Shown piece by piece: positions 1 through 64,000 of a stretch of DNA of 64,000 nt; within the stretch, counting starts at the first letter, position 1, and each line of letters opens with the position of its first letter. Below the pieces are notes generated by a model. It ran no database searches. It saw only the letters and a program-made list of their open reading frames with translations, and was not told where the DNA came from. Where the stretch lies: NCBI RefSeq assembly GCF_947495275.1, contig NZ_CANLYL010000010.1, forward strand, positions 62,001 through 126,000, read 5' to 3'. This DNA comes from an uncultured Roseobacter sp. Lineage in GTDB: Bacteria > Pseudomonadota > Alphaproteobacteria > Rhodobacterales > Rhodobacteraceae. Made by a program: the position numbers and the translations under genes.

Positions 1-380
1 TTGAAGAAGATGAGATTGTTGAAGGCATCGATGAGTTGGGCGTGCTGCTTTACGGGCATGAGAAAAACGCCCTGTGGTACGGCTCGCGTCTGTCCAATGC
101 GGAAACCAGGACGCTGGCTCCCTATCAAAATGCCACCGGTTTACAGGTCACATCCGCGGTTCTGGCGGGCATAGTCTGGGCGCTGGAAAACCCGAATGCC
201 GGGATTGTCGAGACCGACGAAATGGACCACGCTCGCTGTTTGGACGTGCAACGGCCCTATCTTGGCCCGGTGGAGGCGCATTACACCGACTGGACGCCGC
301 TTCAGGACCGCTGGGAGCTTTTCCCCGAAGACATTGACGAAAGCGATCCGTGGCAATTCCGCAATGTTCTGGCCAGTTGA
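1..380 (+). CDS. hss: Homospermidine synthase, C-terminal part (5' end outside window)
   Basis: Only the last 125 codons are present; the reading frame enters at base 3. The visible part (GVLLYGHEKNALWYGSRL, then ATGLQVTSAVLAGIVWALE and a YLGPVEAHYTDWTPL block) resembles the C-terminal region of bacterial homospermidine synthase, a saccharopine-dehydrogenase-like enzyme that makes sym-homospermidine from putrescine in an NAD-dependent reaction in the cytosol. Homospermidine is a common polyamine of alphaproteobacteria. A 71-base gap separates it from the following aminotransferase gene, so co-transcription is possible but not shown. The N-terminal cofactor domain cannot be assessed because it lies outside the window. 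Confidence 0.85.
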   Translation, partial: EEDEIVEGIDELGVLLYGHEKNALWYGSRLSNAETRTLAPYQNATGLQVTSAVLAGIVWALENPNAGIVETDEMDHARCLDVQRPYLGPVEAHYTDWTPLQDRWELFPEDIDESDPWQFRNVLAS

Positions 381-451
381 GGCAATCGTGCAGATGACGG
401 TGGCAGACCGCGCGGCACCTCGGTAAGGTCCGCCGGACAGGAGACGACCCG

Positions 452-1537
452 ATGACCACATCCCTATGCCCGCAACCCGGTATCATGGATATCGCTCTCT
501 ATCAGGGCGGGGCGTCCAGTATCGACGGGCAGGCCGATCCGCTGAAACTCAGTTCCAACGAAAACCCCTTCGGCGCCAGTTCAAGAGCCATCTCTGCTGT
601 TGCCGAGGCCGCCGCAGGGCTGCATCGCTATCCCACAACGGATCATGCGGGATTACGGTCAGCGATTGCCGATGTACATGGGCTGGACCCGGACCGTATC
701 ATATGCGGTGTTGGATCGGACGAGATTTTGACCTTGCTCGCGCTGGCATTCGCCGGGCAAGGAGACGAAGTGCTCTACCCGGAGCACGGCTTTTCGATGT
801 ACCGGATATTTGCCCTGTCCGCGGGGGCCACGCCGGTCGTTGCGCCGGAAACGGACCGGCGCGTGGATGTCGACAAACTCATCGAAAAGATCACCCCCGC
901 AACGCGGCTGATCTACCTTGCCAATCCGGCCAACCCCACCGGGACTGCGCTCGACATGGGGGAAGTGACGCGGCTGGCTGATGCGGTTCCCGCAAATTGC
1001 CTGCTGGTGCTGGACGGTGCCTATGCGGAATTCTTTGACGGCTACGATGGGGGTGCGACCCTTGTGGAGGCGCGCGAAAACGTGGTGATGACACGCACCT
1101 TTTCCAAACTCTACGGGCTGGGTGGTCTGCGGGTTGGCTGGGGCTATGCGGCACAACATGTGATCGACGTGCTGAACCGTGTGCGTGGGCCGTTCAACCT
1201 GTCGTCGGTGGCACTGGCCGGGGCGCAAGGGGCCGTACGCGACCGCGATTTCGTCGATACCTGTTTGCAGGAAAACGCAGAGCAACGGGTGCGCCTGACT
1301 GGCGGGTTGCGCCAGCTTGGGATAGCTTGTGACGAAAGCCAGGCCAATTTCGTGTTGGCGCGGTTTGCGAATGAGCCCGAAGCGCTTGCCGCTGATCAGC
1401 ACCTCAAGGATGCGGGTATTCTGGTCCGCCTGGTGAAAGGCTATGGGTTCCCGGACGCCTTGCGTATTACGGTAGGGCGCGCGGAAGATGTCAGCCGTGT
1501 GCTGGAGGCATTGGCCTCCTTTAAGGGGGTGGAATGA
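452..1537 (+). CDS. hisC: Histidinol-phosphate/aromatic aminotransferase (class I/II PLP enzyme)
   Basis: A 361-residue fold-type I PLP aminotransferase of the HisC family. Seen: the N-terminal LKLSSNENPFGAS block (about 32-44), NPANPTG (158-164), LDGAYAEF with the cofactor aspartate near 188, and TFSKLYGLGGLRVGW with the Schiff-base lysine at about 219. HisC-family enzymes transfer amino groups in histidine, and often tyrosine and phenylalanine, synthesis. The four-base ATGA overlap with the prephenate dehydrogenase gene downstream makes a role in aromatic amino acid synthesis likely here, so the enzyme may be a tyrosine/phenylalanine aminotransferase. The start at 452 follows an AGGAGACGACCCG-type leader; an internal ATG at 485 is less likely. 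Confidence 0.88.
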   Translation: MTTSLCPQPGIMDIALYQGGASSIDGQADPLKLSSNENPFGASSRAISAVAEAAAGLHRYPTTDHAGLRSAIADVHGLDPDRIICGVGSDEILTLLALAFAGQGDEVLYPEHGFSMYRIFALSAGATPVVAPETDRRVDVDKLIEKITPATRLIYLANPANPTGTALDMGEVTRLADAVPANCLLVLDGAYAEFFDGYDGGATLVEARENVVMTRTFSKLYGLGGLRVGWGYAAQHVIDVLNRVRGPFNLSSVALAGAQGAVRDRDFVDTCLQENAEQRVRLTGGLRQLGIACDESQANFVLARFANEPEALAADQHLKDAGILVRLVKGYGFPDALRITVGRAEDVSRVLEALASFKGVE

Positions 1538-2454
1538 GCGCCATCTACGACCGTGTTGCGCTGATCGGATTGGGATTGATCGCCTCGTCCATGTTCTGGG
1601 CGAGCAAGAGGAGATCATTAGCAGGCGAAGTCACGGGCTTTGCGCGCAGCGCCGAGACACGCGAAACCGCCCGCCGGATCGGACTTTGCGACCGGGTCTG
1701 CGAAAGCGCGGCGGAGGCGGTAGAAGGAGCCGATCTGGTGGTGCTCTGTGTGCCGGTGGGTGCGATGGCGTCTGTCGCCGCCGAGATTGGACCCTTTTTG
1801 AAACCGGGCGCGACGGTTACCGATGTGGGCTCCGTCAAACGAGACGTGATTGAAAATGTCTGCGTGCATTTGCCAGATAATGTGCATTTCATTCCGGGCC
1901 ATCCTCTGGCGGGCACGGAGCATTCTGGTCCGGACTCAGGGTTTGCCGAGCTTTTTGACAATCGTTGGTGCTTGCTGGTGCCTGTTGAAGGATCAGACAG
2001 GGACGCCTTGGCGCAATTGCGCGCGTTTTGGGAAGGGCTCGGCAGCAATGTCGAAGAAATGGACGCTGACCATCATGATCTGGTTCTGGCAGTCACCAGC
2101 CATGCGCCGCATTTGATTGCCTACACGATGGTTGGCGTGGCAGACGACCTGCGCCGCGTCACAGACAGTGAAGTCATCAAATATTCCGCTGCGGGTTTTC
2201 GTGATTTCACCCGGATTGCTGCGAGTGATCCAACCATGTGGCGGGACGTGTTTCTGACCAACAAGGACGCGACACTGGAAATTCTGGGGCGTTTCACCGA
2301 AGAGCTTTTTGCCTTGCAGCGTGCGATCCGAACCGGCGACGGGGATCACCTGCATGATTATTTCACTCGGACCCGTGCGATCCGTCGTGGGATCATCGAG
2401 GCAGGACAAGATACGGATGCACCGGATTTCGGTCGCGTGAAACAACCCAAATGA
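1534..2454 (+). CDS. tyrA: Prephenate/arogenate dehydrogenase
   Basis: A 306-residue TyrA-family dehydrogenase. It oxidatively decarboxylates prephenate or arogenate in tyrosine synthesis, using NAD(P). Seen: an N-terminal Rossmann motif VALIGLGLIASS (about 8-18), a D-V-G-S-V-K strand, the family signature IPGHPLAGTEHSGP (about 124-137) with the catalytic histidine, and an all-helical C-terminal half containing VTSHAPHLIAY. No ACT or chorismate mutase domain is attached, which fits the cyclohexadienyl dehydrogenase (TyrC) type. It overlaps the aminotransferase gene by 4 bases at its start and the extensin-like gene by 4 bases at its end, so the three are probably one operon. Substrate preference cannot be read from the sequence. 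Confidence 0.9.
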   Translation: MSAIYDRVALIGLGLIASSMFWASKRRSLAGEVTGFARSAETRETARRIGLCDRVCESAAEAVEGADLVVLCVPVGAMASVAAEIGPFLKPGATVTDVGSVKRDVIENVCVHLPDNVHFIPGHPLAGTEHSGPDSGFAELFDNRWCLLVPVEGSDRDALAQLRAFWEGLGSNVEEMDADHHDLVLAVTSHAPHLIAYTMVGVADDLRRVTDSEVIKYSAAGFRDFTRIAASDPTMWRDVFLTNKDATLEILGRFTEELFALQRAIRTGDGDHLHDYFTRTRAIRRGIIEAGQDTDAPDFGRVKQPK

Positions 2455-3248
2455 AGACCCTTGCGTTCCTTTTCACGTTTCTGGCCGGCGTCGCAGTTGC
2501 TGCGCCAGAGGCGGTCAAACGTCCTGTTGGGCGGCCGGGGTCCACAGCAAGCGGTTCGTTGCCGCTTGCCCTCGACGGGTCCGGCGCAATCGAAGCACCG
2601 GAGCGCGCGGCGGCGACAAAGGCAGCACTGCCAACTGGAATTGCGCCAAAAACCTCATTGCGCCCGAAAATGCGGACACGTGCGGTCAAGCGTCTGGCAC
2701 GAAAACAAAGAAAGCTGCGAGCCAAGGGCGCGGTCTGCGGTGACCTTGATTTGCAAGGAGAGGTCCTCGGTCCCAAGCCGGGCAGAATTTCCGGGTGCGG
2801 TGTGGCTCAGGCCGTGCGGGTCCGCTCGGTATCCGGCGTGAGCCTGAGCCAACGGTCAGTGATGGATTGCGACACCGCGCGCGCACTCAAATCCTGGGTG
2901 GACAACACGGCCAAACCCGCGCTTCAAAAAAATGGGGGCGGACTCAAGAGCCTGCGCGTTGCTGCACATTACGCATGCCGAACCCGGAATAACAAAAAAG
3001 GCGCGCGTATCTCAGAGCATGGAAAAGGGCGCGCGATTGATATTTCGGGTTTTCAGCTGCGGGATGGGTCCACGATTACGGTATTAAAGGGATGGACCGC
3101 GCGTGAAACCAGCCAGGTCATGCGCAGGCTTCACCGTGGTGCCTGTGGTCCGTTTGGGACGGTGCTGGGTCCCAACGCCGACAGCCATCATCGTGATCAC
3201 TTCCATTTTGACACTGCCCGATACCGTTCCGGGACCTATTGCCGCTAG
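2451..3248 (+). CDS. Extensin-like C-terminal domain protein, exported
   Basis: A 265-residue protein with a signal peptide (MKTLAFLFTFLAGVAVAAPE), a basic, low-complexity linker up to about residue 95, then an extensin-like C-terminal domain. Seen in that domain: CGDLDLQGE, the paired cysteines of the family, RISEHGKGRAIDIS (about 182-195) and SHHRDHFHFD (about 245-254). The two histidine/aspartate motifs resemble the metal site of M15/LAS-type D,D-peptidases, so a peptidoglycan-related role is an inference. It overlaps tyrA by 4 bases and converges with the DUF2125 gene with a 4-base overlap at the stop codons. Confidence 0.85.
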   Translation: MKTLAFLFTFLAGVAVAAPEAVKRPVGRPGSTASGSLPLALDGSGAIEAPERAAATKAALPTGIAPKTSLRPKMRTRAVKRLARKQRKLRAKGAVCGDLDLQGEVLGPKPGRISGCGVAQAVRVRSVSGVSLSQRSVMDCDTARALKSWVDNTAKPALQKNGGGLKSLRVAAHYACRTRNNKKGARISEHGKGRAIDISGFQLRDGSTITVLKGWTARETSQVMRRLHRGACGPFGTVLGPNADSHHRDHFHFDTARYRSGTYCR

Positions 3249-4249
3249 CGCAATATGAAACGTGGCGCGGGACCGAGCGGCAAAAACCCGACAGAGATCA
3301 GCCCGTCGTTGAGTGTGAGCGTCAAATCCAGCGCCTCAGAGTTACCGCCAAGACCGGCGAGGGCGGAGAGCGCTTGTTCAAACTGCGGTCGCAGGGCGCG
3401 CGGCAAAACGCCCGCATTTTCGGCCAGAACCAGCATGGTTCGCCAGTTGCGGGCTTGCACCTTGACAGTTCCGGTCGCGGCTCCGTCCGGGTCGATATCG
3501 AGGCTCGCCGCAAACCGCAATTGCAACGCGCCCCAGGCCGCTTCAGCCTGGTCGATGATGATCTGGCGCGGCTGTGGACGAGAAACCTCCAACGCTGATA
3601 TGTCCCAAACCCGATCAAATGTGACCGAGAGTCTGGCGTTGAAACTGTCAAAACTGACCGGCCAATGCTGCGGGATGAAAAGGGCCGCGCGGGGAATCTC
3701 TCCCGGACGCAAAGCGTCAACGCGCAGATTGAGGGCGTATTTTTCAGGTATCTCTTCATCCTGATGTAAGACCATTTGCGATTTTCCGCCCGCCAGGAAA
3801 TCACCGGCAACGCTATCCAGAAGCCAGGCGTCTGAAGATGTTTTCATCTTTTCCAACGCCATCGCGATCTTGGGTTTCAAAGAAACATCGACGCGCCCTT
3901 TTTGTACCAAGAGACGCGCGCGCCCTTCAGGGGTTGCCAACAAAATCGGATCACCGGGCAGGACAATGCGAATATCGCCAGGAGCCCAGACAGGTGCCCG
4001 GAGTTCCAAAACTGAGGTGTCTAAAGCAACGCCCGTTGACGGATCGGCCAGCGTCAAGTTCCTCAGAAGGAGATGCACATGGCTGGGAAATCCCTGAAAG
4101 CCAATGGCGGAGGTTTCTGCCTGCCAGCCGTCGACCTGCCGTTGAGCGAGCCATTGGTCGATACCTCGCACCGCCCCAAAGGTGGCGAAGGCCCACCAAC
4201 CACTTACTGCCAATGCCGCGAGCAAAACAAACCGGATCAGACGCCACAT
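3245..4249 (-). CDS. DUF2125 domain-containing membrane-anchored protein
   Basis: A 334-residue protein starting MWRLIRFVLLAALAVSGWW, a single N-terminal membrane anchor or signal anchor followed by a long beta-rich periplasmic region. The spacing and motifs (WLAQRQVDGWQ, GFPSHVHLLLRNLTLADP, LELRAPVWAPGDIRIVLPG, and a late LDLTLTLNDGLISVGFLPLGPAP) match alphaproteobacterial DUF2125 proteins, which have no established function and resemble AsmA-type envelope proteins in layout. The ATG at 4249 was chosen because the anchor begins there; upstream codons in frame encode no plausible protein. It lies divergent from the ChaC gene. Confidence 0.8.
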   Translation of the reverse strand: MWRLIRFVLLAALAVSGWWAFATFGAVRGIDQWLAQRQVDGWQAETSAIGFQGFPSHVHLLLRNLTLADPSTGVALDTSVLELRAPVWAPGDIRIVLPGDPILLATPEGRARLLVQKGRVDVSLKPKIAMALEKMKTSSDAWLLDSVAGDFLAGGKSQMVLHQDEEIPEKYALNLRVDALRPGEIPRAALFIPQHWPVSFDSFNARLSVTFDRVWDISALEVSRPQPRQIIIDQAEAAWGALQLRFAASLDIDPDGAATGTVKVQARNWRTMLVLAENAGVLPRALRPQFEQALSALAGLGGNSEALDLTLTLNDGLISVGFLPLGPAPRFILR

Positions 4250-4314
4250 TACACAGCCCTTTCCCTTTCCGCTGAATTGAGGTTTACGCAATGCAGTCAA
4301 GGAGAACCAGCAAG

Positions 4315-4845
4315 ATGACAATGTGGGTGTTCGGATACGGCAGCCTCCTGTGGAATCCCGGTTTCGAAGTGGCAGAGCAGGTTGTAGCAACGCTGCCCGG
4401 CTATGCGCGGTCGTTCTGTATGTGGTCCATTCACCACCGTGGCACGGAAGAACATCCCGGATTGGTGCTGGCGCTGGACGAGGAACCGGCACATGCCTGC
4501 GAAGGTGTGGCGCTGGCGGTTGCATCGGGGCAGGAAGCCACGACACTCAGCTACCTGCGGGAACGGGAGTTGATCTCATCCGCCTATCTTGAGCGTGAGC
4601 TTGACATTGATCTAACCGATGGGCGCAGGGTGCAGGCGCTGTGCTACGTGATCAACCCGGATCATGTGCAGTATTGTGGCGGAATGCCATTGGAACAGCA
4701 GGCACAAATCATTTCGACTGCCAAGGGTGGCATGGGCCCGAATACCGAGTACCTCTACAACACCGCCGCGCATCTGACAGAGATTGGATTGCATGATCCT
4801 GATCTGGAATGGCTCAGCCAACGGGTCCGCCACCTGACCGCATAA
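4315..4845 (+). CDS. ChaC-type gamma-glutamylcyclotransferase
   Basis: A 176-residue protein with the family start MTMWVFGYGSLLWNPGF (the YGSL substrate loop at about 8-11), RSFCMWSIHHRGTEEHPGLVLAL and a conserved glutamate region further on. ChaC enzymes split glutathione or gamma-glutamyl peptides into 5-oxoproline and the remaining peptide or amino acid in the cytosol. The start at 4315 is set by an AAGGAGA at 4299-4305, nine bases upstream; an upstream ATG at 4291 lacks a ribosome binding site. Length agrees with bacterial ChaC proteins (about 180). Stands alone between divergent and downstream genes. Confidence 0.87.
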   Translation: MTMWVFGYGSLLWNPGFEVAEQVVATLPGYARSFCMWSIHHRGTEEHPGLVLALDEEPAHACEGVALAVASGQEATTLSYLRERELISSAYLERELDIDLTDGRRVQALCYVINPDHVQYCGGMPLEQQAQIISTAKGGMGPNTEYLYNTAAHLTEIGLHDPDLEWLSQRVRHLTA

Positions 4846-4920
4846 ATCCTTGGCGCTGGCGGCGCATTTCAGTGTAAGCTGCCGCAAGAGCAGAACAATA
4901 ACGCGCAGGAGCAAGAGCGC

Positions 4921-6105
4921 ATGGCATTGCCAGACCACGAGGTACGACCGGTTTTCTCGCAGCCGGTGCGGCAAATTTCGCTGATGCTGATTGTCCTTGC
5001 GCTGTCCGGGTTTGGCAGCTTTCTGGCGTTACCGCGTGTACTGCCGGTTTTTGAGGCCAACCCCTACCTCAACGGCTTCATCATTTTTGTGTTCATCATC
5101 GGTGTGTTCGCCTGTTTCTATCAGGTCTTCCAACTGATTGGGTCGGTCCGTTGGATCGAACGCTTCGCCACCGACAGCCTAGACAGTAGCATCAAGGCAC
5201 CACAATTGCTGGCCCCTCTGGCCTCCCTGCTGCGCTCGCGGGGGGCACGCATGCAGGTCAGCGCATCCTCTACCCGTTCCATCCTTGATTCCGTTGTGAA
5301 CAGGATCGAGGAAGCGCGCGAGATTACGCGCTATATTGTCAGCATGCTGATTTTCCTAGGCCTTCTGGGAACCTTCTATGGGCTCGCAACAACAGTTCCG
5401 GCGATCGTGGAAACCATCAGCAGCCTCGCTCCGGAAGAGGGTGAGGGCGGTGTCGAGGTCTTCAACAGACTGATGAGCGGGCTGCAAACACAGCTTGGCG
5501 GCATGGGCGTTGCCTTTGCCTCCTCCCTGTTGGGGCTGGCCGGATCACTGATCGTCGGTTTGCTTGAGCTTTTTGCCGGACACGGACAGAACAGGTTCTA
5601 CCGTGAGCTCGAAGAGTGGCTCAGTTCCATCACACGCGTGGGGTTTTCGTCTGGAGACGACGCCACCAGCGATCAGAGCATTCTGGCAGGGGTTGTGGAC
5701 CATATGGCCGAGCAGATGGAAGTGCTCCAGCAGATGTTCATAGAGACGGACGTCAGCCGGGGTCAGGTTCAGGAGCGGCTAGATGCGCTGGCGACATCCA
5801 TCGAACGTATGACCGATCGGATGGATCGACCTGATCCGTCCGGGGCAGCGCTTGAACGGGTCGCGGCGGGGCAGGAGCGTCTCATAACAGTGTTGGAGAA
5901 CCAGAGCCAAGGCGATGGAATTGATGCAGAGAGCCGCATGCGGCTCCGTTCAATCGACGTGCAGATGCTCCGTATTCTCGAAGAGATTTCCGCGGGCCGG
6001 CAGGAGAGCATGGCAGAATTGCGCATGGATATCTCCCGGTTGACCGATGCGTTGAGCCCGCGACGCGCCCGTTCTGCCATGAAGTCAAAACCCGAAGGGA
6101 ACTGA
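4921..6105 (+). CDS. ExbB/MotA/TolQ-like proton channel protein with coiled-coil tail
   Basis: A 394-residue inner-membrane protein. Two early membrane segments (about 20-40 and 55-75) are followed by a soluble stretch, then a TolQ/ExbB-like core with membrane segments at about 140-160 (YIVSMLIFLGLLGTFYGLATT) and 195-220 (GGMGVAFASSLLGLAGSLIVGLLEL). The LGTFYGL and GMGVAFASSLLGL blocks are typical of MotA/ExbB channel helices. From about 240 to the end it is charged and helical, probably a cytoplasmic coiled coil. Two bases separate it from an OmpA/MotB-like partner, so the pair should form a proton-driven envelope complex. The energised process is unknown. Confidence 0.8.
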   Translation: MALPDHEVRPVFSQPVRQISLMLIVLALSGFGSFLALPRVLPVFEANPYLNGFIIFVFIIGVFACFYQVFQLIGSVRWIERFATDSLDSSIKAPQLLAPLASLLRSRGARMQVSASSTRSILDSVVNRIEEAREITRYIVSMLIFLGLLGTFYGLATTVPAIVETISSLAPEEGEGGVEVFNRLMSGLQTQLGGMGVAFASSLLGLAGSLIVGLLELFAGHGQNRFYRELEEWLSSITRVGFSSGDDATSDQSILAGVVDHMAEQMEVLQQMFIETDVSRGQVQERLDALATSIERMTDRMDRPDPSGAALERVAAGQERLITVLENQSQGDGIDAESRMRLRSIDVQMLRILEEISAGRQESMAELRMDISRLTDALSPRRARSAMKSKPEGN

Positions 6106-6107
6106 CA

Positions 6108-8045
6108 ATGGCCTTGTCACGACGTACCGGTGCCCGCTTTCAGGCCTCGATCTGGCCGGGTTTCGTTGACGCGATGACAGGGTTGCTGCTTGTCCTGATG
6201 TTCGTTCTGACCATTTTCATGGTTGTGCAATTTGTTCTGACGGAGCGGATCACCGGGCAGGAATCGGAATTAGATCAATTGGCGGGTGAGGTGGCCGCGC
6301 TGGCGCAGGCCTTGGGGTTGGAGCAACAGACCAACTCAAATCTTGAAAAACGCATTGGCGCGCTGGATGCGAATTTGAATGATGCGGAGGCCCGCATCGC
6401 TTCTTTGATCGCTACCCGCGATGCTCAGACAACGGCGCTTCTGGAGGCCCAGACACAAATTACCAGTTTCGAAGCACAGGTTGCGGCCCTGATCTCACAA
6501 CGTGATTCAGCCCTTCGGGATGTTGCGTCACTGGAAGAGAGGCGCGATGCGCTCGAAAGCACCCAGGTGGAATTGTTAAGCGAGCAGGAAGCGCTGAACC
6601 TTGCCTTGGCGACGGCACGTACGGAAATCGATGCTCAGGTCGAGGCAGCGCGGTTGGCGGCTGCGCGCCGCGAAGCCTTGGCTGCGCTTGTCGCTGATCT
6701 GCGGTCACGCAATGCTCAGGTTGAGGGTCAGGTTGATGCGCTGTCTGCCGAGCTTGAATCGACCGCGCAGGCGTTGAGTGATGAAGAAGCTGCTCGATTG
6801 GCGGAAGCCGCCGCTGCCGAAGCGCTGCGGGACCGGCTTGCGGATGCGGATGCGGAGCTAACGGCAATGACGTTGGCCCTGGAGGCGCAGCGCAAGGAGG
6901 CTGAGGACACTCTGACATTGTTGGCTGCGGCGCGGGCTGCGGAAAATGATCTTGATGCGCAATTGGCAGCCGCATTGCTGCGCGCAGAAGGTCTGGCGGA
7001 AACGGTTGAAACCACGGCCGAAGAGGCGCGCGCTCTGCGTGAGGCTGAACGGGCGTTGGCGGCGCAACTGAGGGCTGTCGAAACCGAAGCCTTGGCCGAT
7101 CAGGAAACAATTGAAAGCGCGCAAGCCACACAAGAGAATCTTGAAGCAGAGCAAAAGCGGTTGCGCGAGCAATTGGCATTGGCATTGGCAGCCAAGCTCG
7201 CGGCGCAAACCTTGGCGGAGGATACGACGACGGAAACGGAGCGTCGCGCAGCGCTGCTGGCCGAGGCGCAACGCGCCCTGGCGCAGGAGGAAACGATCAG
7301 TGCAGATGCGCAAAGACAAGCCGAGTTGCTGAACCAGCAGGTGGCCGCACTACGAACCCAACTGGGCGACTTACAAGCATTGCTGGACGACGCGGTGGCG
7401 CGGGATGCCGCCTCTCAGGTCCGCCTTCAATCTCTGGGGTCTGATCTGAATACCGCGCTGGCGCGGGTTGCCGCAGAAGAACGGCGCCGTGCCCAGCTTG
7501 AAGAAGCCGAGCGACTGAGACTGGAAGAGGAAGCTGCCCGTCTGGCGGAAGAGGCTGCGCGGCTGACTGAGGAGACCAAGGATCTCGCGCAATACAGATC
7601 AGAATTCTTCGGTCGGTTGAGAGATGTTTTGGGTCGGCAGGAGGGGGTGCGCATTGAGGGTGATCGGTTTGTGTTCTCTTCCGAAGTTCTGTTTGAGCCC
7701 GCCAGCGCCACGCTTTCTCTTGCCGGTCAGGATGAGGTGGCAAAAGTTGCGCGTATTTTGGCAAGTGTGGCGGGTGATATCCCACCGGAAATTGATTGGA
7801 TCATCCGCGTCGATGGGCACACTGATGACTTGCCGCTATCGGGTTTCGGCCAATTTGCCGATAACTGGGAATTAAGCCAGGCGCGTGCGTTGTCGGTTGT
7901 GAAATATATGGTCAGCGCTTTGGGTATTCCGCCCAACCGGCTTGCCGCAAACGGATTTGGTGAGTTTCAGCCAGTTGCTTTAGGCGACAACGAAGAAGCG
8001 CGGGCTCAGAACAGACGGATCGAGCTTAAGTTTACCGAGAAATAG
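6108..8045 (+). CDS. MotB-like coiled-coil protein with C-terminal OmpA peptidoglycan-binding domain
   Basis: A 645-residue protein in three parts. An N-terminal membrane helix (about 18-45) carries an aspartate at residue 21 (GFVDAMTGLLLVLMF), placed like the ion-binding aspartate of MotB/ExbD. Residues about 48-500 are an Ala/Glu/Leu/Arg-rich coiled coil. The last 130 residues are an OmpA/MotB domain: VDGHTDDLPLSGF, NWELSQARALSVV, GIPPNRLAANGFGE and ARAQNRRIEL, which in this family bind peptidoglycan. With the ExbB/MotA-like gene two bases upstream it probably forms a motor-like unit. The periplasmic coiled coil is far longer than in MotB (about 300 residues in total). Confidence 0.8.
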   Translation: MALSRRTGARFQASIWPGFVDAMTGLLLVLMFVLTIFMVVQFVLTERITGQESELDQLAGEVAALAQALGLEQQTNSNLEKRIGALDANLNDAEARIASLIATRDAQTTALLEAQTQITSFEAQVAALISQRDSALRDVASLEERRDALESTQVELLSEQEALNLALATARTEIDAQVEAARLAAARREALAALVADLRSRNAQVEGQVDALSAELESTAQALSDEEAARLAEAAAAEALRDRLADADAELTAMTLALEAQRKEAEDTLTLLAAARAAENDLDAQLAAALLRAEGLAETVETTAEEARALREAERALAAQLRAVETEALADQETIESAQATQENLEAEQKRLREQLALALAAKLAAQTLAEDTTTETERRAALLAEAQRALAQEETISADAQRQAELLNQQVAALRTQLGDLQALLDDAVARDAASQVRLQSLGSDLNTALARVAAEERRRAQLEEAERLRLEEEAARLAEEAARLTEETKDLAQYRSEFFGRLRDVLGRQEGVRIEGDRFVFSSEVLFEPASATLSLAGQDEVAKVARILASVAGDIPPEIDWIIRVDGHTDDLPLSGFGQFADNWELSQARALSVVKYMVSALGIPPNRLAANGFGEFQPVALGDNEEARAQNRRIELKFTEK

Positions 8046-8064
8046 CCAGTATTTCACTGCCGAG

Positions 8065-8110
8065 TTACATCCAGCGCGAAAAAGCTTAACGGCGCAGACA
8101 TTGGATGTAA
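8065..8110. repeat. 9-bp inverted repeat after the OmpA-like gene
   Basis: TTACATCCA (8065-8073) and TGGATGTAA (8102-8110) are perfect inverted copies, 28 bases apart, with a further GCGC/GCGC pair inside (8074-8077 and 8092-8095). No T-run follows, so it is not a standard terminator; it could be a 3'-end stabilising hairpin for the OmpA-like transcript. Confidence 0.5.
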
Positions 8111-8112
8111 GG

Positions 8113-8146
8113 CAAAAGAACCCGCCCTGATGTTCTTCAGGGCGGG
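8113..8146 (-). terminator. Rho-independent terminator for clpA
   Basis: A perfect 10-bp stem, CCCGCCCTGA (8121-8130) with TCAGGGCGGG (8137-8146), and a 6-base loop. Read on the minus strand the stem is followed by TTCTTTT (8120-8114), so it terminates clpA. There is no T-run on the plus side. Confidence 0.75.
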
Positions 8147-8172
8147 AGAATTGCGTAACAAGCTGTGGCGGG

Positions 8173-10494
8173 TTAGTCCGCTGTCAGCAGCGGTGGTTTG
8201 TCGCCTGACAGTCGCGGTTTGTCGGGGCCATCGATCTTGAGATCAATTTCTCCGCCTTTGATGCCGACTTTCACAATGCCGCCCTTGGCAAGCTTGCCAA
8301 ACAGCAAATCCTCGGCAAGAGGCTTTTTGATATGCTCTTGAATGACACGGCCAAGGGGACGCGCGCCCATTTTGGAATCATATCCTTTGTCAGCCAACCA
8401 TTCCGCAGCAGGTTTGGTAAGTTCGATTGTTACATTGCGATCCATCAACTGAGCTTCCAATTGCAGTACGAACTTTTCAACCACTTGCAAAATGACTTCC
8501 TTCGGCAGCGGTGCAAAGCTGATGACGGCATCCAGTCGGTTGCGGAATTCCGGCGTAAAGGTGCGTTCGATTGCGGCGGTATCCTCACCCTCGCGACGAT
8601 CACGACCGAAACCGATTGCTTCCTTGGCCTGTTCTGCGGCACCGGCATTTGATGTCATGATCAATACGACATTACGGAAATCAACAGTACGTCCATTGTG
8701 ATCGGTCAGTTTGCCATGATCCATGACCTGCAACAAAATATTGTAGACATCCGGATGCGCTTTTTCCATTTCGTCGAGCAAGAGTACGCAGTGCGGGTGC
8801 TGATCGACGCCATCTGTCAGCATACCGCCCTGATCAAATCCGACATATCCCGGGGGTGCACCAATCAGCCGGCTTACGGCGTGTTTCTCCATGTATTCGG
8901 ACATGTCGAACCGCAACAGCTCGACCCCCAGAGTGTCCGCCAGTTGCTTGGCCACTTCGGTTTTCCCGACGCCAGTTGGCCCCGCAAAGAGATAGTTACC
9001 GATTGGTTTTTCTGGCTCACGCAAACCCGCACGCGCCAATTTGATGGCAGATGAGAGTGCCTCTATCGCCTTATCCTGTCCAAAGACCACACGCTTCAGA
9101 GAGCCCTCGAGATCCTTCAGAACCTCCGCGTCATCCTTGGACACGTTTTTCGGCGGAATGCGGGCAATCTTGGCAACCACATTCTCAATTTCCTTTGTGC
9201 CAATCGTTTTGCGGCGCTTGGCGGCAACCACCAAATGTTGCGCAGCGCCCGCTTCGTCGATCACGTCGATGGCTGAATCGGGGAGTTTCCGGTCATTGAT
9301 ATAGCGAGACGCCAACTCCACCGAGGATTTGATCGCATCTGCCGTATACTTGACTGAGTGATGATCCTCGAAATAGGGCTTCAATCCGCGCAGGATTTTC
9401 ACCGCATCCTCGACAGAGGGTTCATTCACATCGATTTTCTGGAACCGGCGGCTCAGCGCACGGTCCTTTTCAAAATGCTGGCGGAACTCCTTGTAGGTCG
9501 TGGAGCCCATTGTGCGAAGTTTGCCGCCCGCGAGCGCGGGCTTCAAAAGGTTTGACGCATCCATTGCGCCGCCGGATGTGGCACCCGCACCGATCACCGT
9601 GTGAATTTCGTCGATAAACAGAACTGCGTCTTCGTGTTGTTCCAGTTCTGCGACAACTGCTTTTAGACGTTCTTCGAAATCACCGCGATAGCGGGTGCCC
9701 GCCAAGAGCGCGCCCATATCAAGCGAATAGATCGTGGTATTTTCCAAAACCTCTGGTGTCTCGCCGCCAACGATCTTGCGTGCAAGCCCTTCTGCAATGG
9801 CAGTTTTGCCAACACCGGGATCGCCAACCAGCAGCGGGTTATTTTTGCGGCGACGGCACAGCACCTGAATGCATCGCTCGACTTCCGCATCGCGCCCGAT
9901 GAGCGGATCGATATCCCCCTCGCGTGATTTGGCGTTCAAATCCACACAGTATTTTTCGAGCGCACTTTCCTTTTTCTCCCCTTCGGTGACACCTTGGGTC
10001 TCCTCCTCGCTCTCTGGCGCGCCGGACACGGGACGGGGTTCGCCGAAAGCGGGGTCTTTTGCGACGCCATGCGCAATGAAATTAACCGCGTCATACCGCG
10101 TCATATCCTGATCCTGCAGGAAGTAGGCCGCGTTACTTTCCCTTTCGGCAAAGATCGCGACAAGCACGTTCGCGCCCGTCACCTCTGTGCGCCCGGAGGA
10201 TTGCACATGAATGGCCGCGCGCTGAATGACCCGCTGGAAGGCGGCGGTGGGTACCGCTTCTGAGCCGTCAACGTCCGTCACCAGATTGCTGAGATCTTCG
10301 TCGACGAATTCCACAAGTGTCGCGCGCAGATCATCCACATCGACACTGCAGGCTTGCATCACCCGGGTCGCGTCCGGCTCATCAATAAGGGCGAGCAATA
10401 GATGCTCCAAAGTTGCAAACTCATGGCGACGTGCATTGGCCAAGGCCAGCGCAGAATGAATTGCCTGTTCCAGTGTGGTCGAAAATGAAGGCAC
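8173..10494 (-). CDS. clpA: ATP-dependent Clp protease ATP-binding subunit ClpA
   Basis: A 773-residue Hsp100/ClpA unfoldase. Seen: an N-terminal repeat domain beginning [18 protein letters not shown], a first AAA+ module with [15 protein letters not shown] and [14 protein letters not shown], and a second with [30 protein letters not shown] and a C-terminal D2-small domain. ClpA feeds unfolded substrates, including N-end-rule and SsrA-tagged proteins, to ClpP. The start is a GTG at 10494, preceded at 8 bases by AAGGAG (10508-10503); an upstream ATG at 10539 would add 15 residues absent from the family. No clpS gene lies next to it in this window. Confidence 0.95.
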
Positions 10495-10576
10495 AATAAG
10501 CGCTCCTTCTGATCGGGGTCGGTGGCGGATCCGATTCAAGCAGATCCTTCAGCCAACCATGGCCTCATAGTGTTAG

Positions 10577-10605
10577 AGTTTGGTTGATCGCAGCCCCTCT
10601 TCAAG
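10577..10605 (-). promoter_or_regulatory. Possible heat-shock (RpoH-type) promoter upstream of clpA
   Basis: On the minus strand CTTGAAG (10605-10599) is close to the RpoH -35 box; CCAAACT (10583-10577) follows after 15 bases but is a poor -10 box. Position, about 85 bases before the clpA GTG, is reasonable. Suggestive only. Confidence 0.25.
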
Positions 10606-10669
10606 TTTTTTCTTTGATTTCGCGGTCACAATTTATGTGAAAGCGACATGAAAGGCTGCAATATAGGCG

Positions 10670-11437
10670 TTAGAAAGCGTCCTTGCGGGCACGGATTTCA
10701 GCGAAAACCTGAACATCGGTGGCATCTGGAAGACCCAGACGGTGGCGAATGTCAGGGTTAGAGGCACGCAGAAACGGATTTGTCGCCATTTCCTGTGCGA
10801 GGGTTGAAGGAACGGTCGGAATACCAGCGGCGCGGGCCGTCGCTATCTCCTTGCTTCTTGATATAAGTTCAGGATTATCGGGATCAATGGTTAACGCAAA
10901 CTTAGCGTTGGACGCGGTGTATTCATGTCCTGAAAATATCTGTGTCCCTTGTGGCAAAGACATTAACTTTGTCAGGCTATCCCACATTTGATCTGCGGCG
11001 CCCTCAAATAGCCGCCCACATCCAAGCGCCATCAGGCTGTCTGCGGTAAAGGCGGCATCCGCGCCGGGGACATAAAACGCGATGTGTCCGCGCGTATGGC
11101 CGGACACATCTAGCACCAAAACCGACTGATCGGCAAAGTCAAAGGTGTCGCCATCGCCGACCCGCCGATTCAGAGGCGGTAAGCGATGGGCGTCGGCGCC
11201 AGCGCCCGTGACCTGCGCAGGGTGATCTTTGAGGACGCGCGCAAGCCCCTGTACGTGATCAGGATGATGATGGGTCAACCAGACTTCATCCAGTCGCCAG
11301 GCCCGTGCGCTGAGGGCATTCAGAATCGGCGCCGCTTCCGGCACGTCCACCAAAGCCGTCCGGCCCGAGGCCCTGTCGTGCACCAAGAAGGCGTAATTGT
11401 CCGACAGGCAGGGGACGGTCACGATCTCAATGGGCAT
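10670..11437 (-). CDS. gloB: Hydroxyacylglutathione hydrolase (glyoxalase II)
   Basis: A 255-residue metallo-beta-lactamase-fold hydrolase. It cleaves S-lactoylglutathione to lactate and glutathione, the second step of methylglyoxal detoxification. Seen: MPIEIVTVPCLSDNYAFLV at the start, the metal-binding THHHPDH motif (55-61), SGHTRGHIAFYV and the later SGHEYTASNAKF that marks GloB, with its C-terminal glutathione-binding region. Of three close ATG codons, 11437 was chosen because it gives a 9-base gap to GAGG and the family's usual first residue. It is divergent from the methyltransferase gene, 62 bases away. Confidence 0.93.
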   Translation of the reverse strand: MPIEIVTVPCLSDNYAFLVHDRASGRTALVDVPEAAPILNALSARAWRLDEVWLTHHHPDHVQGLARVLKDHPAQVTGAGADAHRLPPLNRRVGDGDTFDFADQSVLVLDVSGHTRGHIAFYVPGADAAFTADSLMALGCGRLFEGAADQMWDSLTKLMSLPQGTQIFSGHEYTASNAKFALTIDPDNPELISRSKEIATARAAGIPTVPSTLAQEMATNPFLRASNPDIRHRLGLPDATDVQVFAEIRARKDAF

Positions 11438-11499
11438 GGTCATTTTCCTCATGGTTTGCGAAACTGCCATCAGAGTGACCGATACCGGGACGGGCTGCA

Positions 11500-12234
11500 A
11501 TGCATCTGGACGTGCAGGATTTGCGCAACTTCTATTACCGCTCCGCCCTGGGCCGCGCCGCTCAGGCGAGCTTGCAATCGCGCATGCTTGAGATTTGGCC
11601 GGAAGCCAAGGGGCAAACGGTTGCGGGTTATGGATTTGCCGCACCATTGCTGCGACCGTATCTGAAAGAGGCCCGCCGCGTGATCGCGCTGATGCCGGGG
11701 CCGCAGGGTGTGATGCCCTGGCCCCCCGGGCTTCCGAATGTTTCCGTATTGACCGAAGAGACCCTTTGGCCCCTGGAAACCGGTCATGTGGACAAGCTGG
11801 TCGTTCTGCACGGGTTGGAGACCTCAGAACGCGCCTATGATCTCCTGGAGGAATGCTGGCGGGTGCTTGGGCCGGGGGGGCGCGCATTGTTTATCGTTCC
11901 CAACCGCGCTGGGCTCTGGGCGCGTCGGGACCGCACGCCTTTTGGGTTCGGGCGTCCCTATTCACCATCCCAGTTGGAAACGCAGTTGCGCAAACATCAG
12001 TTTTTGCCCGAATGGCATGCAGGCGCTCTTTATCAGGTGCCATCCTCCAAACGCATTTGGATGAAATCCGGACCGGCCTTTGAAAAATTCGGACGACGGA
12101 TGCCGACGATGATGGCTGGCGGCGCTTTCATGGTGGAGGCGACAAAGCTTGTTTATCCACCCAAGGGAAAGGTTCAGAAGGCGCGCCGCCTCAACCCGTC
12201 AGCGGTTCTGGAGCCGACCGCCAAGCCGATTTAA
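11500..12234 (+). CDS. Class I SAM-dependent methyltransferase, substrate unknown
   Basis: A 244-residue protein with a methyltransferase fold of the type found beside gloB in Rhodobacterales. The glycine-rich AdoMet loop is weak ([15 protein letters not shown]), but the later strand order is recognisable: [33 protein letters not shown] (the post-strand motif about residues 115-135) and a C-terminal cap with [16 protein letters not shown]. The degraded AdoMet motif leaves open that it is a non-catalytic relative. It starts at an ATG 62 bases from the divergent gloB gene. No substrate can be proposed from the sequence or its neighbours. Confidence 0.75.
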
Positions 12235-12550
12235 CGGTTAAGGCCGGATGCGAGCATCTGCTCACTGACTGACATTTTGCTCGATTTTTGCGATTGGGAA
12301 TCGGAATTTGGCCTCGCAAACGCGTCTTTTGTTAATTTTTCTTCGGGGCCAAACCGTCGCACCTTTGCCAAGCTGCTGAAAACATGAGAAAAGAGCATAA
12401 TCCGCACTTCGCGATCTCATGTTGCGGGGTGTGATCCTCTCTGCTACATCACCGCTGATTTCGACGTCTTGAGTAAATTCAAGCCGCGCCAACACTCTCG
12501 GTGACGCGATCTATTCGCATATCCGGGGCCAGAACATCGGAAGGGTGGAC
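12235..12550 (+). other. Non-coding leader and promoter region of the F1-ATPase operon
   Basis: No gene is evident in these 316 bases. The region holds a CATAAT (12396-12401) that could be a -10 box, though no good -35 accompanies it, and a perfect 9-bp inverted repeat AACATGAGA/TCTCATGTT (12381-12389 and 12415-12423) around it. Just before the first gene there is a GGAAGGG ribosome binding site (12539-12545). Confidence 0.5.
12381..12423. repeat. Inverted repeat upstream of atpH
   Basis: AACATGAGA at 12381-12389 and TCTCATGTT at 12415-12423 are perfect inverted copies with a 25-base spacer that includes a candidate -10 box (CATAAT, 12396-12401). It may be an operator or a 5'-leader hairpin of the atp operon. 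Confidence 0.45.
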
Positions 12551-13111
12551 GTGTCAGAACCAGCTTCGATTTCCACGAGCATTGCCGGGCGTTATGCCAC
12601 GGCGGTCTACGAGATTGCCAAGGACGGCAAAGCGGTAAAGGCCCTGGAGGCCGATCTTGAAGCATTGCAATCCGCCTTGGGCGACAGCGACGATTTTCGG
12701 GCCCTGATCCATTCACCGATATATTCCCGCGAGGAGCAAGGCGCTGCAATCTCTGCGATCGCCAAGAAGATGAAGCTGTCGGAGACGTTTTCCAACACGC
12801 TTTCGCTCATGGCGCAGAAGCGTCGCCTCTTTGTGCTTCCACAGCTGGTCACCGCTCTTCGCGATATTATCGCCGCCGAAAAAGGCGAAGTAACCGCGGA
12901 TGTCGTCTCGGCAAAGGCACTGACGAAAACGCAGGCCGACAAACTCGCCAAGACGCTTAAAGCCTCCACAGGTAAAACCGTAACACTCAATGCGACCGTT
13001 GATGAAAGCCTCATCGGCGGTCTTGTTGTCAAAGTTGGTTCGCGCATGATCGACACGTCGATCCGCTCGAAACTGAATTCCCTCCAGAATGCAATGAAAG
13101 AGGTCGGATAA
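12551..13111 (+). CDS. atpH: F1F0 ATP synthase subunit delta
   Basis: A 186-residue delta (OSCP-like) subunit, part of the peripheral stalk linking F1 to F0. The start [22 protein letters not shown] is the conserved first helix, and the C-terminal [23 protein letters not shown] block (about 155-178) is the family signature. GTG at 12551 fits best with GGAAGGG upstream; another GTG at 12545 lies within that ribosome binding site. It heads the operon atpHAGDC and its stop codon abuts the atpA ATG. The F0 genes are not in the window, as is usual in alphaproteobacteria, where they sit elsewhere. Confidence 0.94.
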
Positions 13112-14650
<1,539 letters not shown>

Positions 14651-14661
14651 GAGGTAGGCCC

Positions 14662-16981
<2,320 letters not shown>

Positions 16982-16993
16982 GGAGCCGGATTG

Positions 16994-17410
16994 ATGGCAG
17001 ATACGACGCAATTTGACCTGGTTTCGCCCGAGCGGCGGCTTGCCTCTGCGCAGGTCGTATCGGTTCAGATTCCGGGCGCTGACGGGGATATGACCGCAAT
17101 GGCAGGCCACGCGCCGACCATTACAACGCTGCGCCCCGGGCTGCTCACGGCAGAGGGCCCTGACGGGACAACGCAATACGTCGTGACGGGCGGTTTTGCG
17201 GAAATCACCGCGACGGGTGTTTCAGTTCTGGCTGAACGTGCGATGCCGCGTGATGAAGTTTCCGCAGATGTACATGCAGAGCTCGTCAAAGAGGCGGAAG
17301 AAGCGCACGCAAAGGCCAAGGAGGTTTTTGTGAATGAGCCCGGGCCCGTTGACGATGCGGCGAAACTGCTCGCGGACATGGTGGCAGTGGGCGATCACAT
17401 CGGTCTCTGA
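16994..17410 (+). CDS. atpC: F1F0 ATP synthase subunit epsilon
   Basis: A 138-residue epsilon subunit, the small central-stalk protein that couples rotation and can inhibit ATP hydrolysis. Seen: the N-terminal beta sandwich ([29 protein letters not shown]) and [14 protein letters not shown], then a shortened C-terminal helical part ([14 protein letters not shown]). The ATG at 16994 is preceded by AAGGAG (16980-16985); the TTG at 16991 is rejected on spacing. It closes the operon and is followed by a strong terminator 30 bases on. Confidence 0.95.
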
Positions 17411-17439
17411 CGTCGAGCAACCCATTCCAGACAATCAAG

Positions 17440-17467
17440 AAGGCCTCGCCAATCGCGGGGCCTTTTT
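17440..17467 (+). terminator. Rho-independent terminator of the atp operon
   Basis: Ten-bp stem AAGGCCTCGC (17440-17449) with GCGGGGCCTT (17455-17464, one G-T pair), a 5-base loop, and a T-run directly after the stem. It lies 30 bases after the atpC stop codon. Confidence 0.9.
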
Positions 17468-17569
17468 TGATTTGGCGGTCTAGATCGGGGCAAACTGTTC
17501 TTGGCGGGCAAGCCACAGCTTGCGTTGTCAGCTACGTCTCAGATCAGCGTAAGAGCGGGCTGCCAAAGC

Positions 17570-18589
17570 TTACTCGGCTGCGTACATACCATCGTATATC
17601 GGGCTCAACGTGTCTGCTTCAAACAAAGAAGACACAGAAGTACCGCTCCAGATATTCAGTATCGCTTGTGCGAAGACCGGTGCCGTCGGCACGATGCGGA
17701 TGTTTGACGCGGCCTTCACTGGTTCCGTCGCAGCGATGGAATCGGTGATCACCAGTGATTTCATCACTGAACTGGTGACCCGCTCCACGGCCGGCCCGGA
17801 CAGCACGCCGTGGGTGATGTAAGAGTGCACTTCCTTCGCGCCTTTCGCCAGCAAGACCTCGGCTGCTTTGCACAGGGTGCCAGCCGTGTCGCAAATATCG
17901 TCCACAATCAGGCAGGTTTTACCCGTCACATCGCCGATCACTGTCATTTCTGCAACTTCACCGGGCTTTTCTCGGCGTTTATCCACAATGGCGAGCGGAG
18001 AATTGATCCGCTTGGCCAGCTCACGCGCCCGGGCGACACCGCCCACATCCGGTGATACCACCATCAGCTCCCCCATCCGGTCCTTGAAGGTCGTCTTGAT
18101 GTCCAATGCGAAGATCGGGGACGCATAGAGGTTGTCCACAGGGATATCAAAGAAGCCCTGAATCTGTGCGGCGTGCAAATCCATCGTCAGCACCCGTTCA
18201 ATGCCGGTTCCAACCAGCATGTTGGCCACTAGCTTTGCCGTGATCGGCGTGCGCGCCTTGGTACGGCGATCTTGTCGGGCATAGCCGAAGTAAGGCAGTA
18301 CGGCCGTGACACGTGCCGCTGACGATCGCCGCAGGGCGTCTGCCATGATCAGCAATTCCATCAAGTTGTCATTCGCGGGGTTGGAGGTCGACTGAAGGAT
18401 GAACATGTCCTCACCCCGCACGTTCTCGAAAACCTCAACAAAAATTTCGCCGTCGTTAAACCGCTCGACCCTCGCATCGACCAGTTGGGTCTGAATGCCA
18501 CGGTGCATCGACATGCGGCGCGCGATGGCTTTGGCTAGCGGCATATTGGCATTGCCAGAGATCAGCTTGGGTTCTTGGACGTGGGGCAT
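17570..18589 (-). CDS. prs: Ribose-phosphate pyrophosphokinase (PRPP synthetase)
   Basis: A 339-residue class I PRPP synthetase, which transfers pyrophosphate from ATP to ribose 5-phosphate for nucleotide, histidine and tryptophan synthesis. Seen: [47 protein letters not shown] (about 100-121, the ATP-binding flexible loop), [20 protein letters not shown] and the PRPP loop [14 protein letters not shown] (about 232-245). The ATG at 18589 gives the usual family start ([15 protein letters not shown]), slightly longer than E. coli Prs (315). The Shine-Dalgarno signal is weak. Divergent from the isomerase gene downstream. Confidence 0.96.
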
Positions 18590-18703
18590 GGGGGAGGTTT
18601 CCAGGAGCAGCAACAGGGAAATGTGACAGATTCGTGATGTTGACTTCACCTAACACGGCCTTACCAATCGGCAAAGAACCACGCGCCCTCAAGGAGCCCT
18701 AAA

Positions 18704-19303
18704 ATGGCACATATTGATCTCTTTTTTTCTACCATTTCTCCCTATGCCTACCTAGCCGGGAATCGTGTTGAAGAGGTCGCCGCGAAACATGGCGCCACGA
18801 TCACGTACAAACCTCTGGACATCATGGCGCTGTTTTCGCGTACAGGGGGCACGCCCCCCAAGGATCGCCACCCCAACCGTATCGAATACCGTGCGCTGGA
18901 TCTGGTGCGTCAGGCAGCCCTGCTGGAATTACCGCTCAATCTGCAACCGGCCCATTGGCCGACCAACGCGGCTCCCTCATCCTATGCATTTATCGCCGCA
19001 CAGAATGCGGGGGGTGGTGATCTTGGCAAACTGATGTTTGCCATCTGCCGTTCTGTCTGGTCCGACGAGAAGGATATTGCCGAAGACAGTGTTGTGAGGG
19101 GGTGTCTTGAGGAGGCCGGGTTTGACCCATCATTGGCGGACAGCGGATTGCTTGTAGGTGCGGAAACCTATGCCGCCAACCTCGAAGAAGCGGTGGACAA
19201 GGGCGTGTTTGGCTCACCCTTCTATGTGACCGATGCCGGCCAGCGGTTCTGGGGCCAGGATCGCATTGACGACCTGGAGGCTCATCTCGCTGGAAAGGTA
19301 TGA
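18704..19303 (+). CDS. 2-hydroxychromene-2-carboxylate isomerase family protein (DsbA fold)
   Basis: A 199-residue thioredoxin-fold protein of the HCCA isomerase/kappa-class glutathione transferase family. The start HIDLFFSTISPYAYLAGNR carries the S-P-Y-x-Y motif, with a serine near residue 12 where DsbA has a cysteine, and GSPFYVTDAGQRFWGQDRIDDLEAHL near the end is the family's cis-proline region. Family members isomerise a naphthalene-degradation intermediate with glutathione, but many are of unknown substrate. It overlaps the following alpha/beta hydrolase by 4 bases, so the two probably act in one catabolic or detoxifying step. Confidence 0.85.
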   Translation: MAHIDLFFSTISPYAYLAGNRVEEVAAKHGATITYKPLDIMALFSRTGGTPPKDRHPNRIEYRALDLVRQAALLELPLNLQPAHWPTNAAPSSYAFIAAQNAGGGDLGKLMFAICRSVWSDEKDIAEDSVVRGCLEEAGFDPSLADSGLLVGAETYAANLEEAVDKGVFGSPFYVTDAGQRFWGQDRIDDLEAHLAGKV

Positions 19304-20094
19304 CCAAAGAGTTTCGCCCGCATGTTCGTTATTTCGGACATGGCCTCCGTGCCGCGCTGGCCATTCATTGCACCCTCGGGCATTCCGGTGCCTGGCGCGG
19401 CGTTGGCGACGCCTTGGGCGATCGTTTGAGGCTTGTGGCCATTGATTTGCCCGGGCATGGGAAAAGCGCGCGATGGGACGGTGAAAACGACCTGCATCAG
19501 CTTTGTACCGACGCCGCGTTAAGCCAATTGTCCGAGCCGATGGATGTCATCGGGCATTCGTTTGGAGCAACCATCGCCCTTCGCCTGGCCGTTGAGCATC
19601 CGCAGCTTGTGCGCAGCCTCACGCTCATCGAGCCGGTTTTCATTGCCGCAGCGATCGCCGACGCGCCAGAGCGTGTCAAAGCACATGAGGTGGAGGCCGA
19701 ACCTTATTTCACGGCCTTGCAAAGCGGAGACGAGATGCGCGCCGCACGTCTATTCAACCGGTTTTGGGGGGACGGCACGAAATGGGACGATATTCCCTGC
19801 ACAACCCGTCAGTACATGGCCGACCGGATGCATCTGGTGCCGGGGCAGTCACCCGCGATCATCGATGATGAACCCGGATTGCTCGCAAAGGGTGCCCTTG
19901 GCAGGGCGCATATGCCTTGCCTGTTGATCCAGGGGGAGCACACGGCTGACGTGATAGATGCGATTCATCAAAGCCTCGCAGCGCGCCTGCCAAACGCGCG
20001 GCGTGTCACCATTTCAGGGGCCGGGCACATGTCGCCCATTAGCCATCCGGCAGCGGTGGCTGCGGAAATTTCCGAGCTCCTAGAAGTGACTTAG
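19300..20094 (+). CDS. Alpha/beta hydrolase
   Basis: A 264-residue alpha/beta-hydrolase. Seen: the oxyanion region HCTLGHSGAWRGVGDAL, the nucleophile elbow VIGHSFGATIALRLA (serine near residue 84), LIQGEHTADVIDAIHQ carrying the acid position, and GAGHMSPISHP with the catalytic histidine near 248. Substrate unknown. It overlaps the isomerase gene by 4 bases (ATGA) and its stop overlaps the convergent threonine aldolase gene by 15 bases. Confidence 0.85.
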   Translation: MTKEFRPHVRYFGHGLRAALAIHCTLGHSGAWRGVGDALGDRLRLVAIDLPGHGKSARWDGENDLHQLCTDAALSQLSEPMDVIGHSFGATIALRLAVEHPQLVRSLTLIEPVFIAAAIADAPERVKAHEVEAEPYFTALQSGDEMRAARLFNRFWGDGTKWDDIPCTTRQYMADRMHLVPGQSPAIIDDEPGLLAKGALGRAHMPCLLIQGEHTADVIDAIHQSLAARLPNARRVTISGAGHMSPISHPAAVAAEISELLEVT

Positions 20095-21114
20095 AAACTG
20101 GTTTATCTGGTCTGCTGTGATCGACCAGTCGCAGACAAAACGCGCCGCCAGCATTTCATCAGGATCGTCACCTTCCAGAGTGCATCCCCACATATAATAG
20201 ACAGCCCCGGCTTGATGCAGACGTTGATGCAGACGGCGCGGGAAACGCGCAAATATCATATTGGCCTGCGGCGCGTGAAGAAATTCAGCCCCTTTTTCCT
20301 GCAAACCCTTGGCGAGATGGGCGCAATTCTCATTCGCAGCCCTGGCCGTTTGAAGCCAGGTTCCGCCCTCAAGATAACCTGCCATTTGCGCCGACAGATA
20401 GCGATGTTTGGAAAAGAGGTGGGCACCGCGTTTACGCCGCAACTCGAATTCCCAGGCTTTCTCGGGATCGAAGAGAACAACCGCTTCGACGCCAAGACAC
20501 CCATTCTTTGTGCCGCCAAAGCTCACGGCATCGACGCCTGCTTTCCAGGTCATCTCCGCCGCCGAACACCCCAGGGCGACAAGGGCGTTGGCGAACCTCG
20601 CCCCGTCAAGATGCACCGGCAGATCATATGATTTGGCGACCTCGGTCAGCGCGTTCAGTTCTTCCAGCGAATAGAGGCTGCCGCGCTCCGTCACCTGGGT
20701 AATGGAGACGGGTCCGCGTTGCGGCCCATGAACCCCGCGGGTGTTTTCCATCTCAATCCGCGCGCGCAGCGCGTCCGCGGTTATCTTGTCGCCGCCGAGG
20801 ACAAGGCTGAGTTTCGCACCGCTATAGAATTCGGGCGCGTTGCACTCGTCTTCCTGAATATGCGCCACTTCCGAACAAAAGATCGTTTCCCATGGTTTGC
20901 AAAGGCAGGCGAGTGCCAGAACATTCGCCGCCGTTCCGGTCGAGACCAGATAGACGGCGGCTTCGGGCGCCTCAAAGATCTCGCGTATCTTGTCGCGCAC
21001 CTCATCCATGATGGGATCGGCCCCGTAGGGCATCGCGTAGCCGGCATTTGCATCCATCACCCGCTGCATGACCCTCGGGTGTGCGGCTCCTGCATTGTCA
21101 GACGCAAAAAACAT
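20080..21114 (-). CDS. ltaE: Low-specificity threonine aldolase
   Basis: A 344-residue fold-type I PLP enzyme of the threonine aldolase/beta-eliminating lyase family, which cleaves threonine to glycine and acetaldehyde. Seen: FFASDNAGAAHPRVMQ, STGTAANVLALACLC, CNAPEFYSGAKL, PVHLDGARFANALVAL with the cofactor aspartate, and SFGGTKNGCLGVEAVV with the Schiff-base lysine near residue 207. It starts with a one-base overlap (TGATG) on the YcgN gene, and so belongs to the ribF-ycgN-ltaE unit. Confidence 0.9.
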   Translation of the reverse strand: MFFASDNAGAAHPRVMQRVMDANAGYAMPYGADPIMDEVRDKIREIFEAPEAAVYLVSTGTAANVLALACLCKPWETIFCSEVAHIQEDECNAPEFYSGAKLSLVLGGDKITADALRARIEMENTRGVHGPQRGPVSITQVTERGSLYSLEELNALTEVAKSYDLPVHLDGARFANALVALGCSAAEMTWKAGVDAVSFGGTKNGCLGVEAVVLFDPEKAWEFELRRKRGAHLFSKHRYLSAQMAGYLEGGTWLQTARAANENCAHLAKGLQEKGAEFLHAPQANMIFARFPRRLHQRLHQAGAVYYMWGCTLEGDDPDEMLAARFVCDWSITADQINQFLSHF

Positions 21115-21584
21115 CAGGTCGGCTCCTCAATAACATGGTCTTCCCATTCATCTTCCGGGATATCGAATTCGCTTAATGTCCAGCCCTGCACCGAAACGCC
21201 AGCGTCATGAACTGACTGTGACGTGCCGCTGATCAACGGGTGCCAATCGGGCAGGGGGTCGCCCTGCCATAACAACCGATAGGCGCAGGTTTCGGGCATC
21301 CAATAGGCATGGCGGTCCAGATTGTTCGGTTTCAACACGATGCAATCCGGCACGAACTGATGCCGGTTTTCATAATGCGCGCAGCGACAGGTGGAATCGT
21401 CCAGCAGGCGACAGGCGATCCGGGTCAGGGCGACCGCGCCGCTGTCCTCATCTTCCAGTTTGTTGAGGCAACATTTGCCACAGCCGTCACAAAGAGATTC
21501 CCATTCCCTCTGGCTCAGCTTGCCAAGGGGCTTGCGTTCCCAAAACCGATCCGCAAGGCCATTTCGGTCAATTGGGTCAGTCAC
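21114..21584 (-). CDS. YcgN-family cysteine cluster protein (UPF0260)
   Basis: A 156-residue protein of the UPF0260 (YcgN/YkgJ-like) family. Cysteines are spaced CDGCGKCC (about 33-40), CRLL, CRCAH and later PETCAYRL, a pattern suited to binding a metal or iron-sulfur cluster. Conserved aromatic stretches FWERKPLGKLSQREWESLC and PDWHPLISG are typical of the family. No function is established. It overlaps ribF by 4 bases upstream and ltaE by 1 base downstream. Confidence 0.87.
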   Translation of the reverse strand: MTDPIDRNGLADRFWERKPLGKLSQREWESLCDGCGKCCLNKLEDEDSGAVALTRIACRLLDDSTCRCAHYENRHQFVPDCIVLKPNNLDRHAYWMPETCAYRLLWQGDPLPDWHPLISGTSQSVHDAGVSVQGWTLSEFDIPEDEWEDHVIEEPT

Positions 21585-22513
21585 AGCGCGCTCAAAATCT
21601 GGCGTGCCGTGGCACTGTCGGCGTCCATCTGTGTAATCAGGACGTCAAGGCTGTCAAAGGTCTCTTCTGGTCGGAGGTGTTCTACCAGACCAACCGAAAG
21701 TTGTGCGCCGTAGATGTCGCCCTGGAAATCAAAAATGAAGGTCTCAAGATTGGGTCGGTTTTCACCAAACATCGGGCGCACACCCATTGATGCCACGCCC
21801 TGGTAGCTGCCGGTATGTGGCCCATCGAGAACATCGACGAGAACCGCATAGACACCGAACGCCGGAGGATGCAGCCCGTCTATGGACATGTTTGCTGTTG
21901 GGTATCCAAGTTCACGTCCCCGTTGTTCGCCCCCGATGACCGGCCCTTCGATGCGGTGCCAATGTCCCAACATGCTGGCGGCCAATCTGGGGTCGCCGAC
22001 GCTCAGCGCCTTCCGGATGGCGGTGGAGGAGATTGTTTTATCGGATTGCGCAATCAGCGGGGCAATTGTGACGCCAAAGCCCATGGTTTGACCAAAGGCA
22101 AGCAGGTCGGTGGCTGTGCCTGCACGACCCTTTCCAAAACAAAAATCCGCGCCAACGATGACATGCCGCAGCCCGAACCCATCAGCAATGACCCGTTGAG
22201 CAAACTCCTCCGGTGCCAGCGCCGCGAGGGCCGCGTTGAAGTTCAACTCGTAAAGCCGCTCAACGCCAAGTTTTTCAAGGCGACTGGCGCGCGCCTCCCG
22301 GCTCATCAGGCGAAAGGGGGGGGAGGATGGTGCGAAGTAAACGCGGGGGTGCGGTTCAAAGGTGACAACACCTAGCGGTGCTGCGGGTTCGGCTGAGCGG
22401 GCGATGTCGATAACTGACTGATGCCCCAGATGCACGCCGTCAAAATTGCCGATCGCCGCGCTGGCACCGCGGTCGTCAGGCGCAACAAACTGGTAGTCAC
22501 GGATGGTTCTCAT
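21581..22513 (-). CDS. ribF: Bifunctional riboflavin kinase/FAD synthetase
   Basis: A 310-residue bifunctional enzyme making FMN and then FAD. N-terminal FMN adenylyltransferase: SAAIGNFDGVHLGHQSVID (about 19-37) with the GxFDGxHxGH nucleotidyl-transferase motif, and VGADFCFGKGRAGT. C-terminal riboflavin kinase: GYPTANMSIDG, GVYAVLVDVL and NLETFIFDFQGDIYG. It begins the overlapping series ribF-ycgN-ltaE. No FMN riboswitch is visible in the 77 bases before it. Confidence 0.95.
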   Translation of the reverse strand: MRTIRDYQFVAPDDRGASAAIGNFDGVHLGHQSVIDIARSAEPAAPLGVVTFEPHPRVYFAPSSPPFRLMSREARASRLEKLGVERLYELNFNAALAALAPEEFAQRVIADGFGLRHVIVGADFCFGKGRAGTATDLLAFGQTMGFGVTIAPLIAQSDKTISSTAIRKALSVGDPRLAASMLGHWHRIEGPVIGGEQRGRELGYPTANMSIDGLHPPAFGVYAVLVDVLDGPHTGSYQGVASMGVRPMFGENRPNLETFIFDFQGDIYGAQLSVGLVEHLRPEETFDSLDVLITQMDADSATARQILSAL

Positions 22514-22561
22514 GCGCCTTGGGTAAACGCACCACGCAAGACACGCAAGCCGGTCTGAGCA

Positions 22562-22589
22562 CCGGCATTATCCCGATTTCAAATGCCGG
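22562..22589 (-). terminator. Possible weak terminator or 3' hairpin of the MaoC gene
   Basis: CCGGCATT (22562-22569) and AATGCCGG (22582-22589) form a perfect 8-bp stem with a 12-base loop, directly after the MaoC stop codon on the minus strand. It lacks a clear T-run, so termination is doubtful. Confidence 0.3.
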
Positions 22590-22590
22590 G

Positions 22591-23034
22591 TCAGTCGAAT
22601 TTGCGCGACGGAGCCATAACCATCGCTTCGCCGATCAGGACTTTCTTGCCATCAACCGAACAATGACACTCCAGCTTCACACGACGCTTGGCCATTTCGA
22701 TATCAATGACCTTCACTTCGGCATAAACCAGATCACCAGGTCGCACGGGCGCGAGAAATTTGAGTGACTGGCCCATGTAGACCGTGCCATGCCCCGGCAG
22801 CTGTTCGCCGATGACCGCGGAGATAAGCCCGGCTGTCAGCATCCCATGCGCGATACGTCCTTCAAAGATCGTATCGCGTGCGTAGTCATCATCCAGATGC
22901 ACCGGGTTCCGGTCTGTCGAGATCTGGGCGAACATCTCGATATCCTCATCGGTGATTACTTTCTGCAAATGGCGGGACATGCCCATTTCGATGTCTTCGA
23001 TGCAAATCGTTCCGCGGGGCAGATTGTCCAACAT
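22591..23034 (-). CDS. MaoC-like hotdog-fold dehydratase
   Basis: A 147-residue single hotdog-fold protein of the MaoC/(R)-specific enoyl-CoA hydratase family. Seen: the hydratase motif FAQISTDRNPVHLDDDYARDT (about 36-56; D and H of the catalytic pair) and GRIAHGMLTAGLISAVIG (about 61-78). Such proteins hydrate 2-enoyl-CoA for polyhydroxyalkanoate precursors or side chains. Translation from 23034 is supported by GGAAGGG upstream (with one in-frame alternative ATG nowhere near). It sits between the HAD phosphatase gene and ribF on the same strand; a common function is not evident. Confidence 0.85.
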   Translation of the reverse strand: MLDNLPRGTICIEDIEMGMSRHLQKVITDEDIEMFAQISTDRNPVHLDDDYARDTIFEGRIAHGMLTAGLISAVIGEQLPGHGTVYMGQSLKFLAPVRPGDLVYAEVKVIDIEMAKRRVKLECHCSVDGKKVLIGEAMVMAPSRKFD

Positions 23035-23124
23035 GATGACCCTTCCGGTAATTTTCTGATCATTGCGGTGCAATTGTTGAAACTTAATTACTTCGCAAGC
23101 GCAGAAAAGCAAGGGGAAAATAGG

Positions 23125-23997
23125 TCAGCGTAGGTAACCTATTGTATAGGTTGGGTTGGATATTTCCCTTTCCAGATAAGCAGTTAGCGCTTCCGGATCA
23201 GGGTCTGCACTTGTTTTTGTTTCAGACGCTGCGAGGCCACCTGAAATAAAAAGCGAATCGATGTCTTCGCCCATGGCACCCGCAATGTCCGTCAGCACCC
23301 CGTCGCCGATTGCCAGAATGCGATGATCAGGGATGTCGTTGCCAAGTGCAAAGAGCCTCCGCCGCGCCAGATCATAGATCGGTGGGTGCGGTTTGCCGAA
23401 GTACAGGCTCTCGCCACCCATCTCAGAATAAAGCTGCGCCAGAGCACCGGCACACCATTCGCGCTGTTCGCCCCGGTCCACGACGATGTCAGGGTTGGCA
23501 CAAAGAAGCTTGAGCCCACGCTGCTTCGCCATCAGAAATTCCGGGCGCATGACACTGGGATCGGCGAGGGGATCGAAGGGACCCGTGCAAACAATGCCTT
23601 CGGCATTTTCCAACGGAACGGATCGCACATTTACCGGGTCTTCAACGACCCCGATGGGTTCGAAAAACCGTTCGTCGCCCGGATATCCGATGTGCCAGAC
23701 TCTTTCGCCCACGATGCCTCTGAACATGGCTGAACGCGCACTGTCACCCGAAGTTGCAATCGTATCCCAACTGTCATCGGGCACCCCGAAGGTGACCAGC
23801 TGCTTTTCAACACCCGCGCGCGGACGCGGAGAATTGGTCACCAAAACCACCTTGCCACCGGTTGCGCGATAGGCTTGCAGCGCCGCAACAGCCTCCGGCA
23901 GCGCGGCAACGCCATTGTGCACACAGCCCCACAAATCGACGAACAGGGCGTCATATTGCGACGCGATGTCAGTCAGGTTCTTGATAATGCGTGTCAT
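23125..23997 (-). CDS. HAD-superfamily phosphatase of the TIGR01459 type
   Basis: A 290-residue HAD hydrolase of the NagD-like (class IIA) group. Seen: motif I as YDALFVDLWGCVHNG (D at about 18 and 20), motif II VVLVTNSPRPR, motif III region YFGKPHPPIYDLA and motif IV ILAIGDGVLTDIAGAMGEDID. Substrates of this branch are unknown; related enzymes dephosphorylate sugar phosphates or nucleotides. The start at 23997 (MTRIIKNLTDIASQ) is preceded by AAGGAAC; an upstream ATG at 24063 adds residues not seen in the family. Minus-strand neighbours are the pyrophosphatase upstream and MaoC downstream. Confidence 0.85.
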   Translation of the reverse strand: MTRIIKNLTDIASQYDALFVDLWGCVHNGVAALPEAVAALQAYRATGGKVVLVTNSPRPRAGVEKQLVTFGVPDDSWDTIATSGDSARSAMFRGIVGERVWHIGYPGDERFFEPIGVVEDPVNVRSVPLENAEGIVCTGPFDPLADPSVMRPEFLMAKQRGLKLLCANPDIVVDRGEQREWCAGALAQLYSEMGGESLYFGKPHPPIYDLARRRLFALGNDIPDHRILAIGDGVLTDIAGAMGEDIDSLFISGGLAASETKTSADPDPEALTAYLEREISNPTYTIGYLR

Positions 23998-24096
23998 GGC
24001 TGGCGGTGTTCCTTCGTTGGCGTCAGGCAGAACATCACCAACTTGGTTGACCTGCCCGCACATGCGCCTGCGACGGATACCGCAGGCTTTGATGCT

Positions 24097-25017
24097 TCAA
24101 ACTTTGAGGTTCGGAATGATCTGCTTTTTGCGGCTCATAACGCCGGGAAGCACCACGGTATCTCCGCTCACCGCCACATCGAAACTCTGTTCGGCGACGG
24201 ATTTTACGAGATCATTAGGGACGAGCAGCGTGGCTTCTTCGTTCAGGATGTCGACCACGAACAGCAGCACCTGATCGGCACCGTCATCGCTTGCAACGCC
24301 AGGCATTGCGGCCATCAGCGCCTCTTTGCGGTCCAGAACCATCTTGGGCGATGTTGTCTCAAGCACAGAAACCCGGAACTGTTTGCCGCCAACTTCGTAT
24401 TCCTTGCTGTCCATGCGAAGCAGCTCGGCTTCGGAAAACGCAGAGACGTCGGATTTGGCCGCAAACATTTCTGACGCGTATTCGGAAATATTGATATCCA
24501 GCGCCTGCGCCAGATCCCAGGCGATCGCCTTGTCCTCATTTGTGGTCGTGGGGCTGCGGAATTCCAGCGTATCGCTGAGGATGCAAGACAGCATGGCACC
24601 CTGGATTGCAGGTGGCATCTGCGCGACGTCCTTGCCAATCATTTTCCACATGATGGTGGCGGTGCAGGCCAAACGCTCGATGCGAATATCAATGGGGCCT
24701 TTCGTTTTTAAGCCGCCCACCAGGGCATGGTGGTCAATGATGCCTTTTATGTCCGCATCATTGATGTTGTCCGGCAGCTCCGCCGGGTTGTTCGTATCGA
24801 CAATGACAACCGGCGTATCAGCTGCAAGGTCAGAGATAATCTCAGGTTTCTGAAGCGACCAGCGATCAAGGACGAAGAGGGCTTCGGTGTTTGGCTCGCC
24901 CAACAAGATAGGTTTGGCTTCGACACCCTTGATCTGGTTCAGATACCATGACCAGATAATGGGAGAGCCGGTGCTGTCGGTGTCAGGGGATTTGTGGCCA
25001 AAAACAAGTGTGGTCAT
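24097..25017 (-). CDS. ppaC: Manganese-dependent inorganic pyrophosphatase (family II)
   Basis: A 306-residue family II pyrophosphatase of the DHH superfamily, which hydrolyses pyrophosphate with Mn or Co. Seen: VFGHKSPDTDSTGSPI (about 5-20, the HxPDxD metal ligands), VIVDTNNPAEL, IIDHHALVG (DHH motif, about 94-102) and the C-terminal SRKKQIIPNL basic site that binds substrate. Length is normal. No CBS/DRTGG regulatory insert is present. It is followed by the HAD phosphatase 99 bases on. Confidence 0.93.
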   Translation of the reverse strand: MTTLVFGHKSPDTDSTGSPIIWSWYLNQIKGVEAKPILLGEPNTEALFVLDRWSLQKPEIISDLAADTPVVIVDTNNPAELPDNINDADIKGIIDHHALVGGLKTKGPIDIRIERLACTATIMWKMIGKDVAQMPPAIQGAMLSCILSDTLEFRSPTTTNEDKAIAWDLAQALDINISEYASEMFAAKSDVSAFSEAELLRMDSKEYEVGGKQFRVSVLETTSPKMVLDRKEALMAAMPGVASDDGADQVLLFVVDILNEEATLLVPNDLVKSVAEQSFDVAVSGDTVVLPGVMSRKKQIIPNLKV

Positions 25018-25106
25018 ACAAGCGGTCCTAGGAATGAGTGTGACGAATTTTGCGCCTTATAGCATGCAGATCCCGCTTGTCACGCGACCGTCGCCGCGGC
25101 GCAGAA

Positions 25107-25460
25107 TTATAGCCCCAATTCCGCGCGCTTCTTCTTCGTTAGTCCGGCGATGACCATGTCATAAGAGGCGACGATGTGATTTTTCAATTCATCATTTGAG
25201 AGACCGGGTGGCTCAAAATGTTGCAGCCACTTCAGCCCGCGAGAAGCAAGATAGGGGGCCGGTCTGATCCCGGGCATCTCCCGCAGAACTTCAAATGCCA
25301 AATCCGAAGCTTTAAAAGAAAAGGCGTCGGCATCCTCGTTCCAGCCACAAATCGCAAAGACTTTTCCGCCGACCTTCCAGACGTCCGAGTTGCCCCATTG
25401 AACAACGTGAGTGGTGTGCGCAAGGCCTGAGCAGAACGCGTTGAATTCATTTCTCGTCAT
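25107..25460 (-). CDS. MmcQ/YjbR-family protein
   Basis: A 117-residue protein of the MmcQ/YjbR family (CyaY-like fold). Seen: NEFNAFCSGLAHTTHVVQWGNSDVWKVGGKVFAICGW at the start and APYLASRGLKWLQHF with a C-terminal KKRAELGL tail. These proteins are described as possible DNA binders but have no established function. The gene lies alone on the minus strand, with ppaC 89 bases beyond its end and the DUF2161 gene divergent. Confidence 0.85.
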   Translation of the reverse strand: MTRNEFNAFCSGLAHTTHVVQWGNSDVWKVGGKVFAICGWNEDADAFSFKASDLAFEVLREMPGIRPAPYLASRGLKWLQHFEPPGLSNDELKNHIVASYDMVIAGLTKKKRAELGL

Positions 25461-25556
25461 TGGAGGAGCCTAGGATGGCTTTTACTTGCTGGCAATGTGC
25501 CGGGATACTGGGAAGACTTATGCGAACGATTCGATACGCAAAAGTCAGAGAAATAG

Positions 25557-26234
25557 TTGCCAGACGTCCGAGAAACCGACTTGTATCTGCCCATCAAGGC
25601 CTTCCTTGAAGACCAGGGCTACGCTGTTAAGTCCGAGGTTGGCTCGGCTGATGTGGTCGCAATTCGTGGTGCAGAGCCTGCCGTCATCGTGGAGTTGAAG
25701 CTTGGGTTTTCTCTGGCCCTGTTTCACCAATGCATAGATCGTTTGTCGATTACAGAAGATGTCTATCTGGCGGTTCAGCATCAAACCGGGAAAAGATTTG
25801 CAAAGGCCGTCAAGGACAATGTCAAGTTGGCGCGCCGCCTCGGTATTGGCTTGATCACCATCAGGCTCTCGGATGGTCTCGTTCAGGTGCACTGTGATCC
25901 CGGCCCCTATGCCCCGCGCAAAAACAAGCGACGGTCTGACGCGCTTTTGCGGGAATTTGCCCGTCGTGTTGGCGATCCAAACGACGGGGGACAAACACGC
26001 GCAGGTTTGGTGACCGCTTATCGGCAGGATGCCTTGAAACTGGCGCTCTATCTCTATGAGGTCGGTGCCTGCAAAGGTGCAGATGCGGCACGTGCGACCG
26101 GCGTGACAAACGCCACGCGCATGATGCGGGATGACCACTACGGTTGGTTTGAAAGGGTTGAAAAGGGTGTCTATGGCTTGAAGCCAGATGGTGCCAAGGC
26201 CGTCTCAAAGGCGGGGAATTTGCTTGGCCGTTAG
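25557..26234 (+). CDS. DUF2161 protein with PD-(D/E)XK nuclease-like fold
   Basis: A 225-residue protein of DUF2161. The N-terminal half carries a nuclease-like core: ETDLYLPIKAFLEDQGYAVKSEVGSADVVAI (aspartate of the core near 31) followed by PAVIVELKLGFSLAL, an E-x-K motif near 46-48. The C-terminal half (TAYRQDALKLALYLYEVGACKGADAARATGVTNATRMMRDD) looks like a winged-helix DNA-binding domain. The start appears to be a TTG directly after an in-frame TAG, with only a poor AGAG upstream. No restriction or methylase partner is adjacent. Function is unknown. Confidence 0.75.
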   Translation: MPDVRETDLYLPIKAFLEDQGYAVKSEVGSADVVAIRGAEPAVIVELKLGFSLALFHQCIDRLSITEDVYLAVQHQTGKRFAKAVKDNVKLARRLGIGLITIRLSDGLVQVHCDPGPYAPRKNKRRSDALLREFARRVGDPNDGGQTRAGLVTAYRQDALKLALYLYEVGACKGADAARATGVTNATRMMRDDHYGWFERVEKGVYGLKPDGAKAVSKAGNLLGR

Positions 26235-26294
26235 CCAAATCCTGCCAGACCACCCAAACGAAGAAATTCCGCACATTTTTTCCGATCATACCTG

Positions 26295-26323
26295 TTGACT
26301 CGCATTGGGTCCGTCCTTAGCTA
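26295..26323 (+). promoter_or_regulatory. Candidate sigma-70 promoter of groESL
   Basis: TTGACT (26295-26300, five of six to the -35 consensus) and TAGCTA (26318-26323), 17 bases apart, place the start of transcription at the CIRCE operator just downstream. Confidence 0.55.
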
Positions 26324-26330
26324 TGCGCCG

Positions 26331-26357
26331 TTAGCACTCGAAGGTAGTGAGTGATAA
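26331..26357 (+). promoter_or_regulatory. CIRCE operator (HrcA binding site) of groESL
   Basis: TTAGCACTC (26331-26339), nine bases, then GAGTGATAA (26349-26357). This is the CIRCE inverted repeat TTAGCACTC-N9-GAGTGCTAA with a single change in the right arm. It follows the candidate promoter and lies 69 bases before the groES ATG, so groESL is probably repressed by HrcA (not encoded in this window). Confidence 0.9.
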
Positions 26358-26425
26358 CGGTCCGGGCGCTGGGAAATGTCGTTCGGATCAATGGGAGTAA
26401 CTTTGAGCCTTAAGGAGCTGCAAAG

Positions 26426-26713
26426 ATGGCATTGAAACCGCTTCATGACCGCGTGCTGGTACGCCGCACGGAAAGCGAAGAGAAAACTGCTGGCGGATTG
26501 ATTATCCCCGATAGCGCAAAAGAGAAACCTTCTGAAGGTGTGGTTGTCGCTTGTGGCGAAGGCGCGCGCAAGGACAGCGGTGAGCTGATCGAGATGGCTG
26601 TGAAAGCCGGTGACAAAATCCTGTTCGGCAAATGGTCCGGCACGGAAGTTACCCTCGATGGCGAAGAACTGCTGATGATGAAAGAAAGCGACATCATGGG
26701 GATCATCGAGTAA
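26426..26713 (+). CDS. groES: Co-chaperonin GroES
   Basis: A 95-residue GroES, the lid of the GroEL folding chamber. Seen: [35 protein letters not shown], with the mobile loop between about 17 and 33, and [22 protein letters not shown] lies 8 bases before the ATG. It is the first gene of groES-groEL, controlled through the CIRCE site upstream. Confidence 0.97.
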
Positions 26714-26756
26714 GCCCGCGCGCTGCTCTGATCGTCAATCGCTGAACTCAAGATAG

Positions 26757-28424
<1,668 letters not shown>

Positions 28425-28444
28425 TAACGCCTGTAGTTGTTCTG

Positions 28445-28473
28445 AAGGGCTCGCCGAAAGGCGGGCCCTTTTT
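28445..28473 (+). terminator. Rho-independent terminator of groESL
   Basis: Eleven-bp stem AAGGGCTCGCC (28445-28455) with GGCGGGCCCTT (28460-28470), GAAA tetraloop, then a T-run. It lies 20 bases after the groEL stop codon. Confidence 0.93.
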
Positions 28474-28560
28474 CATTGAAACCTTATGCAATTTTGGGTT
28501 CGGAAATTCGGGAATTGACAGAATTAGACCTACCGTATCGCGCTCCCCGAAGACGCATAT

Positions 28561-28995
28561 CTAGGCCGGAAGTTCGACGATCCGGGAGTAGCTCCCCAAC
28601 ATTTCAAGCGCTTCTGAAAAAGTTTCACTGGGATTTTCTTTTACCAGATAGCCCGCCACATTTTGGCTGTATGCTGACTGAATGTCATGCGGCATATCCG
28701 ATGTTGTGAAGACGAAGACGACGATCCGGTTCAGGACTGGATCTGACCGGACGGTCTCAAGAAATTCCAGACCATTCATTCTGGGCATATTCAAATCCAG
28801 CGTCACGATGAAGGGAGGCAGGGTGCCATGCTGATCGGCTGAGCCTCTCAGGATGTCCAATGCCTCCTGTCCGTCTTTCGCAACGATTGTTTTGTTGACG
28901 ATTTTGAGTTTCTTGAGGGCGCGTTTCATCGCCATGATGCTGATTTCATCATCATCCACCAGCAAGAAGGTCGCTTCCTTGGTCGCGTTTTGCAT
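28561..28995 (-). CDS. Single-domain response regulator (Rcp1/CheY-like)
   Basis: A 144-residue lone receiver domain. Seen: FLLVDDDEISIMAMKRAL with the acidic triad (14-16), the phospho-acceptor D67 in VTLDLNMPRMNGLEFL, T97/T98 and the conserved lysine K119 in YLVKENP. The extended loop before D67 (GSADQHGTLPP) is typical of the regulators that pair with phytochrome-type kinases. The stop and the histidine kinase stop upstream are 41 bases apart, and the two genes form a likely operon. No output domain, so it may act by protein-protein contact or phosphorelay. Confidence 0.9.
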   Translation of the reverse strand: MQNATKEATFLLVDDDEISIMAMKRALKKLKIVNKTIVAKDGQEALDILRGSADQHGTLPPFIVTLDLNMPRMNGLEFLETVRSDPVLNRIVVFVFTTSDMPHDIQSAYSQNVAGYLVKENPSETFSEALEMLGSYSRIVELPA

Positions 28996-29036
28996 GTGGT
29001 AACCTTTCTGATTGTGATGCGCTGAGACGGGTTCGG

Positions 29037-31007
29037 TTAGGCTGCGTCAGCTTCAACTTCGTGCAAGGCTACGGCTGTTGCCGGCAAATCAAAACAGAAC
29101 TGTGAGCCACGCGTTTTCTCGGGGTCGGACTTTAATTCGATGCGATCCTTATAGCGTTCAAGAAGTTTACGTATGATTGCCAATCCCAATCCGCTTCCTT
29201 CGACATCATCGCGTGGTTTAAGTGTCTGGAACAAATTGTATATTCTGTCCTGATATTCCCTCAGGATGCCCGGGCCATCGTCTGCCACTGTGACAACGAT
29301 CCGGTCTCCGAGCAGCTTTGCTGAAATGGTAACTGTTCCATTGCTCTTGTCGTGATGTTTGATCGCATTGGAGACAAGATTGATCAGAATTTGTTCCAAC
29401 GGCGTCGAAAGAGTGTTCGTTGAATCCAAGGGCCCAACATAGTCAATGCGGAACGTGTTTTGCGGATCCAGCATTGTCGAGATTTGCTCTATCATATCCT
29501 GCATCCGAACAGGCGAAATGTTCTCGTTCTCTTGACCTGCACGCGCATAGTTCAGGAGATCGGACAGGAGCCGGTCGAGCCGATTGGCCCGGTTCTGAAG
29601 GAGATGCAGGTAGTTGTTGCTCTCGTCTGTTAACTGGTTGTCAGAATCTTCCAACGTCCATTCGGCCAGATCATGCACTGCACGAAGAGGTGAGCGCAGA
29701 TCGTGAGCTGCAACATAGGCGAATCTTTCCAGATCAACATTTGATCGTCTCAATTCCTCCGCGTTTTCCTTGAAGATAATCAGCGCTCTGGCGATATCGC
29801 CCAACTCATCGTCACCTTTCACGTCGATCGGATGAGTGAGATCGCCACCTGCGATCGCATGGACGGAGCGCTCCAACCCACGCATTCTGCGATTTATCTG
29901 TTTCTCGACAATAAAGGAGTTGCCTGCAACAACTGCGCCGAGCACACCCACAAAGGAAAGTAGCAACACGGTTGTCATCAACTGCGTCGCCTTGTTCAGA
30001 CTAATCGACTTCTCTGCAACACGAAGCGTGGCTTGATTGGTAAGCGTGGAGATAAATTCAGATAGTTCCGTGACCATCTCCAACTTGGCATCCCGAAGAG
30101 CAGCAAGTTCCGACAGGTGTGAAGCCGTTGCGTTACCAAGAGCAACCAGACCCCCATCCGCCAAAATGACCTCATCCAACTCTATGGCCAATTTTGCCAG
30201 CTCGGCCCGTTCTGCCCCTGATTCAAGTTGAGCGAGCAGGGCCGTGATCCGTCGTAGTTTGGTTTTCAGTGTCACGGCAAGAAGTTTGGACTCCTCAATC
30301 GTGCTGTTGGATCGGTCCTGCGCTGCCAAATCTATGGTCGATTCGATATCCATCGATAAGCTGACCAGATTCAGCGAGGTCAGAAACAATTCGGAGAACA
30401 ATTGATCGATCGCACCGGTGACAGAAGCGTTATCCTGCCGCGCCTGGCTCAGCAAATTCTCGATACCGACCGTTGTGCCGAAGTTCAGTGTTCGAAGATT
30501 GTCACGCGCGGCAATTCTGATCGCGTTAAGTGCTTTTTTATGAGCGTCGATCTCGCTTTGAGCTGCAAATAACGTGTTCTGGGAAGTCAGAAGGCGATCA
30601 GCGGATGCCTCCAAGGCGTTAAGATGATCTGCCAACCGGTCACCAAGGGCAGATGATCCGAATGCCTCAACGACTTGTGCAACATGGTTTCGCAGCGAGC
30701 CAACCTTGGTTTGAAAGTCCTGTTTGGCGTCGGCAAGATCATTGACATCCGGCGCCACGGCCGCGCGTTCAAGAGCGACGAACATATCGCTGAGCTCGCG
30801 TTCTGTCTTCTGGGTTTCGATCAGGAGTGGAAGCGCGTCTTCTGTGAGCTCGGCATGCGCGGTCTTTATGTTGCGCAGCTGAATGACGCTGGCCATGCAG
30901 GCCGCAAGCGTGAGCCCTGCAATGAGGAAAAACAAAAATCTCAACCGCGCGACAATGCCGGACAAGGCGGGCCGTCGATCTGGCAATGAAGCTTGTGAAA
31001 CTTTCAT
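29037..31007 (-). CDS. Membrane sensor histidine kinase with large helical periplasmic domain
   Basis: A 656-residue hybrid-free histidine kinase. Order: TM1 (about 22-44), a helix-rich periplasmic region of about 300 residues (45-343), TM2 (about 344-366), HAMP (about 367-420), HisKA with phospho-acceptor H435 (FAYVAAHDLRSPLRAV), and HATPase_c with N-box NAIKHHD (547-553), DDGPG (576-580) and GSGLGLAI (604-611). The periplasmic domain's size and helical character resemble TorS-type sensors. An ATG at 31007 is chosen over a TTG at 31013. It is divergent from a solute-binding protein gene, which may be its ligand carrier, and is followed by a receiver gene. Confidence 0.87.
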   Translation of the reverse strand: MKVSQASLPDRRPALSGIVARLRFLFFLIAGLTLAACMASVIQLRNIKTAHAELTEDALPLLIETQKTERELSDMFVALERAAVAPDVNDLADAKQDFQTKVGSLRNHVAQVVEAFGSSALGDRLADHLNALEASADRLLTSQNTLFAAQSEIDAHKKALNAIRIAARDNLRTLNFGTTVGIENLLSQARQDNASVTGAIDQLFSELFLTSLNLVSLSMDIESTIDLAAQDRSNSTIEESKLLAVTLKTKLRRITALLAQLESGAERAELAKLAIELDEVILADGGLVALGNATASHLSELAALRDAKLEMVTELSEFISTLTNQATLRVAEKSISLNKATQLMTTVLLLSFVGVLGAVVAGNSFIVEKQINRRMRGLERSVHAIAGGDLTHPIDVKGDDELGDIARALIIFKENAEELRRSNVDLERFAYVAAHDLRSPLRAVHDLAEWTLEDSDNQLTDESNNYLHLLQNRANRLDRLLSDLLNYARAGQENENISPVRMQDMIEQISTMLDPQNTFRIDYVGPLDSTNTLSTPLEQILINLVSNAIKHHDKSNGTVTISAKLLGDRIVVTVADDGPGILREYQDRIYNLFQTLKPRDDVEGSGLGLAIIRKLLERYKDRIELKSDPEKTRGSQFCFDLPATAVALHEVEADAA

Positions 31008-31031
31008 CGTCAATCGCTACCACAGCAAGAC

Positions 31032-31046
31032 TTAAACCCATCTTAA
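31032..31046. promoter_or_regulatory. CtrA-type motif TTAA-N7-TTAA in the shared divergent promoter
   Basis: TTAA (31032-31035), seven bases, TTAA (31043-31046). It matches the full CtrA consensus spacing of alphaproteobacteria and sits between the start codons of the membrane kinase gene (31007, minus) and the solute-binding protein gene (31091, plus). Confidence 0.5.
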
Positions 31047-31090
31047 GCCAAACCCCAATAGGATGAGCAAATTCAATTGCGGAGTTTCTC

Positions 31091-32581
31091 ATGCCCTATC
31101 GCCTGCCTGTTGCTGCTCCACGGATGTGCCGCCGAACATTGATGCGGTCAGCGCTCGCGTTGGGGGCTACCTCCATGGTCCCGCAATTGGCGCGAGCGAC
31201 GGCGTCCAAACCTCTTTACGTGGACGTGGCGGAGTGGGTGCGTGGCCTTGTAGGGGGGGTTCCGGGGCAATTGGAAGTGCTGTTTCCAAACGGATCAGAG
31301 CAAAACCTTGCGCCAATTGCATCTGCGTTTACCGAGATGACAAAAGTGAAGGTCAAGCTCCGCGGGGTTCCGGCCGAGAAGCTCAACACACAGATCGCTC
31401 TGGAGGTAATGGCCGAGGAACGACGCTTTGATGTTGCTTTGCCTGCAACCTACGGACTGCCTGACCTCGTGGCGTCAGACGTGATCCAGCCTTTGAACGA
31501 TTTTGCCGAAATCTATGAACCTGCCGATTTCAGGAGAGGGATTTTATATGACATTGGCGATCGCTTTGACGACAAGCTCTATGGTTTCCAGGCGGATGGC
31601 GATGTCTACCTCATGTTTTATCTTAAAGAACTTATTGAAAACCCTAATGAAAGAGCTGCGTTTCAGGATGCCTATGGAATGGAATTGGCAGTTCCCAAGA
31701 CCTGGGCGGAGCTGGACCAACAGATGGCTTGGTTTCACCGACCGGATCAGGATTTGTGGGGCGGTTTGTTACTGCGTAGTCAGGGGTATCTGGCTTGGGA
31801 ATGGTGGTCCAGGTTCCATGGTTATGGCATGTGGCCCTTCTCTGAACAGATGGAGCCTCAAATTGACGCCCCGGCGGGCATAGCGGCACTCGAAGATATG
31901 ATCCGGTCGAGCGCTTACTTGCACCCTGACGCGAAAAAGGTGCGTTTTACGGCGAATTGGGAGCTTTTCTCGCAGGGAAAAACCTACTGTAATATTGGTT
32001 GGGGAGGTGCGCAGAAGTTCTACAACGCACAAGGTTCGGCATTGCGCGGAAAGCTCTGTTACGGGCCTACACCAGGGGGAGAAATCGGAGCAGGCGGGAA
32101 ACCGGTGCCTATCCCATTTTTCAATTGGGGGTGGAGCTATGTCGTCAGCCGTGCCTCGTCCAGACCGGAAGTCGCCTATCTGTTCTCGCTTTTTGCATCC
32201 ACGCCCGAGATGTCGACACGAGCGGTGCGAGAAGCAGGGGGTTTCTTTGACCCGATCCGACCGGAACACTATGAGGACCCAGTCATAAGGGATGTCTATT
32301 CGGATGCGTTTCTGAAAGTGCATAAATCCAGCTTGAGAGGTGCGATGCCTGATCTGTTCTTGATGAATCAGCCGGAGTATTTTCGTGTGCTTGAAGAAGC
32401 GCTTGCGGATGCGCTTCGTGGCGAAACGACGCCAAGTGAGGCCCTTGTAAGGACCTCGCAGCTGTGGGAAATGATCACCAGTCGCGCCGGCCGATCAGAA
32501 CAAATTCGTCGCTGGCAAGAACTCAGGGCCAAGTATCCTACCGAGGTCGCCCGTCATCTGCGCGACGTCCAACCTAGCTAA
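31091..32581 (+). CDS. Periplasmic solute-binding protein (family 1), orphan
   Basis: A 496-residue extracellular solute-binding protein. The N-terminal RMCRRTLMRSALALGATSMVP with an RR pair looks like a Tat signal peptide. The mature part has binding-protein features: NLAPIASAFTEMTKVKVKLRG, NTQIALEVMAEERRFDVALPATYGLPDLV, then GKTYCNIGWGGAQKFYN and a hinge-like helical C-terminus. No permease or ATPase genes lie near it, unlike a transporter operon. Instead it precedes a soluble histidine kinase gene (78 bases) and is divergent from a membrane kinase with a large periplasmic domain, so it may serve sensing rather than uptake. Confidence 0.82.
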   Translation: MPYRLPVAAPRMCRRTLMRSALALGATSMVPQLARATASKPLYVDVAEWVRGLVGGVPGQLEVLFPNGSEQNLAPIASAFTEMTKVKVKLRGVPAEKLNTQIALEVMAEERRFDVALPATYGLPDLVASDVIQPLNDFAEIYEPADFRRGILYDIGDRFDDKLYGFQADGDVYLMFYLKELIENPNERAAFQDAYGMELAVPKTWAELDQQMAWFHRPDQDLWGGLLLRSQGYLAWEWWSRFHGYGMWPFSEQMEPQIDAPAGIAALEDMIRSSAYLHPDAKKVRFTANWELFSQGKTYCNIGWGGAQKFYNAQGSALRGKLCYGPTPGGEIGAGGKPVPIPFFNWGWSYVVSRASSRPEVAYLFSLFASTPEMSTRAVREAGGFFDPIRPEHYEDPVIRDVYSDAFLKVHKSSLRGAMPDLFLMNQPEYFRVLEEALADALRGETTPSEALVRTSQLWEMITSRAGRSEQIRRWQELRAKYPTEVARHLRDVQPS

Positions 32582-32659
32582 CACGCGCTGCTGTTAATGG
32601 TGTGTTCAGTGCGGGCTGCTAAGTTGCCAATTGACGTCAAAACCGAGGACGAAGCTCAC

Positions 32660-33403
32660 ATGAACACAAATGCCACATTGCGCGCATCCCAATCTTCATC
32701 CGCTGCGGAAACTTCGCTCGAAACTTCCAAGGAATTTGAAGATTTCATCTATTTGATCAGCCACGACGTGAGAAATTCCGTCCGAGCGTTGATTGAGCTT
32801 CCTCAGTGGATTGCCGAAGATCTTACCGAGGCAGGTGTAAAGATAGATGGATCCGTTGCGGAAAGCATTGAGTTGATGAACAAGCACACGGGCCGGTTGG
32901 ACAGAATGCTTGTCGACTTGCTGACATTTTCGCGTGTGGGGCGGATGCAGAATGTCGAAGACGTGAATATCGATGCCGCGTTATCGGAGGTTCTAGAGGA
33001 AATTCCGATGCCATCGGGTTTCACGGTCGTCCGCGCCTTGGATTGCGAAGTGGTGACGATCGGAGAGAGAGATATCATGACACTCATGACGGCGCTGATC
33101 TCTAACGCTGTTAAACATCATGATCGCAGCTTGGGCAAAATTGTGGTGTCGAGTTACCGCGACCGTGAAGATGTTGTTTTATCCGTGCGGGACAATGGGC
33201 CCGGCATTCCAGCGGGCTACCACGAACGCGTTTTGGGGGCGATGACGACTTTACGTCCGCGCGACGAGGTGGAGGGCAGTGGCATGGGGCTCGCGATCGC
33301 TCGGAAAATCGCACAGCTCTACGATGGTCGTATCTCAATCTCGGAAAACCAAGAGGGGCGTGGGACCACGATTGAAGTCCGATTGGCAGTTGGCAGCCCC
33401 TGA
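32660..33403 (+). CDS. Soluble histidine kinase
   Basis: A 247-residue kinase with no membrane segment. HisKA: EFEDFIYLISHDVRNSVRAL with phospho-acceptor H35; HATPase_c: NAVKHHDRSLGKIVV (N-box), RDNGPGIPAGYHERV (G1), TLRPRDEVEGSGMGLAIARKI (G2). The TLRPRDEVEGSGMG region is very similar to the matching segment of the membrane kinase on the other strand (TLKPRDDVEGSGLG), so the two are close relatives. No input domain is present beyond about 20 residues; the signal may come through partner proteins. Start ATG at 32660 with GAGG 11 bases upstream; an upstream ATG/GTG at 32597 is possible. Confidence 0.85.
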   Translation: MNTNATLRASQSSSAAETSLETSKEFEDFIYLISHDVRNSVRALIELPQWIAEDLTEAGVKIDGSVAESIELMNKHTGRLDRMLVDLLTFSRVGRMQNVEDVNIDAALSEVLEEIPMPSGFTVVRALDCEVVTIGERDIMTLMTALISNAVKHHDRSLGKIVVSSYRDREDVVLSVRDNGPGIPAGYHERVLGAMTTLRPRDEVEGSGMGLAIARKIAQLYDGRISISENQEGRGTTIEVRLAVGSP

Positions 33404-33479
33404 GTATCCCTAACAAAAATCTTGGTCGACGGATTCATGTAAGTGGTTGGCCTTTATTCAAACAGATATCAAAGGCAGA

Positions 33480-33971
33480 ATGCCTATGTACATTGACACC
33501 CAGTTCTCAACCGTTGCGGCATTCGCTGCGTCACGTGCGTCCGTCAGGACCTTGATACTTGATGATTGCGCCTTTGACAGAGCTCGCTTGCGGCGATCAT
33601 TGTCCGAAACAAGTTTGCTGCTCGATTTGGAAGAAGTTGCCAACCTCTCTCAATTTGAAGCAGCCCTGCGCACGGAAAGTTACGACCTGTTCTTGATCGA
33701 CCATAGGCTTCCGGTCGGGAATGGCCTTGACGCCCTTGCTGCCATTCGAAGGAGCCGGAGCGGTCTGGATGCTGCGAAGTTGATGATCACGGGACAAGTT
33801 GAACCAGGTCTTGAAGCCGCCGCACGGGAGGTCGGTTGCCAAGGTGTAGTGCCAAAAGACGAATTATGCAGTGATTATTTGGAGCCGATTATGTTCGACG
33901 CATTATTTGGCGCCAAATACGATCTGCTGGTTCAACGCAATCAGTCAGGGGAACCATCGCGCCACATGTAG
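33480..33971 (+). CDS. Single-domain response regulator
   Basis: A 163-residue receiver protein. Seen: TLILDDCAFDRARLRRSLSE (acidic pair near 28-29), phospho-acceptor D74 in DLFLIDHRLPVGNGLDAL, T104 in LMITGQ and K126 in GVVPKDEL. No output domain follows. The ATG at 33480 follows AAAGG; an in-frame TTG at 33447 is unlikely. It lies 76 bases after the soluble kinase, and the pair resembles the kinase-receiver pair on the opposite strand, suggesting duplication or a branched relay. Confidence 0.85.
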   Translation: MPMYIDTQFSTVAAFAASRASVRTLILDDCAFDRARLRRSLSETSLLLDLEEVANLSQFEAALRTESYDLFLIDHRLPVGNGLDALAAIRRSRSGLDAAKLMITGQVEPGLEAAAREVGCQGVVPKDELCSDYLEPIMFDALFGAKYDLLVQRNQSGEPSRHM

Positions 33972-34150
33972 CAAGATCGCTCCTCGTTGCTGTCAGTGTG
34001 AGCACGGAAGAGCGGCACGTCAATCTGAGCGATGCATGGCTGTATAAGAGGGCGTCAATCTGATTGCGCGCAGCAATGTGAAACCCGCGATAACTGAACC
34101 GTGACGCTTGGTGCCTTGGCGCAAGAAGACATTAGAGCTATTGCGGAAAG

Positions 34151-34999
34151 ATGCGCCTGATAATCCTGACGTCACTGACAATGATTGCTTTTGCAGCAAA
34201 TTCAATCCTGACACGGCTTGCCATTGATGGCGGTCACATTGATCCAAGCAGTTTCGCGTTACTCAGGGTTCTTGCGGGAGCCATCGTTTTGGGCATGCTT
34301 ATGACAGCTCGCGGTGGGCAAGTGCAATTTTTTCGGCGTGAACGCTTGATCGGCTCTGTAAGTCTGGCCGCTTACATGGCCGGGTTTTCTTTGGCGTATT
34401 TGACGCTGGACGCCGGGCTGGGGGCGTTGATCCTATTCGGTGTCGTTCAGGTTACGATGTTCGCGCATGGCGCACTAACCAACGCGACGCCAAAACCCCG
34501 GCAAATTGCCGGTGCAACAATCGCTTTTGGCGGGTTGCTTCTGGCGCTTTGGCCAGGGGCGGGCGGCCACTCTGACATTGTTGGCGCGTCTTTTATGATC
34601 ATCGCAGGATTGGGATGGGCCGCTTACACCATTTCCGGAAGATCCTCTCCTGATCCGCTTGCCGCAACCACCGCAAATTTCTTGTTGTGTTTGCCTTTTC
34701 TGGCAATCGTTTTGGTTGGTTTGGCTGCGCGAACAACGGCCACCGGCGTAGCTCTGGCCATTCTGTGCGGCGGGGTGACTTCGGGACTTGGATATGCACT
34801 CTGGTACTCTGTACTACCAAGACTACAGCAAAGTTCCGCGGCGGTTATTCAACTCAGCGTGCCGATAATTTCGTTGATCGGGGGCGCCTTGATACTTGGG
34901 GAGGTCATCACTCCCTTGATTGCGGCTGCCACATTGCTGGTTATCGGTGGGATCGCAATTGCGGTCACAGCACAATCGGCTCAAGCGCGTCGTAGCTGA
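34151..34999 (+). CDS. DMT-family (EamA) membrane exporter
   Basis: A 282-residue protein with about ten hydrophobic helices in two EamA repeats (about 1-135 and 140-275), as in drug/metabolite transporters. Seen: AANSILTRLAIDGGHIDPSSFALLRVLAGAIVLG in repeat one and GWAAYTISGRSSPDPL, QQSSAAVIQLSVPIISLIGGALILGE in repeat two. Substrate unknown. Its end overlaps the convergent NUDIX gene by 35 bases. No regulator adjoins it. Confidence 0.88.
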   Translation: MRLIILTSLTMIAFAANSILTRLAIDGGHIDPSSFALLRVLAGAIVLGMLMTARGGQVQFFRRERLIGSVSLAAYMAGFSLAYLTLDAGLGALILFGVVQVTMFAHGALTNATPKPRQIAGATIAFGGLLLALWPGAGGHSDIVGASFMIIAGLGWAAYTISGRSSPDPLAATTANFLLCLPFLAIVLVGLAARTTATGVALAILCGGVTSGLGYALWYSVLPRLQQSSAAVIQLSVPIISLIGGALILGEVITPLIAAATLLVIGGIAIAVTAQSAQARRS

Positions 35000-35420
35000 G
35001 CGCGTGGTCATTTTCGAATGCGATGATGGCCAGGCTGTCGGGTTTGACGTTTAGGTCAGATATTTCGTGTTCACTGGCCCAGATGTGATCTGAGACGATC
35101 TTTTCAGGGTCTTGCCAGTCTTCCGGTATCGTCGCTGCCCCCACTATAGCGCATCTGAAAAAGACCTCGACTTGATGAAAGCTACTGCGGGGATCATAAA
35201 ACTCATTGATCAGACAAGGCGCGCCAACGCGAACGGTCAGCCCCGTTTCTTCCCGGACCTCCCGGGCAAGATTGTCGGGCAATGAGGCCCCCGACTCGAC
35301 ACCGCCACCGGGCGCACAGAGCAAGGTACTACGCCCAGCGGGCCAAGCGTTGACCAGCAAAAGCCGATGTTTGTGCACAATTACCGCTCTGGTGGCCAGA
35401 CGAACAGGATTTGGTGGCAT
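34965..35420 (-). CDS. NUDIX hydrolase
   Basis: A 151-residue NUDIX hydrolase; the Nudix box GGGVESGASLPDNLAREVREETGL (first G at about residue 38) is complete (GX5EX7REUXEEXGU form), with the catalytic REVREET. Such enzymes hydrolyse nucleoside diphosphates linked to other groups; the substrate here is unknown. Start ATG at 35420 (MPPNPVRLATRAVI) was chosen as the family start; codons upstream in frame have no evident homology. It lies divergent from the lipase gene and overlaps the 3' end of the transporter gene. Confidence 0.85.
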   Translation of the reverse strand: MPPNPVRLATRAVIVHKHRLLLVNAWPAGRSTLLCAPGGGVESGASLPDNLAREVREETGLTVRVGAPCLINEFYDPRSSFHQVEVFFRCAIVGAATIPEDWQDPEKIVSDHIWASEHEISDLNVKPDSLAIIAFENDHALSYDALEPIVL

Positions 35421-35492
35421 ATTGTTCTGCTTTCTGTAAAAGCGCGTAACGTCAGACTGTTGTAAAGCGCCAAGGGGCATTATCTCAAGGCT

Positions 35493-36284
35493 ATGGATCA
35501 CTACGTAAACACGATTGTCGGGGCAGTCCTATTTGTTTTGGTCGCGGCCAGTGCCGAGGCGCGGTGTGCGGTTTTGCTTCATGGCCTGGCACGAACCGAA
35601 TTCTCGTTTGCGATAATGGAGGCCGCTTTGGAGGCCGAAGGCTACAAAGTCGTGCGCCCGGGATACCCGTCAACAGAGGCACCCGTTGCGGAATTGGTCG
35701 AGCGCACCATCCCGGACGCTGTTGCGCGTTGCGGACCGCGTGGGTCGGTTGATTTTGTCACACACTCGATGGGCGGTATTCTGGTGCGCCAGTGGGTTGC
35801 TGATACTGCCCCAGACCGGATCGGGAGGGTCGTTATGCTGGCCCCACCAAATCAGGGCAGCGAGGTCGTTGACGCGCTTGATGAGGTCGAAGCCTTTGAT
35901 TGGATCAACGGCCCCGCGGGCGCGCAACTGGGAACGGAGCCCGGTGATCTGCCCCGCCGCTTGCCTGCCGTTACATTTGAGCTTGGCGTGATTGCGGGGG
36001 ATCAGTCTTTGAACCCCTACTTTTCGTCCATTTTACCGGGCCGTGACGATGGTAAAGTGTCCGTCGCGTCAACCAGGGTCGAGGGTATGAAAGACCATCT
36101 TGTATTGCCCGTGACCCATACGTTCATGATGAATAATCCGCGCGTTATCGCCCAAACGATTTCCTTTTTGAAGACAGGCGCATTTGATCGATCTTTGACA
36201 TGGTTTGATGCTGTCTTGTTGCAGCTGGGCTGTCCGGATGGCAGTTGCGTCCCGGATGTAGGGGATTTCATTGGTAAGCCTTGA
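35493..36284 (+). CDS. Secreted lipase-like alpha/beta hydrolase
   Basis: A 263-residue hydrolase with an N-terminal signal peptide ([17 protein letters not shown]) and an alpha/beta fold. Seen: [14 protein letters not shown] (oxyanion region), [18 protein letters not shown] with the nucleophile serine in THSMGG (about 92-97), and a C-terminal [10 protein letters not shown] that probably supplies the catalytic histidine. The pattern is like triacylglycerol lipases and lipase-like esterases. It overlaps the next gene, phnM, by 14 bases, which implies coupled translation, although no shared pathway is obvious. Confidence 0.83.
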
Positions 36285-37410
36285 TTTGACGGGGGGGCAG
36301 GTTCTCGGGCCGGAGGGCCTGCGTGCCGCGGACGTTTACCTATCGGATGGTCGGATTGTAGATGCCTCGGATGGGCGCAAAATCGATCTGAGCGGATTTC
36401 TGGTGCTGCCGGGAATTGTCGATATTCATGGAGATGGATTCGAGCGTCATCTTGCCCCACGGCGCGGCGCGATGAAGCAAATGGCCGAAGGTCTGATCGC
36501 AGCGGAGGCCGAATTTGCTGCAAACGGCATCACAACGGCTGTTTTGGCGCAGTTTGTCAGCTGGGAGGGCGGGCTGCGCGGGCCGGAGTTTGCGGAGAAT
36601 GTGTTCGATGCGATCCGTCAAACGGCCCCAACGCTGGTCACCGATCTAAAGGCCCAACTACGATTTGAGACCCATCTGCTGGATCTCCACGCGCAACTAC
36701 CACAACAAATCGCCGACTGGGGTGTCGACTACGTGGTCTTCAATGATCATCTGCCGCATGATCGGTTGTCCCAGGGACGGCAACCGCCCCGCATGGTCGG
36801 TCAGGCGCTCAAGGCTGGCCGCAATCCGGATCAGCACTTTGCGATGATGCTCGGTCTTCACGCGCGATCCGCCGAAGTGCCACCGGCACTGGACCGTCTT
36901 TGCGCAGAACTTCGGGCGATGGGCGTTCGTATGGGCAGTCACGATGAATCCCGCCCTATCGACCGAGAGGTCTGGCATGCGCGCGGGGTCGACATTTCTG
37001 AATTTCCTGAAACGATCGAGGCAGCGGAAGCCGCGCGTTATAACGGCGAAGCGGTGATCCTTGGGGCGCCAAATGTCGTGCGGGGGGGATCGCATAAAGG
37101 CAATGCCTCGGCGGTGGAACTGATTTCGATGGGATTGTGTGACGCACTGGCGTCAGACTACCACTACCCAAGCCCCAGACGGGCTGCGCTGATGCTGGCA
37201 AAGAGCGGTATCGGGGATTTCGCCAGTTGTTGGCGGCTGATCTCGCAAGGTCCTGCTGACATATTAGGCTTGTCTGATCGTGGTGATCTGTCGCCGGGAA
37301 AACGCGCTGATATCGTGATTTTGGAGGAGAAATCTTACAGGGTTGCTGCGACGCTGGCGGCTGGGCAATTCAGCTACATGTCCGGAGAAATCGCAAACCG
37401 GTTCATGTAA
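36271..37410 (+). CDS. phnM: PhnM, alpha-D-ribose 1-methylphosphonate 5-triphosphate diphosphatase
   Basis: A 379-residue amidohydrolase-fold enzyme. PhnM removes pyrophosphate from ribosyl-methylphosphonate triphosphate in the carbon-phosphorus lyase pathway. Seen: [21 protein letters not shown] (metal-binding D-x-H), [48 protein letters not shown] and [16 protein letters not shown] near the C-terminus. The start is a TTG at 36271 after AGGGGA, because no ATG or GTG begins the conserved N-terminus. It overlaps the lipase gene by 14 bases. The rest of the phn operon is not in the window, so this copy is an orphan. Confidence 0.88.
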
Positions 37411-37418
37411 AGCGAATC

Positions 37419-38486
37419 TTAGCCGCGTATTCTGTTTACATGGCCCATTTTCCGCCCCGGTTTGGTCTCCGCCTTACCATACAGGTGCAGCGCGCAGTTA
37501 CCCTCTTTTTGCAAGGACGGTACCCGATCCATGTCATCTCCGATGAGGTTTTCCATGGTAATGTCAGCGTGCCGGGTGCCGTCGCCCAAGGGTAGCCCAA
37601 CGACCGCCCGAATATGTTGTTCAAACTGATCAACAGCGCAACCGTTCTGAGTCCAATGACCGGAATTGTGAACCCTCGGAGCGATCTCATTGACGATCAG
37701 CCCGTCGGCCGTAACAAATAACTCAACACCCAGAACGCCCACATAATCCAATCTGTTCAGGATTTTCGCAGCCATCAAGACTGCATCTGTCCGTTGTCCG
37801 GCACTCAACCGGGCCGGGACTGTTGTGGTGTGCAATATTCCGTTTCGGTGCACGTTTTCGCCGGGGTCAAAACAAGCGACATCACCCTGAGCGCTTCGGG
37901 CCGCGATGACGGAGACCTCATGCGTAAAGGAAATGAACCCTTCCAGAACGGCGGGTTGACCGGCCATATCAGCCCAGGCTTGTCCAATGTTATTGGAGTT
38001 CTTTATGCGCGCCTGCCCTTTGCCATCATAGCCAAACCGGCGGGTTTTTAGGATAGAGGGCATCCCGATTTTCCCCACCGCAAGCTCAAGTTCTGCTTCC
38101 TTGGTCACATCCGCAAAGGGTGCTACGCGAAGCCCCAGATCTTGCAGAAATGTCTTTTCGATCAGGCGATCCTGACTGACCCGCAATGCCTCGCGTCCGG
38201 GCCGGATCGGCACAATCGCCTCGATCACATCAAGGGCCGTGGTTGGTATGTTCTCAAATTCATAAGTGACGACATCGACGTTCTGAGCAAATCGAGTCAG
38301 AGCCGCGGTATCGTCATACTCTGCGGTTGTCAGTTTGTGGGCGACATCTGCTGCCGGCGGGTTGGTTCCGGGCTCGAATATATGCGTTTTGAAACCCAGT
38401 CGCGCGGCGGCTACTGACAACATGCGCCCCAATTGGCCTCCGCCCAGGATGCCAATGGTTGCACCGATCGAAAGTGCTTCAGTCAT
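37419..38486 (-). CDS. purK: 5-(carboxyamino)imidazole ribonucleotide synthase
   Basis: A 355-residue ATP-grasp enzyme converting AIR and bicarbonate to N5-CAIR in purine synthesis. Seen: [22 protein letters not shown] at the start, [19 protein letters not shown] (about 154-162) and [27 protein letters not shown]. It overlaps the 3' end of purE by 8 bases, so both are translated together. Start ATG at 38486 is preceded by GAGG. Confidence 0.95.
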
Positions 38487-38967
38487 CTGATGGCGCCTCT
38501 GGAATGGAAGCGGATAAATCGGCACGCCACTTATCAAGGCGTTTGGCCAGCGCTTCATCCTGCAAAGACAGGATACCTGCAGCCATCAAACCGGCGTTTG
38601 TGGCACCGGCGGCACCGATGGCCATGGTGGCAACCGGATATCCGCGTGGCATTTGCAAGATGGAATAGAGCGAGTCCACACCGGAAAGCGCCTTGGTCTG
38701 AACCGGAACCCCAATGACGGGCACGCGGGTTTTTGACGCCATCATTCCAGGCAAATGCGCGGCCCCGCCCGCTCCTGCGATGATGACTTGCAATCCCCGT
38801 TCCACGGCGGTCATTCCATAGTCCCACAACCGGTCCGGTGTGCGGTGAGCCGAGACAATCCGCGTCTCATAGCTCACATCCAGACTGTCGAGAAGGTCGG
38901 CAGCCTCTCGCATGGTGGACCAATCGGATTGGCTGCCCATGATGATCCCCACAGCGGGTCTGGTCAT
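38479..38967 (-). CDS. purE: N5-CAIR mutase
   Basis: A 162-residue class I PurE, which rearranges N5-CAIR to CAIR after PurK. Seen: [22 protein letters not shown] (about 6-27), [10 protein letters not shown] (conserved histidine region) and [15 protein letters not shown]. Length is typical. GAGGGGG lies 8-12 bases before the ATG at 38967. It is followed directly by purK with an 8-base overlap. Confidence 0.95.
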
Positions 38968-39058
38968 GTGAAAGGCCCCCTCAGCCCGAATTCTGGAAGC
39001 GGCACTATAGCCAAACGCAGGCCTATGGCAATGCGGGTAAGTTGCCTGAAAAATCCGC

Positions 39059-39283
39059 TCAGGCAATGATGTCCGGTGTGAGGCGATCTTCTATCTGAGC
39101 GATCAGATCCTTCAGACGCAGTTTTCGTTTTTTGAGGCGTTGCAGGGTGAGTTGATCGCCCATACCCTTTTCCACGAGCGCTTGGATGGCTTCATCAAGA
39201 TCCCTGTGTTCGCGTCTGAATACTTCAAGTTCGACGCGCAGCACTTCGTCGGTTTTCATCGACAGATCGGTGGGGGCATTCAT
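39059..39283 (-). CDS. DUF465 (YdcH-family) small protein
   Basis: A 74-residue protein, mostly helical and charged. The segment [42 protein letters not shown] matches the DUF465/YdcH family, short coiled-coil proteins of unknown function. It lies 91 bases upstream of purE on the same strand, and shares an intergenic region with the divergent small heat-shock gene. Confidence 0.87.
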
Positions 39284-39347
39284 GATGGCGTGATTCCGTT
39301 GCTTTCCTGCTTTCTATAATAAGCATTCACCATCCTACCGCCTAGCC

Positions 39348-39376
39348 CTTGCGTCGAAGCCGATTGCTACCCATAT
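39348..39376 (+). promoter_or_regulatory. Candidate RpoH (heat-shock) promoter of hsp20
   Basis: CTTGCGT (39348-39354) and CCCATAT (39370-39376), 15 bases apart, resemble the heat-shock sigma factor boxes (CTTG in the -35 and CCCATNT-like -10). They lie 67 bases before the hsp20 ATG. There is also an isolated TATAAT at 39315-39320 without a matching -35. Confidence 0.55.
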
Positions 39377-39442
39377 TTATAACACGGGTTGCCGATCCGG
39401 GGCCCGAACCTGACTGTCGCTTGGCTGATGAGGACGTGTCGC

Positions 39443-39856
39443 ATGACGAAAATGACTCTGGCTTCCTATCCCCATATGTTGGGGTTTGAACAGCTTGAAA
39501 GGCTTCTGGAACGCACCGCGAAATCCGGAAATGAAGGATACCCCCCCTTCAATATCGAACAAACTTCCGACTACTCCTATCGCATTACCCTCGCCGTGGC
39601 GGGTTTTGCTGAAAGTGATCTGTCGATCACGGTGGAAGATCGCCAATTAGTGATCCGGGGACGCCAAGCGGATGACAGCGAAGGTCGTGTATTTCTGCAC
39701 CGAGGCATCGCCGCGCGTCAGTTCCAGCGGAGTTTCGTTCTGGCCGATGGCGTTGATGTCGGCGAAGCCGTGATGGAGAATGGTCTGCTACACGTCGATT
39801 TGACGCGCGCCAAACCGCAAACGGTCGTCCAGACGATCAGCATCAAGAAAGGGTAA
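39443..39856 (+). CDS. Small heat-shock protein, Hsp20/alpha-crystallin family
   Basis: A 137-residue IbpA-type chaperone holding unfolded proteins. Seen: PPFNIEQTSDYSYRITLAVAGFAESDLSITVEDRQLVIRGR (start of the alpha-crystallin domain, about residues 33-73), FLHRGIAARQFQRSFVLAD and ENGLLHVDLTR, which is the conserved end of the domain. ATG at 39443 follows GAGG (39429-39432). It is paired with a DUF1150 gene 4 bases downstream and preceded by a candidate RpoH promoter, so a heat-shock response is likely. Confidence 0.92.
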   Translation: MTKMTLASYPHMLGFEQLERLLERTAKSGNEGYPPFNIEQTSDYSYRITLAVAGFAESDLSITVEDRQLVIRGRQADDSEGRVFLHRGIAARQFQRSFVLADGVDVGEAVMENGLLHVDLTRAKPQTVVQTISIKKG

Positions 39857-39860
39857 AGAC

Positions 39861-40085
39861 ATGGAACAACCATTTGAAACAGCACCGGCTGACAATCGGA
39901 TCGTTTACGTCAAAGCGGTAGATGTGACCGAACTGCCCTCTGAGGTTAGAGATCAGGCCGGTGATCTTGATCAGCTCTATGCGGTGCACGACAGCGATGG
40001 TCAGCAGTTGGCCCTGGTTGCTAACCGCAAACTTGCCTTTCAGCTGGCCCGGCAACATGACTACGCGCCCGTCGCGGTGCATTGA
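39861..40085 (+). CDS. DUF1150 family protein
   Basis: A 74-residue protein of DUF1150. Its core, DQLYAVHDSDGQQLALVANRKLAFQLARQHDYAPVAVH, is the conserved segment of the family. Members are usually found beside small heat-shock genes in alphaproteobacteria, as here (4 bases after hsp20), which suggests a role in the same stress response. No function is established. The pair ends in a terminator at 40117-40143. Confidence 0.88.
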   Translation: MEQPFETAPADNRIVYVKAVDVTELPSEVRDQAGDLDQLYAVHDSDGQQLALVANRKLAFQLARQHDYAPVAVH

Positions 40086-40116
40086 CCTGCGCCAGATGAA
40101 GTGAAATCCTTGGATG

Positions 40117-40143
40117 AGGCCGCAGAAACCTGCGGCCTTTTTT
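40117..40143 (+). terminator. Rho-independent terminator of hsp20/DUF1150
   Basis: Nine-bp stem AGGCCGCAG (40117-40125) with CTGCGGCCT (40130-40138), AAAC loop, then a T-run to 40143. It lies 31 bases after the DUF1150 stop codon. Confidence 0.9.
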
Positions 40144-40160
40144 GATGGGCGGGAGAGACA

Positions 40161-41042
40161 ATGGACTTCCAATTCGATTGGGTGGACGCATTCACTGACA
40201 AGATATTTGGTGGCAACGGATGTGCGGTGGTTCATGGCGGCGCCGCGCTATCCAACGCAACATGCATGGCTTATGTGCGCGAGACGTCTCTGGTCGAATG
40301 CACCTTTACGGGTCCTTCCGAAGTTGCGGACTTTCGCGTGCGATATTTTCTGGCCAGCCGCGAAATCCCCTTTGCTGGACACCCCACAGTTGCCACCGTT
40401 GTCGCATTGCATGCCCGCGGTTTGATTGCTGATGGCGATCTGAAACTGGAGACTCAGGCAGGGATCATTCCGGTCAATGTGTCAGATGGCCGGGTGACAA
40501 TGACGCAGGTAGCACCGGTATTTGGCGCGCATGTGCCTGCTGAGATTGTGGCTCCCGTTGGCGCGCTGGAACCGGGTGATATCCTGGGCACGCCGCAGAT
40601 CGTTTCAACGGGCTTGCCCTTTTGCGTCACGGTCGTGAGGGATGTCGAGACACTGGCAGGGCTACGTCTCGATACCGACGCCATGAAGCGGTACGCGGCT
40701 CATGTCGGCGCGCCAGACGTTGATGCGATGGAGCCTTTCTGGGTCACCTTGTCGGGTGCGACGTCGCATGGGGATACCTTCGCCAGATTGTTACTGGCCC
40801 CGCCCAGCCCGCCAGAAGACGCCTTCACTGGTTCTGCGACCGGCGCAATGGCTTGTTATCTATGGGCAAATGGTCTGCTCCCCGACCGGGAATTCGTTGC
40901 CGAACAAGGGCATGGTATGGGTCGACCGGGTATGGCCACCGTCCGTATCTTGGGCTCGCGAGATGATATCAGGGGTGTTGAGGTATCGGGGCAGGGTACC
41001 ATCGTGATGTCTGGCCAAGTGTTTTTGCCGACCGTGTCGTAG
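40161..41042 (+). CDS. PhzF-family isomerase-like protein
   Basis: A 293-residue protein of the PhzF family (diaminopimelate-epimerase-like fold). Seen: the start DFQFDWVDAFTDKIFGGNGCAVVH, E46 in RETSLVECTFTG at the position of the catalytic glutamate, FAGHPTVATVVALH (FLASREIPFAGHPTV), FTGSATGAMACYLW and the tail GQGTIVMSGQVFLP. Most family members are of unknown substrate, and a role in phenazine synthesis is not implied here. It lies between two unrelated loci with convergent P450. Confidence 0.88.
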   Translation: MDFQFDWVDAFTDKIFGGNGCAVVHGGAALSNATCMAYVRETSLVECTFTGPSEVADFRVRYFLASREIPFAGHPTVATVVALHARGLIADGDLKLETQAGIIPVNVSDGRVTMTQVAPVFGAHVPAEIVAPVGALEPGDILGTPQIVSTGLPFCVTVVRDVETLAGLRLDTDAMKRYAAHVGAPDVDAMEPFWVTLSGATSHGDTFARLLLAPPSPPEDAFTGSATGAMACYLWANGLLPDREFVAEQGHGMGRPGMATVRILGSRDDIRGVEVSGQGTIVMSGQVFLPTVS

Positions 41043-41084
41043 TCCTTGCTGTGCAGATTGAAGCCTCACGCGGCTTGCCAGTGC

Positions 41085-42404
41085 TCACACGCGCTCCAGT
41101 ATGATTGGCAAACCCCCTTTGGGTTTTGGAATGGGCATGCGTTGCCAGACCGGTGCACGACCTGGCAGATGAATTCTGTTTTTTCGCAGCAAAGTGGCCA
41201 TGAAGAGCTTTACCTGAAGCGTCGAGAAATGCATGCCGATGCACTTGTGGGCGCCGCCGCCGAATGGCGTCCAGGCAAACTTGTGGCTCCGGTCCTCGAC
41301 ACGTTTTGGTCCAAAGCGATCAGGATCAAATTTGGTGGGGTTGGTGTAAAGCTCCGGCGACAGCATTGTCACCCCGGGGTTCAGCGCCAGCGAAGTCCCC
41401 GCGGGAATGTCATAGCCGTTCCAGTGAAAATCGCGTGTTGCAAGACGCGGAATAAACGGAACGGGCGGGACAAGGCGCAGCGCTTCGCGAAAGACATTGT
41501 TGGTCTGGGTCATTTTCGAAAGAGCATCTTCGTCCAGTTCGCCCTTGCCTAATGACGCGACCTCATGTGCCAGCTTGGCCTGCCACTCCGGGTGTTCTCC
41601 CAATGCTGCTATCATGACAGAAAGCGTGGTCGCCGTGGTGTCATGGGCCGCCATGATCAGCAGATTGAACTGATCCAGAATTTCGTCCTCGCTCCAGCTT
41701 TGGCCGTTTTCGTCCCGGGCAAGACACATCTGCGAAAAAAAGTCATCGCCTCCATTCGCGCGCCTCTCCGGGATCAGCGCGCGGAAGGTTCGCCGCAGAA
41801 AGTCACGTCCGCGCACGCCGCGCCACATTGGGGTGAAAGGCAGGGGCTGGCGGATTACCGCGAGAGAGGCGCGGATTTCATCGCGGATGGCGCGATTGAC
41901 GTCTTTGGCCAGATCACCGTCCAGCGGCAGCCCCATGAAAACAGCCCCTCCCATGCGCAAGGTGAGATCCTTGATCGCGGTGTAAAAGCAAAAGGGGGTC
42001 CCGATGGGCCAGGCCGCCAACAAGCTGTCCATCGCTTCGGTCATACGCAGTCTGTAGTCTTTGATGGCAGATGCGCGAAAGGCGGCTGTCATGATCCGCC
42101 GATTGCGTCGGTGATGGTCGAAATCCTGAAGCAGCAGGCCACCGGGGTAAATTCGTTTGAGCGCGTCCCACCCGCCTTCAGAGGAAAAAATGCGCTCACG
42201 ATCCATCAGCACCATTTCCAAAGCATCGGGACCACAGAGATTAACCCGCCAAACTCCCAGCATATTGGTCTTGTAGACGGGCCCGTAGCGTTGAATGTAG
42301 TCCTGCTGCGTGCCGTAGCTGTCGCGCGCGATGGTGAGCGTGTGGCCGACAATGGGCGGTGTCGGCGGTCCGGGAATATGCGACAGGGCGGCTTTGGTGG
42401 GCAT
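41085..42404 (-). CDS. Cytochrome P450
   Basis: A 439-residue soluble bacterial P450, similar in layout to the CYP120/CYP26-like group. Seen: a Pro-rich PGPPTPPIVGH hinge at 11-21, the I-helix AAHDTT (252-257), ExxR as EALR (307-310), and the heme loop FGGGAHKCIG (381-390) with the thiolate ligand C388. Neither a ferredoxin nor a reductase gene is near, except trxB 172 bases upstream on the same strand. The substrate is unknown. Its ribosome binding site (GAGG) is inside a long inverted repeat in the trxB-P450 gap, so translation may be controlled by RNA structure. Confidence 0.93.
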   Translation of the reverse strand: MPTKAALSHIPGPPTPPIVGHTLTIARDSYGTQQDYIQRYGPVYKTNMLGVWRVNLCGPDALEMVLMDRERIFSSEGGWDALKRIYPGGLLLQDFDHHRRNRRIMTAAFRASAIKDYRLRMTEAMDSLLAAWPIGTPFCFYTAIKDLTLRMGGAVFMGLPLDGDLAKDVNRAIRDEIRASLAVIRQPLPFTPMWRGVRGRDFLRRTFRALIPERRANGGDDFFSQMCLARDENGQSWSEDEILDQFNLLIMAAHDTTATTLSVMIAALGEHPEWQAKLAHEVASLGKGELDEDALSKMTQTNNVFREALRLVPPVPFIPRLATRDFHWNGYDIPAGTSLALNPGVTMLSPELYTNPTKFDPDRFGPKRVEDRSHKFAWTPFGGGAHKCIGMHFSTLQVKLFMATLLRKNRIHLPGRAPVWQRMPIPKPKGGLPIILERV

Positions 42405-42407
42405 GAG

Positions 42408-42480
42408 AAACCTCGCGGAGCAGGAAAATCTTCAATGCACCCGGGGCGGATGCCTGATGATTTATCCTGTCGCGAGGTTT
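42408..42480 (-). promoter_or_regulatory. Extended hairpin in the P450 leader enclosing its ribosome binding site
   Basis: In the RNA of the minus strand three helices nest. P1: AAACCTCGCG (42480-42471) pairs with CGCGAGGTTT (42417-42408), 10 bp. P2: CAGGATAAATC (42469-42459) pairs with GATTTTCCTG (42430-42421), 10 bp with one bulge. P3: GCATCC (42453-42448) pairs with GGGTGC (42442-42437), 6 bp with one G-U. The closing arm of P1 contains GAGG, the only Shine-Dalgarno for the P450 ATG at 42404. No T-run follows, so it is not a normal terminator. Confidence 0.55.
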
Positions 42481-42576
42481 GTGGTGCCTTAACCTACCGT
42501 ACGCACGCAACGGCTACGGGACGGCGGCGAAATCTGGTCGAGCTTCGCCCTCTGGCGGCGCGCGGCCAGAAGATGT

Positions 42577-43560
42577 TTACTCGGCTGCGCTATAGCTAAG
42601 CGGGGCTGCCTCTTGCGCATCTTCCTGTTCCGCCAGAAAACGCTCCGCTTCGAGCGCTGCCATGCACCCCATGCCCGCTGATGTCACAGCCTGCCTGTAT
42701 TTGTGGTCTGTCAAATCACCCGCTGCAAAAACACCGGGGATCGAGGTTTCTGTACTGTCAGGTTTGGTGACTACATAGCCGCCCATATGGGTCTCAAGAA
42801 CGTCTTTGACCAGCTCGTTGGAAGGCGCATGACCAATGGCCACGAAAACCCCCTTTGCGGGGATTTCGGTAATGTCACCTGTCTTGGTATGCTTCACTCG
42901 GACGGCTTCGACCCCCAAGGGGTTTTCTGTGCCAACAACTTCGTCCAACTCGTGAAACCAGAGAGGCTCGATCTTTGGGTTTTTCATCAGACGGTCGATC
43001 AGAATCTTTTCGGCGCGCAACTCATCGCGCCGGTGGACCAATGTGACCTTTGATGCGAAGTTGGTCAAAAACAGCGCCTCTTCAACGGCGGTATTGCCCC
43101 CTCCGATGACGACGATCTCCTGGCCTCGGTAAAAGAACCCGTCACAAGTCGCACAAGCCGATACGCCAAAGCCCTTGAACTTCTCTTCCGAAGGCAACCC
43201 CAGCCACTTGGCACGTGCACCCGTTGCCAGAATCACCGCATCGGCTTCATAGGTGGTGCCGCTGTCGCCTCGGGCGACAAAAGGTCTTTTCGTAAGATCC
43301 AGGTCGGTGATGATGTCACCGATAATTTCCGTACCCATCGCCTTGGCATGTTCCTGCATGCGGATCATGAGGTCCGGCCCCTGAACTTCGGTGTCGCCGG
43401 GCCAGTTTTCCACTTCGGTGGTTGTCGTCAGCTGCCCGCCGGGCTCAATCCCCTGAACCAGTATCGGGTTCAGCATGGCGCGACTGGCATAGACCCCTGC
43501 GGTATATCCTGCGGGCCCGGACCCGATAATAAGGACGCGTGTTTGTCTTGTATCGGTCAT
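42577..43560 (-). CDS. trxB: Thioredoxin reductase
   Basis: A 327-residue flavoprotein that passes electrons from NADPH to thioredoxin. Seen: the FAD-binding [18 protein letters not shown] (about 11-28), the redox pair C136/C139 in [14 protein letters not shown], the NADPH motif [13 protein letters not shown] and C-terminal [16 protein letters not shown]. Normal length. The start is set by AGGGGAACCAA. Same strand as the P450 172 bases downstream; divergent from an Lrp regulator. Confidence 0.96.
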
Positions 43561-43686
43561 TTGGTTCCCCTAGAAATCATGCCGGCAATACCGGATATAT
43601 AGAGACGCAGACCGCTCTTAAACCCCTTGCGTGACGGCGTTTGCCGCAACTCTGCCTTGCAGCGGACTGGATGCTGGGAAAGAATC

Positions 43687-43735
43687 TTGCGCATTTGCGA
43701 AACATTATTGCGCACTACTCGGGTGGTGGTATAAC
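43687..43735 (+). promoter_or_regulatory. Candidate autoregulated promoter of the Lrp gene
   Basis: TATAAC (43730-43735) could be a -10 box and TTGCGC (43708-43713) a -35 box, 16 bases apart. TTGCGCA occurs twice, at 43687-43693 and 43708-43714, 21 bases (two helical turns) apart, so the second copy overlaps the -35 box, as expected for autorepression. A second target, trxB, is on the other side. Confidence 0.4.
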
Positions 43736-43757
43736 AACCGAAAAATCTGGGGACTCA

Positions 43758-44258
43758 ATGGCTGGAACTGGTCTGGATTCGATTGATCGTAAAATTTTGG
43801 CGGAACTGCAAGCCGACGGCCGAATGACCAATGTGGAATTGGCAAAACGTGTCGGCATATCGGCCCCCCCCTGCTTGAGGCGGGTGCGCACCCTGGAAGA
43901 GGCTGGCTATATCAAAGGGTATCACGCGGATGTCGATGCGCGCGAGCTTGGCTTTGAGGTTCAGGTCTTCGCGATGGTCGGATTGGCCAGTCAGGCGGAA
44001 GCCGATTTGACGGTTTTTGAAAACAAATGTCGTGCTTGGCCGCTCGTGCGAGAGTGCCATATGCTGAACGGAGAGGTGGATTTTATCCTCAAATGCGCTG
44101 CCCCCGATCTGTCCAGTTTCCAGCGGTTCCTGACGGGTGAACTGTTGACGACACCCAATGTTGCCAGCGTCAAGACATCATTGGTTATCCGCGGCGCCAA
44201 AGATGAACCCGGCGTTCCCTTTGATGTGCTGGAAGAGCGCTTGAGCAACTCTGCCTGA
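43758..44258 (+). CDS. Lrp/AsnC-family transcriptional regulator
   Basis: A 166-residue Lrp-type regulator. N-terminal helix-turn-helix: LDSIDRKILAELQADGRMTNVELAKRVGISAPPCLRRVRTLEEAGYIKGY (about 5-54). C-terminal ligand-binding RAM domain from about 70, with VRECHMLNGEVDFILKC and DLSSFQRFLTGELLTTPNVASVKTSLVI. The ligand is unknown; these proteins usually sense amino acids. ATG at 43758 with GGGG at 43750-43753. It lies divergent from trxB, and a repeated TTGCGCA motif lies between them. Confidence 0.92.
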   Translation: MAGTGLDSIDRKILAELQADGRMTNVELAKRVGISAPPCLRRVRTLEEAGYIKGYHADVDARELGFEVQVFAMVGLASQAEADLTVFENKCRAWPLVRECHMLNGEVDFILKCAAPDLSSFQRFLTGELLTTPNVASVKTSLVIRGAKDEPGVPFDVLEERLSNSA

Positions 44259-44268
44259 ACCTGAAAGC

Positions 44269-45039
44269 TCAGGCGGCGTTTTGGTCAAGTGAATCTGCCG
44301 CACGCGCATATCGCATGGGACCGAAGTCATTGATCTGTGACAGGTGCGGGAAGAGAGACATATAGACCTCTCTTAATGTGTGCGAAAGAGCGCGGAGCGG
44401 ATGGGGGCCCGGATGAAAGCTCTCGATTTCCAGGCCACTCGCAATTACCGCGGTATGTTGCTGTAGACCCAAATGGAACAACCGGATCGGCGATGGCGGT
44501 GTTACATCGATCACATTTACACCTTCGACGAACGTGTTCGCGGGTGTCATCATGGATTTGCTGGCTACATCGCCGCGCAGATGTGGGGGCGTCTGTAGCA
44601 ATCGCGCGGACGGGCCCAGGCTGAGAAAGCTGTCTGGTCGCGTGACCCCGAAACTGCCGGCCATGATGCGCGTGAGTGACAGAGGTTGGTTTTGATCCGT
44701 TCCGGAAAAAGTCGCGGAGCCAATCCAGGTGATTTGGCTTGCCTTGCCTTCCGCCGTCATTACGCGGTCACCGGGGCAGAGGTCTTCGACGGCCACAACA
44801 CCTGTTTCGGTTTGCAGTAAAGTTCCGCGCGAGAAGGCTGAAAATGCGGTGTCAAACTGCGGGAGCATCGGTATCTTGCGTTGCCCAACGACGATGCTTC
44901 CATCGGTGCGAAGCGCTTTGATTTCGACCATGCGCACGCCAAGAGATGATGGTTTGATCGCCCTGTTTGGGATAGCGGCCGTCAAATCTTGATCCTGCGG
45001 GCCAATTTGAAGGCCGTTGACGGGGTGGGTCTTGGTCAT
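44269..45039 (-). CDS. Hint-domain protein lacking the canonical nucleophile
   Basis: A 256-residue protein with a Hint-like (hedgehog/intein) domain: FSAFSRGTLLQTETGVVAVEDLCPGDRVMTAEGKASQITWIG (about 67-108) followed by PLSLTRIMAGSFG and TPPSPIRLFHLGLQQHTAVIASGLEIESFHPG. In the common Rhodobacterales Hint proteins the motif is CFxxGT; here the first positions read A-F-S-R-G-T, so the expected cysteine is absent, as is the histidine of GDHV (GDRV). Self-cleavage is therefore doubtful. A long N-terminal region (about 1-65) is unassigned. Function unknown. Confidence 0.75.
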   Translation of the reverse strand: MTKTHPVNGLQIGPQDQDLTAAIPNRAIKPSSLGVRMVEIKALRTDGSIVVGQRKIPMLPQFDTAFSAFSRGTLLQTETGVVAVEDLCPGDRVMTAEGKASQITWIGSATFSGTDQNQPLSLTRIMAGSFGVTRPDSFLSLGPSARLLQTPPHLRGDVASKSMMTPANTFVEGVNVIDVTPPSPIRLFHLGLQQHTAVIASGLEIESFHPGPHPLRALSHTLREVYMSLFPHLSQINDFGPMRYARAADSLDQNAA

Positions 45040-45341
45040 GCGCTCACCTTCTCAGGCAGATCACGTCCCGTATCGGCCCCCACCGACGAGCACGGAAAGG
45101 ACAAATCCTGTGCTTTCGTGTTTGTGAGAAAGAAGTGTCGCTGTTCATGGCACTTCCTGTCAAAAGGGCTGGCCTATTGGCATTTGAACAACGGCAATCG
45201 TTTCAGATTAATAGGTTTGTTTCCAGAAATGCCGATCGTGCCGCCATATTCTAAAAAAAACCGCCCCCCAACGATTCGTCGTCAGGGGGCAGTCGCATTT
45301 GGAGGTGTAAGTGTTCTGGTGTTCGTTTGCAGGGCGCGCGA
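45040..45341. other. Intergenic region between the Hint gene and the 48-codon gene
   Basis: A 302-base gap. It contains a terminator for the small gene (45253-45292) and a weak, bulged hairpin near the Hint start (AGCAC...TGTGCT arms around 45092-45120). A plus-strand frame across the region has no family features and is regarded as chance. Confidence 0.5.
45253..45292 (-). terminator. Rho-independent terminator of the 48-codon gene
   Basis: A hairpin, read on the minus strand, between 45292 and 45261 (imperfect stem with a run of five consecutive G-C pairs, CGAA loop), followed by TTTTTTTT (45260-45253). It is 50 bases after the small gene's stop codon. Confidence 0.85.
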
Positions 45342-45488
45342 TCATCCGATCTGGCGGCGCTCCTTTTCTGCCTCGTCACGTTTTGCGACAAACGCGGCCC
45401 TACGGGGGCCGCGTGTCCATGGCATTGTTACTTCGGCTTCAGCGGCCGTTTTGATGATCGATTGGACGAATTTTGCATTGGTTTTCAT
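45342..45488 (-). CDS. Small uncharacterised protein (48 residues)
   Basis: A 48-codon gene, MKTNAKFVQSIIKTAAEAEV... with a basic C-terminal half PWTRGPRRAAFVAKRDEAEK. The ATG at 45488 has AGGA upstream, and a good terminator follows the stop codon (45253-45292), so it appears to be a separate transcript. Its TMPWTRGPRRAAF stretch resembles small proteins I associate with other Rhodobacterales, but I cannot name a family. Highly positively charged and soluble; an RNA- or protein-binding role is only a guess. Confidence 0.6.
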   Translation of the reverse strand: MKTNAKFVQSIIKTAAEAEVTMPWTRGPRRAAFVAKRDEAEKERRQIG

Positions 45489-45784
45489 GATTTGATCCTG
45501 CGTATTTTTGTAACTAGGTAACTGCCTCTTCTCGACCCTCAAATTGCCCGATCAATTGGGCTGGTTTTTGGCAAGACCGCAAAAAATTTAGCAAAATGAT
45601 CTTCATATTCTCCGCGAATATGGACGAAATGCCTTAATCTTGGGTTTCGCGTGATTTCGTTATGATTCTTGCGCATTGAAGTTGATAAAGCGTTGCCAAT
45701 CCCCTCTGATCTGGAGGATTGTCCACGGCAACTGGGGCGGCTTGGTGGCTCATTGGGCCACATTTCTGCCATTTTGCGTCAAGT
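45489..45784. other. Intergenic region upstream of the 48-codon gene
   Basis: A 296-base gap that should include the small gene's promoter on the minus strand. No credible coding frame, tRNA or repeat was seen in it. Confidence 0.4.
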
Positions 45785-46540
45785 TTACAAAGAGATGGCT
45801 GCGATCAGGCGCCCGTAGTCAGCCTCTTTTGCATGGGTCGCACGCCGGTAGGAAAAGAAGCGGTCTGCATCAGAATAGGTGCAGTGTCGCGTCCATTCGG
45901 CTCTGCCAATGCCTGCCTGACGCAGACGGGACAACCCAAATGCCGGGAGATCGAACTGGAGCTTATCGCCCTGGCCTTGCGCAAAAAACTGGGCATGGGC
46001 AGGATCCTCGGACATGAACGTATCGAAGAACTCCGGACCAACTTCATAGGCTGATTGCGAAATGGAGGGGCCAATCACTGCAGAGATATTCCAGCGTTCG
46101 GCGCCCAGGGCACACATTGCATCAATGGTTGCTTCCAGGATGCCATCCAGCGCGCCGCGCCAGCCGGCATGTGCCGCGCCGATCACACGCTTTTGGGGGT
46201 CTGCGAAAAGAACCGGCTGGCAGTCTGCGGTGAGGACCGAAAGAGCCAGCCCCGGTTGATCGGTCACCAACGCATCGGCACGCGGTTTTTCGGAAAAGGG
46301 AGCCGATACGGTTATTGCCTCGGCCGAATGTATCTGGTGGACACCCAACAGGTTATCCGGTGTCACACCCATCGCTTCTGCAACACGCGCGCGGTTGATA
46401 GCGACGATCTCCGATTGATCGGAACTTCCCTGTCCGCAGTTGAGGCCTGAAAAAACACCCGACGACGCCCCGCCGCGCCGCGTGAAGAATCCATGTTTCA
46501 GCGGCGACAGGCTATCGGAAGTGAGAATCTCTAGTGTCAT
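45785..46540 (-). CDS. pgeF: Peptidoglycan editing factor PgeF (laccase-domain protein)
   Basis: A 251-residue YfiH/laccase-domain protein. PgeF hydrolyses wrongly built L-Ser-containing muropeptide precursors, and family members bind Zn or Cu. Seen: HGFFTRRGGASSGVFSGLNCG near the start, GVHQIHSAEAI (about 66-76), VLTADCQPVLFADP and GAAHAGWRGALDGIL (about 117-131), with H-C-H metal ligands in these blocks. It is the last gene of lgt-midA-pgeF, overlapping midA by 4 bases. Confidence 0.9.
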   Translation of the reverse strand: MTLEILTSDSLSPLKHGFFTRRGGASSGVFSGLNCGQGSSDQSEIVAINRARVAEAMGVTPDNLLGVHQIHSAEAITVSAPFSEKPRADALVTDQPGLALSVLTADCQPVLFADPQKRVIGAAHAGWRGALDGILEATIDAMCALGAERWNISAVIGPSISQSAYEVGPEFFDTFMSEDPAHAQFFAQGQGDKLQFDLPAFGLSRLRQAGIGRAEWTRHCTYSDADRFFSYRRATHAKEADYGRLIAAISL

Positions 46541-47595
46541 TTTTCCAACCCGGGTGGGGGAGGGCCGTCATTCGGAAACAAGCCCATCACTTTGAACAGG
46601 TTTCCCATTTCATCTGGATGCGTCAAGCGTCGATGTCTTGCGATGTGGGTCTCAAGCGCCGGACCGCTAAGGTGCTCTGCAAGCGATTGCGCCCTTTGGG
46701 TAATGCCCAGGCGCTCCAGGAAAACGCCTTGAGGTGTTAGCCGTGTATGCGCGCAAGGGGCCGCCTCAGCCAGCGCTTCGAAGTCAACATGGGCTGTGAG
46801 ATCTGCCTGACCGGGATCGACAAGGGGGTCGGCAGGCTGGTGCGCCCTGACGGCCTGGAACGTGTCCCCAAGGCTGCGCCATGCGCCATAGTCAATGATC
46901 AGGGCCGCCCCGCCATGTTGGGCGATCCTGCCGCCAACCTCATGGATCACCGGAGCTGCGGCGGGCGAATCTTCGACCACATCTCCTGGTTTGGTCTCCG
47001 CAAGGCGATGGGCGAGGGCAGGCTGCGGCAGTTCAGGGCCGTAGCCCATGACGAGTTGATCATTCTGAGCGCCGACTTGGGTTTCACGCCAATTTGTCTC
47101 GGAACGGGAAAATTGCCGGATGGGCAGAGCGTCGAAGAACTCATTGGCGATCGCAAACAGCGGCCTGTCCGGCAGATCGGTAACGGAGCCGAGAGTGTCA
47201 ATCTCATAGTCTGAGAGCATTTGCTGTTGAAGCACCTTCAACCGGGGCGATGCTTCAATCAGAGTGATACGTGCCGCTTCATGAAACCCGTCGATCCCGC
47301 GTGTCGCACGAAGTGCGTCGGCCATCAGCGTGCCTCTGCCGGGGCCAAGTTCGGCGAGCGTGAATTGCTGGGGACGTCCTTGTTCCATCCAGCATCGCGC
47401 GAGGCAAAGACCGATCAACTCGCCAAACATTTGACTAACTTCCGGGGCGGTAATGAAATCGCCCTCGACACCGAAAGGCATATGACAGGTGTAATACCCA
47501 TGGGTTGGGTGTAACAGGCACTCAGCCATATAGTCGGCAAGGCTGATGGGTCCGTTTTGTGCGATGCGCATCAGAAGGACATCGCGCAGGTTCAT
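46537..47595 (-). CDS. MidA/NDUFAF7-type SAM-dependent methyltransferase
   Basis: A 352-residue methyltransferase of the DUF185 family, whose mitochondrial member NDUFAF7 methylates an arginine in complex I. Seen: [26 protein letters not shown] (about 10-35), [40 protein letters not shown] (AdoMet loop, near 80-96) and FDALPIRQF. The ATG at 47595 overlaps the lgt stop codon (ATGA); a nearby in-frame ATG at 47625 would also fit. Its exact target in bacteria is not known. Confidence 0.87.
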
Positions 47596-48476
47596 GAGCT
47601 GCGGCGCGCGTTTGTGATCAGCCATATCCCAAGGAGTATCATGGGGAGAGACAAGATTTGGCCCATTGTGAGCCCCCATCCTGAAAGGTGCCAGACCAGC
47701 CCCAGAGGATTGCCATCCGTGATGAACTGCGCATCGGGTTGACGAACGAATTCGACGGCAAGTCGGGCACAGCCATAACCTGCAAAGAAAACGCCAGCGA
47801 CGAAGCCCGGCGTTTTCAGCGCACCAAGGCGCCACACCAGCCAGATCAGAATGGCGCCTAACAACAGGCCCTCCAGTCCTGCTTCGTAAAGCTGAGATGG
47901 ATGTCGTGCGCAGACCCCCGCCACGGCGGGGCAATGCTGTGCCGCCTCCGTTGGAAAGGCAACGCCCCACGGCAGATCAGTGGGTCGTCCCCATAGCTCC
48001 GCATTGATGAAATTTGCAAGGCGTCCCAACAAAAGCCCAGGCGGCACACCAAGCGCCATGACATCTGCCGCGCTTAAACGTGGAATGCGATGCCGTTGTG
48101 TAAAGAGAAAGCCGGCCAGAATGACACCGAGCAAACCGCCATGAAATGACATTCCCCCTTGCCATACAGCGAGAATTTCACCGGGATTTTGCGCGTAATA
48201 GGCGGGTTGGTAGAAGGCAACATATCCCAATCGTCCCCCGAGAATGACGCCCACGATCACCCAGGTCAGCAAATCCTCGATCTGGGTCGGGGTCATGACA
48301 ACGGTGTCGTTTCGCCACAGGCGGGGCGTCTTTACCGCGAGAACAGCCAGGCGCCAGCCGATCAGAATGCCAACGATGTAGGCCAGCGCGTACCAGCGCA
48401 GCGCCAGCTCAAATCCGAAGATGGAGATCGAGAAGATCTCCGGTGAGATATCGGGGAAAGGCAGCAGGGCACGCAT
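47592..48476 (-). CDS. lgt: Prolipoprotein diacylglyceryl transferase
   Basis: A 294-residue inner-membrane enzyme adding diacylglycerol to the lipobox cysteine of prolipoproteins. About seven hydrophobic helices. Seen: [12 protein letters not shown] at the start, the H-G-G-L motif in [16 protein letters not shown] (about 103-118), [21 protein letters not shown] (about 150-170) and [13 protein letters not shown]. The start codon lies in an 8-bp hairpin that also presents AAGGA in its loop. It is followed, with an ATGA overlap, by midA and pgeF. Confidence 0.95.
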
Positions 48477-48498
48477 GCCGCATCCTTGCCTGCGGCAT
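48475..48498 (-). repeat. Hairpin overlapping the lgt start codon
   Basis: ATGCCGCA (48475-48482) and TGCGGCAT (48491-48498) are perfect inverted copies with an 8-base loop. On the minus strand the loop reads GGCAAGGA, holding the Shine-Dalgarno, and the last two bases of the stem are the AT of the lgt ATG (48476-48474). Such an arrangement could limit lgt translation, or simply be chance. Confidence 0.4.
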
Positions 48499-48570
48499 CA
48501 TGGGGAAGTCAACCTTGCAGGAGCAGGCTTTTGGCACCATATAGCACTTGTGAACAGCCGGAGGCGACAG

Positions 48571-48816
48571 ATGCAAACGCGCAATAAGATTTTCGACGAT
48601 ATCTCTCAATTGATGACGAATGCGATGGGCGTGGCTCAGGGCGCACGTGATGAAGCAGAAACAGCGATGAAGAGCATGATGGATCGCTGGCTTGCTGATC
48701 GTGATTTCGTCACCCGAGAGGAATTCGATGCGGTTCGCGCGATGGCGCAAAAAGCACGTGAAGAGAATGAAGCTCTGAAGGCCCGGCTTGATGCGCTTGA
48801 GAGCAAACCAGATTAA
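48571..48816 (+). CDS. ubiK: UbiK-family ubiquinone biosynthesis accessory factor
   Basis: An 81-residue BMFP-domain protein. It has the usual N-terminal helix TRNKIFDDISQLMTNAMGVAQGARDEAETAMKSMMDRWL and a charged coiled-coil C-terminus (FVTREEFDAVRAMAQKAREENEALKARLDALE). UbiK helps UbiJ-type factors in late, oxygen-dependent or membrane ubiquinone synthesis. GGAGG lies 8 bases before the ATG. No other ubi genes adjoin. Divergent from lgt. Confidence 0.85.
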   Translation: MQTRNKIFDDISQLMTNAMGVAQGARDEAETAMKSMMDRWLADRDFVTREEFDAVRAMAQKAREENEALKARLDALESKPD

Positions 48817-49113
48817 GACCCCATTACTTATTCTTCACCGAGGGCGGCTGCGCGTTAACTTCTAGGCGCAAAAGTCGGCCATTCTCGCCGGATTTGTTCA
48901 CCATTTGTTAAGAATGGTAACATTTTGGGGTGGGTACTCGCTTCATCCACAACTTATTGCGGTTACCCACAAGAAAAGGGTTGCCATGATCCGCTTCTGA
49001 CCTCACCATATCTTGTATAGGCACGGGGGCTCGCCCCGGTCTGTAGAGTAGGCACCTAGCATTGGGGGCCGTCGCCGGTCCGCAGCGCTAGCACGATAAT
49101 AAAAGGTGACACC
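48817..49113 (+). other. Leader region before the YbjN gene
   Basis: A 297-base gap with no coding frame, tRNA or strong terminator recognised. A GC-rich stretch with small hairpin potential lies at about 49020-49090, and the ribosome binding site AAAGGTGACACC precedes the YbjN ATG. The rest shows no structure I can name. Confidence 0.4.
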
Positions 49114-49614
49114 ATGGCCTTGTCCGAGCAGTATTTGGAAGACGACATTCACCCCATCGACATTGTTGAGCATCTGGCAGCCCATCACGAGTGGGATTTC
49201 GACCGTATCTCGGACGAGCAGATCGCCATGGCGGTTGAAGGTCAGTGGCGTACCTATTCATTGACATTGGCGTGGTCTGCATTTGACGAAACGCTCCGGA
49301 TGATCTGCACCTTTGACATGGAGCCTCCGTCTGAGAAGCTTCCAGAACTTTATGAGCTTCTGAATCATGTGAATGACCAGTGTTGGGCGGGTGCGTTCAC
49401 GTTCTGGGCTGAACAGAAACTGATGGTGTATCGCTACGGCCTTGTTTTGGCAGGCGGGCATGTTGCGAGTGCAGATCAGATCGATACGATGATCGGGGCC
49501 GCCGTCATGAGCGCTGAACGTTATTATCCAGCCATGCAGTTGCTGGTCTGGGGTAACCAGTCGCCCGAGCAGGCGCTGCAAGTCGCCATTGCAGAGGCCT
49601 ACGGTCGCGCGTAA
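49114..49614 (+). CDS. YbjN domain-containing protein
   Basis: A 166-residue protein with a YbjN domain. Seen: HPIDIVEHLAAHHEWDFDRISDEQIAMAVEGQW (about 12-44), TFDMEPPSEKLPELYELLNHVNDQCWAGAFTFWAE and DTMIGAAVMSAERYYPAMQLLVWG. Members resemble type III secretion chaperone folds and are linked to stress or envelope phenotypes in some bacteria; the molecular role is unknown. It sits 41 bases before proC, and the two may be co-transcribed. Confidence 0.87.
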   Translation: MALSEQYLEDDIHPIDIVEHLAAHHEWDFDRISDEQIAMAVEGQWRTYSLTLAWSAFDETLRMICTFDMEPPSEKLPELYELLNHVNDQCWAGAFTFWAEQKLMVYRYGLVLAGGHVASADQIDTMIGAAVMSAERYYPAMQLLVWGNQSPEQALQVAIAEAYGRA

Positions 49615-49655
49615 AACTTCGCCCCGGGACAGATGGATTTCGGGGGCTCCTAAAA

Positions 49656-50471
49656 ATGAAAACCGGGCGTATTGCGGACCAAGGGTTGGTTCTTTTGGGA
49701 TGCGGAAAGATGGGATCTGCCATGCTGGCGGGTTGGATGGCAAGGGGGCTTCCGGCTGGTTCAGTTTGGGTTGTAGATCCTCACCCCTCGGATTGGCTGT
49801 CCTCGACGGGCGTGCATGTCAACGAAACCTTGCCAAAGACGCCCGCCATTGTTCTCGTGGCGGTAAAGCCGCAGATGATGGCAGAGGCCTTGCCGACGCT
49901 CAAAGCCATGGGCAATGGCGATACCTTGTTCGTCAGTGTGGCTGCGGGCGTTACCATTGCAAGATTTGAAGAGATTTTAGGCGATCAGACACCCATTATT
50001 CGAGCGATGCCAAATACGCCTGCTGCGATCTCCAAAGGGATTACCGCGATTATCGGCAACGCAATTGCGGGTTCAGCGGCGCTGGGGGAAGCGGAGGCGC
50101 TTCTTACAGCGGTGGGCGAGGTCGTCAGGCTGGAAAATGAGGCCCAGATAGATGCGGTCACGGGTGTAAGCGGTTCAGGTCCGGCCTATGTTTTTCACAT
50201 GATTGAAACCATGGCCGCAGCGGGTGAGGCCCAGGGGCTCGATCCGGAATTGGCTCTGAAGCTCGCGACAGCGACAGTCGCGGGTGCCGGGGCTTTGGCG
50301 CAGGAGGCCGTTGACCCCCCGGCGCAACTGCGCATCAATGTGACCTCTCCCAATGGAACAACACAGGCGGCCCTTGAGGTGCTGATGGATGATGAGAAAG
50401 GCTTTCCGGCCTTGATGAACCGGGCAGTGGCAGCCGCAACCCAAAGGTCAAGGGAGCTAGCCAATGGATGA
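49656..50471 (+). CDS. proC: Pyrroline-5-carboxylate reductase
   Basis: A 271-residue NAD(P)-dependent enzyme, the last step of proline synthesis. Seen: LVLLGCGKMGSAMLAGWMARG (Rossmann, about 11-31), VLVAVKPQMMAEAL, IIRAMPNTPAAISKGITAI (about 111-129) and the family signature VTGVSGSGPAYVFHMIETMAAAGEAQGL. It overlaps csaA by 8 bases at its end. Standard length. Confidence 0.96.
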   Translation: MKTGRIADQGLVLLGCGKMGSAMLAGWMARGLPAGSVWVVDPHPSDWLSSTGVHVNETLPKTPAIVLVAVKPQMMAEALPTLKAMGNGDTLFVSVAAGVTIARFEEILGDQTPIIRAMPNTPAAISKGITAIIGNAIAGSAALGEAEALLTAVGEVVRLENEAQIDAVTGVSGSGPAYVFHMIETMAAAGEAQGLDPELALKLATATVAGAGALAQEAVDPPAQLRINVTSPNGTTQAALEVLMDDEKGFPALMNRAVAAATQRSRELANG

Positions 50472-50802
50472 GATCAGCTTTGATGAGTTCCTGAAAGTCG
50501 ACATTCGCTGCGGGACAGTGATCCGGGCCGAAGCTTTTCCGGAAGCCCGCAAACCCGCGATCAAGATGTGGGTGGATTTTGGGCCGGAGATCGGAGAGCG
50601 CAAAACCTCGGCGCAGATCACGGCGCATTACGCGCCCGAAACGCTTGTGGGCAAGCAGGTCATGGCCGTTGTGAATTTTCCGCCGCGCCAAATCGGCCCC
50701 TTTATCTCCGAGGTTCTGGTACTGGGTGTGCCTGATGATGCGGGCGAAATCGTATTGTTGTCACCTGATATGCAGGTGCCCGCCGGAGGACGCATGCATT
50801 GA
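50464..50802 (+). CDS. csaA: tRNA-binding domain protein CsaA
   Basis: A 112-residue protein with one OB-fold tRNA-binding domain (as in methionyl-tRNA synthetase C-termini): FDEFLKVDIRCGTVIRAEAFPEARKPAIKMWVDFGPEIGERKTSAQI, PETLVGKQVMAVVNFPPRQIGPFISEVLVLG. CsaA binds tRNA and has been described as an export-related chaperone in Bacillus. It overlaps proC by 8 bases and the dehydrogenase gene by 4, so it is part of a proC-csaA-dehydrogenase operon. Confidence 0.9.
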   Translation: MDEISFDEFLKVDIRCGTVIRAEAFPEARKPAIKMWVDFGPEIGERKTSAQITAHYAPETLVGKQVMAVVNFPPRQIGPFISEVLVLGVPDDAGEIVLLSPDMQVPAGGRMH

Positions 50803-51752
50803 CAAAGGTTTTGATGACACGGCCCCTGCCGGAGGCGGTGCAAACCAAGGCCGCCGAATTTTTTGATCTGACCGTTCGGTCGCTGACATCACCGCTAACG
50901 GTTGAAGAAATGCGCGCTGCCTTGTCTGATTTCGACGGTGTTGTCCCGACATTGGGTGATATGTTTTCCGCGGAGATATTTGCGGCACAGCTTGATTGGC
51001 GATGCCGCATCCTGGCGAATTTCGGCGTTGGCTATAATCATATCGATGTCGAAGCAGCTAGGTCCAAAGGCCTAGCTGTCACCAACACGCCCGGCGCGGT
51101 CACCGATGCCACCGCAGATACCGCGATGACCCTGATGCTGATGAGCTCCCGGCGGGCGGGCGAGGGTGAACGTCTTTTGCGCGCGGGACGTTGGGAAGGC
51201 TGGCATCCCACGCAACTCCTGGGCATGCATCTGGGGGGCAAGACCGTCGGTATCGTGGGTATGGGGCGGATCGGTCAAGCCATTGCACGGCGGTGCCATT
51301 TCGGCTTTGGCATGAACGTGGCCTACCATAGCCGATCGGCCAAGACGCTTGATTTTCCTGCCGAGCAAATGAGCAGCCTTCTGGCCCTCGCGGGCGCTGT
51401 AGATGTGCTTGTTATTGCCGTCCCCGGAGGAGACGCCACCCACCATTTGATCAACGCGGGGGTTCTCGACGCCATGAAGAGCCACGCGCATCTGATCAAC
51501 ATCGCGCGCGGCAATGTCGTGGAAGAAGCCGCTTTGATCGACGCGTTAACAGCGCAGAAGATCGGCGGCGCGGGCCTGGATGTTTATGAGTTTGAACCGG
51601 ATGTGCCGATGGCGCTGCGGATGTTGGAGAATGTTGTCCTGCTGCCCCATATCGGGACGGCGGCCCTGGAGGTGCGCGAAGACATGGGGATGATGAGCGT
51701 TGAGAACCTCAGGGCGTTCTTTGCGGGCGAAACGCTACCGAACGCGGTTTGA
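50799..51752 (+). CDS. D-2-hydroxyacid dehydrogenase (GyaR/GhrA-like)
   Basis: A 317-residue NAD(P)-dependent dehydrogenase for 2-keto/D-hydroxy acids, probably a glyoxylate/hydroxypyruvate reductase. Seen: NFGVGYNHIDVEAARSKGLAVTNTPGAVTDATAD, GKTVGIVGMGRIGQAIARR (dinucleotide motif, about 148-166), NIARGNVVEEAALIDAL, and LLPHIGTAALEVR with the catalytic histidine near 291. It starts at a TTG (50799) after GGAGGA, overlapping the csaA stop. Converges with tdk, 4 bases away. Confidence 0.9.
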   Translation: MTKVLMTRPLPEAVQTKAAEFFDLTVRSLTSPLTVEEMRAALSDFDGVVPTLGDMFSAEIFAAQLDWRCRILANFGVGYNHIDVEAARSKGLAVTNTPGAVTDATADTAMTLMLMSSRRAGEGERLLRAGRWEGWHPTQLLGMHLGGKTVGIVGMGRIGQAIARRCHFGFGMNVAYHSRSAKTLDFPAEQMSSLLALAGAVDVLVIAVPGGDATHHLINAGVLDAMKSHAHLINIARGNVVEEAALIDALTAQKIGGAGLDVYEFEPDVPMALRMLENVVLLPHIGTAALEVREDMGMMSVENLRAFFAGETLPNAV

Positions 51753-51756
51753 GACT

Positions 51757-52338
51757 CTAGCCATCCCCAACCGCTTCACGCCAGTGGCGGCGGCACAGAG
51801 ATAAATAGGTTTCGTTCCCGCCAATCTGGACTTGCGCGCCGTCTCGCAAGGCTTTGCCATCGGCATCCATACGAACAACCATCGTGGCTTTCTTGCCGCA
51901 GTGGCAGATCGTTCGGACCTCACGCATCTCATCGGCAAGAGCCAGTAACGTCGCTGATCCCGGGAAAAGTGCGCCCCGAAAATCCACCCGTAAACCAAAA
52001 CACATCACCGGCACGTGCAGATCATCCACAGCTCTTGCCAACTGCCAAACCTGCGCTTCGGTCAGAAACTGCGCCTCGTCCACAAATACGCAGGCCGCGG
52101 GTCCCGCCTCCAAACGCTCTGCGATGCGCTGAAAAAGATCGTCGTCTGATGCAAATGTATCCGCTTTTTCCCCAATCCCGATGCGCGACGCGATGCGCCC
52201 GTCGCCTGCACGATTGTCAAATTGCGCGGTGAGCAGATAGGGTACCATGCCGCGCTCGCGGTAATTGTGGGCCGCTTGCAGTAAAACGGTCGATTTGCCC
52301 GCATTCATGGTAGAGTAATGAAAATAGAGCTTGGCCAT
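51757..52338 (-). CDS. tdk: Thymidine kinase
   Basis: A 193-residue type II (TK1-like) thymidine kinase. Seen: LYFHYSTMNAGKSTVLLQAAHNYRERG with the P-loop (about 8-16), the magnesium DEAQF (ACVFVDEAQFLTEAQVW), CFGLRVDFRGALFPGSATLLALAD and the zinc-binding C-x-C-x and C pattern ICHCGKKA ... SLCRRHW. It salvages thymidine to dTMP. The ATG at 52338 is the family start; longer frames upstream have no similarity. A GGAA lies 13 bases before. Confidence 0.93.
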   Translation of the reverse strand: MAKLYFHYSTMNAGKSTVLLQAAHNYRERGMVPYLLTAQFDNRAGDGRIASRIGIGEKADTFASDDDLFQRIAERLEAGPAACVFVDEAQFLTEAQVWQLARAVDDLHVPVMCFGLRVDFRGALFPGSATLLALADEMREVRTICHCGKKATMVVRMDADGKALRDGAQVQIGGNETYLSLCRRHWREAVGDG

Positions 52339-52624
52339 GGCGGCTTGATATTCCGGAGGTTCACAACCCGCAAGTGCTGTTGAACCCATTGCAGGAGCCT
52401 GCGCGCAACTGCCGACCCGACGTCGGCCTGCCAATCCCAAAACGGCAGAACGCAACTAGGCTCCAACCCGAAACCGACGCTGGGAACGTCGGCCACTCGC
52501 TAATCCCCCGAACAATGGGAGTGTTTTTATAAATGACATTTCCCTGACATCGGATTAATGGAAAAACCGATACCGTTTTCCCCCTTGTGGAAATTGCGTA
52601 AAATTTGAGTTGGATGAGGTTCAT

Positions 52625-53089
52625 ATGACGGCCATCGGGAGATACCTGAAGAAGCACACTGAGTCGCTGGTGAAAGATGTCGGGATTGAACAGGCCTGCA
52701 AATTGACCGGTAAATCCAAGGCGACGCTCGGGCGCTATTATTCGGACCATGATGAACATGCTGATCGGTTCATGCCGATCGAGGCAGTTGCCCTGCTGGA
52801 GCAGGCAGCGAAGTACCCGCATGTCACGGGAGCGCTGGCTGAGTTGTCGGGCACCTCCCTTCAGTACGACGAGCGCCGTCCAAATGACGAGCGCCCAGGG
52901 GGTGTCAATGCGGATGTCATTGCGCTGAGCCAGCGATTTGCCATGCTGATGGGTGAGTATCAGCAATCCATGGAAGATGGTAAGATCACGGTCAATGAAG
53001 CCAAGCGGCTGCTGCGGGAAACCGGTCTGCTACAGCAGGTTCTGATTGATATGAAACTGCATCTGGAAAATGATCACGGGGCTGTCTGA
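52625..53089 (+). CDS. Unrecognised protein with a possible helix-turn-helix
   Basis: A 154-residue protein I cannot assign. Residues about 19-40 (VGIEQACKLTGKSKATLGRYY) look like a helix-turn-helix, as in small phage-type or regulatory proteins. The remainder is helical (YPHVTGALAELSGTS, then FAMLMGEYQQSMEDGKITVNEAKRLLRETGLLQQVLIDMKLHLENDHG). ATG at 52625 has GAGG 5 bases upstream. The upstream gap (52339-52624) is 286 bases and contains GGAAAAAC/GTTTTCC arms (52560-52581), a possible operator. No phage genes adjoin. Confidence 0.6.
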   Translation: MTAIGRYLKKHTESLVKDVGIEQACKLTGKSKATLGRYYSDHDEHADRFMPIEAVALLEQAAKYPHVTGALAELSGTSLQYDERRPNDERPGGVNADVIALSQRFAMLMGEYQQSMEDGKITVNEAKRLLRETGLLQQVLIDMKLHLENDHGAV

Positions 53090-53096
53090 CCGGCTG

Positions 53097-54221
53097 CTAT
53101 CCGTGTTTTTCGACCAGCACTGAGCCCACTGAGTACCCCGCGCCGAAAGAGCAGATCAGACCTTTGTCGCCATCTTCCAGGTCGCTGGAGTACTTGGAGA
53201 AAGCGATGATGGAACCGGCCGACGAGGTATTTGCATAATCCTGTAGGATATTGGGTTGTTCGGATGGCGCTGGCGTGCGGCCCAGAACTTTACGCCCGAT
53301 GAAGTCATTCATCGTCTTGTTCGCCTGATGCAGCCACAGACGTTTCAGATCATCTGCACCCACGCCGTCCTCCTGCATGTGCGCGGCGATGTGATCGGAC
53401 ACCATCGGCAGCACTTCCTTGAAAACCTTGCGCCCGTTTTGCATGAACTGCATATCGCGGCGATCTGCCATTCCTGCCGGGCGCGAGCGCCGCAAATAGC
53501 CGTTGTTGTTGCGGATATTGTTTGAGAAATCGGTGGCGCAGCGCGTTGATTTGATTTCGAAATAAGGCCCGCGCGCGTCTTCTGCACGTTCGATCAGGGT
53601 GGCTGTCGCGACATCACCGAAGATGAAGTGGCAATCGCGATCACGCCATTCCAGATGCGCCGAACAAATCTCGGGGTTGATGACCAAGGCACTGGAAATA
53701 CTGCCGGATTTCACCATATCGGCGGCCGCCTGTATCCCGAAAGTCGCAGAGGAACAGGCCACATTCATATCGAATGCAAAGCCCCGAATGCCAAGCAACT
53801 GCTGAATTTCGATGGCAACGGCAGGGTAGGCGCGCTCCATATTGGAAGCCGCACAGATGACAAGATCAACGTCCGAGGCGGATTTACCGGCCATATCGAG
53901 GGCTTTGCGCGCTGCATCCAGCCCCATCTCTGCCATCAGCGAAGGTTCGTCATCCTGGCGTTGACGTAGCAGCGGATGCATGACCGTCGGGTCGAGCACA
54001 CCTTCTTTGTCGATGACATAGCGCTGATTGATGCCCGAAGCCTTGACGATGAACTCCTCGGATGAATACTCCTTTGCCGCGATCTCACCCGCCGCGATCT
54101 GCTCTGCGTTTTCCGCGTTGTGGAGATCGACGTAGGCGTTGAAAGCCGCCACCAGCTCTGCGTTGGTGATGACGTTCTGTGGGGTGAAGACACCGGTGCC
54201 GGTGATCGCGGGTATGTGCAT
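53097..54221 (-). CDS. Beta-ketoacyl-ACP synthase III-like enzyme
   Basis: A 374-residue thiolase-fold condensing enzyme of the KAS III group, longer than FabH of E. coli (317). The catalytic triad is present: NVACSSATFG (Cys near 178), LWLHQANKTMNDF (His near 312) and DYANTSSAGSI (Asn near 346). A long insertion after HPLLRQRQDD separates it from standard FabH. It might initiate fatty-acid synthesis from medium-chain or other acyl-CoA or make a signal or lipid precursor. It is followed upstream (same strand) by a Crp/Fnr regulator gene 141 bases away. Confidence 0.85.
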   Translation of the reverse strand: MHIPAITGTGVFTPQNVITNAELVAAFNAYVDLHNAENAEQIAAGEIAAKEYSSEEFIVKASGINQRYVIDKEGVLDPTVMHPLLRQRQDDEPSLMAEMGLDAARKALDMAGKSASDVDLVICAASNMERAYPAVAIEIQQLLGIRGFAFDMNVACSSATFGIQAAADMVKSGSISSALVINPEICSAHLEWRDRDCHFIFGDVATATLIERAEDARGPYFEIKSTRCATDFSNNIRNNNGYLRRSRPAGMADRRDMQFMQNGRKVFKEVLPMVSDHIAAHMQEDGVGADDLKRLWLHQANKTMNDFIGRKVLGRTPAPSEQPNILQDYANTSSAGSIIAFSKYSSDLEDGDKGLICSFGAGYSVGSVLVEKHG

Positions 54222-54298
54222 TTTCAGAAGCTCCTGCGGGGTCGCGGAATATGGCCGGGAATGCGACCCGGGGTCAAGTGTGACGGCGCGTGACATGC

Positions 54299-54316
54299 GT
54301 GCACAACCTGTGCACA
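54299..54316. promoter_or_regulatory. GTGCACA direct repeat upstream of the KAS III gene
   Basis: GTGCACA at 54299-54305 and again at 54310-54316, an 11-base period (one helical turn), 77 bases before the KAS III ATG. A possible operator for the neighbouring Crp/Fnr protein, unproven. Confidence 0.3.
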
Positions 54317-54362
54317 GACCGTACACCGCGCGGTGCAGGCCGTGGACGGCAAGTGGCGGCCT

Positions 54363-55091
54363 TCATATGAGCGGTCGTGTTCTGAGCGTTTCCAGCTCCA
54401 GCTGTGCAACGGAGGCCAGCTCTCCCAGATCATGGATTTTCAACTCGCGATCTGCCCAGACAGCAAGTTGCCTCTCGCGCAGGCGGGCCAGCGTTTTGTT
54501 GGTGTGCACCAGCGACAGTCCCAAAGCATCCGCGATATCCTGTTGCTTGAAGGGAAAAGGCATGGTGCCGTTCTGAACCATGCCAAGGGCGTCACCGCGC
54601 TGAAACATCCGCACCAGCGCCCAGGCCACCGCTGAGAGGGCATCACGCTGGCCCACGGTGGTCAGCGTGTCACCGAGAAAATGTTCCTCTGTGGCGGCCA
54701 GCCAGGTGATGTCAAAGGCCCGGGAGGTCGAGCTGCGAAAAAAATCAAAGAAGTCCCCCCGATCAAAAACGCAAAGCGTCATGTTGGTCGTGGCCTCTAC
54801 TGAGTGCCCCATTTCTCCCAGCATCCCCGCCTGAAGGCCAATGAAATCGCCCGGGAAGATGAAGTTGACGACCTGTCGGCGACCATCCGGCAAGGTCTTG
54901 TACCGCAGTCCCATCCCGCGCAACGCCGTGTAGAGTTGTGGCGCGTTTGATCCTTCCATCAGGATCGGCGTCCCCGGATCAACGGATAACTCACCGGATT
55001 TGAACCGCTGGGTCTTTTCCAGCTCGTCCTGCGTCATGTCGTCAAAAAAGGATTGCCTGCGAAGCGGGCATGCTTTGCAGTCGGTGACCAT
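54363..55091 (-). CDS. Crp/Fnr-family transcriptional regulator
   Basis: A 242-residue Crp/Fnr regulator. N-terminal TDCKACPLRRQSFFDDM carries only one C-x2-C pair (C5 and C8), so a complete FNR-type four-cysteine iron-sulfur site looks absent. Cyclic-nucleotide-like beta roll: GTPILMEGSNAPQLYTALRGMGLRY ... FIFPGDFIGLQAGMLG. C-terminal helix-turn-helix: FPFKQQDIADALGLSLVHTNKTLARLRERQ. The ATG at 55091 follows AGAGGAATATTT. It lies next to the KAS III gene (same strand) and divergent from a pseudo-receiver protein. Confidence 0.87.
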   Translation of the reverse strand: MVTDCKACPLRRQSFFDDMTQDELEKTQRFKSGELSVDPGTPILMEGSNAPQLYTALRGMGLRYKTLPDGRRQVVNFIFPGDFIGLQAGMLGEMGHSVEATTNMTLCVFDRGDFFDFFRSSTSRAFDITWLAATEEHFLGDTLTTVGQRDALSAVAWALVRMFQRGDALGMVQNGTMPFPFKQQDIADALGLSLVHTNKTLARLRERQLAVWADRELKIHDLGELASVAQLELETLRTRPLI

Positions 55092-55175
55092 AAATATTCC
55101 TCTTGCTATGTCATAGATTAATGCAGGAAGCCGCAAAGGGTTCCATGATGAGGTTCGAAATCCGGGAGCATCGCA

Positions 55176-55553
55176 TTGGAACAGACCTTATTCGTCGGCA
55201 TCGTCGTGAGCGATCCACTGATATCTCATGACATCGCAGGCATTTTTGCCTTCTGGCGGGCGGGTTCTGTTTGCCGGGTGTTTGGCTCGATCGACGCGTT
55301 GCGCGCACTACCACCCAATGATTTCAATCCCGGGTTGGTGTTCATCGCAGCGACAAGGGCCGGATACCTAGATGTCGGCCCAAAGGATTTTCTGTGGCTG
55401 CAACAGCGTGCCGTCATCACGCTCGACGTGAAGGAAAACACCCATTTTCCCCATTGGCGGCATCTGACGCGGCCCTTCACGCAGGAACAGGTGATCCAGG
55501 CAGCGCAACAATTATTGAAGCCGGAAGCTGTAAACCAGTCACGCACGGGATAG
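55176..55553 (+). CDS. Degenerate receiver-like protein
   Basis: A 125-residue protein with a receiver (CheY) layout: VGIVVSDPLISHDIAGIFAF, GLVFIAATRAGYLDV and HLTRPFTQEQVIQAAQQLL, with beta-alpha spacing as in response regulators. The phospho-aspartate position appears to be A-T-R, and the lysine is R in RPF, so it is likely a non-phosphorylated pseudo-receiver. A TTG start (55176) after GGGAG is assumed. Divergent from the Crp/Fnr gene (84 bases). Function unknown. Confidence 0.6.
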   Translation: MEQTLFVGIVVSDPLISHDIAGIFAFWRAGSVCRVFGSIDALRALPPNDFNPGLVFIAATRAGYLDVGPKDFLWLQQRAVITLDVKENTHFPHWRHLTRPFTQEQVIQAAQQLLKPEAVNQSRTG

Positions 55554-55571
55554 GGCCGCGCGGGATTTTTG

Positions 55572-56012
55572 CTACTTGACCGGCTCCCCTTTTGGAACGG
55601 CGGTGGGGTCACCGATCTGCACCATTTGCTTTTTCATCCGTTCGCGCACGTCCCAGATGCCGGTCCAGCCCTTGGGCATGACAAAGGTGTCGCCGGCGGT
55701 AAATTCCTGTGTGCTTCCATCCGCGTTGGTGATCACAAGCCGCCCGCTGATCATCAGCACATATTCGGTGAAGGGATAATCGATGAGACGGGTCTGGCTG
55801 ACGTCCGCCTCCCAAACCCCGACGCGCACGATCGTCTCACCCGCATGGGTATCGTCGAAGGTAATTTTCTGCCCGACATAGACGCCGGGTTTGACGGGGA
55901 GTTCTTCGGTCGGCGTTGCGCTGTCGACAATCGCAATTGGCGGTGCCGTTTCCGCGCTCCCCATTGTTGCCGACAACATTGTCAGGCCCGTTAGCCAGTA
56001 AGCAAGGCGCAT
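55572..56012 (-). CDS. Exported cupin-domain protein
   Basis: A 146-residue protein with a signal peptide (MRLAYWLTGLTMLSATMGSAETAPP) and a small cupin domain: GVWEADVSQTRLIDYPFTEYVLMISGRLVITNADG, with FTAGDTFVMPKGWTGIWDVRERMKK, similar to the (S)-ureidoglycine/EutQ-type cupin 3 group. ATG at 56012 follows GGAAGGAAG; a TTG 15 bases upstream is rejected. A periplasmic small-molecule or metal-binding role is inferred. It converges with the receiver-like gene. Confidence 0.8.
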   Translation of the reverse strand: MRLAYWLTGLTMLSATMGSAETAPPIAIVDSATPTEELPVKPGVYVGQKITFDDTHAGETIVRVGVWEADVSQTRLIDYPFTEYVLMISGRLVITNADGSTQEFTAGDTFVMPKGWTGIWDVRERMKKQMVQIGDPTAVPKGEPVK

Positions 56013-56314
56013 GGTCTTCCTTCCCAAGTTGGTAATTTGTTGGTGGTAGCTCCAAAGCGTAGGGTTCAGGCGCTGGGCTGTCTACGGGGGGACACTGCGA
56101 CCTTCGTCTACCATGGAATTGAGCACAACAGTTGGCGCCCAGAGCGTGCGGCCGCGTCGGTTGCCGATCCTCCTGGGCGATGGTGCTTGGCCATCGTCGC
56201 AGCCCTGTCTATAGAAGACGCGCGGGGGCCGCGGGGCGGCTATGCTCAGGCAAGAACCCGAAAGATGTCAACGGAAGTGCTGATCACGGCGCTGATGCAG
56301 AGGGTCCTTCCCGA
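56013..56314. other. Intergenic region before the SseB-like gene
   Basis: A 302-base gap between divergent genes. A plus-strand frame, 56037-56318, overlaps the next gene's start (ATGA) but has no recognisable family and an atypical composition, so it is not annotated. No repeat or RNA gene is visible. Confidence 0.4.
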
Positions 56315-57109
56315 ATGAGCGCACCAACACCCCTGGACCTTGCCCATGCCGCCATGGAGGCTGCCCCCGCAGATGATGCGGCGCGGTTGCGATTTTACGA
56401 ACGTCTGGCGGCATCGGAATTGTTCCTGATGCTGGCGCAGGAAGCTGTAGGCGACGAGCAGATTTCCCCGGAGGTCTTTGATCTTGGCGAGGCGCGCTAT
56501 GTGCTGGTGTTTGACCGCGAGGACCGGTTGGCCGAGTTTGCGGGTCAGGTGGTGCCTTATGTGGCCCTGTCGGGGCGGGTTTTGTCTGGCATGCTGGCAG
56601 GTGAGGGTCTGGGGCTTGGGGTCAATCTCGAAGTGGCCCCTTCGGCCATCCTGTTGCCTGAGAGCGCTGTGACATGGCTGCATGAAACCCTGGGTCATTT
56701 GCCGGATGAGGTGGAGGCAACCATCGCGCAGGTGCATCCACCAACCGGGTTGCCCGAGGCCCTGATCACCGCCATCGACAGCAAACTGGCAACCGCGATG
56801 GGTCTCGCGCAATGTGCCTATCTTGTCGGCACAACGGATGATGCGGGCAAGCGGGGTCATCTGTTGGGGTTTCTGGGGGCCATTCCGGAGGCTCAGGACG
56901 CGCTGGCCCGCGCTGCCGCCGAGGCCCTGACCTTTTCAGGTCTGGAAGCGGGCGCGATGGATGTGGGGTTCTTTCGGGCCTCTGACCCCATGGCCCGTCG
57001 GATGGAAACCGCAGGGCTGCGCTTTGATCTGCCGCAATTGCAGGCCCGCGCGCCTACGGCGGTGATCCCGCCCGGCAGCGACCCCGAAACCCCGCCCAAG
57101 CTGCGCTGA
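56315..57109 (+). CDS. SseB family protein
   Basis: A 264-residue protein containing an SseB N-terminal-like domain. Seen: RLRFYERLAASELFLMLAQEAVGDEQISPEVFDLGEARYVLVFDREDRLAEFAGQVVPYVALSGRVLSGMLAGEGLGLGVNLEVAPSAILLPESAVTWLHETL (about 22-125). SseB-like proteins are of unknown function in non-pathogens. Start ATG 56315 is preceded by AGAGGG. No operon partner. Confidence 0.8.
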   Translation: MSAPTPLDLAHAAMEAAPADDAARLRFYERLAASELFLMLAQEAVGDEQISPEVFDLGEARYVLVFDREDRLAEFAGQVVPYVALSGRVLSGMLAGEGLGLGVNLEVAPSAILLPESAVTWLHETLGHLPDEVEATIAQVHPPTGLPEALITAIDSKLATAMGLAQCAYLVGTTDDAGKRGHLLGFLGAIPEAQDALARAAAEALTFSGLEAGAMDVGFFRASDPMARRMETAGLRFDLPQLQARAPTAVIPPGSDPETPPKLR

Positions 57110-57277
57110 GCGCGCCCGAAACGCCTAATTTTTCACACGTTTGTTCACATCACGGGTTTGCCTCATCACAACGCTGCGAGAGCGGGGCGCATGGGGGTGC
57201 CAAAGGGGGTTTCCTGCGCCTAAATGGAATAACGTGGCCACGGTCACCGCGTCCCATATGTTTGACAGGAGCCTGAA

Positions 57278-57802
57278 ATGACCCGTTTTTCGTTACTAAT
57301 TGCCGGTGCGGCAACCGCTTTGACCTTTGCTTCCGCGGCCCTTGCGGGTCAACAATATGTCGACCCCACGGGCTATGCGGTTTCAGGGTTTGACGTGGTG
57401 GCCTATTTTGACCTGACGCAATCGCCGGTGGGTGCAGACCAACCTCAGGCCGTGCCGGGTGACAAAGACATCACCGCCTCCTACAATGGCGCGGTTTTCG
57501 CCTTCTCCTCCGAGGCCAACAAAGCGAAGTTTCTGACGGATCCTGAGAAATTCGTCCCCCAGTACGACGGGCATTGCGCTTATGGTGTGGCACAGGGCGG
57601 GAAGGTTCCGGGCAACCCCAATTTGTGGCGCATTCTTGATGGCAAACTTTATCTCAACATCACGCCAAATGTGGTCGGGTTCTGGGAAGAAGACATCCCG
57701 GGCAACCTGCAATTGTCCGAGGCAAATTGGGTCAGCATTGAAGGTGACGCGGCCTCAGACCGTCCGATCCCGCTCTATGAAAGCACCGCACCGGTGCCGT
57801 AG
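57278..57802 (+). CDS. Exported YHS-domain protein
   Basis: A 174-residue protein with a signal peptide (MTRFSLLIAGAATALTFASAALA) and a YHS domain: YVDPTGYAVSGFDVVAYFD, ASYNGAVFAFSSEANKAKFLTDPEKFVPQYDGHCAYGVAQG. YHS domains bind metals, often copper, in trafficking proteins. ATG preceded by CAGGAG. It precedes a rhodanese gene by 2 bases and an esterase gene, forming a three-gene operon of exported proteins. Confidence 0.88.
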   Translation: MTRFSLLIAGAATALTFASAALAGQQYVDPTGYAVSGFDVVAYFDLTQSPVGADQPQAVPGDKDITASYNGAVFAFSSEANKAKFLTDPEKFVPQYDGHCAYGVAQGGKVPGNPNLWRILDGKLYLNITPNVVGFWEEDIPGNLQLSEANWVSIEGDAASDRPIPLYESTAPVP

Positions 57803-57804
57803 CC

Positions 57805-58299
57805 ATGTCTGACCCCGAAACACGCCCCGCACCCGGCAACCCCCGAAACCGCTACACGCGGCGGGGCCTTCTGGCGCTGGGCGTGATCGGCGTGGCCACG
57901 GCCGGGGGTTTTGCCGCGCGGTGGTTCAATATCTGGGCAGAAAACGGCGAGAATGCTCTGAGTGCGCCGGATGCCCATTCCGCAGCCACCAACGGGGATA
58001 TCCTGCTGGTCGATATCAGACGCCCGGATGAATGGGCGCTGACAGGTGTTGGCGAGGGTGCCATGCCGCTGGACATGCGGCGCAAGGATTTCATCGCGGT
58101 GCTGACGGCAGCGGTTGAGAATGACACCACGCGGCCCGTGGCGCTGATCTGCGCGCGCGGGGTGCGCTCCCGCAAACAATCTGCCAAGCTCTTCGAGGCT
58201 GGCTTTACCCGCATCATCGACGTGCCCGAAGGCATGCTGGGCTCCGGCGCGGGACCGGGATGGCTCAAACGCGGCCTGCCGGTGCGCAAGGAGAGCTGA
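57805..58299 (+). CDS. Tat-type exported rhodanese-like protein
   Basis: A 164-residue protein. The N-terminal NRYTRRGLLALGVIGVATAGGF has a twin-arginine motif and a hydrophobic stretch, so it is probably Tat-exported or Tat-anchored. The rhodanese domain follows: ILLVDIRRPDEWALTGVGEGAMPLDM ... VALICARGVRSRKQSAKLFEAGFTRIIDVPEGMLG, with the active-site cysteine at about residue 115. Sulfur transferase in the periplasm is inferred. Its stop codon directly precedes the esterase ATG. Confidence 0.85.
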   Translation: MSDPETRPAPGNPRNRYTRRGLLALGVIGVATAGGFAARWFNIWAENGENALSAPDAHSAATNGDILLVDIRRPDEWALTGVGEGAMPLDMRRKDFIAVLTAAVENDTTRPVALICARGVRSRKQSAKLFEAGFTRIIDVPEGMLGSGAGPGWLKRGLPVRKES

Positions 58300-59136
58300 A
58301 TGACAAGACTGCTTGCGCTGCTGGCCGCTGTGTGGCTGGGCTGGACGGGGGCTGCCACTGCGGGATGTGGGGCCAGTGCGGATCCCTGCGAAATCAATTT
58401 GGGTGCCTATCACGTCCGTCTGCCGGACGGAGAGATCAAGGGTGCCATTTTGTACATTCACGGCTACGGCGGCTCGGGCGCGGGCGCGCTACGGCCCAAG
58501 GATTGGGTCAATACGGCGCTTGCACGCGGCTACGCGTTGATTGCGCCGGACGGTATCCCCTATGCCGAAGGGCGCGGGCGCGGCTGGTCCTTCATCCCCG
58601 GACGCCGGATTTTGCGCGACGAGCCGGTTTTTCTGGCGGCGGTGCGCGATGACGCGGCCCGGCGGTTTGGTTTTGATCCCGATCAGGTCATTTTGAGCGG
58701 GTTTTCCATTGGCGGTTCCATGACCTCCTACATGACCTGCCAGCAGCCCGACGCCTTTGCTGCCTATGCGCCGGTGGCGGGCGGCTTCTGGCGACCCCAT
58801 CCGACCGAATGCGCCGGGGCTGTCCGGCTGTTGCACACCCACGGTTGGACAGATGGCACTGTGCCGCTGGAAGGTCGGGTGCTGCGCGGTGAAGACGCCA
58901 CCGACCCGGGCGCGCTGATGCAGGGCGATATCTTCTACACGCTGCGCATGTGGCGCGAGGTGAACGCTTGTAACCAGTTGCGCGCGGACCGTTTCGTGAC
59001 CAAAGGCGCCTTCATGCGCCGCGCCTGGGATCGCTGCGCCGATGGCTCTGCGCTGGAATTCGCGCTCTTTCCGGGTGGCCATGTGGTGCCGGACGGTTGG
59101 GCGGAGATGATGCTCGACTGGTACGAAGGACTATAA
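58300..59136 (+). CDS. Exported polyhydroxybutyrate-depolymerase-like esterase (LpqC family)
   Basis: A 278-residue secreted hydrolase with signal peptide MTRLLALLAAVWLGWTGAATA. Seen: AILYIHGYGGSGAGAL (oxyanion region), the lipase box in LSGFSIGGSMTSYM (serine near residue 133), THGWTDGTVPLEGRV with an aspartate position, and FPGGHVVPDGWAE with the catalytic histidine. PHB depolymerase-like family; substrate unknown. Last gene of the YHS-rhodanese-esterase operon. Confidence 0.85.
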   Translation: MTRLLALLAAVWLGWTGAATAGCGASADPCEINLGAYHVRLPDGEIKGAILYIHGYGGSGAGALRPKDWVNTALARGYALIAPDGIPYAEGRGRGWSFIPGRRILRDEPVFLAAVRDDAARRFGFDPDQVILSGFSIGGSMTSYMTCQQPDAFAAYAPVAGGFWRPHPTECAGAVRLLHTHGWTDGTVPLEGRVLRGEDATDPGALMQGDIFYTLRMWREVNACNQLRADRFVTKGAFMRRAWDRCADGSALEFALFPGGHVVPDGWAEMMLDWYEGL

Positions 59137-59167
59137 TCGCCACGCCGGTTTTTTCGGAGGGGTTGCA

Positions 59168-59191
59168 CAGTTCAAAAGACCCCTTGAACTG
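59168..59191. repeat. 8-bp inverted repeat between the esterase and opgH genes
   Basis: CAGTTCAA (59168-59175) and TTGAACTG (59184-59191) with an 8-base loop, in a convergent intergenic region. No T-run on either side, so a termination role is uncertain. Confidence 0.35.
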
Positions 59192-59238
59192 CCGTTCCAT
59201 CGTGATCGTGAAGACGCTGTTCCGCCGGAAACACCGTT

Positions 59239-61146
59239 CTATTCAGCGGGGATCTGGCTGCTGCCCAACACGGTGCGCATTTGGCTGCGGGCGACACGCG
59301 CGCGCGCGACAATGGCCGGTTCGCGCAGCGTATGCGGGCTTTGCATGCGCAACCCACCGGGCAGGGAGCGGGGCAGGGGCCAGGCGCTGAGCGCGGACAA
59401 AGGTACGGCCAGACATAAGCTGGCGGCGATCGGAATAAGCCAGAGCGAGACGAGACCTGACAGCAAGCCCGCCAGCAGGACCAGACCAAGCACGGTTTCC
59501 ATCCAGTGAAAGCGGATCAGCGTTTTCAGCGGATAGGCGTTGGCATTGCGTGACTGCGCCGCCCAGGCGTCGGATTTGCCAAAGGCCGCCCGCAGCACGG
59601 CGCGGGTCTGCTGGATCATCATCACCGGCGCATAAGCGATGGAGAGGATAATCTCGACCACGAAAGCCATCAGGAACGCGGCACGCCCGCCGTAGACCCG
59701 CGTTGCCTTGGGGTGCAGGGAAATGATGCCCGCGCCGACCATCTTGGGGGCCAGCAGCATGGCATACATGATGATCAGGAAAACGGCGGAATCGATGTGG
59801 CTCATTTCCGGTGGCCAGTCGGGGAAGAGCGGGTTGGTCTCGTTGAAATAGCGCACGATGTTGGTTTCGGAATCCTTGCCCAGCAAGGCCCAAATCACCA
59901 GAAGCACAAACCATGCGGGCGACAGAAGGTAACTGACAGCCCCGTGCAGCAGATGAAACCGCGAGACCGGGTGCAGACCGGCGGTGCGCAGCAGACGCAG
60001 GTGTTGCAGGTTGCCGCGGCACCAGCGCTGGTCACGCAGCACATAATCGATCAGGGTGCCGGGGGTTTCTTCGAAACTGCCTGAGACGCGGGGCAGAAAA
60101 CGCACCCGCCAACCGGCACGGCGCAAGAGGCCTGCTTCGACAAAATCATGGCTGAGGATCAATTCCGAGCGCCCCTTGCGCCCTTGCAGATAGGGCAGAC
60201 CGGCAGAGGCGGCGAAAGCGCGTGTGCGAATGATCGCGTTGTGCCCCCAGTAGTTGCCTTCACTGCGTGCCCATTTTGCGAGACCCTCGGCCAGCAGCCA
60301 GCCATAGGCGATGTTGGAGAATTGCTGCAACCGGGCGAAAAGCGTCTCCGCGCCGATCAGCATCGGGAAGGTCTGAATCAACCCCGCGCGCGGATCAACG
60401 CTAAGCTCATCGGCCAGCCGGTCAATGGCGCGGCCTGTCATCAGGCTGTCGGCGTCCAGCACCACCATGGCTTCATAGGCTGCACCCCAACCGGTGATCC
60501 AATCCACCAGGTTGCCGGTTTTTTTGTCGGTGTTGTCAGCGCGGCGGCGGTAGTGCACATCCATGCCTTCGGGCGCATTGGCGCGCAGCGCCTCAAAGGC
60601 CCGTGCCTCATCCGCAGCGATGGCGTCATCGCGCGTGTCAGAGAGCACAAAGAGCGTGTAGTGGTGGCGTGTATCGCGTCGGGCCAGATCATCAAGCATC
60701 GCCGTGGCATTGCCGAAGACGTCACTTGCCACTTCGTTGTAGATGGGCACCAGCAGGGCCACATCCATCGGTTTGACATCCGCGCGCGGTCGTTGCTGGG
60801 CGTTTTCGCGCGCCAGAAGGCCCGCGATGGCCACGCCCACGGTGCTGACCGAGAGGGTGACCCAGATGAAGGTCATGCCGATCATCGCCAGCAGCGCCCA
60901 TTCCAGTCCCGTCATGCCGGTCTCCGCAAGCCAGCCGTAAAGACCGGAGACCAGCAGGGCGGTGCCCAGAAGGGCCGGGACAAAGAGTGCCAGCCGCCAC
61001 AGCAGCGTGCGGCGTGGCGATTGATCCGACAGGTTTTCATGCGCCACCGGCGGGGCGGTCAAGTCCTGCACGCGCATGTTCAGCGGTGCGCGCGGCGGCA
61101 TACCCGGGGGGGTCGTGTCACTGATATGCGCGTTGAAATCTCTCAT
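59239..61146 (-). CDS. opgH: Osmoregulated periplasmic glucan glucosyltransferase OpgH
   Basis: A 635-residue inner-membrane glycosyltransferase (family 2) that makes the backbone of periplasmic glucans from UDP-glucose. Seen: two early membrane helices (about 50-110), the catalytic core VALLVPIYNEVASDVFGNATAML, the donor motif MVVLDADSLMTG and the QxxRW-type DQRWCRGNLQHLRLLR, then several membrane helices. Shorter than E. coli OpgH (about 847 residues). ATG at 61146 overlaps the opgG stop (ATGA). Last of opgC-opgG-opgH. Confidence 0.92.
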   Translation of the reverse strand: MRDFNAHISDTTPPGMPPRAPLNMRVQDLTAPPVAHENLSDQSPRRTLLWRLALFVPALLGTALLVSGLYGWLAETGMTGLEWALLAMIGMTFIWVTLSVSTVGVAIAGLLARENAQQRPRADVKPMDVALLVPIYNEVASDVFGNATAMLDDLARRDTRHHYTLFVLSDTRDDAIAADEARAFEALRANAPEGMDVHYRRRADNTDKKTGNLVDWITGWGAAYEAMVVLDADSLMTGRAIDRLADELSVDPRAGLIQTFPMLIGAETLFARLQQFSNIAYGWLLAEGLAKWARSEGNYWGHNAIIRTRAFAASAGLPYLQGRKGRSELILSHDFVEAGLLRRAGWRVRFLPRVSGSFEETPGTLIDYVLRDQRWCRGNLQHLRLLRTAGLHPVSRFHLLHGAVSYLLSPAWFVLLVIWALLGKDSETNIVRYFNETNPLFPDWPPEMSHIDSAVFLIIMYAMLLAPKMVGAGIISLHPKATRVYGGRAAFLMAFVVEIILSIAYAPVMMIQQTRAVLRAAFGKSDAWAAQSRNANAYPLKTLIRFHWMETVLGLVLLAGLLSGLVSLWLIPIAASLCLAVPLSALSAWPLPRSLPGGLRMQSPHTLREPAIVARARVARSQMRTVLGSSQIPAE

Positions 61147-62666
61147 CCGGTTGTCCAACGGTAAAGCCACACTTCGCTCAAGGGGGCGCCATCCAGACGC
61201 AGTTGCGCCCGGAATTCGATGTAGCGGGCATCCTCGGGCTGAAAGGTAAACGCCAGACGCGGCCCATTGGTTTCAGGATTTCTTTGCACAAGGCCGGGGC
61301 TCACGGTTCCGGCGCTGCCCCGCAATACGATATCGAGGCGGGCGAGATCTTCGGGCACCAGTGCGCCATCTTCGAAATCAATGGCCACGATATTGCCGCC
61401 CTCAGGGCGTCCGCCAATAGCGGTGTTCAACACGCGCAGGGGCATATCGGCATTGGGCGCAGGGTCTGCGCCCCAGTCGAGCTGGTAGCTCATCTTGTGG
61501 CTGGTCCCGGCGAGAATAGGTTCCGATGGTCGCCAATAGGCTACGATATTGTCGTAAATCTCCAGATCGGCGGGGATTTCCACCAGGGTGACCGACCCGC
61601 GGCCCCAGTCTTCCTGCGGGGTGATCCAGACGGAAGGGCGCGAATGGTAGAGCGCTTCGAGATCGGCATAATCGCGGAAGGCGCGGGGCCGTTGCATCAG
61701 GCCAAACCCGCGCGGGTTGGTGTCGGCAAAGGCGCTGATCTGCAGGGTCAGCGGGTTGGCCAGCGGACGCCAGATCACTTCGCCTGCGCCATTGTGAATA
61801 AGCAGCCCGTCACTGTCGTGAACCGCCGGGCGGAAGTCATCGAACCGCTGCCGCATGGTTTCGTCAAAAAGAAACATGGAGGTCAGGGGGGCGATACCGA
61901 CGTGGCTCATATCGCTGCGCGCGAAAATCTCTGCCGAAACGGCCATGCGCAGGGTGTCCCCATGGGCAATGTCAAACCGGTAGGCCCCGGTGCAGCTGGG
62001 GCTGTCGAGCAGCGCGTGGAGCACCACCGAGCCCGAGCCCGGTTGCGGCGTTTCCAGCCAGAAGGCGGTGAAATCGGGGAATTCCTCACCCATCGGATCA
62101 CCGGTTTTCAGCGCCAGACCGCGCGCGGACAACCCGTAGGTTTCGCCGGTGCCAATGCCGCGAAAATAGCTCGCGCCCTGAAACACGGCGTATTCCTGGA
62201 AGATGCCCGCCTGTTCCAGTTCGGCCCGCAGACGCAGCCCGGAATAGCCAAGCGTCGCGTCGATCTCCACATCCGGGAACTTATCAGTGGTGTCAAAAAC
62301 GCCCATGTCAAAAGCCAGAGGGCGCGCGGTGCCGTCCTCGACCACATTGACCTCGACCGCCTGGGGGAAATAAAGCCCCGGCGGGAAGACATCCACGCGC
62401 TGGGGTTTGTCGCTGTCTTCCCAAAGCGCGTTGCGGCCATCGAACCAAATCTTGCGATACTGGTCATAGGTCAGATTGCGCCAGCTTTCGGGGATCAGCG
62501 GACGGGGCATGTAGTCTTTTTGCGCGAGTTCCATGGCGCGCATCCGCACGGTTTCCGCGTCAAAGGGTTGGGCATCGCCCAGTTGCAACCCTGGTTCTGC
62601 GGCAAATCCAGCCGATGGAACGGCGGCCAGTGCGGCCAGCGATTTGAGCACATCACGTCGCAGCAT
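61143..62666 (-). CDS. opgG: Periplasmic glucan synthesis protein OpgG/OpgD
   Basis: A 507-residue protein exported to the periplasm, needed for release or branching of periplasmic glucans. The start MLRRDVLKSLAALAAVPSAGFAAEPG is a signal peptide with a RR pair. The long beta-rich domain begins YMPRPLIPESWRNLTYDQYRKIWFD and contains GIGTGETYGLSARGLA, RPSVWITPQEDWGRGSVTLVEIP and DNIVAYWRPSEP, all typical of MdoG. It begins with a TGATG overlap on opgC (62666) and runs into opgH with an ATGA overlap. Confidence 0.92.
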   Translation of the reverse strand: MLRRDVLKSLAALAAVPSAGFAAEPGLQLGDAQPFDAETVRMRAMELAQKDYMPRPLIPESWRNLTYDQYRKIWFDGRNALWEDSDKPQRVDVFPPGLYFPQAVEVNVVEDGTARPLAFDMGVFDTTDKFPDVEIDATLGYSGLRLRAELEQAGIFQEYAVFQGASYFRGIGTGETYGLSARGLALKTGDPMGEEFPDFTAFWLETPQPGSGSVVLHALLDSPSCTGAYRFDIAHGDTLRMAVSAEIFARSDMSHVGIAPLTSMFLFDETMRQRFDDFRPAVHDSDGLLIHNGAGEVIWRPLANPLTLQISAFADTNPRGFGLMQRPRAFRDYADLEALYHSRPSVWITPQEDWGRGSVTLVEIPADLEIYDNIVAYWRPSEPILAGTSHKMSYQLDWGADPAPNADMPLRVLNTAIGGRPEGGNIVAIDFEDGALVPEDLARLDIVLRGSAGTVSPGLVQRNPETNGPRLAFTFQPEDARYIEFRAQLRLDGAPLSEVWLYRWTTG

Positions 62667-63907
62667 CAGCGGCCCACCTTCTTGCGCCAGGGCTGGCTCT
62701 TGTACCAGCCTGCGCCGTAAGCTGCGAGCACCAGCACGGTCATACCGGCAAAATTCACGGCAACGACCGTCCATGTATCGCGCCCGATGTTGTCCATCAC
62801 GAAACCGCTGACTCGGGCGGTGAACATGCTGACGATGAAGACCGCAAGCGATTGCTGCCCGACCTTGAGGATGATCGCGAGGATGTTCTGCCAAAGCCGC
62901 GCCAGCATCCCGCTGCCTTCGGCCAGAAGCCGCGCTCCCTTGTCGCCTGCGGCCACCCAGCACAGATAGGCAAGAGCGAGGAAATGCACATAGCGCAGCA
63001 GGCCGAAATCGGATTTGGTGATCCAGATGCGGTTGGCAATGCGCCAGTCGCGCGCCCAGTCAAACCCGAATTCACGCACGCCGATGTTGGAGAGCGGAAT
63101 ATTCGCCACAACCAGAAGCGTCGCCAGACCGATCAACAGGGGCGTCACGGGTGGTTTCGGCAACCAGCCCCGCATGAAGGCAAAACCGGTGAAAAAGATC
63201 AGCTGCCAGCCGAAGGGATTGAAAAACCACTTACGCTCTGACCACGGTTCGGCGGGCAGGCCGAGATGATACTCGCCCAGTCCGATCTCCGCCAGAATGC
63301 GGCGTTGGGCGAAAAGCCATACGGCACCGACAAACAGCACCACCAGTCCCAGATGCACCCGTGACAGCGCCATGATCAGCGGCATCATCACCAGCACGAC
63401 CATATACATGGGCAGGATGTCGAAATAATTGGGGACATAAGTGAGCGTCAACAGGCCAACAAGCTGGGGCCCGGGTTCTTCAAAGAACTTCCACAGGTTG
63501 AGCGTGCCGATATAGACCTTGTCATAGGCACCGGTCATGTCGATGGCGGCGAGCAGGGTAGCCACGGCGAAAAAGAGCCCGATGTGCGCCCAATAGACCT
63601 GCCAGACCCGGAAACTGACGCGCGCGGTGCCCAGCTTCCAGCCTACGGTGTCATAGGCGCGCCCGAAGGCGATGGCCGAGGCCATGCCCGAACAAAAGAC
63701 AAAGATTTCCGTGGCATCCGAAAATCCCCAACGGGCCGGAATCCAGGAGGTGAAAAAGTTGCCGGGCGTATGCGCAAACAGGATGATGAACATCGCGATG
63801 CCCCGGAAAAAATCCAGACGCAGATCGCGCTGTTTCGCCACCGGGGCCGCCTGAGAGGCAGCAACCGTAGCGCTGGGCGCAAGGTGAGAGGGATCGGCAA
63901 GTGTCAT
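62666..63907 (-). CDS. opgC: OpgC-family periplasmic glucan modification protein
   Basis: A 413-residue integral membrane protein with about ten helices. Start and core: LRLDFFRGIAMFIILFAHTPGNFF, SDATEIFVFCSGMASAIAFGRAY and VLVMMPLIMALSRV, with WFFNPFGWQLIFFTGFAFMRGWL, match OpgC acyltransferase-like proteins, which attach succinyl groups to glucans in some bacteria. It is the first gene of opgC-opgG-opgH; the ATG at 63907 is 48 bases from a partial minus-strand frame at the window edge. Confidence 0.88.
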   Translation of the reverse strand: MTLADPSHLAPSATVAASQAAPVAKQRDLRLDFFRGIAMFIILFAHTPGNFFTSWIPARWGFSDATEIFVFCSGMASAIAFGRAYDTVGWKLGTARVSFRVWQVYWAHIGLFFAVATLLAAIDMTGAYDKVYIGTLNLWKFFEEPGPQLVGLLTLTYVPNYFDILPMYMVVLVMMPLIMALSRVHLGLVVLFVGAVWLFAQRRILAEIGLGEYHLGLPAEPWSERKWFFNPFGWQLIFFTGFAFMRGWLPKPPVTPLLIGLATLLVVANIPLSNIGVREFGFDWARDWRIANRIWITKSDFGLLRYVHFLALAYLCWVAAGDKGARLLAEGSGMLARLWQNILAIILKVGQQSLAVFIVSMFTARVSGFVMDNIGRDTWTVVAVNFAGMTVLVLAAYGAGWYKSQPWRKKVGR

Positions 63908-63955
63908 GGCCGGTCTTTATGCTCTGTGAAAAGATTTGTCATCAGGGGCAACGCG

Positions 63956-64000
63956 TTACTGTGCGGGAATGCGCCGAGCCTGATCGATGGTGGCAAGGCG
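63956..64000 (-). CDS. Possible C-terminal end of a minus-strand gene (truncated by window)
   Basis: A frame open to the window edge encodes ...RLATIDQARRIPAQ then TAA at 63958-63956. Only 14 codons are seen, so this may be a chance frame. Confidence 0.2.
   Translation of the reverse strand, partial: RLATIDQARRIPAQ

Follow-up and report, generated by a model that had tools for sequence, protein, structure and literature searches.

A conserved leader hairpin predicted to pair the Shine-Dalgarno sequence of a cytochrome P450 gene in Roseobacter

The window, a stretch of 64,000 nucleotides from an uncultured Roseobacter sp., encodes a cytochrome P450 on its minus strand (41085–42404; PF00067, E 9.6e-68). 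The ATG start codon of this gene occupies 42402–42404 and opens an MP[TS][KR] N-terminus that is present in 18 of 18 congeners. Upstream on the same strand lies trxB (42577–43560; TIGR01292 above its cut-off), which provides context and falls outside the element described here; the gap between trxB and the P450 ATG measures 172 nt. The P450 gene was present in all 19 Roseobacter genomes compared, in each case with trxB upstream in the same direction, and the gap ranged from 106 to 399 bases. The longest gap (399 nt, locus L023) extends at least 198 bases beyond those of the other 18 species. When 394 genomes of the family were sampled, P450 relatives at E 1e-100 or better were found in 15 of them, two of these being Roseobacter. 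Elsewhere in the window, a gene for a Hint-domain protein (PF13403; 44269–45039, minus strand) sits beside one for an Lrp/AsnC-type regulator, the latter divergent from trxB, and a PhzF-like gene at 40161 on the plus strand is convergent with the P450 gene.

The minus strand from 42480 to 42408, AAACCTCGCG...CGCGAGGTTT, ends three bases 5' of the ATG at 42404 and folds into a nested hairpin (all positions that follow are on the minus strand). In the minimum-energy fold the outer helix comprises 10 bp, formed between a 5' arm carrying the anti-Shine-Dalgarno (anti-SD) sequence (42480–42471, AAACCTCGCG) and a 3' arm that holds the Shine-Dalgarno (SD) sequence (42417–42408, CGCGAGGTTT). A second helix, also of 10 bp, pairs the two parts of a 5' arm spanning 42469–42459 (CAGGA at 42469–42465 and AAATC at 42463–42459, separated by a bulged U at 42464) with 42430–42421 (GATTTTCCTG); it is indicated by double-changed pairs as well as by the fold. 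Helix 3 and its terminal loop fill 42457–42432, with double changes in three of six consensus pairs. The outer and middle helices coincide exactly with those of the original prediction; the inner stem, given there as 6 bp, consists in the minimum-energy fold of 4+7 bp with two G-U pairs. The GAGG SD at 42414–42411, 6 nt before the ATG, was said to be buried in the closing strand, and in the predicted fold it is indeed fully paired. All 19 species have a GAGG 5–8 nt before the ATG, within a CGAGG that is invariant among them. A further motif, GGATAA (42467–42462), is located inside the 5' arm of helix 2 and recurs as G[GA]ATAA in 19 of 19 species, with GAATAA in one.

The hairpin folds at −41 kcal/mol (z = −6.76), and none of 200 dinucleotide shuffles folded as well, which bears out the earlier impression of more symmetry than a random gap would hold. 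By fold strength the P450 leader ranked first (z −6.98) among 32 gene leaders, these being ATG-started ORFs hand-picked from 69 with mostly overlapping shadow ORFs omitted; the runner-up was the leader of the PhzF-like gene (z −4.09). When both strands of the window were cut into 1,488 tiles of 86 nt, −41 kcal/mol was reached by two, one of which was the P450 leader site. SD sequences were found for 16 of 29 window genes examined, and only that of the P450 gene was paired at 0.95 or above. No second copy of the hairpin was found in its own genome, where other DNA matches had E 0.87 or worse and the sole additional match in an RNA-model search was partial (E 3.97); a dispersed repeat or mobile element was rejected, the second genome matches being only weak. 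Rfam gave no match at gathering score in the window, and a search of eight relatives at E up to 5 returned three matches, none on the leader. An intrinsic terminator was also rejected, because the element lacks a T-run, as had been remarked before, and CTCATG follows the stem.

Conservation extends upstream of the hairpin. All 19 leaders share one layout of TTAA, G[GA]ATAA, a variable stem, CGAGG and ATG. Between TTAA plus one base and G[GA]ATAA there are 20 bases in 17 leaders and 21 in two; the script searched for this pair of motifs, so that only the spacing counts as a result. A promoter-like conserved block (block A) lies at 42514–42488 (GGTGTTGCGTGCGYRCGGTGGGTTAAG in relatives; GCCGTTGCGTGCGTACGGTAGGTTAAG here). 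In the column information, computed on 16 of the 19 leaders after dropping the near-copies L012, L013 and L025, the block reads GGTGTTGCGTGCGYRCGGTGGNTTAAGR and is followed by C (15/16) 11 bases, W 12 bases, an invariant A 14 bases and Y 15 bases beyond the first T of TTAA. The A, at 42478 in the window, is kept in 19 of 19 leaders. The block may be a promoter with an operator, and to our knowledge no sigma-factor consensus fits it. The conserved region from 42514 to 42478 contains a near-palindromic CGTGCGYRCG core. In locus L023 the left half of the block is altered and TTAA, GGATAA and the hairpin are kept. A search of the window's own genome at a limit of 3 mismatches gave one match to the block, namely the block itself with 0 mismatches, and a reversed control pattern also gave one. 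The exact two-block pattern occurred in 2 of the 394 family genomes, the only two Roseobacter in that sample, and block A in this exact form was rejected as a family-wide regulator site on this basis. The core of the block was also seen upstream of the P450 gene in L123 (GTGCGTACGCTGCCTTAA), a more distant relative that has trxB, and in L128 (GTGCGTACGCTTGTTTA), for which no trxB was found within 1.5 kb upstream; the block therefore seems to go with the P450 gene and not with trxB. The gaps of loci L011, L012, L014, L018, L019 and L122 contain hairpins rich in GC that are probably terminators of trxB; their 3' arm (GGG..TG) and the left edge of the block overlap. A putative upstream small ORF ending at TTAA, such as a peptide-dependent attenuator would need, was set aside as improbable on inspection of the substitutions: in the codon that precedes TAA the third base is constant in 16 of 16 sequences and the first two vary, a pattern that speaks against coding.

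Sorting single folds by eye divided the 19 leaders into two classes. Class A (12 species, the window included) forms the three-helix hairpin, in which an anti-SD further upstream pairs with GAGG. In most of class B (seven species) GGA pairs with UCC just 3' of the SD, CGC-type bases are paired just 5' of it, and AGG stays in an internal loop; loci L024 and L027 differ in fold detail. An RNAalifold consensus of all 19 leaders, run before this split, contained no pairs. Class B forms one clade in the P450 tree (support 99/99, the bootstrap being not fully settled). Over both classes, 16 of 19 leaders had z of −2 or less; the same value was reached by 7 of 19 stretches starting after GGATAA and likewise by 7 of 19 stretches upstream of the leader. 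At 37 °C GAGG is predicted to be paired to at least 87% in 11 of 12 class A leaders and to at least 74% in all 12. For the seven class B leaders the prediction is that it is 26–74% unpaired. Class B would represent a remodelled, partly occluding fold that keeps the G[GA]AUAA and CGAGG motifs of class A. Terminal loops vary between species.

To describe class A a covariance model, R1, was made from seven of its leaders, which were chosen for similar length after their folds had been seen and include three near-copies (L011–L013). R1 recovered the five left-out class A leaders at E 8.9e-9 to 3.4e-16 (the E-values are rough), and with it 12 of the 19 leaders fit one three-helix structure enclosing the GAGG SD. 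The window leader matched at E 1.8e-21, being itself one of the seven training sequences. Run against the seven class B and 13 outgroup loci, R1 gave best E-values of 0.28, 1.3 and 4.5, and all of these matches lay outside the P450 leaders. In an alignment of the 12 class A leaders that was fitted to the structure, 89.4% of cells were paired compared with 82.5% after shuffling. Double changes were found in 22 cells (8.2 shuffled; 0/500 shuffles as high) and in eight pairs (4.6 shuffled; 8/500 as high), and sliding the partner by 1–3 columns lowered pairing to 37–48%. The seven training sequences aligned with MAFFT, using a structure derived from them, bore out covariation only in part: double-changed cells numbered 8 against 3.3 in shuffles (1/500), but two of five measures did not rise above shuffles, namely double-changed pairs (4 versus 2.6; 120/500) and further pair types (17 versus 17.1; 354/500).

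An alignment-free arm-swap test was performed with non-overlapping halves on ten of the 12 class A leaders, the near-copies L012 and L013 being dropped. Own halves paired at −25.9 kcal/mol and halves swapped between species at −20.8 kcal/mol (p = 6e-5). Helix 1 alone gave p = 0.021 and helix 2 alone p = 0.024; controls with block A gave p = 0.28 and 0.90. An earlier version on all 19 leaders, in which halves overlapped in short leaders, had resulted in p = 5e-5, and in p = 0.005 when the last 30 bases were set against those preceding GGATAA. The promoter-like block did not covary with the hairpin, and block A was rejected as a pairing partner of the regions around the SD and the start codon, since own combinations showed no advantage over swapped ones in class A, in class B or in the two together. 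Within class A, L016 is an exception, with z −0.99, 41 of 200 shuffles as good and arms that pair worse than swapped arms. For class B the swap test on six of the seven leaders gave p = 0.18, covariation was thin (two double-changed cells; 12/500 shuffles as high), and the sense strand folded better than the antisense in only three of seven. Compensatory changes among relatives had been named as the way to check the original prediction. By sequence comparison, such conservation of the SD hairpin holds in class A, 12 of the 19 species; in the other seven, which fold differently, it is weak or not significant.

The RNA can be assigned a putative 5' end. TTAA starts 14 bases upstream of the invariant A, and when class A leaders were folded from this A the first base of the proposed transcript was already paired in 11 of 12. 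Taken together, these two features point to 42478 as the putative start of transcription. Covariation of the 5' arm argues that this arm is transcribed, as does the weak fold obtained without it: in the window, an RNA starting after GGATAA had z −0.75, compared with −7.67 for the whole leader.

On balance we favour the reading that the P450 gene is expressed from a promoter of its own and that a hairpin at the 5' end of its mRNA, by pairing GAGG, acts in cis as a translational brake, with translation low by default and relieved by something. Under this model the promoter would lie downstream of trxB, and the mRNA, with its first base at 42478 or close by, would open with a hairpin that stops a few bases short of the start codon. 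Base-pairing of the GAGG ribosome-binding site would keep translation low until a protein or small RNA, or competition by 30S subunits on the nascent transcript, provided relief. A fold at the RNA level, its covarying conservation in class A and the predicted SD pairing are shown by the sequences themselves, the promoter, the start site, repression and its relief being proposals. Consistent with a brake, opening GAGG is predicted to cost 12.2 kcal/mol in the window and 5.3–12.7 kcal/mol across class A at 25 °C.

Covarying arms by themselves would fit a DNA palindrome equally well, and a palindrome bound by a regulator had been among the options first proposed. We consider it very improbable that the inverted repeat is an operator for a dimeric regulator, as its three nested helices contain G-U pairs and bulges and vary in length. 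In addition, the sense fold is better than the antisense fold in 11 of 12 class A leaders (mean difference over the 12, 5.5 kcal/mol), and the anti-SD drifts from C to U, giving G-U pairs against a fixed GAGG, in 7 of 24 cells. The strand bias, combined with stem covariation, argues that the hairpin acts as RNA. A different objection would be that GGATAA is a −10 box and that the transcript starts inside the hairpin, so that the 5' arm is absent from the mRNA. The spacing between TTAA and G[GA]ATAA, kept throughout the 19 leaders as two promoter boxes might keep it, agrees with this proposal. We judge it quite unlikely nonetheless, because in class A covariation links the 5' arm to the arm with the SD, and because the conserved positions go on further upstream, as far as the invariant A and the block. 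Moreover, the base after the hexamer is never T (0/19; 0/16 in the column set), which is unlike a −10 box.

Accepting an RNA hairpin, it could serve mainly to shield the 5' end of the P450 transcript against decay, SD pairing being secondary; a processing or stabilising hairpin had been among the options first proposed. Such a stem needs a paired first base, as is predicted in 11 of 12 class A leaders for the proposed transcript, but protection leaves the coverage of GAGG by the 3' arm unexplained, and in five of seven class B leaders the fold starts 8–10 bases further on, counted from a start site that is itself a proposal; we regard this role as unlikely. An RNA thermometer of the ROSE or fourU kind, which would likewise have its SD in a bulged stem, seems most improbable. 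Predicted SD opening between 5 and 45 °C is 0.00 throughout in the window, does not exceed 0.17 in 11 of the 12 class A leaders and is constant near 0.25 in L014, and a prediction this flat makes heat an unlikely trigger. There is somewhat more to be said for a regulated switch, in which a ligand, protein or small RNA recognizes GGAUAA or CGAGG and opens or locks the hairpin, since G[GA]ATAA and CGAGG are fixed in 19 of 19 species while the surrounding stems change and even refold. However, none of four candidate alternative pairings covaried in 16 of the 19 sequences (p = 0.33, 0.40, 0.20 and 0.37), leaving a self-contained switch unsupported. The leader also lacks an Rfam match, has a single genome copy and differs between species in its terminal loops, and the fixed spacing of GGATAA from TTAA could be kept for DNA reasons. 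We therefore hold a regulated switch to be improbable. Of the original suggestion of an RNA switch for P450 translation, occlusion is the part that we retain; the switch is not supported by the alternative pairings or the temperature profile, and the fold in the seven-species sister clade is only partly occluding. This leaves a brake that acts constitutively, kinetic competition on the nascent transcript, or an opener working in trans through recognition of GGAUAA. A more specific version of the last, to which we give little credence, is a genus-specific riboregulator, in which the invariant G[GA]AUAA and CGAGG would be read by a protein or small RNA that opens the leader, and one clade would have rewired the occluding helix and kept the control.

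The translational brake that we favour has several known counterparts. SD-sequestering 5'-UTR hairpins work by translational occlusion, as in the expression platforms of translational riboswitches, and share with the P450 leader a stable stem that immediately precedes the start codon and carries the ribosome-binding site in its 3' arm. In contrast to the hairpins of translational riboswitches, the P450 leader has no aptamer and no covarying alternative helix among the four tested. The rpoS leader contains an inhibitory stem that small RNAs open by base-pairing to its 5' arm. It resembles the P450 leader in its default-closed SD stem and in a sequence-conserved stretch in the 5' arm, and differs in its small-RNA partners, of which none is known for the P450 leader. 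ROSE and fourU thermometers are similar in having a bulged stem over the SD and differ from the P450 leader, whose predicted opening stays flat from 5 to 45 °C. In ompA-type leaders a 5'-terminal stem stabilizes the mRNA; the P450 stem would also lie at the mRNA 5' end, and differs in that it covers the SD as well. The P450 leader thus appears to work like other SD-occluding hairpins, so far for one gene of one genus in these data. Literature listings and abstracts, which is as far as our search went, returned nothing on this leader.

The leader is a concrete, covariation-supported case of likely translational control of a bacterial P450. It also offers a natural experiment: within one genus, two clades have different SD-hiding stems, and the short motifs stay fixed. 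Should the leader be regulated, its trigger would point to the purpose of the P450.

Outside the genus, SD pairing was 0.51 in L122, 0.94 in L123, 0.73 in L124, 0.70 in L128, 0.50 in L130, 1.00 in L131, 0.50 in L132 and 0.20 in L133; L127 had no SD by the rule used, and L129, L125, L126 and L134 were excluded. These values are not clearly above those of the 16 window genes (0.00–0.99), and we make no claim for the outgroups. The P450 match in L127 has one internal TAG and one internal TAA and may be a pseudogene. In Tropicibacter naphthalenivorans (L063), a 13-bp terminator-like hairpin with a T5 run, about 45 bases before the P450 ATG at 3998, ends one base before that ATG.
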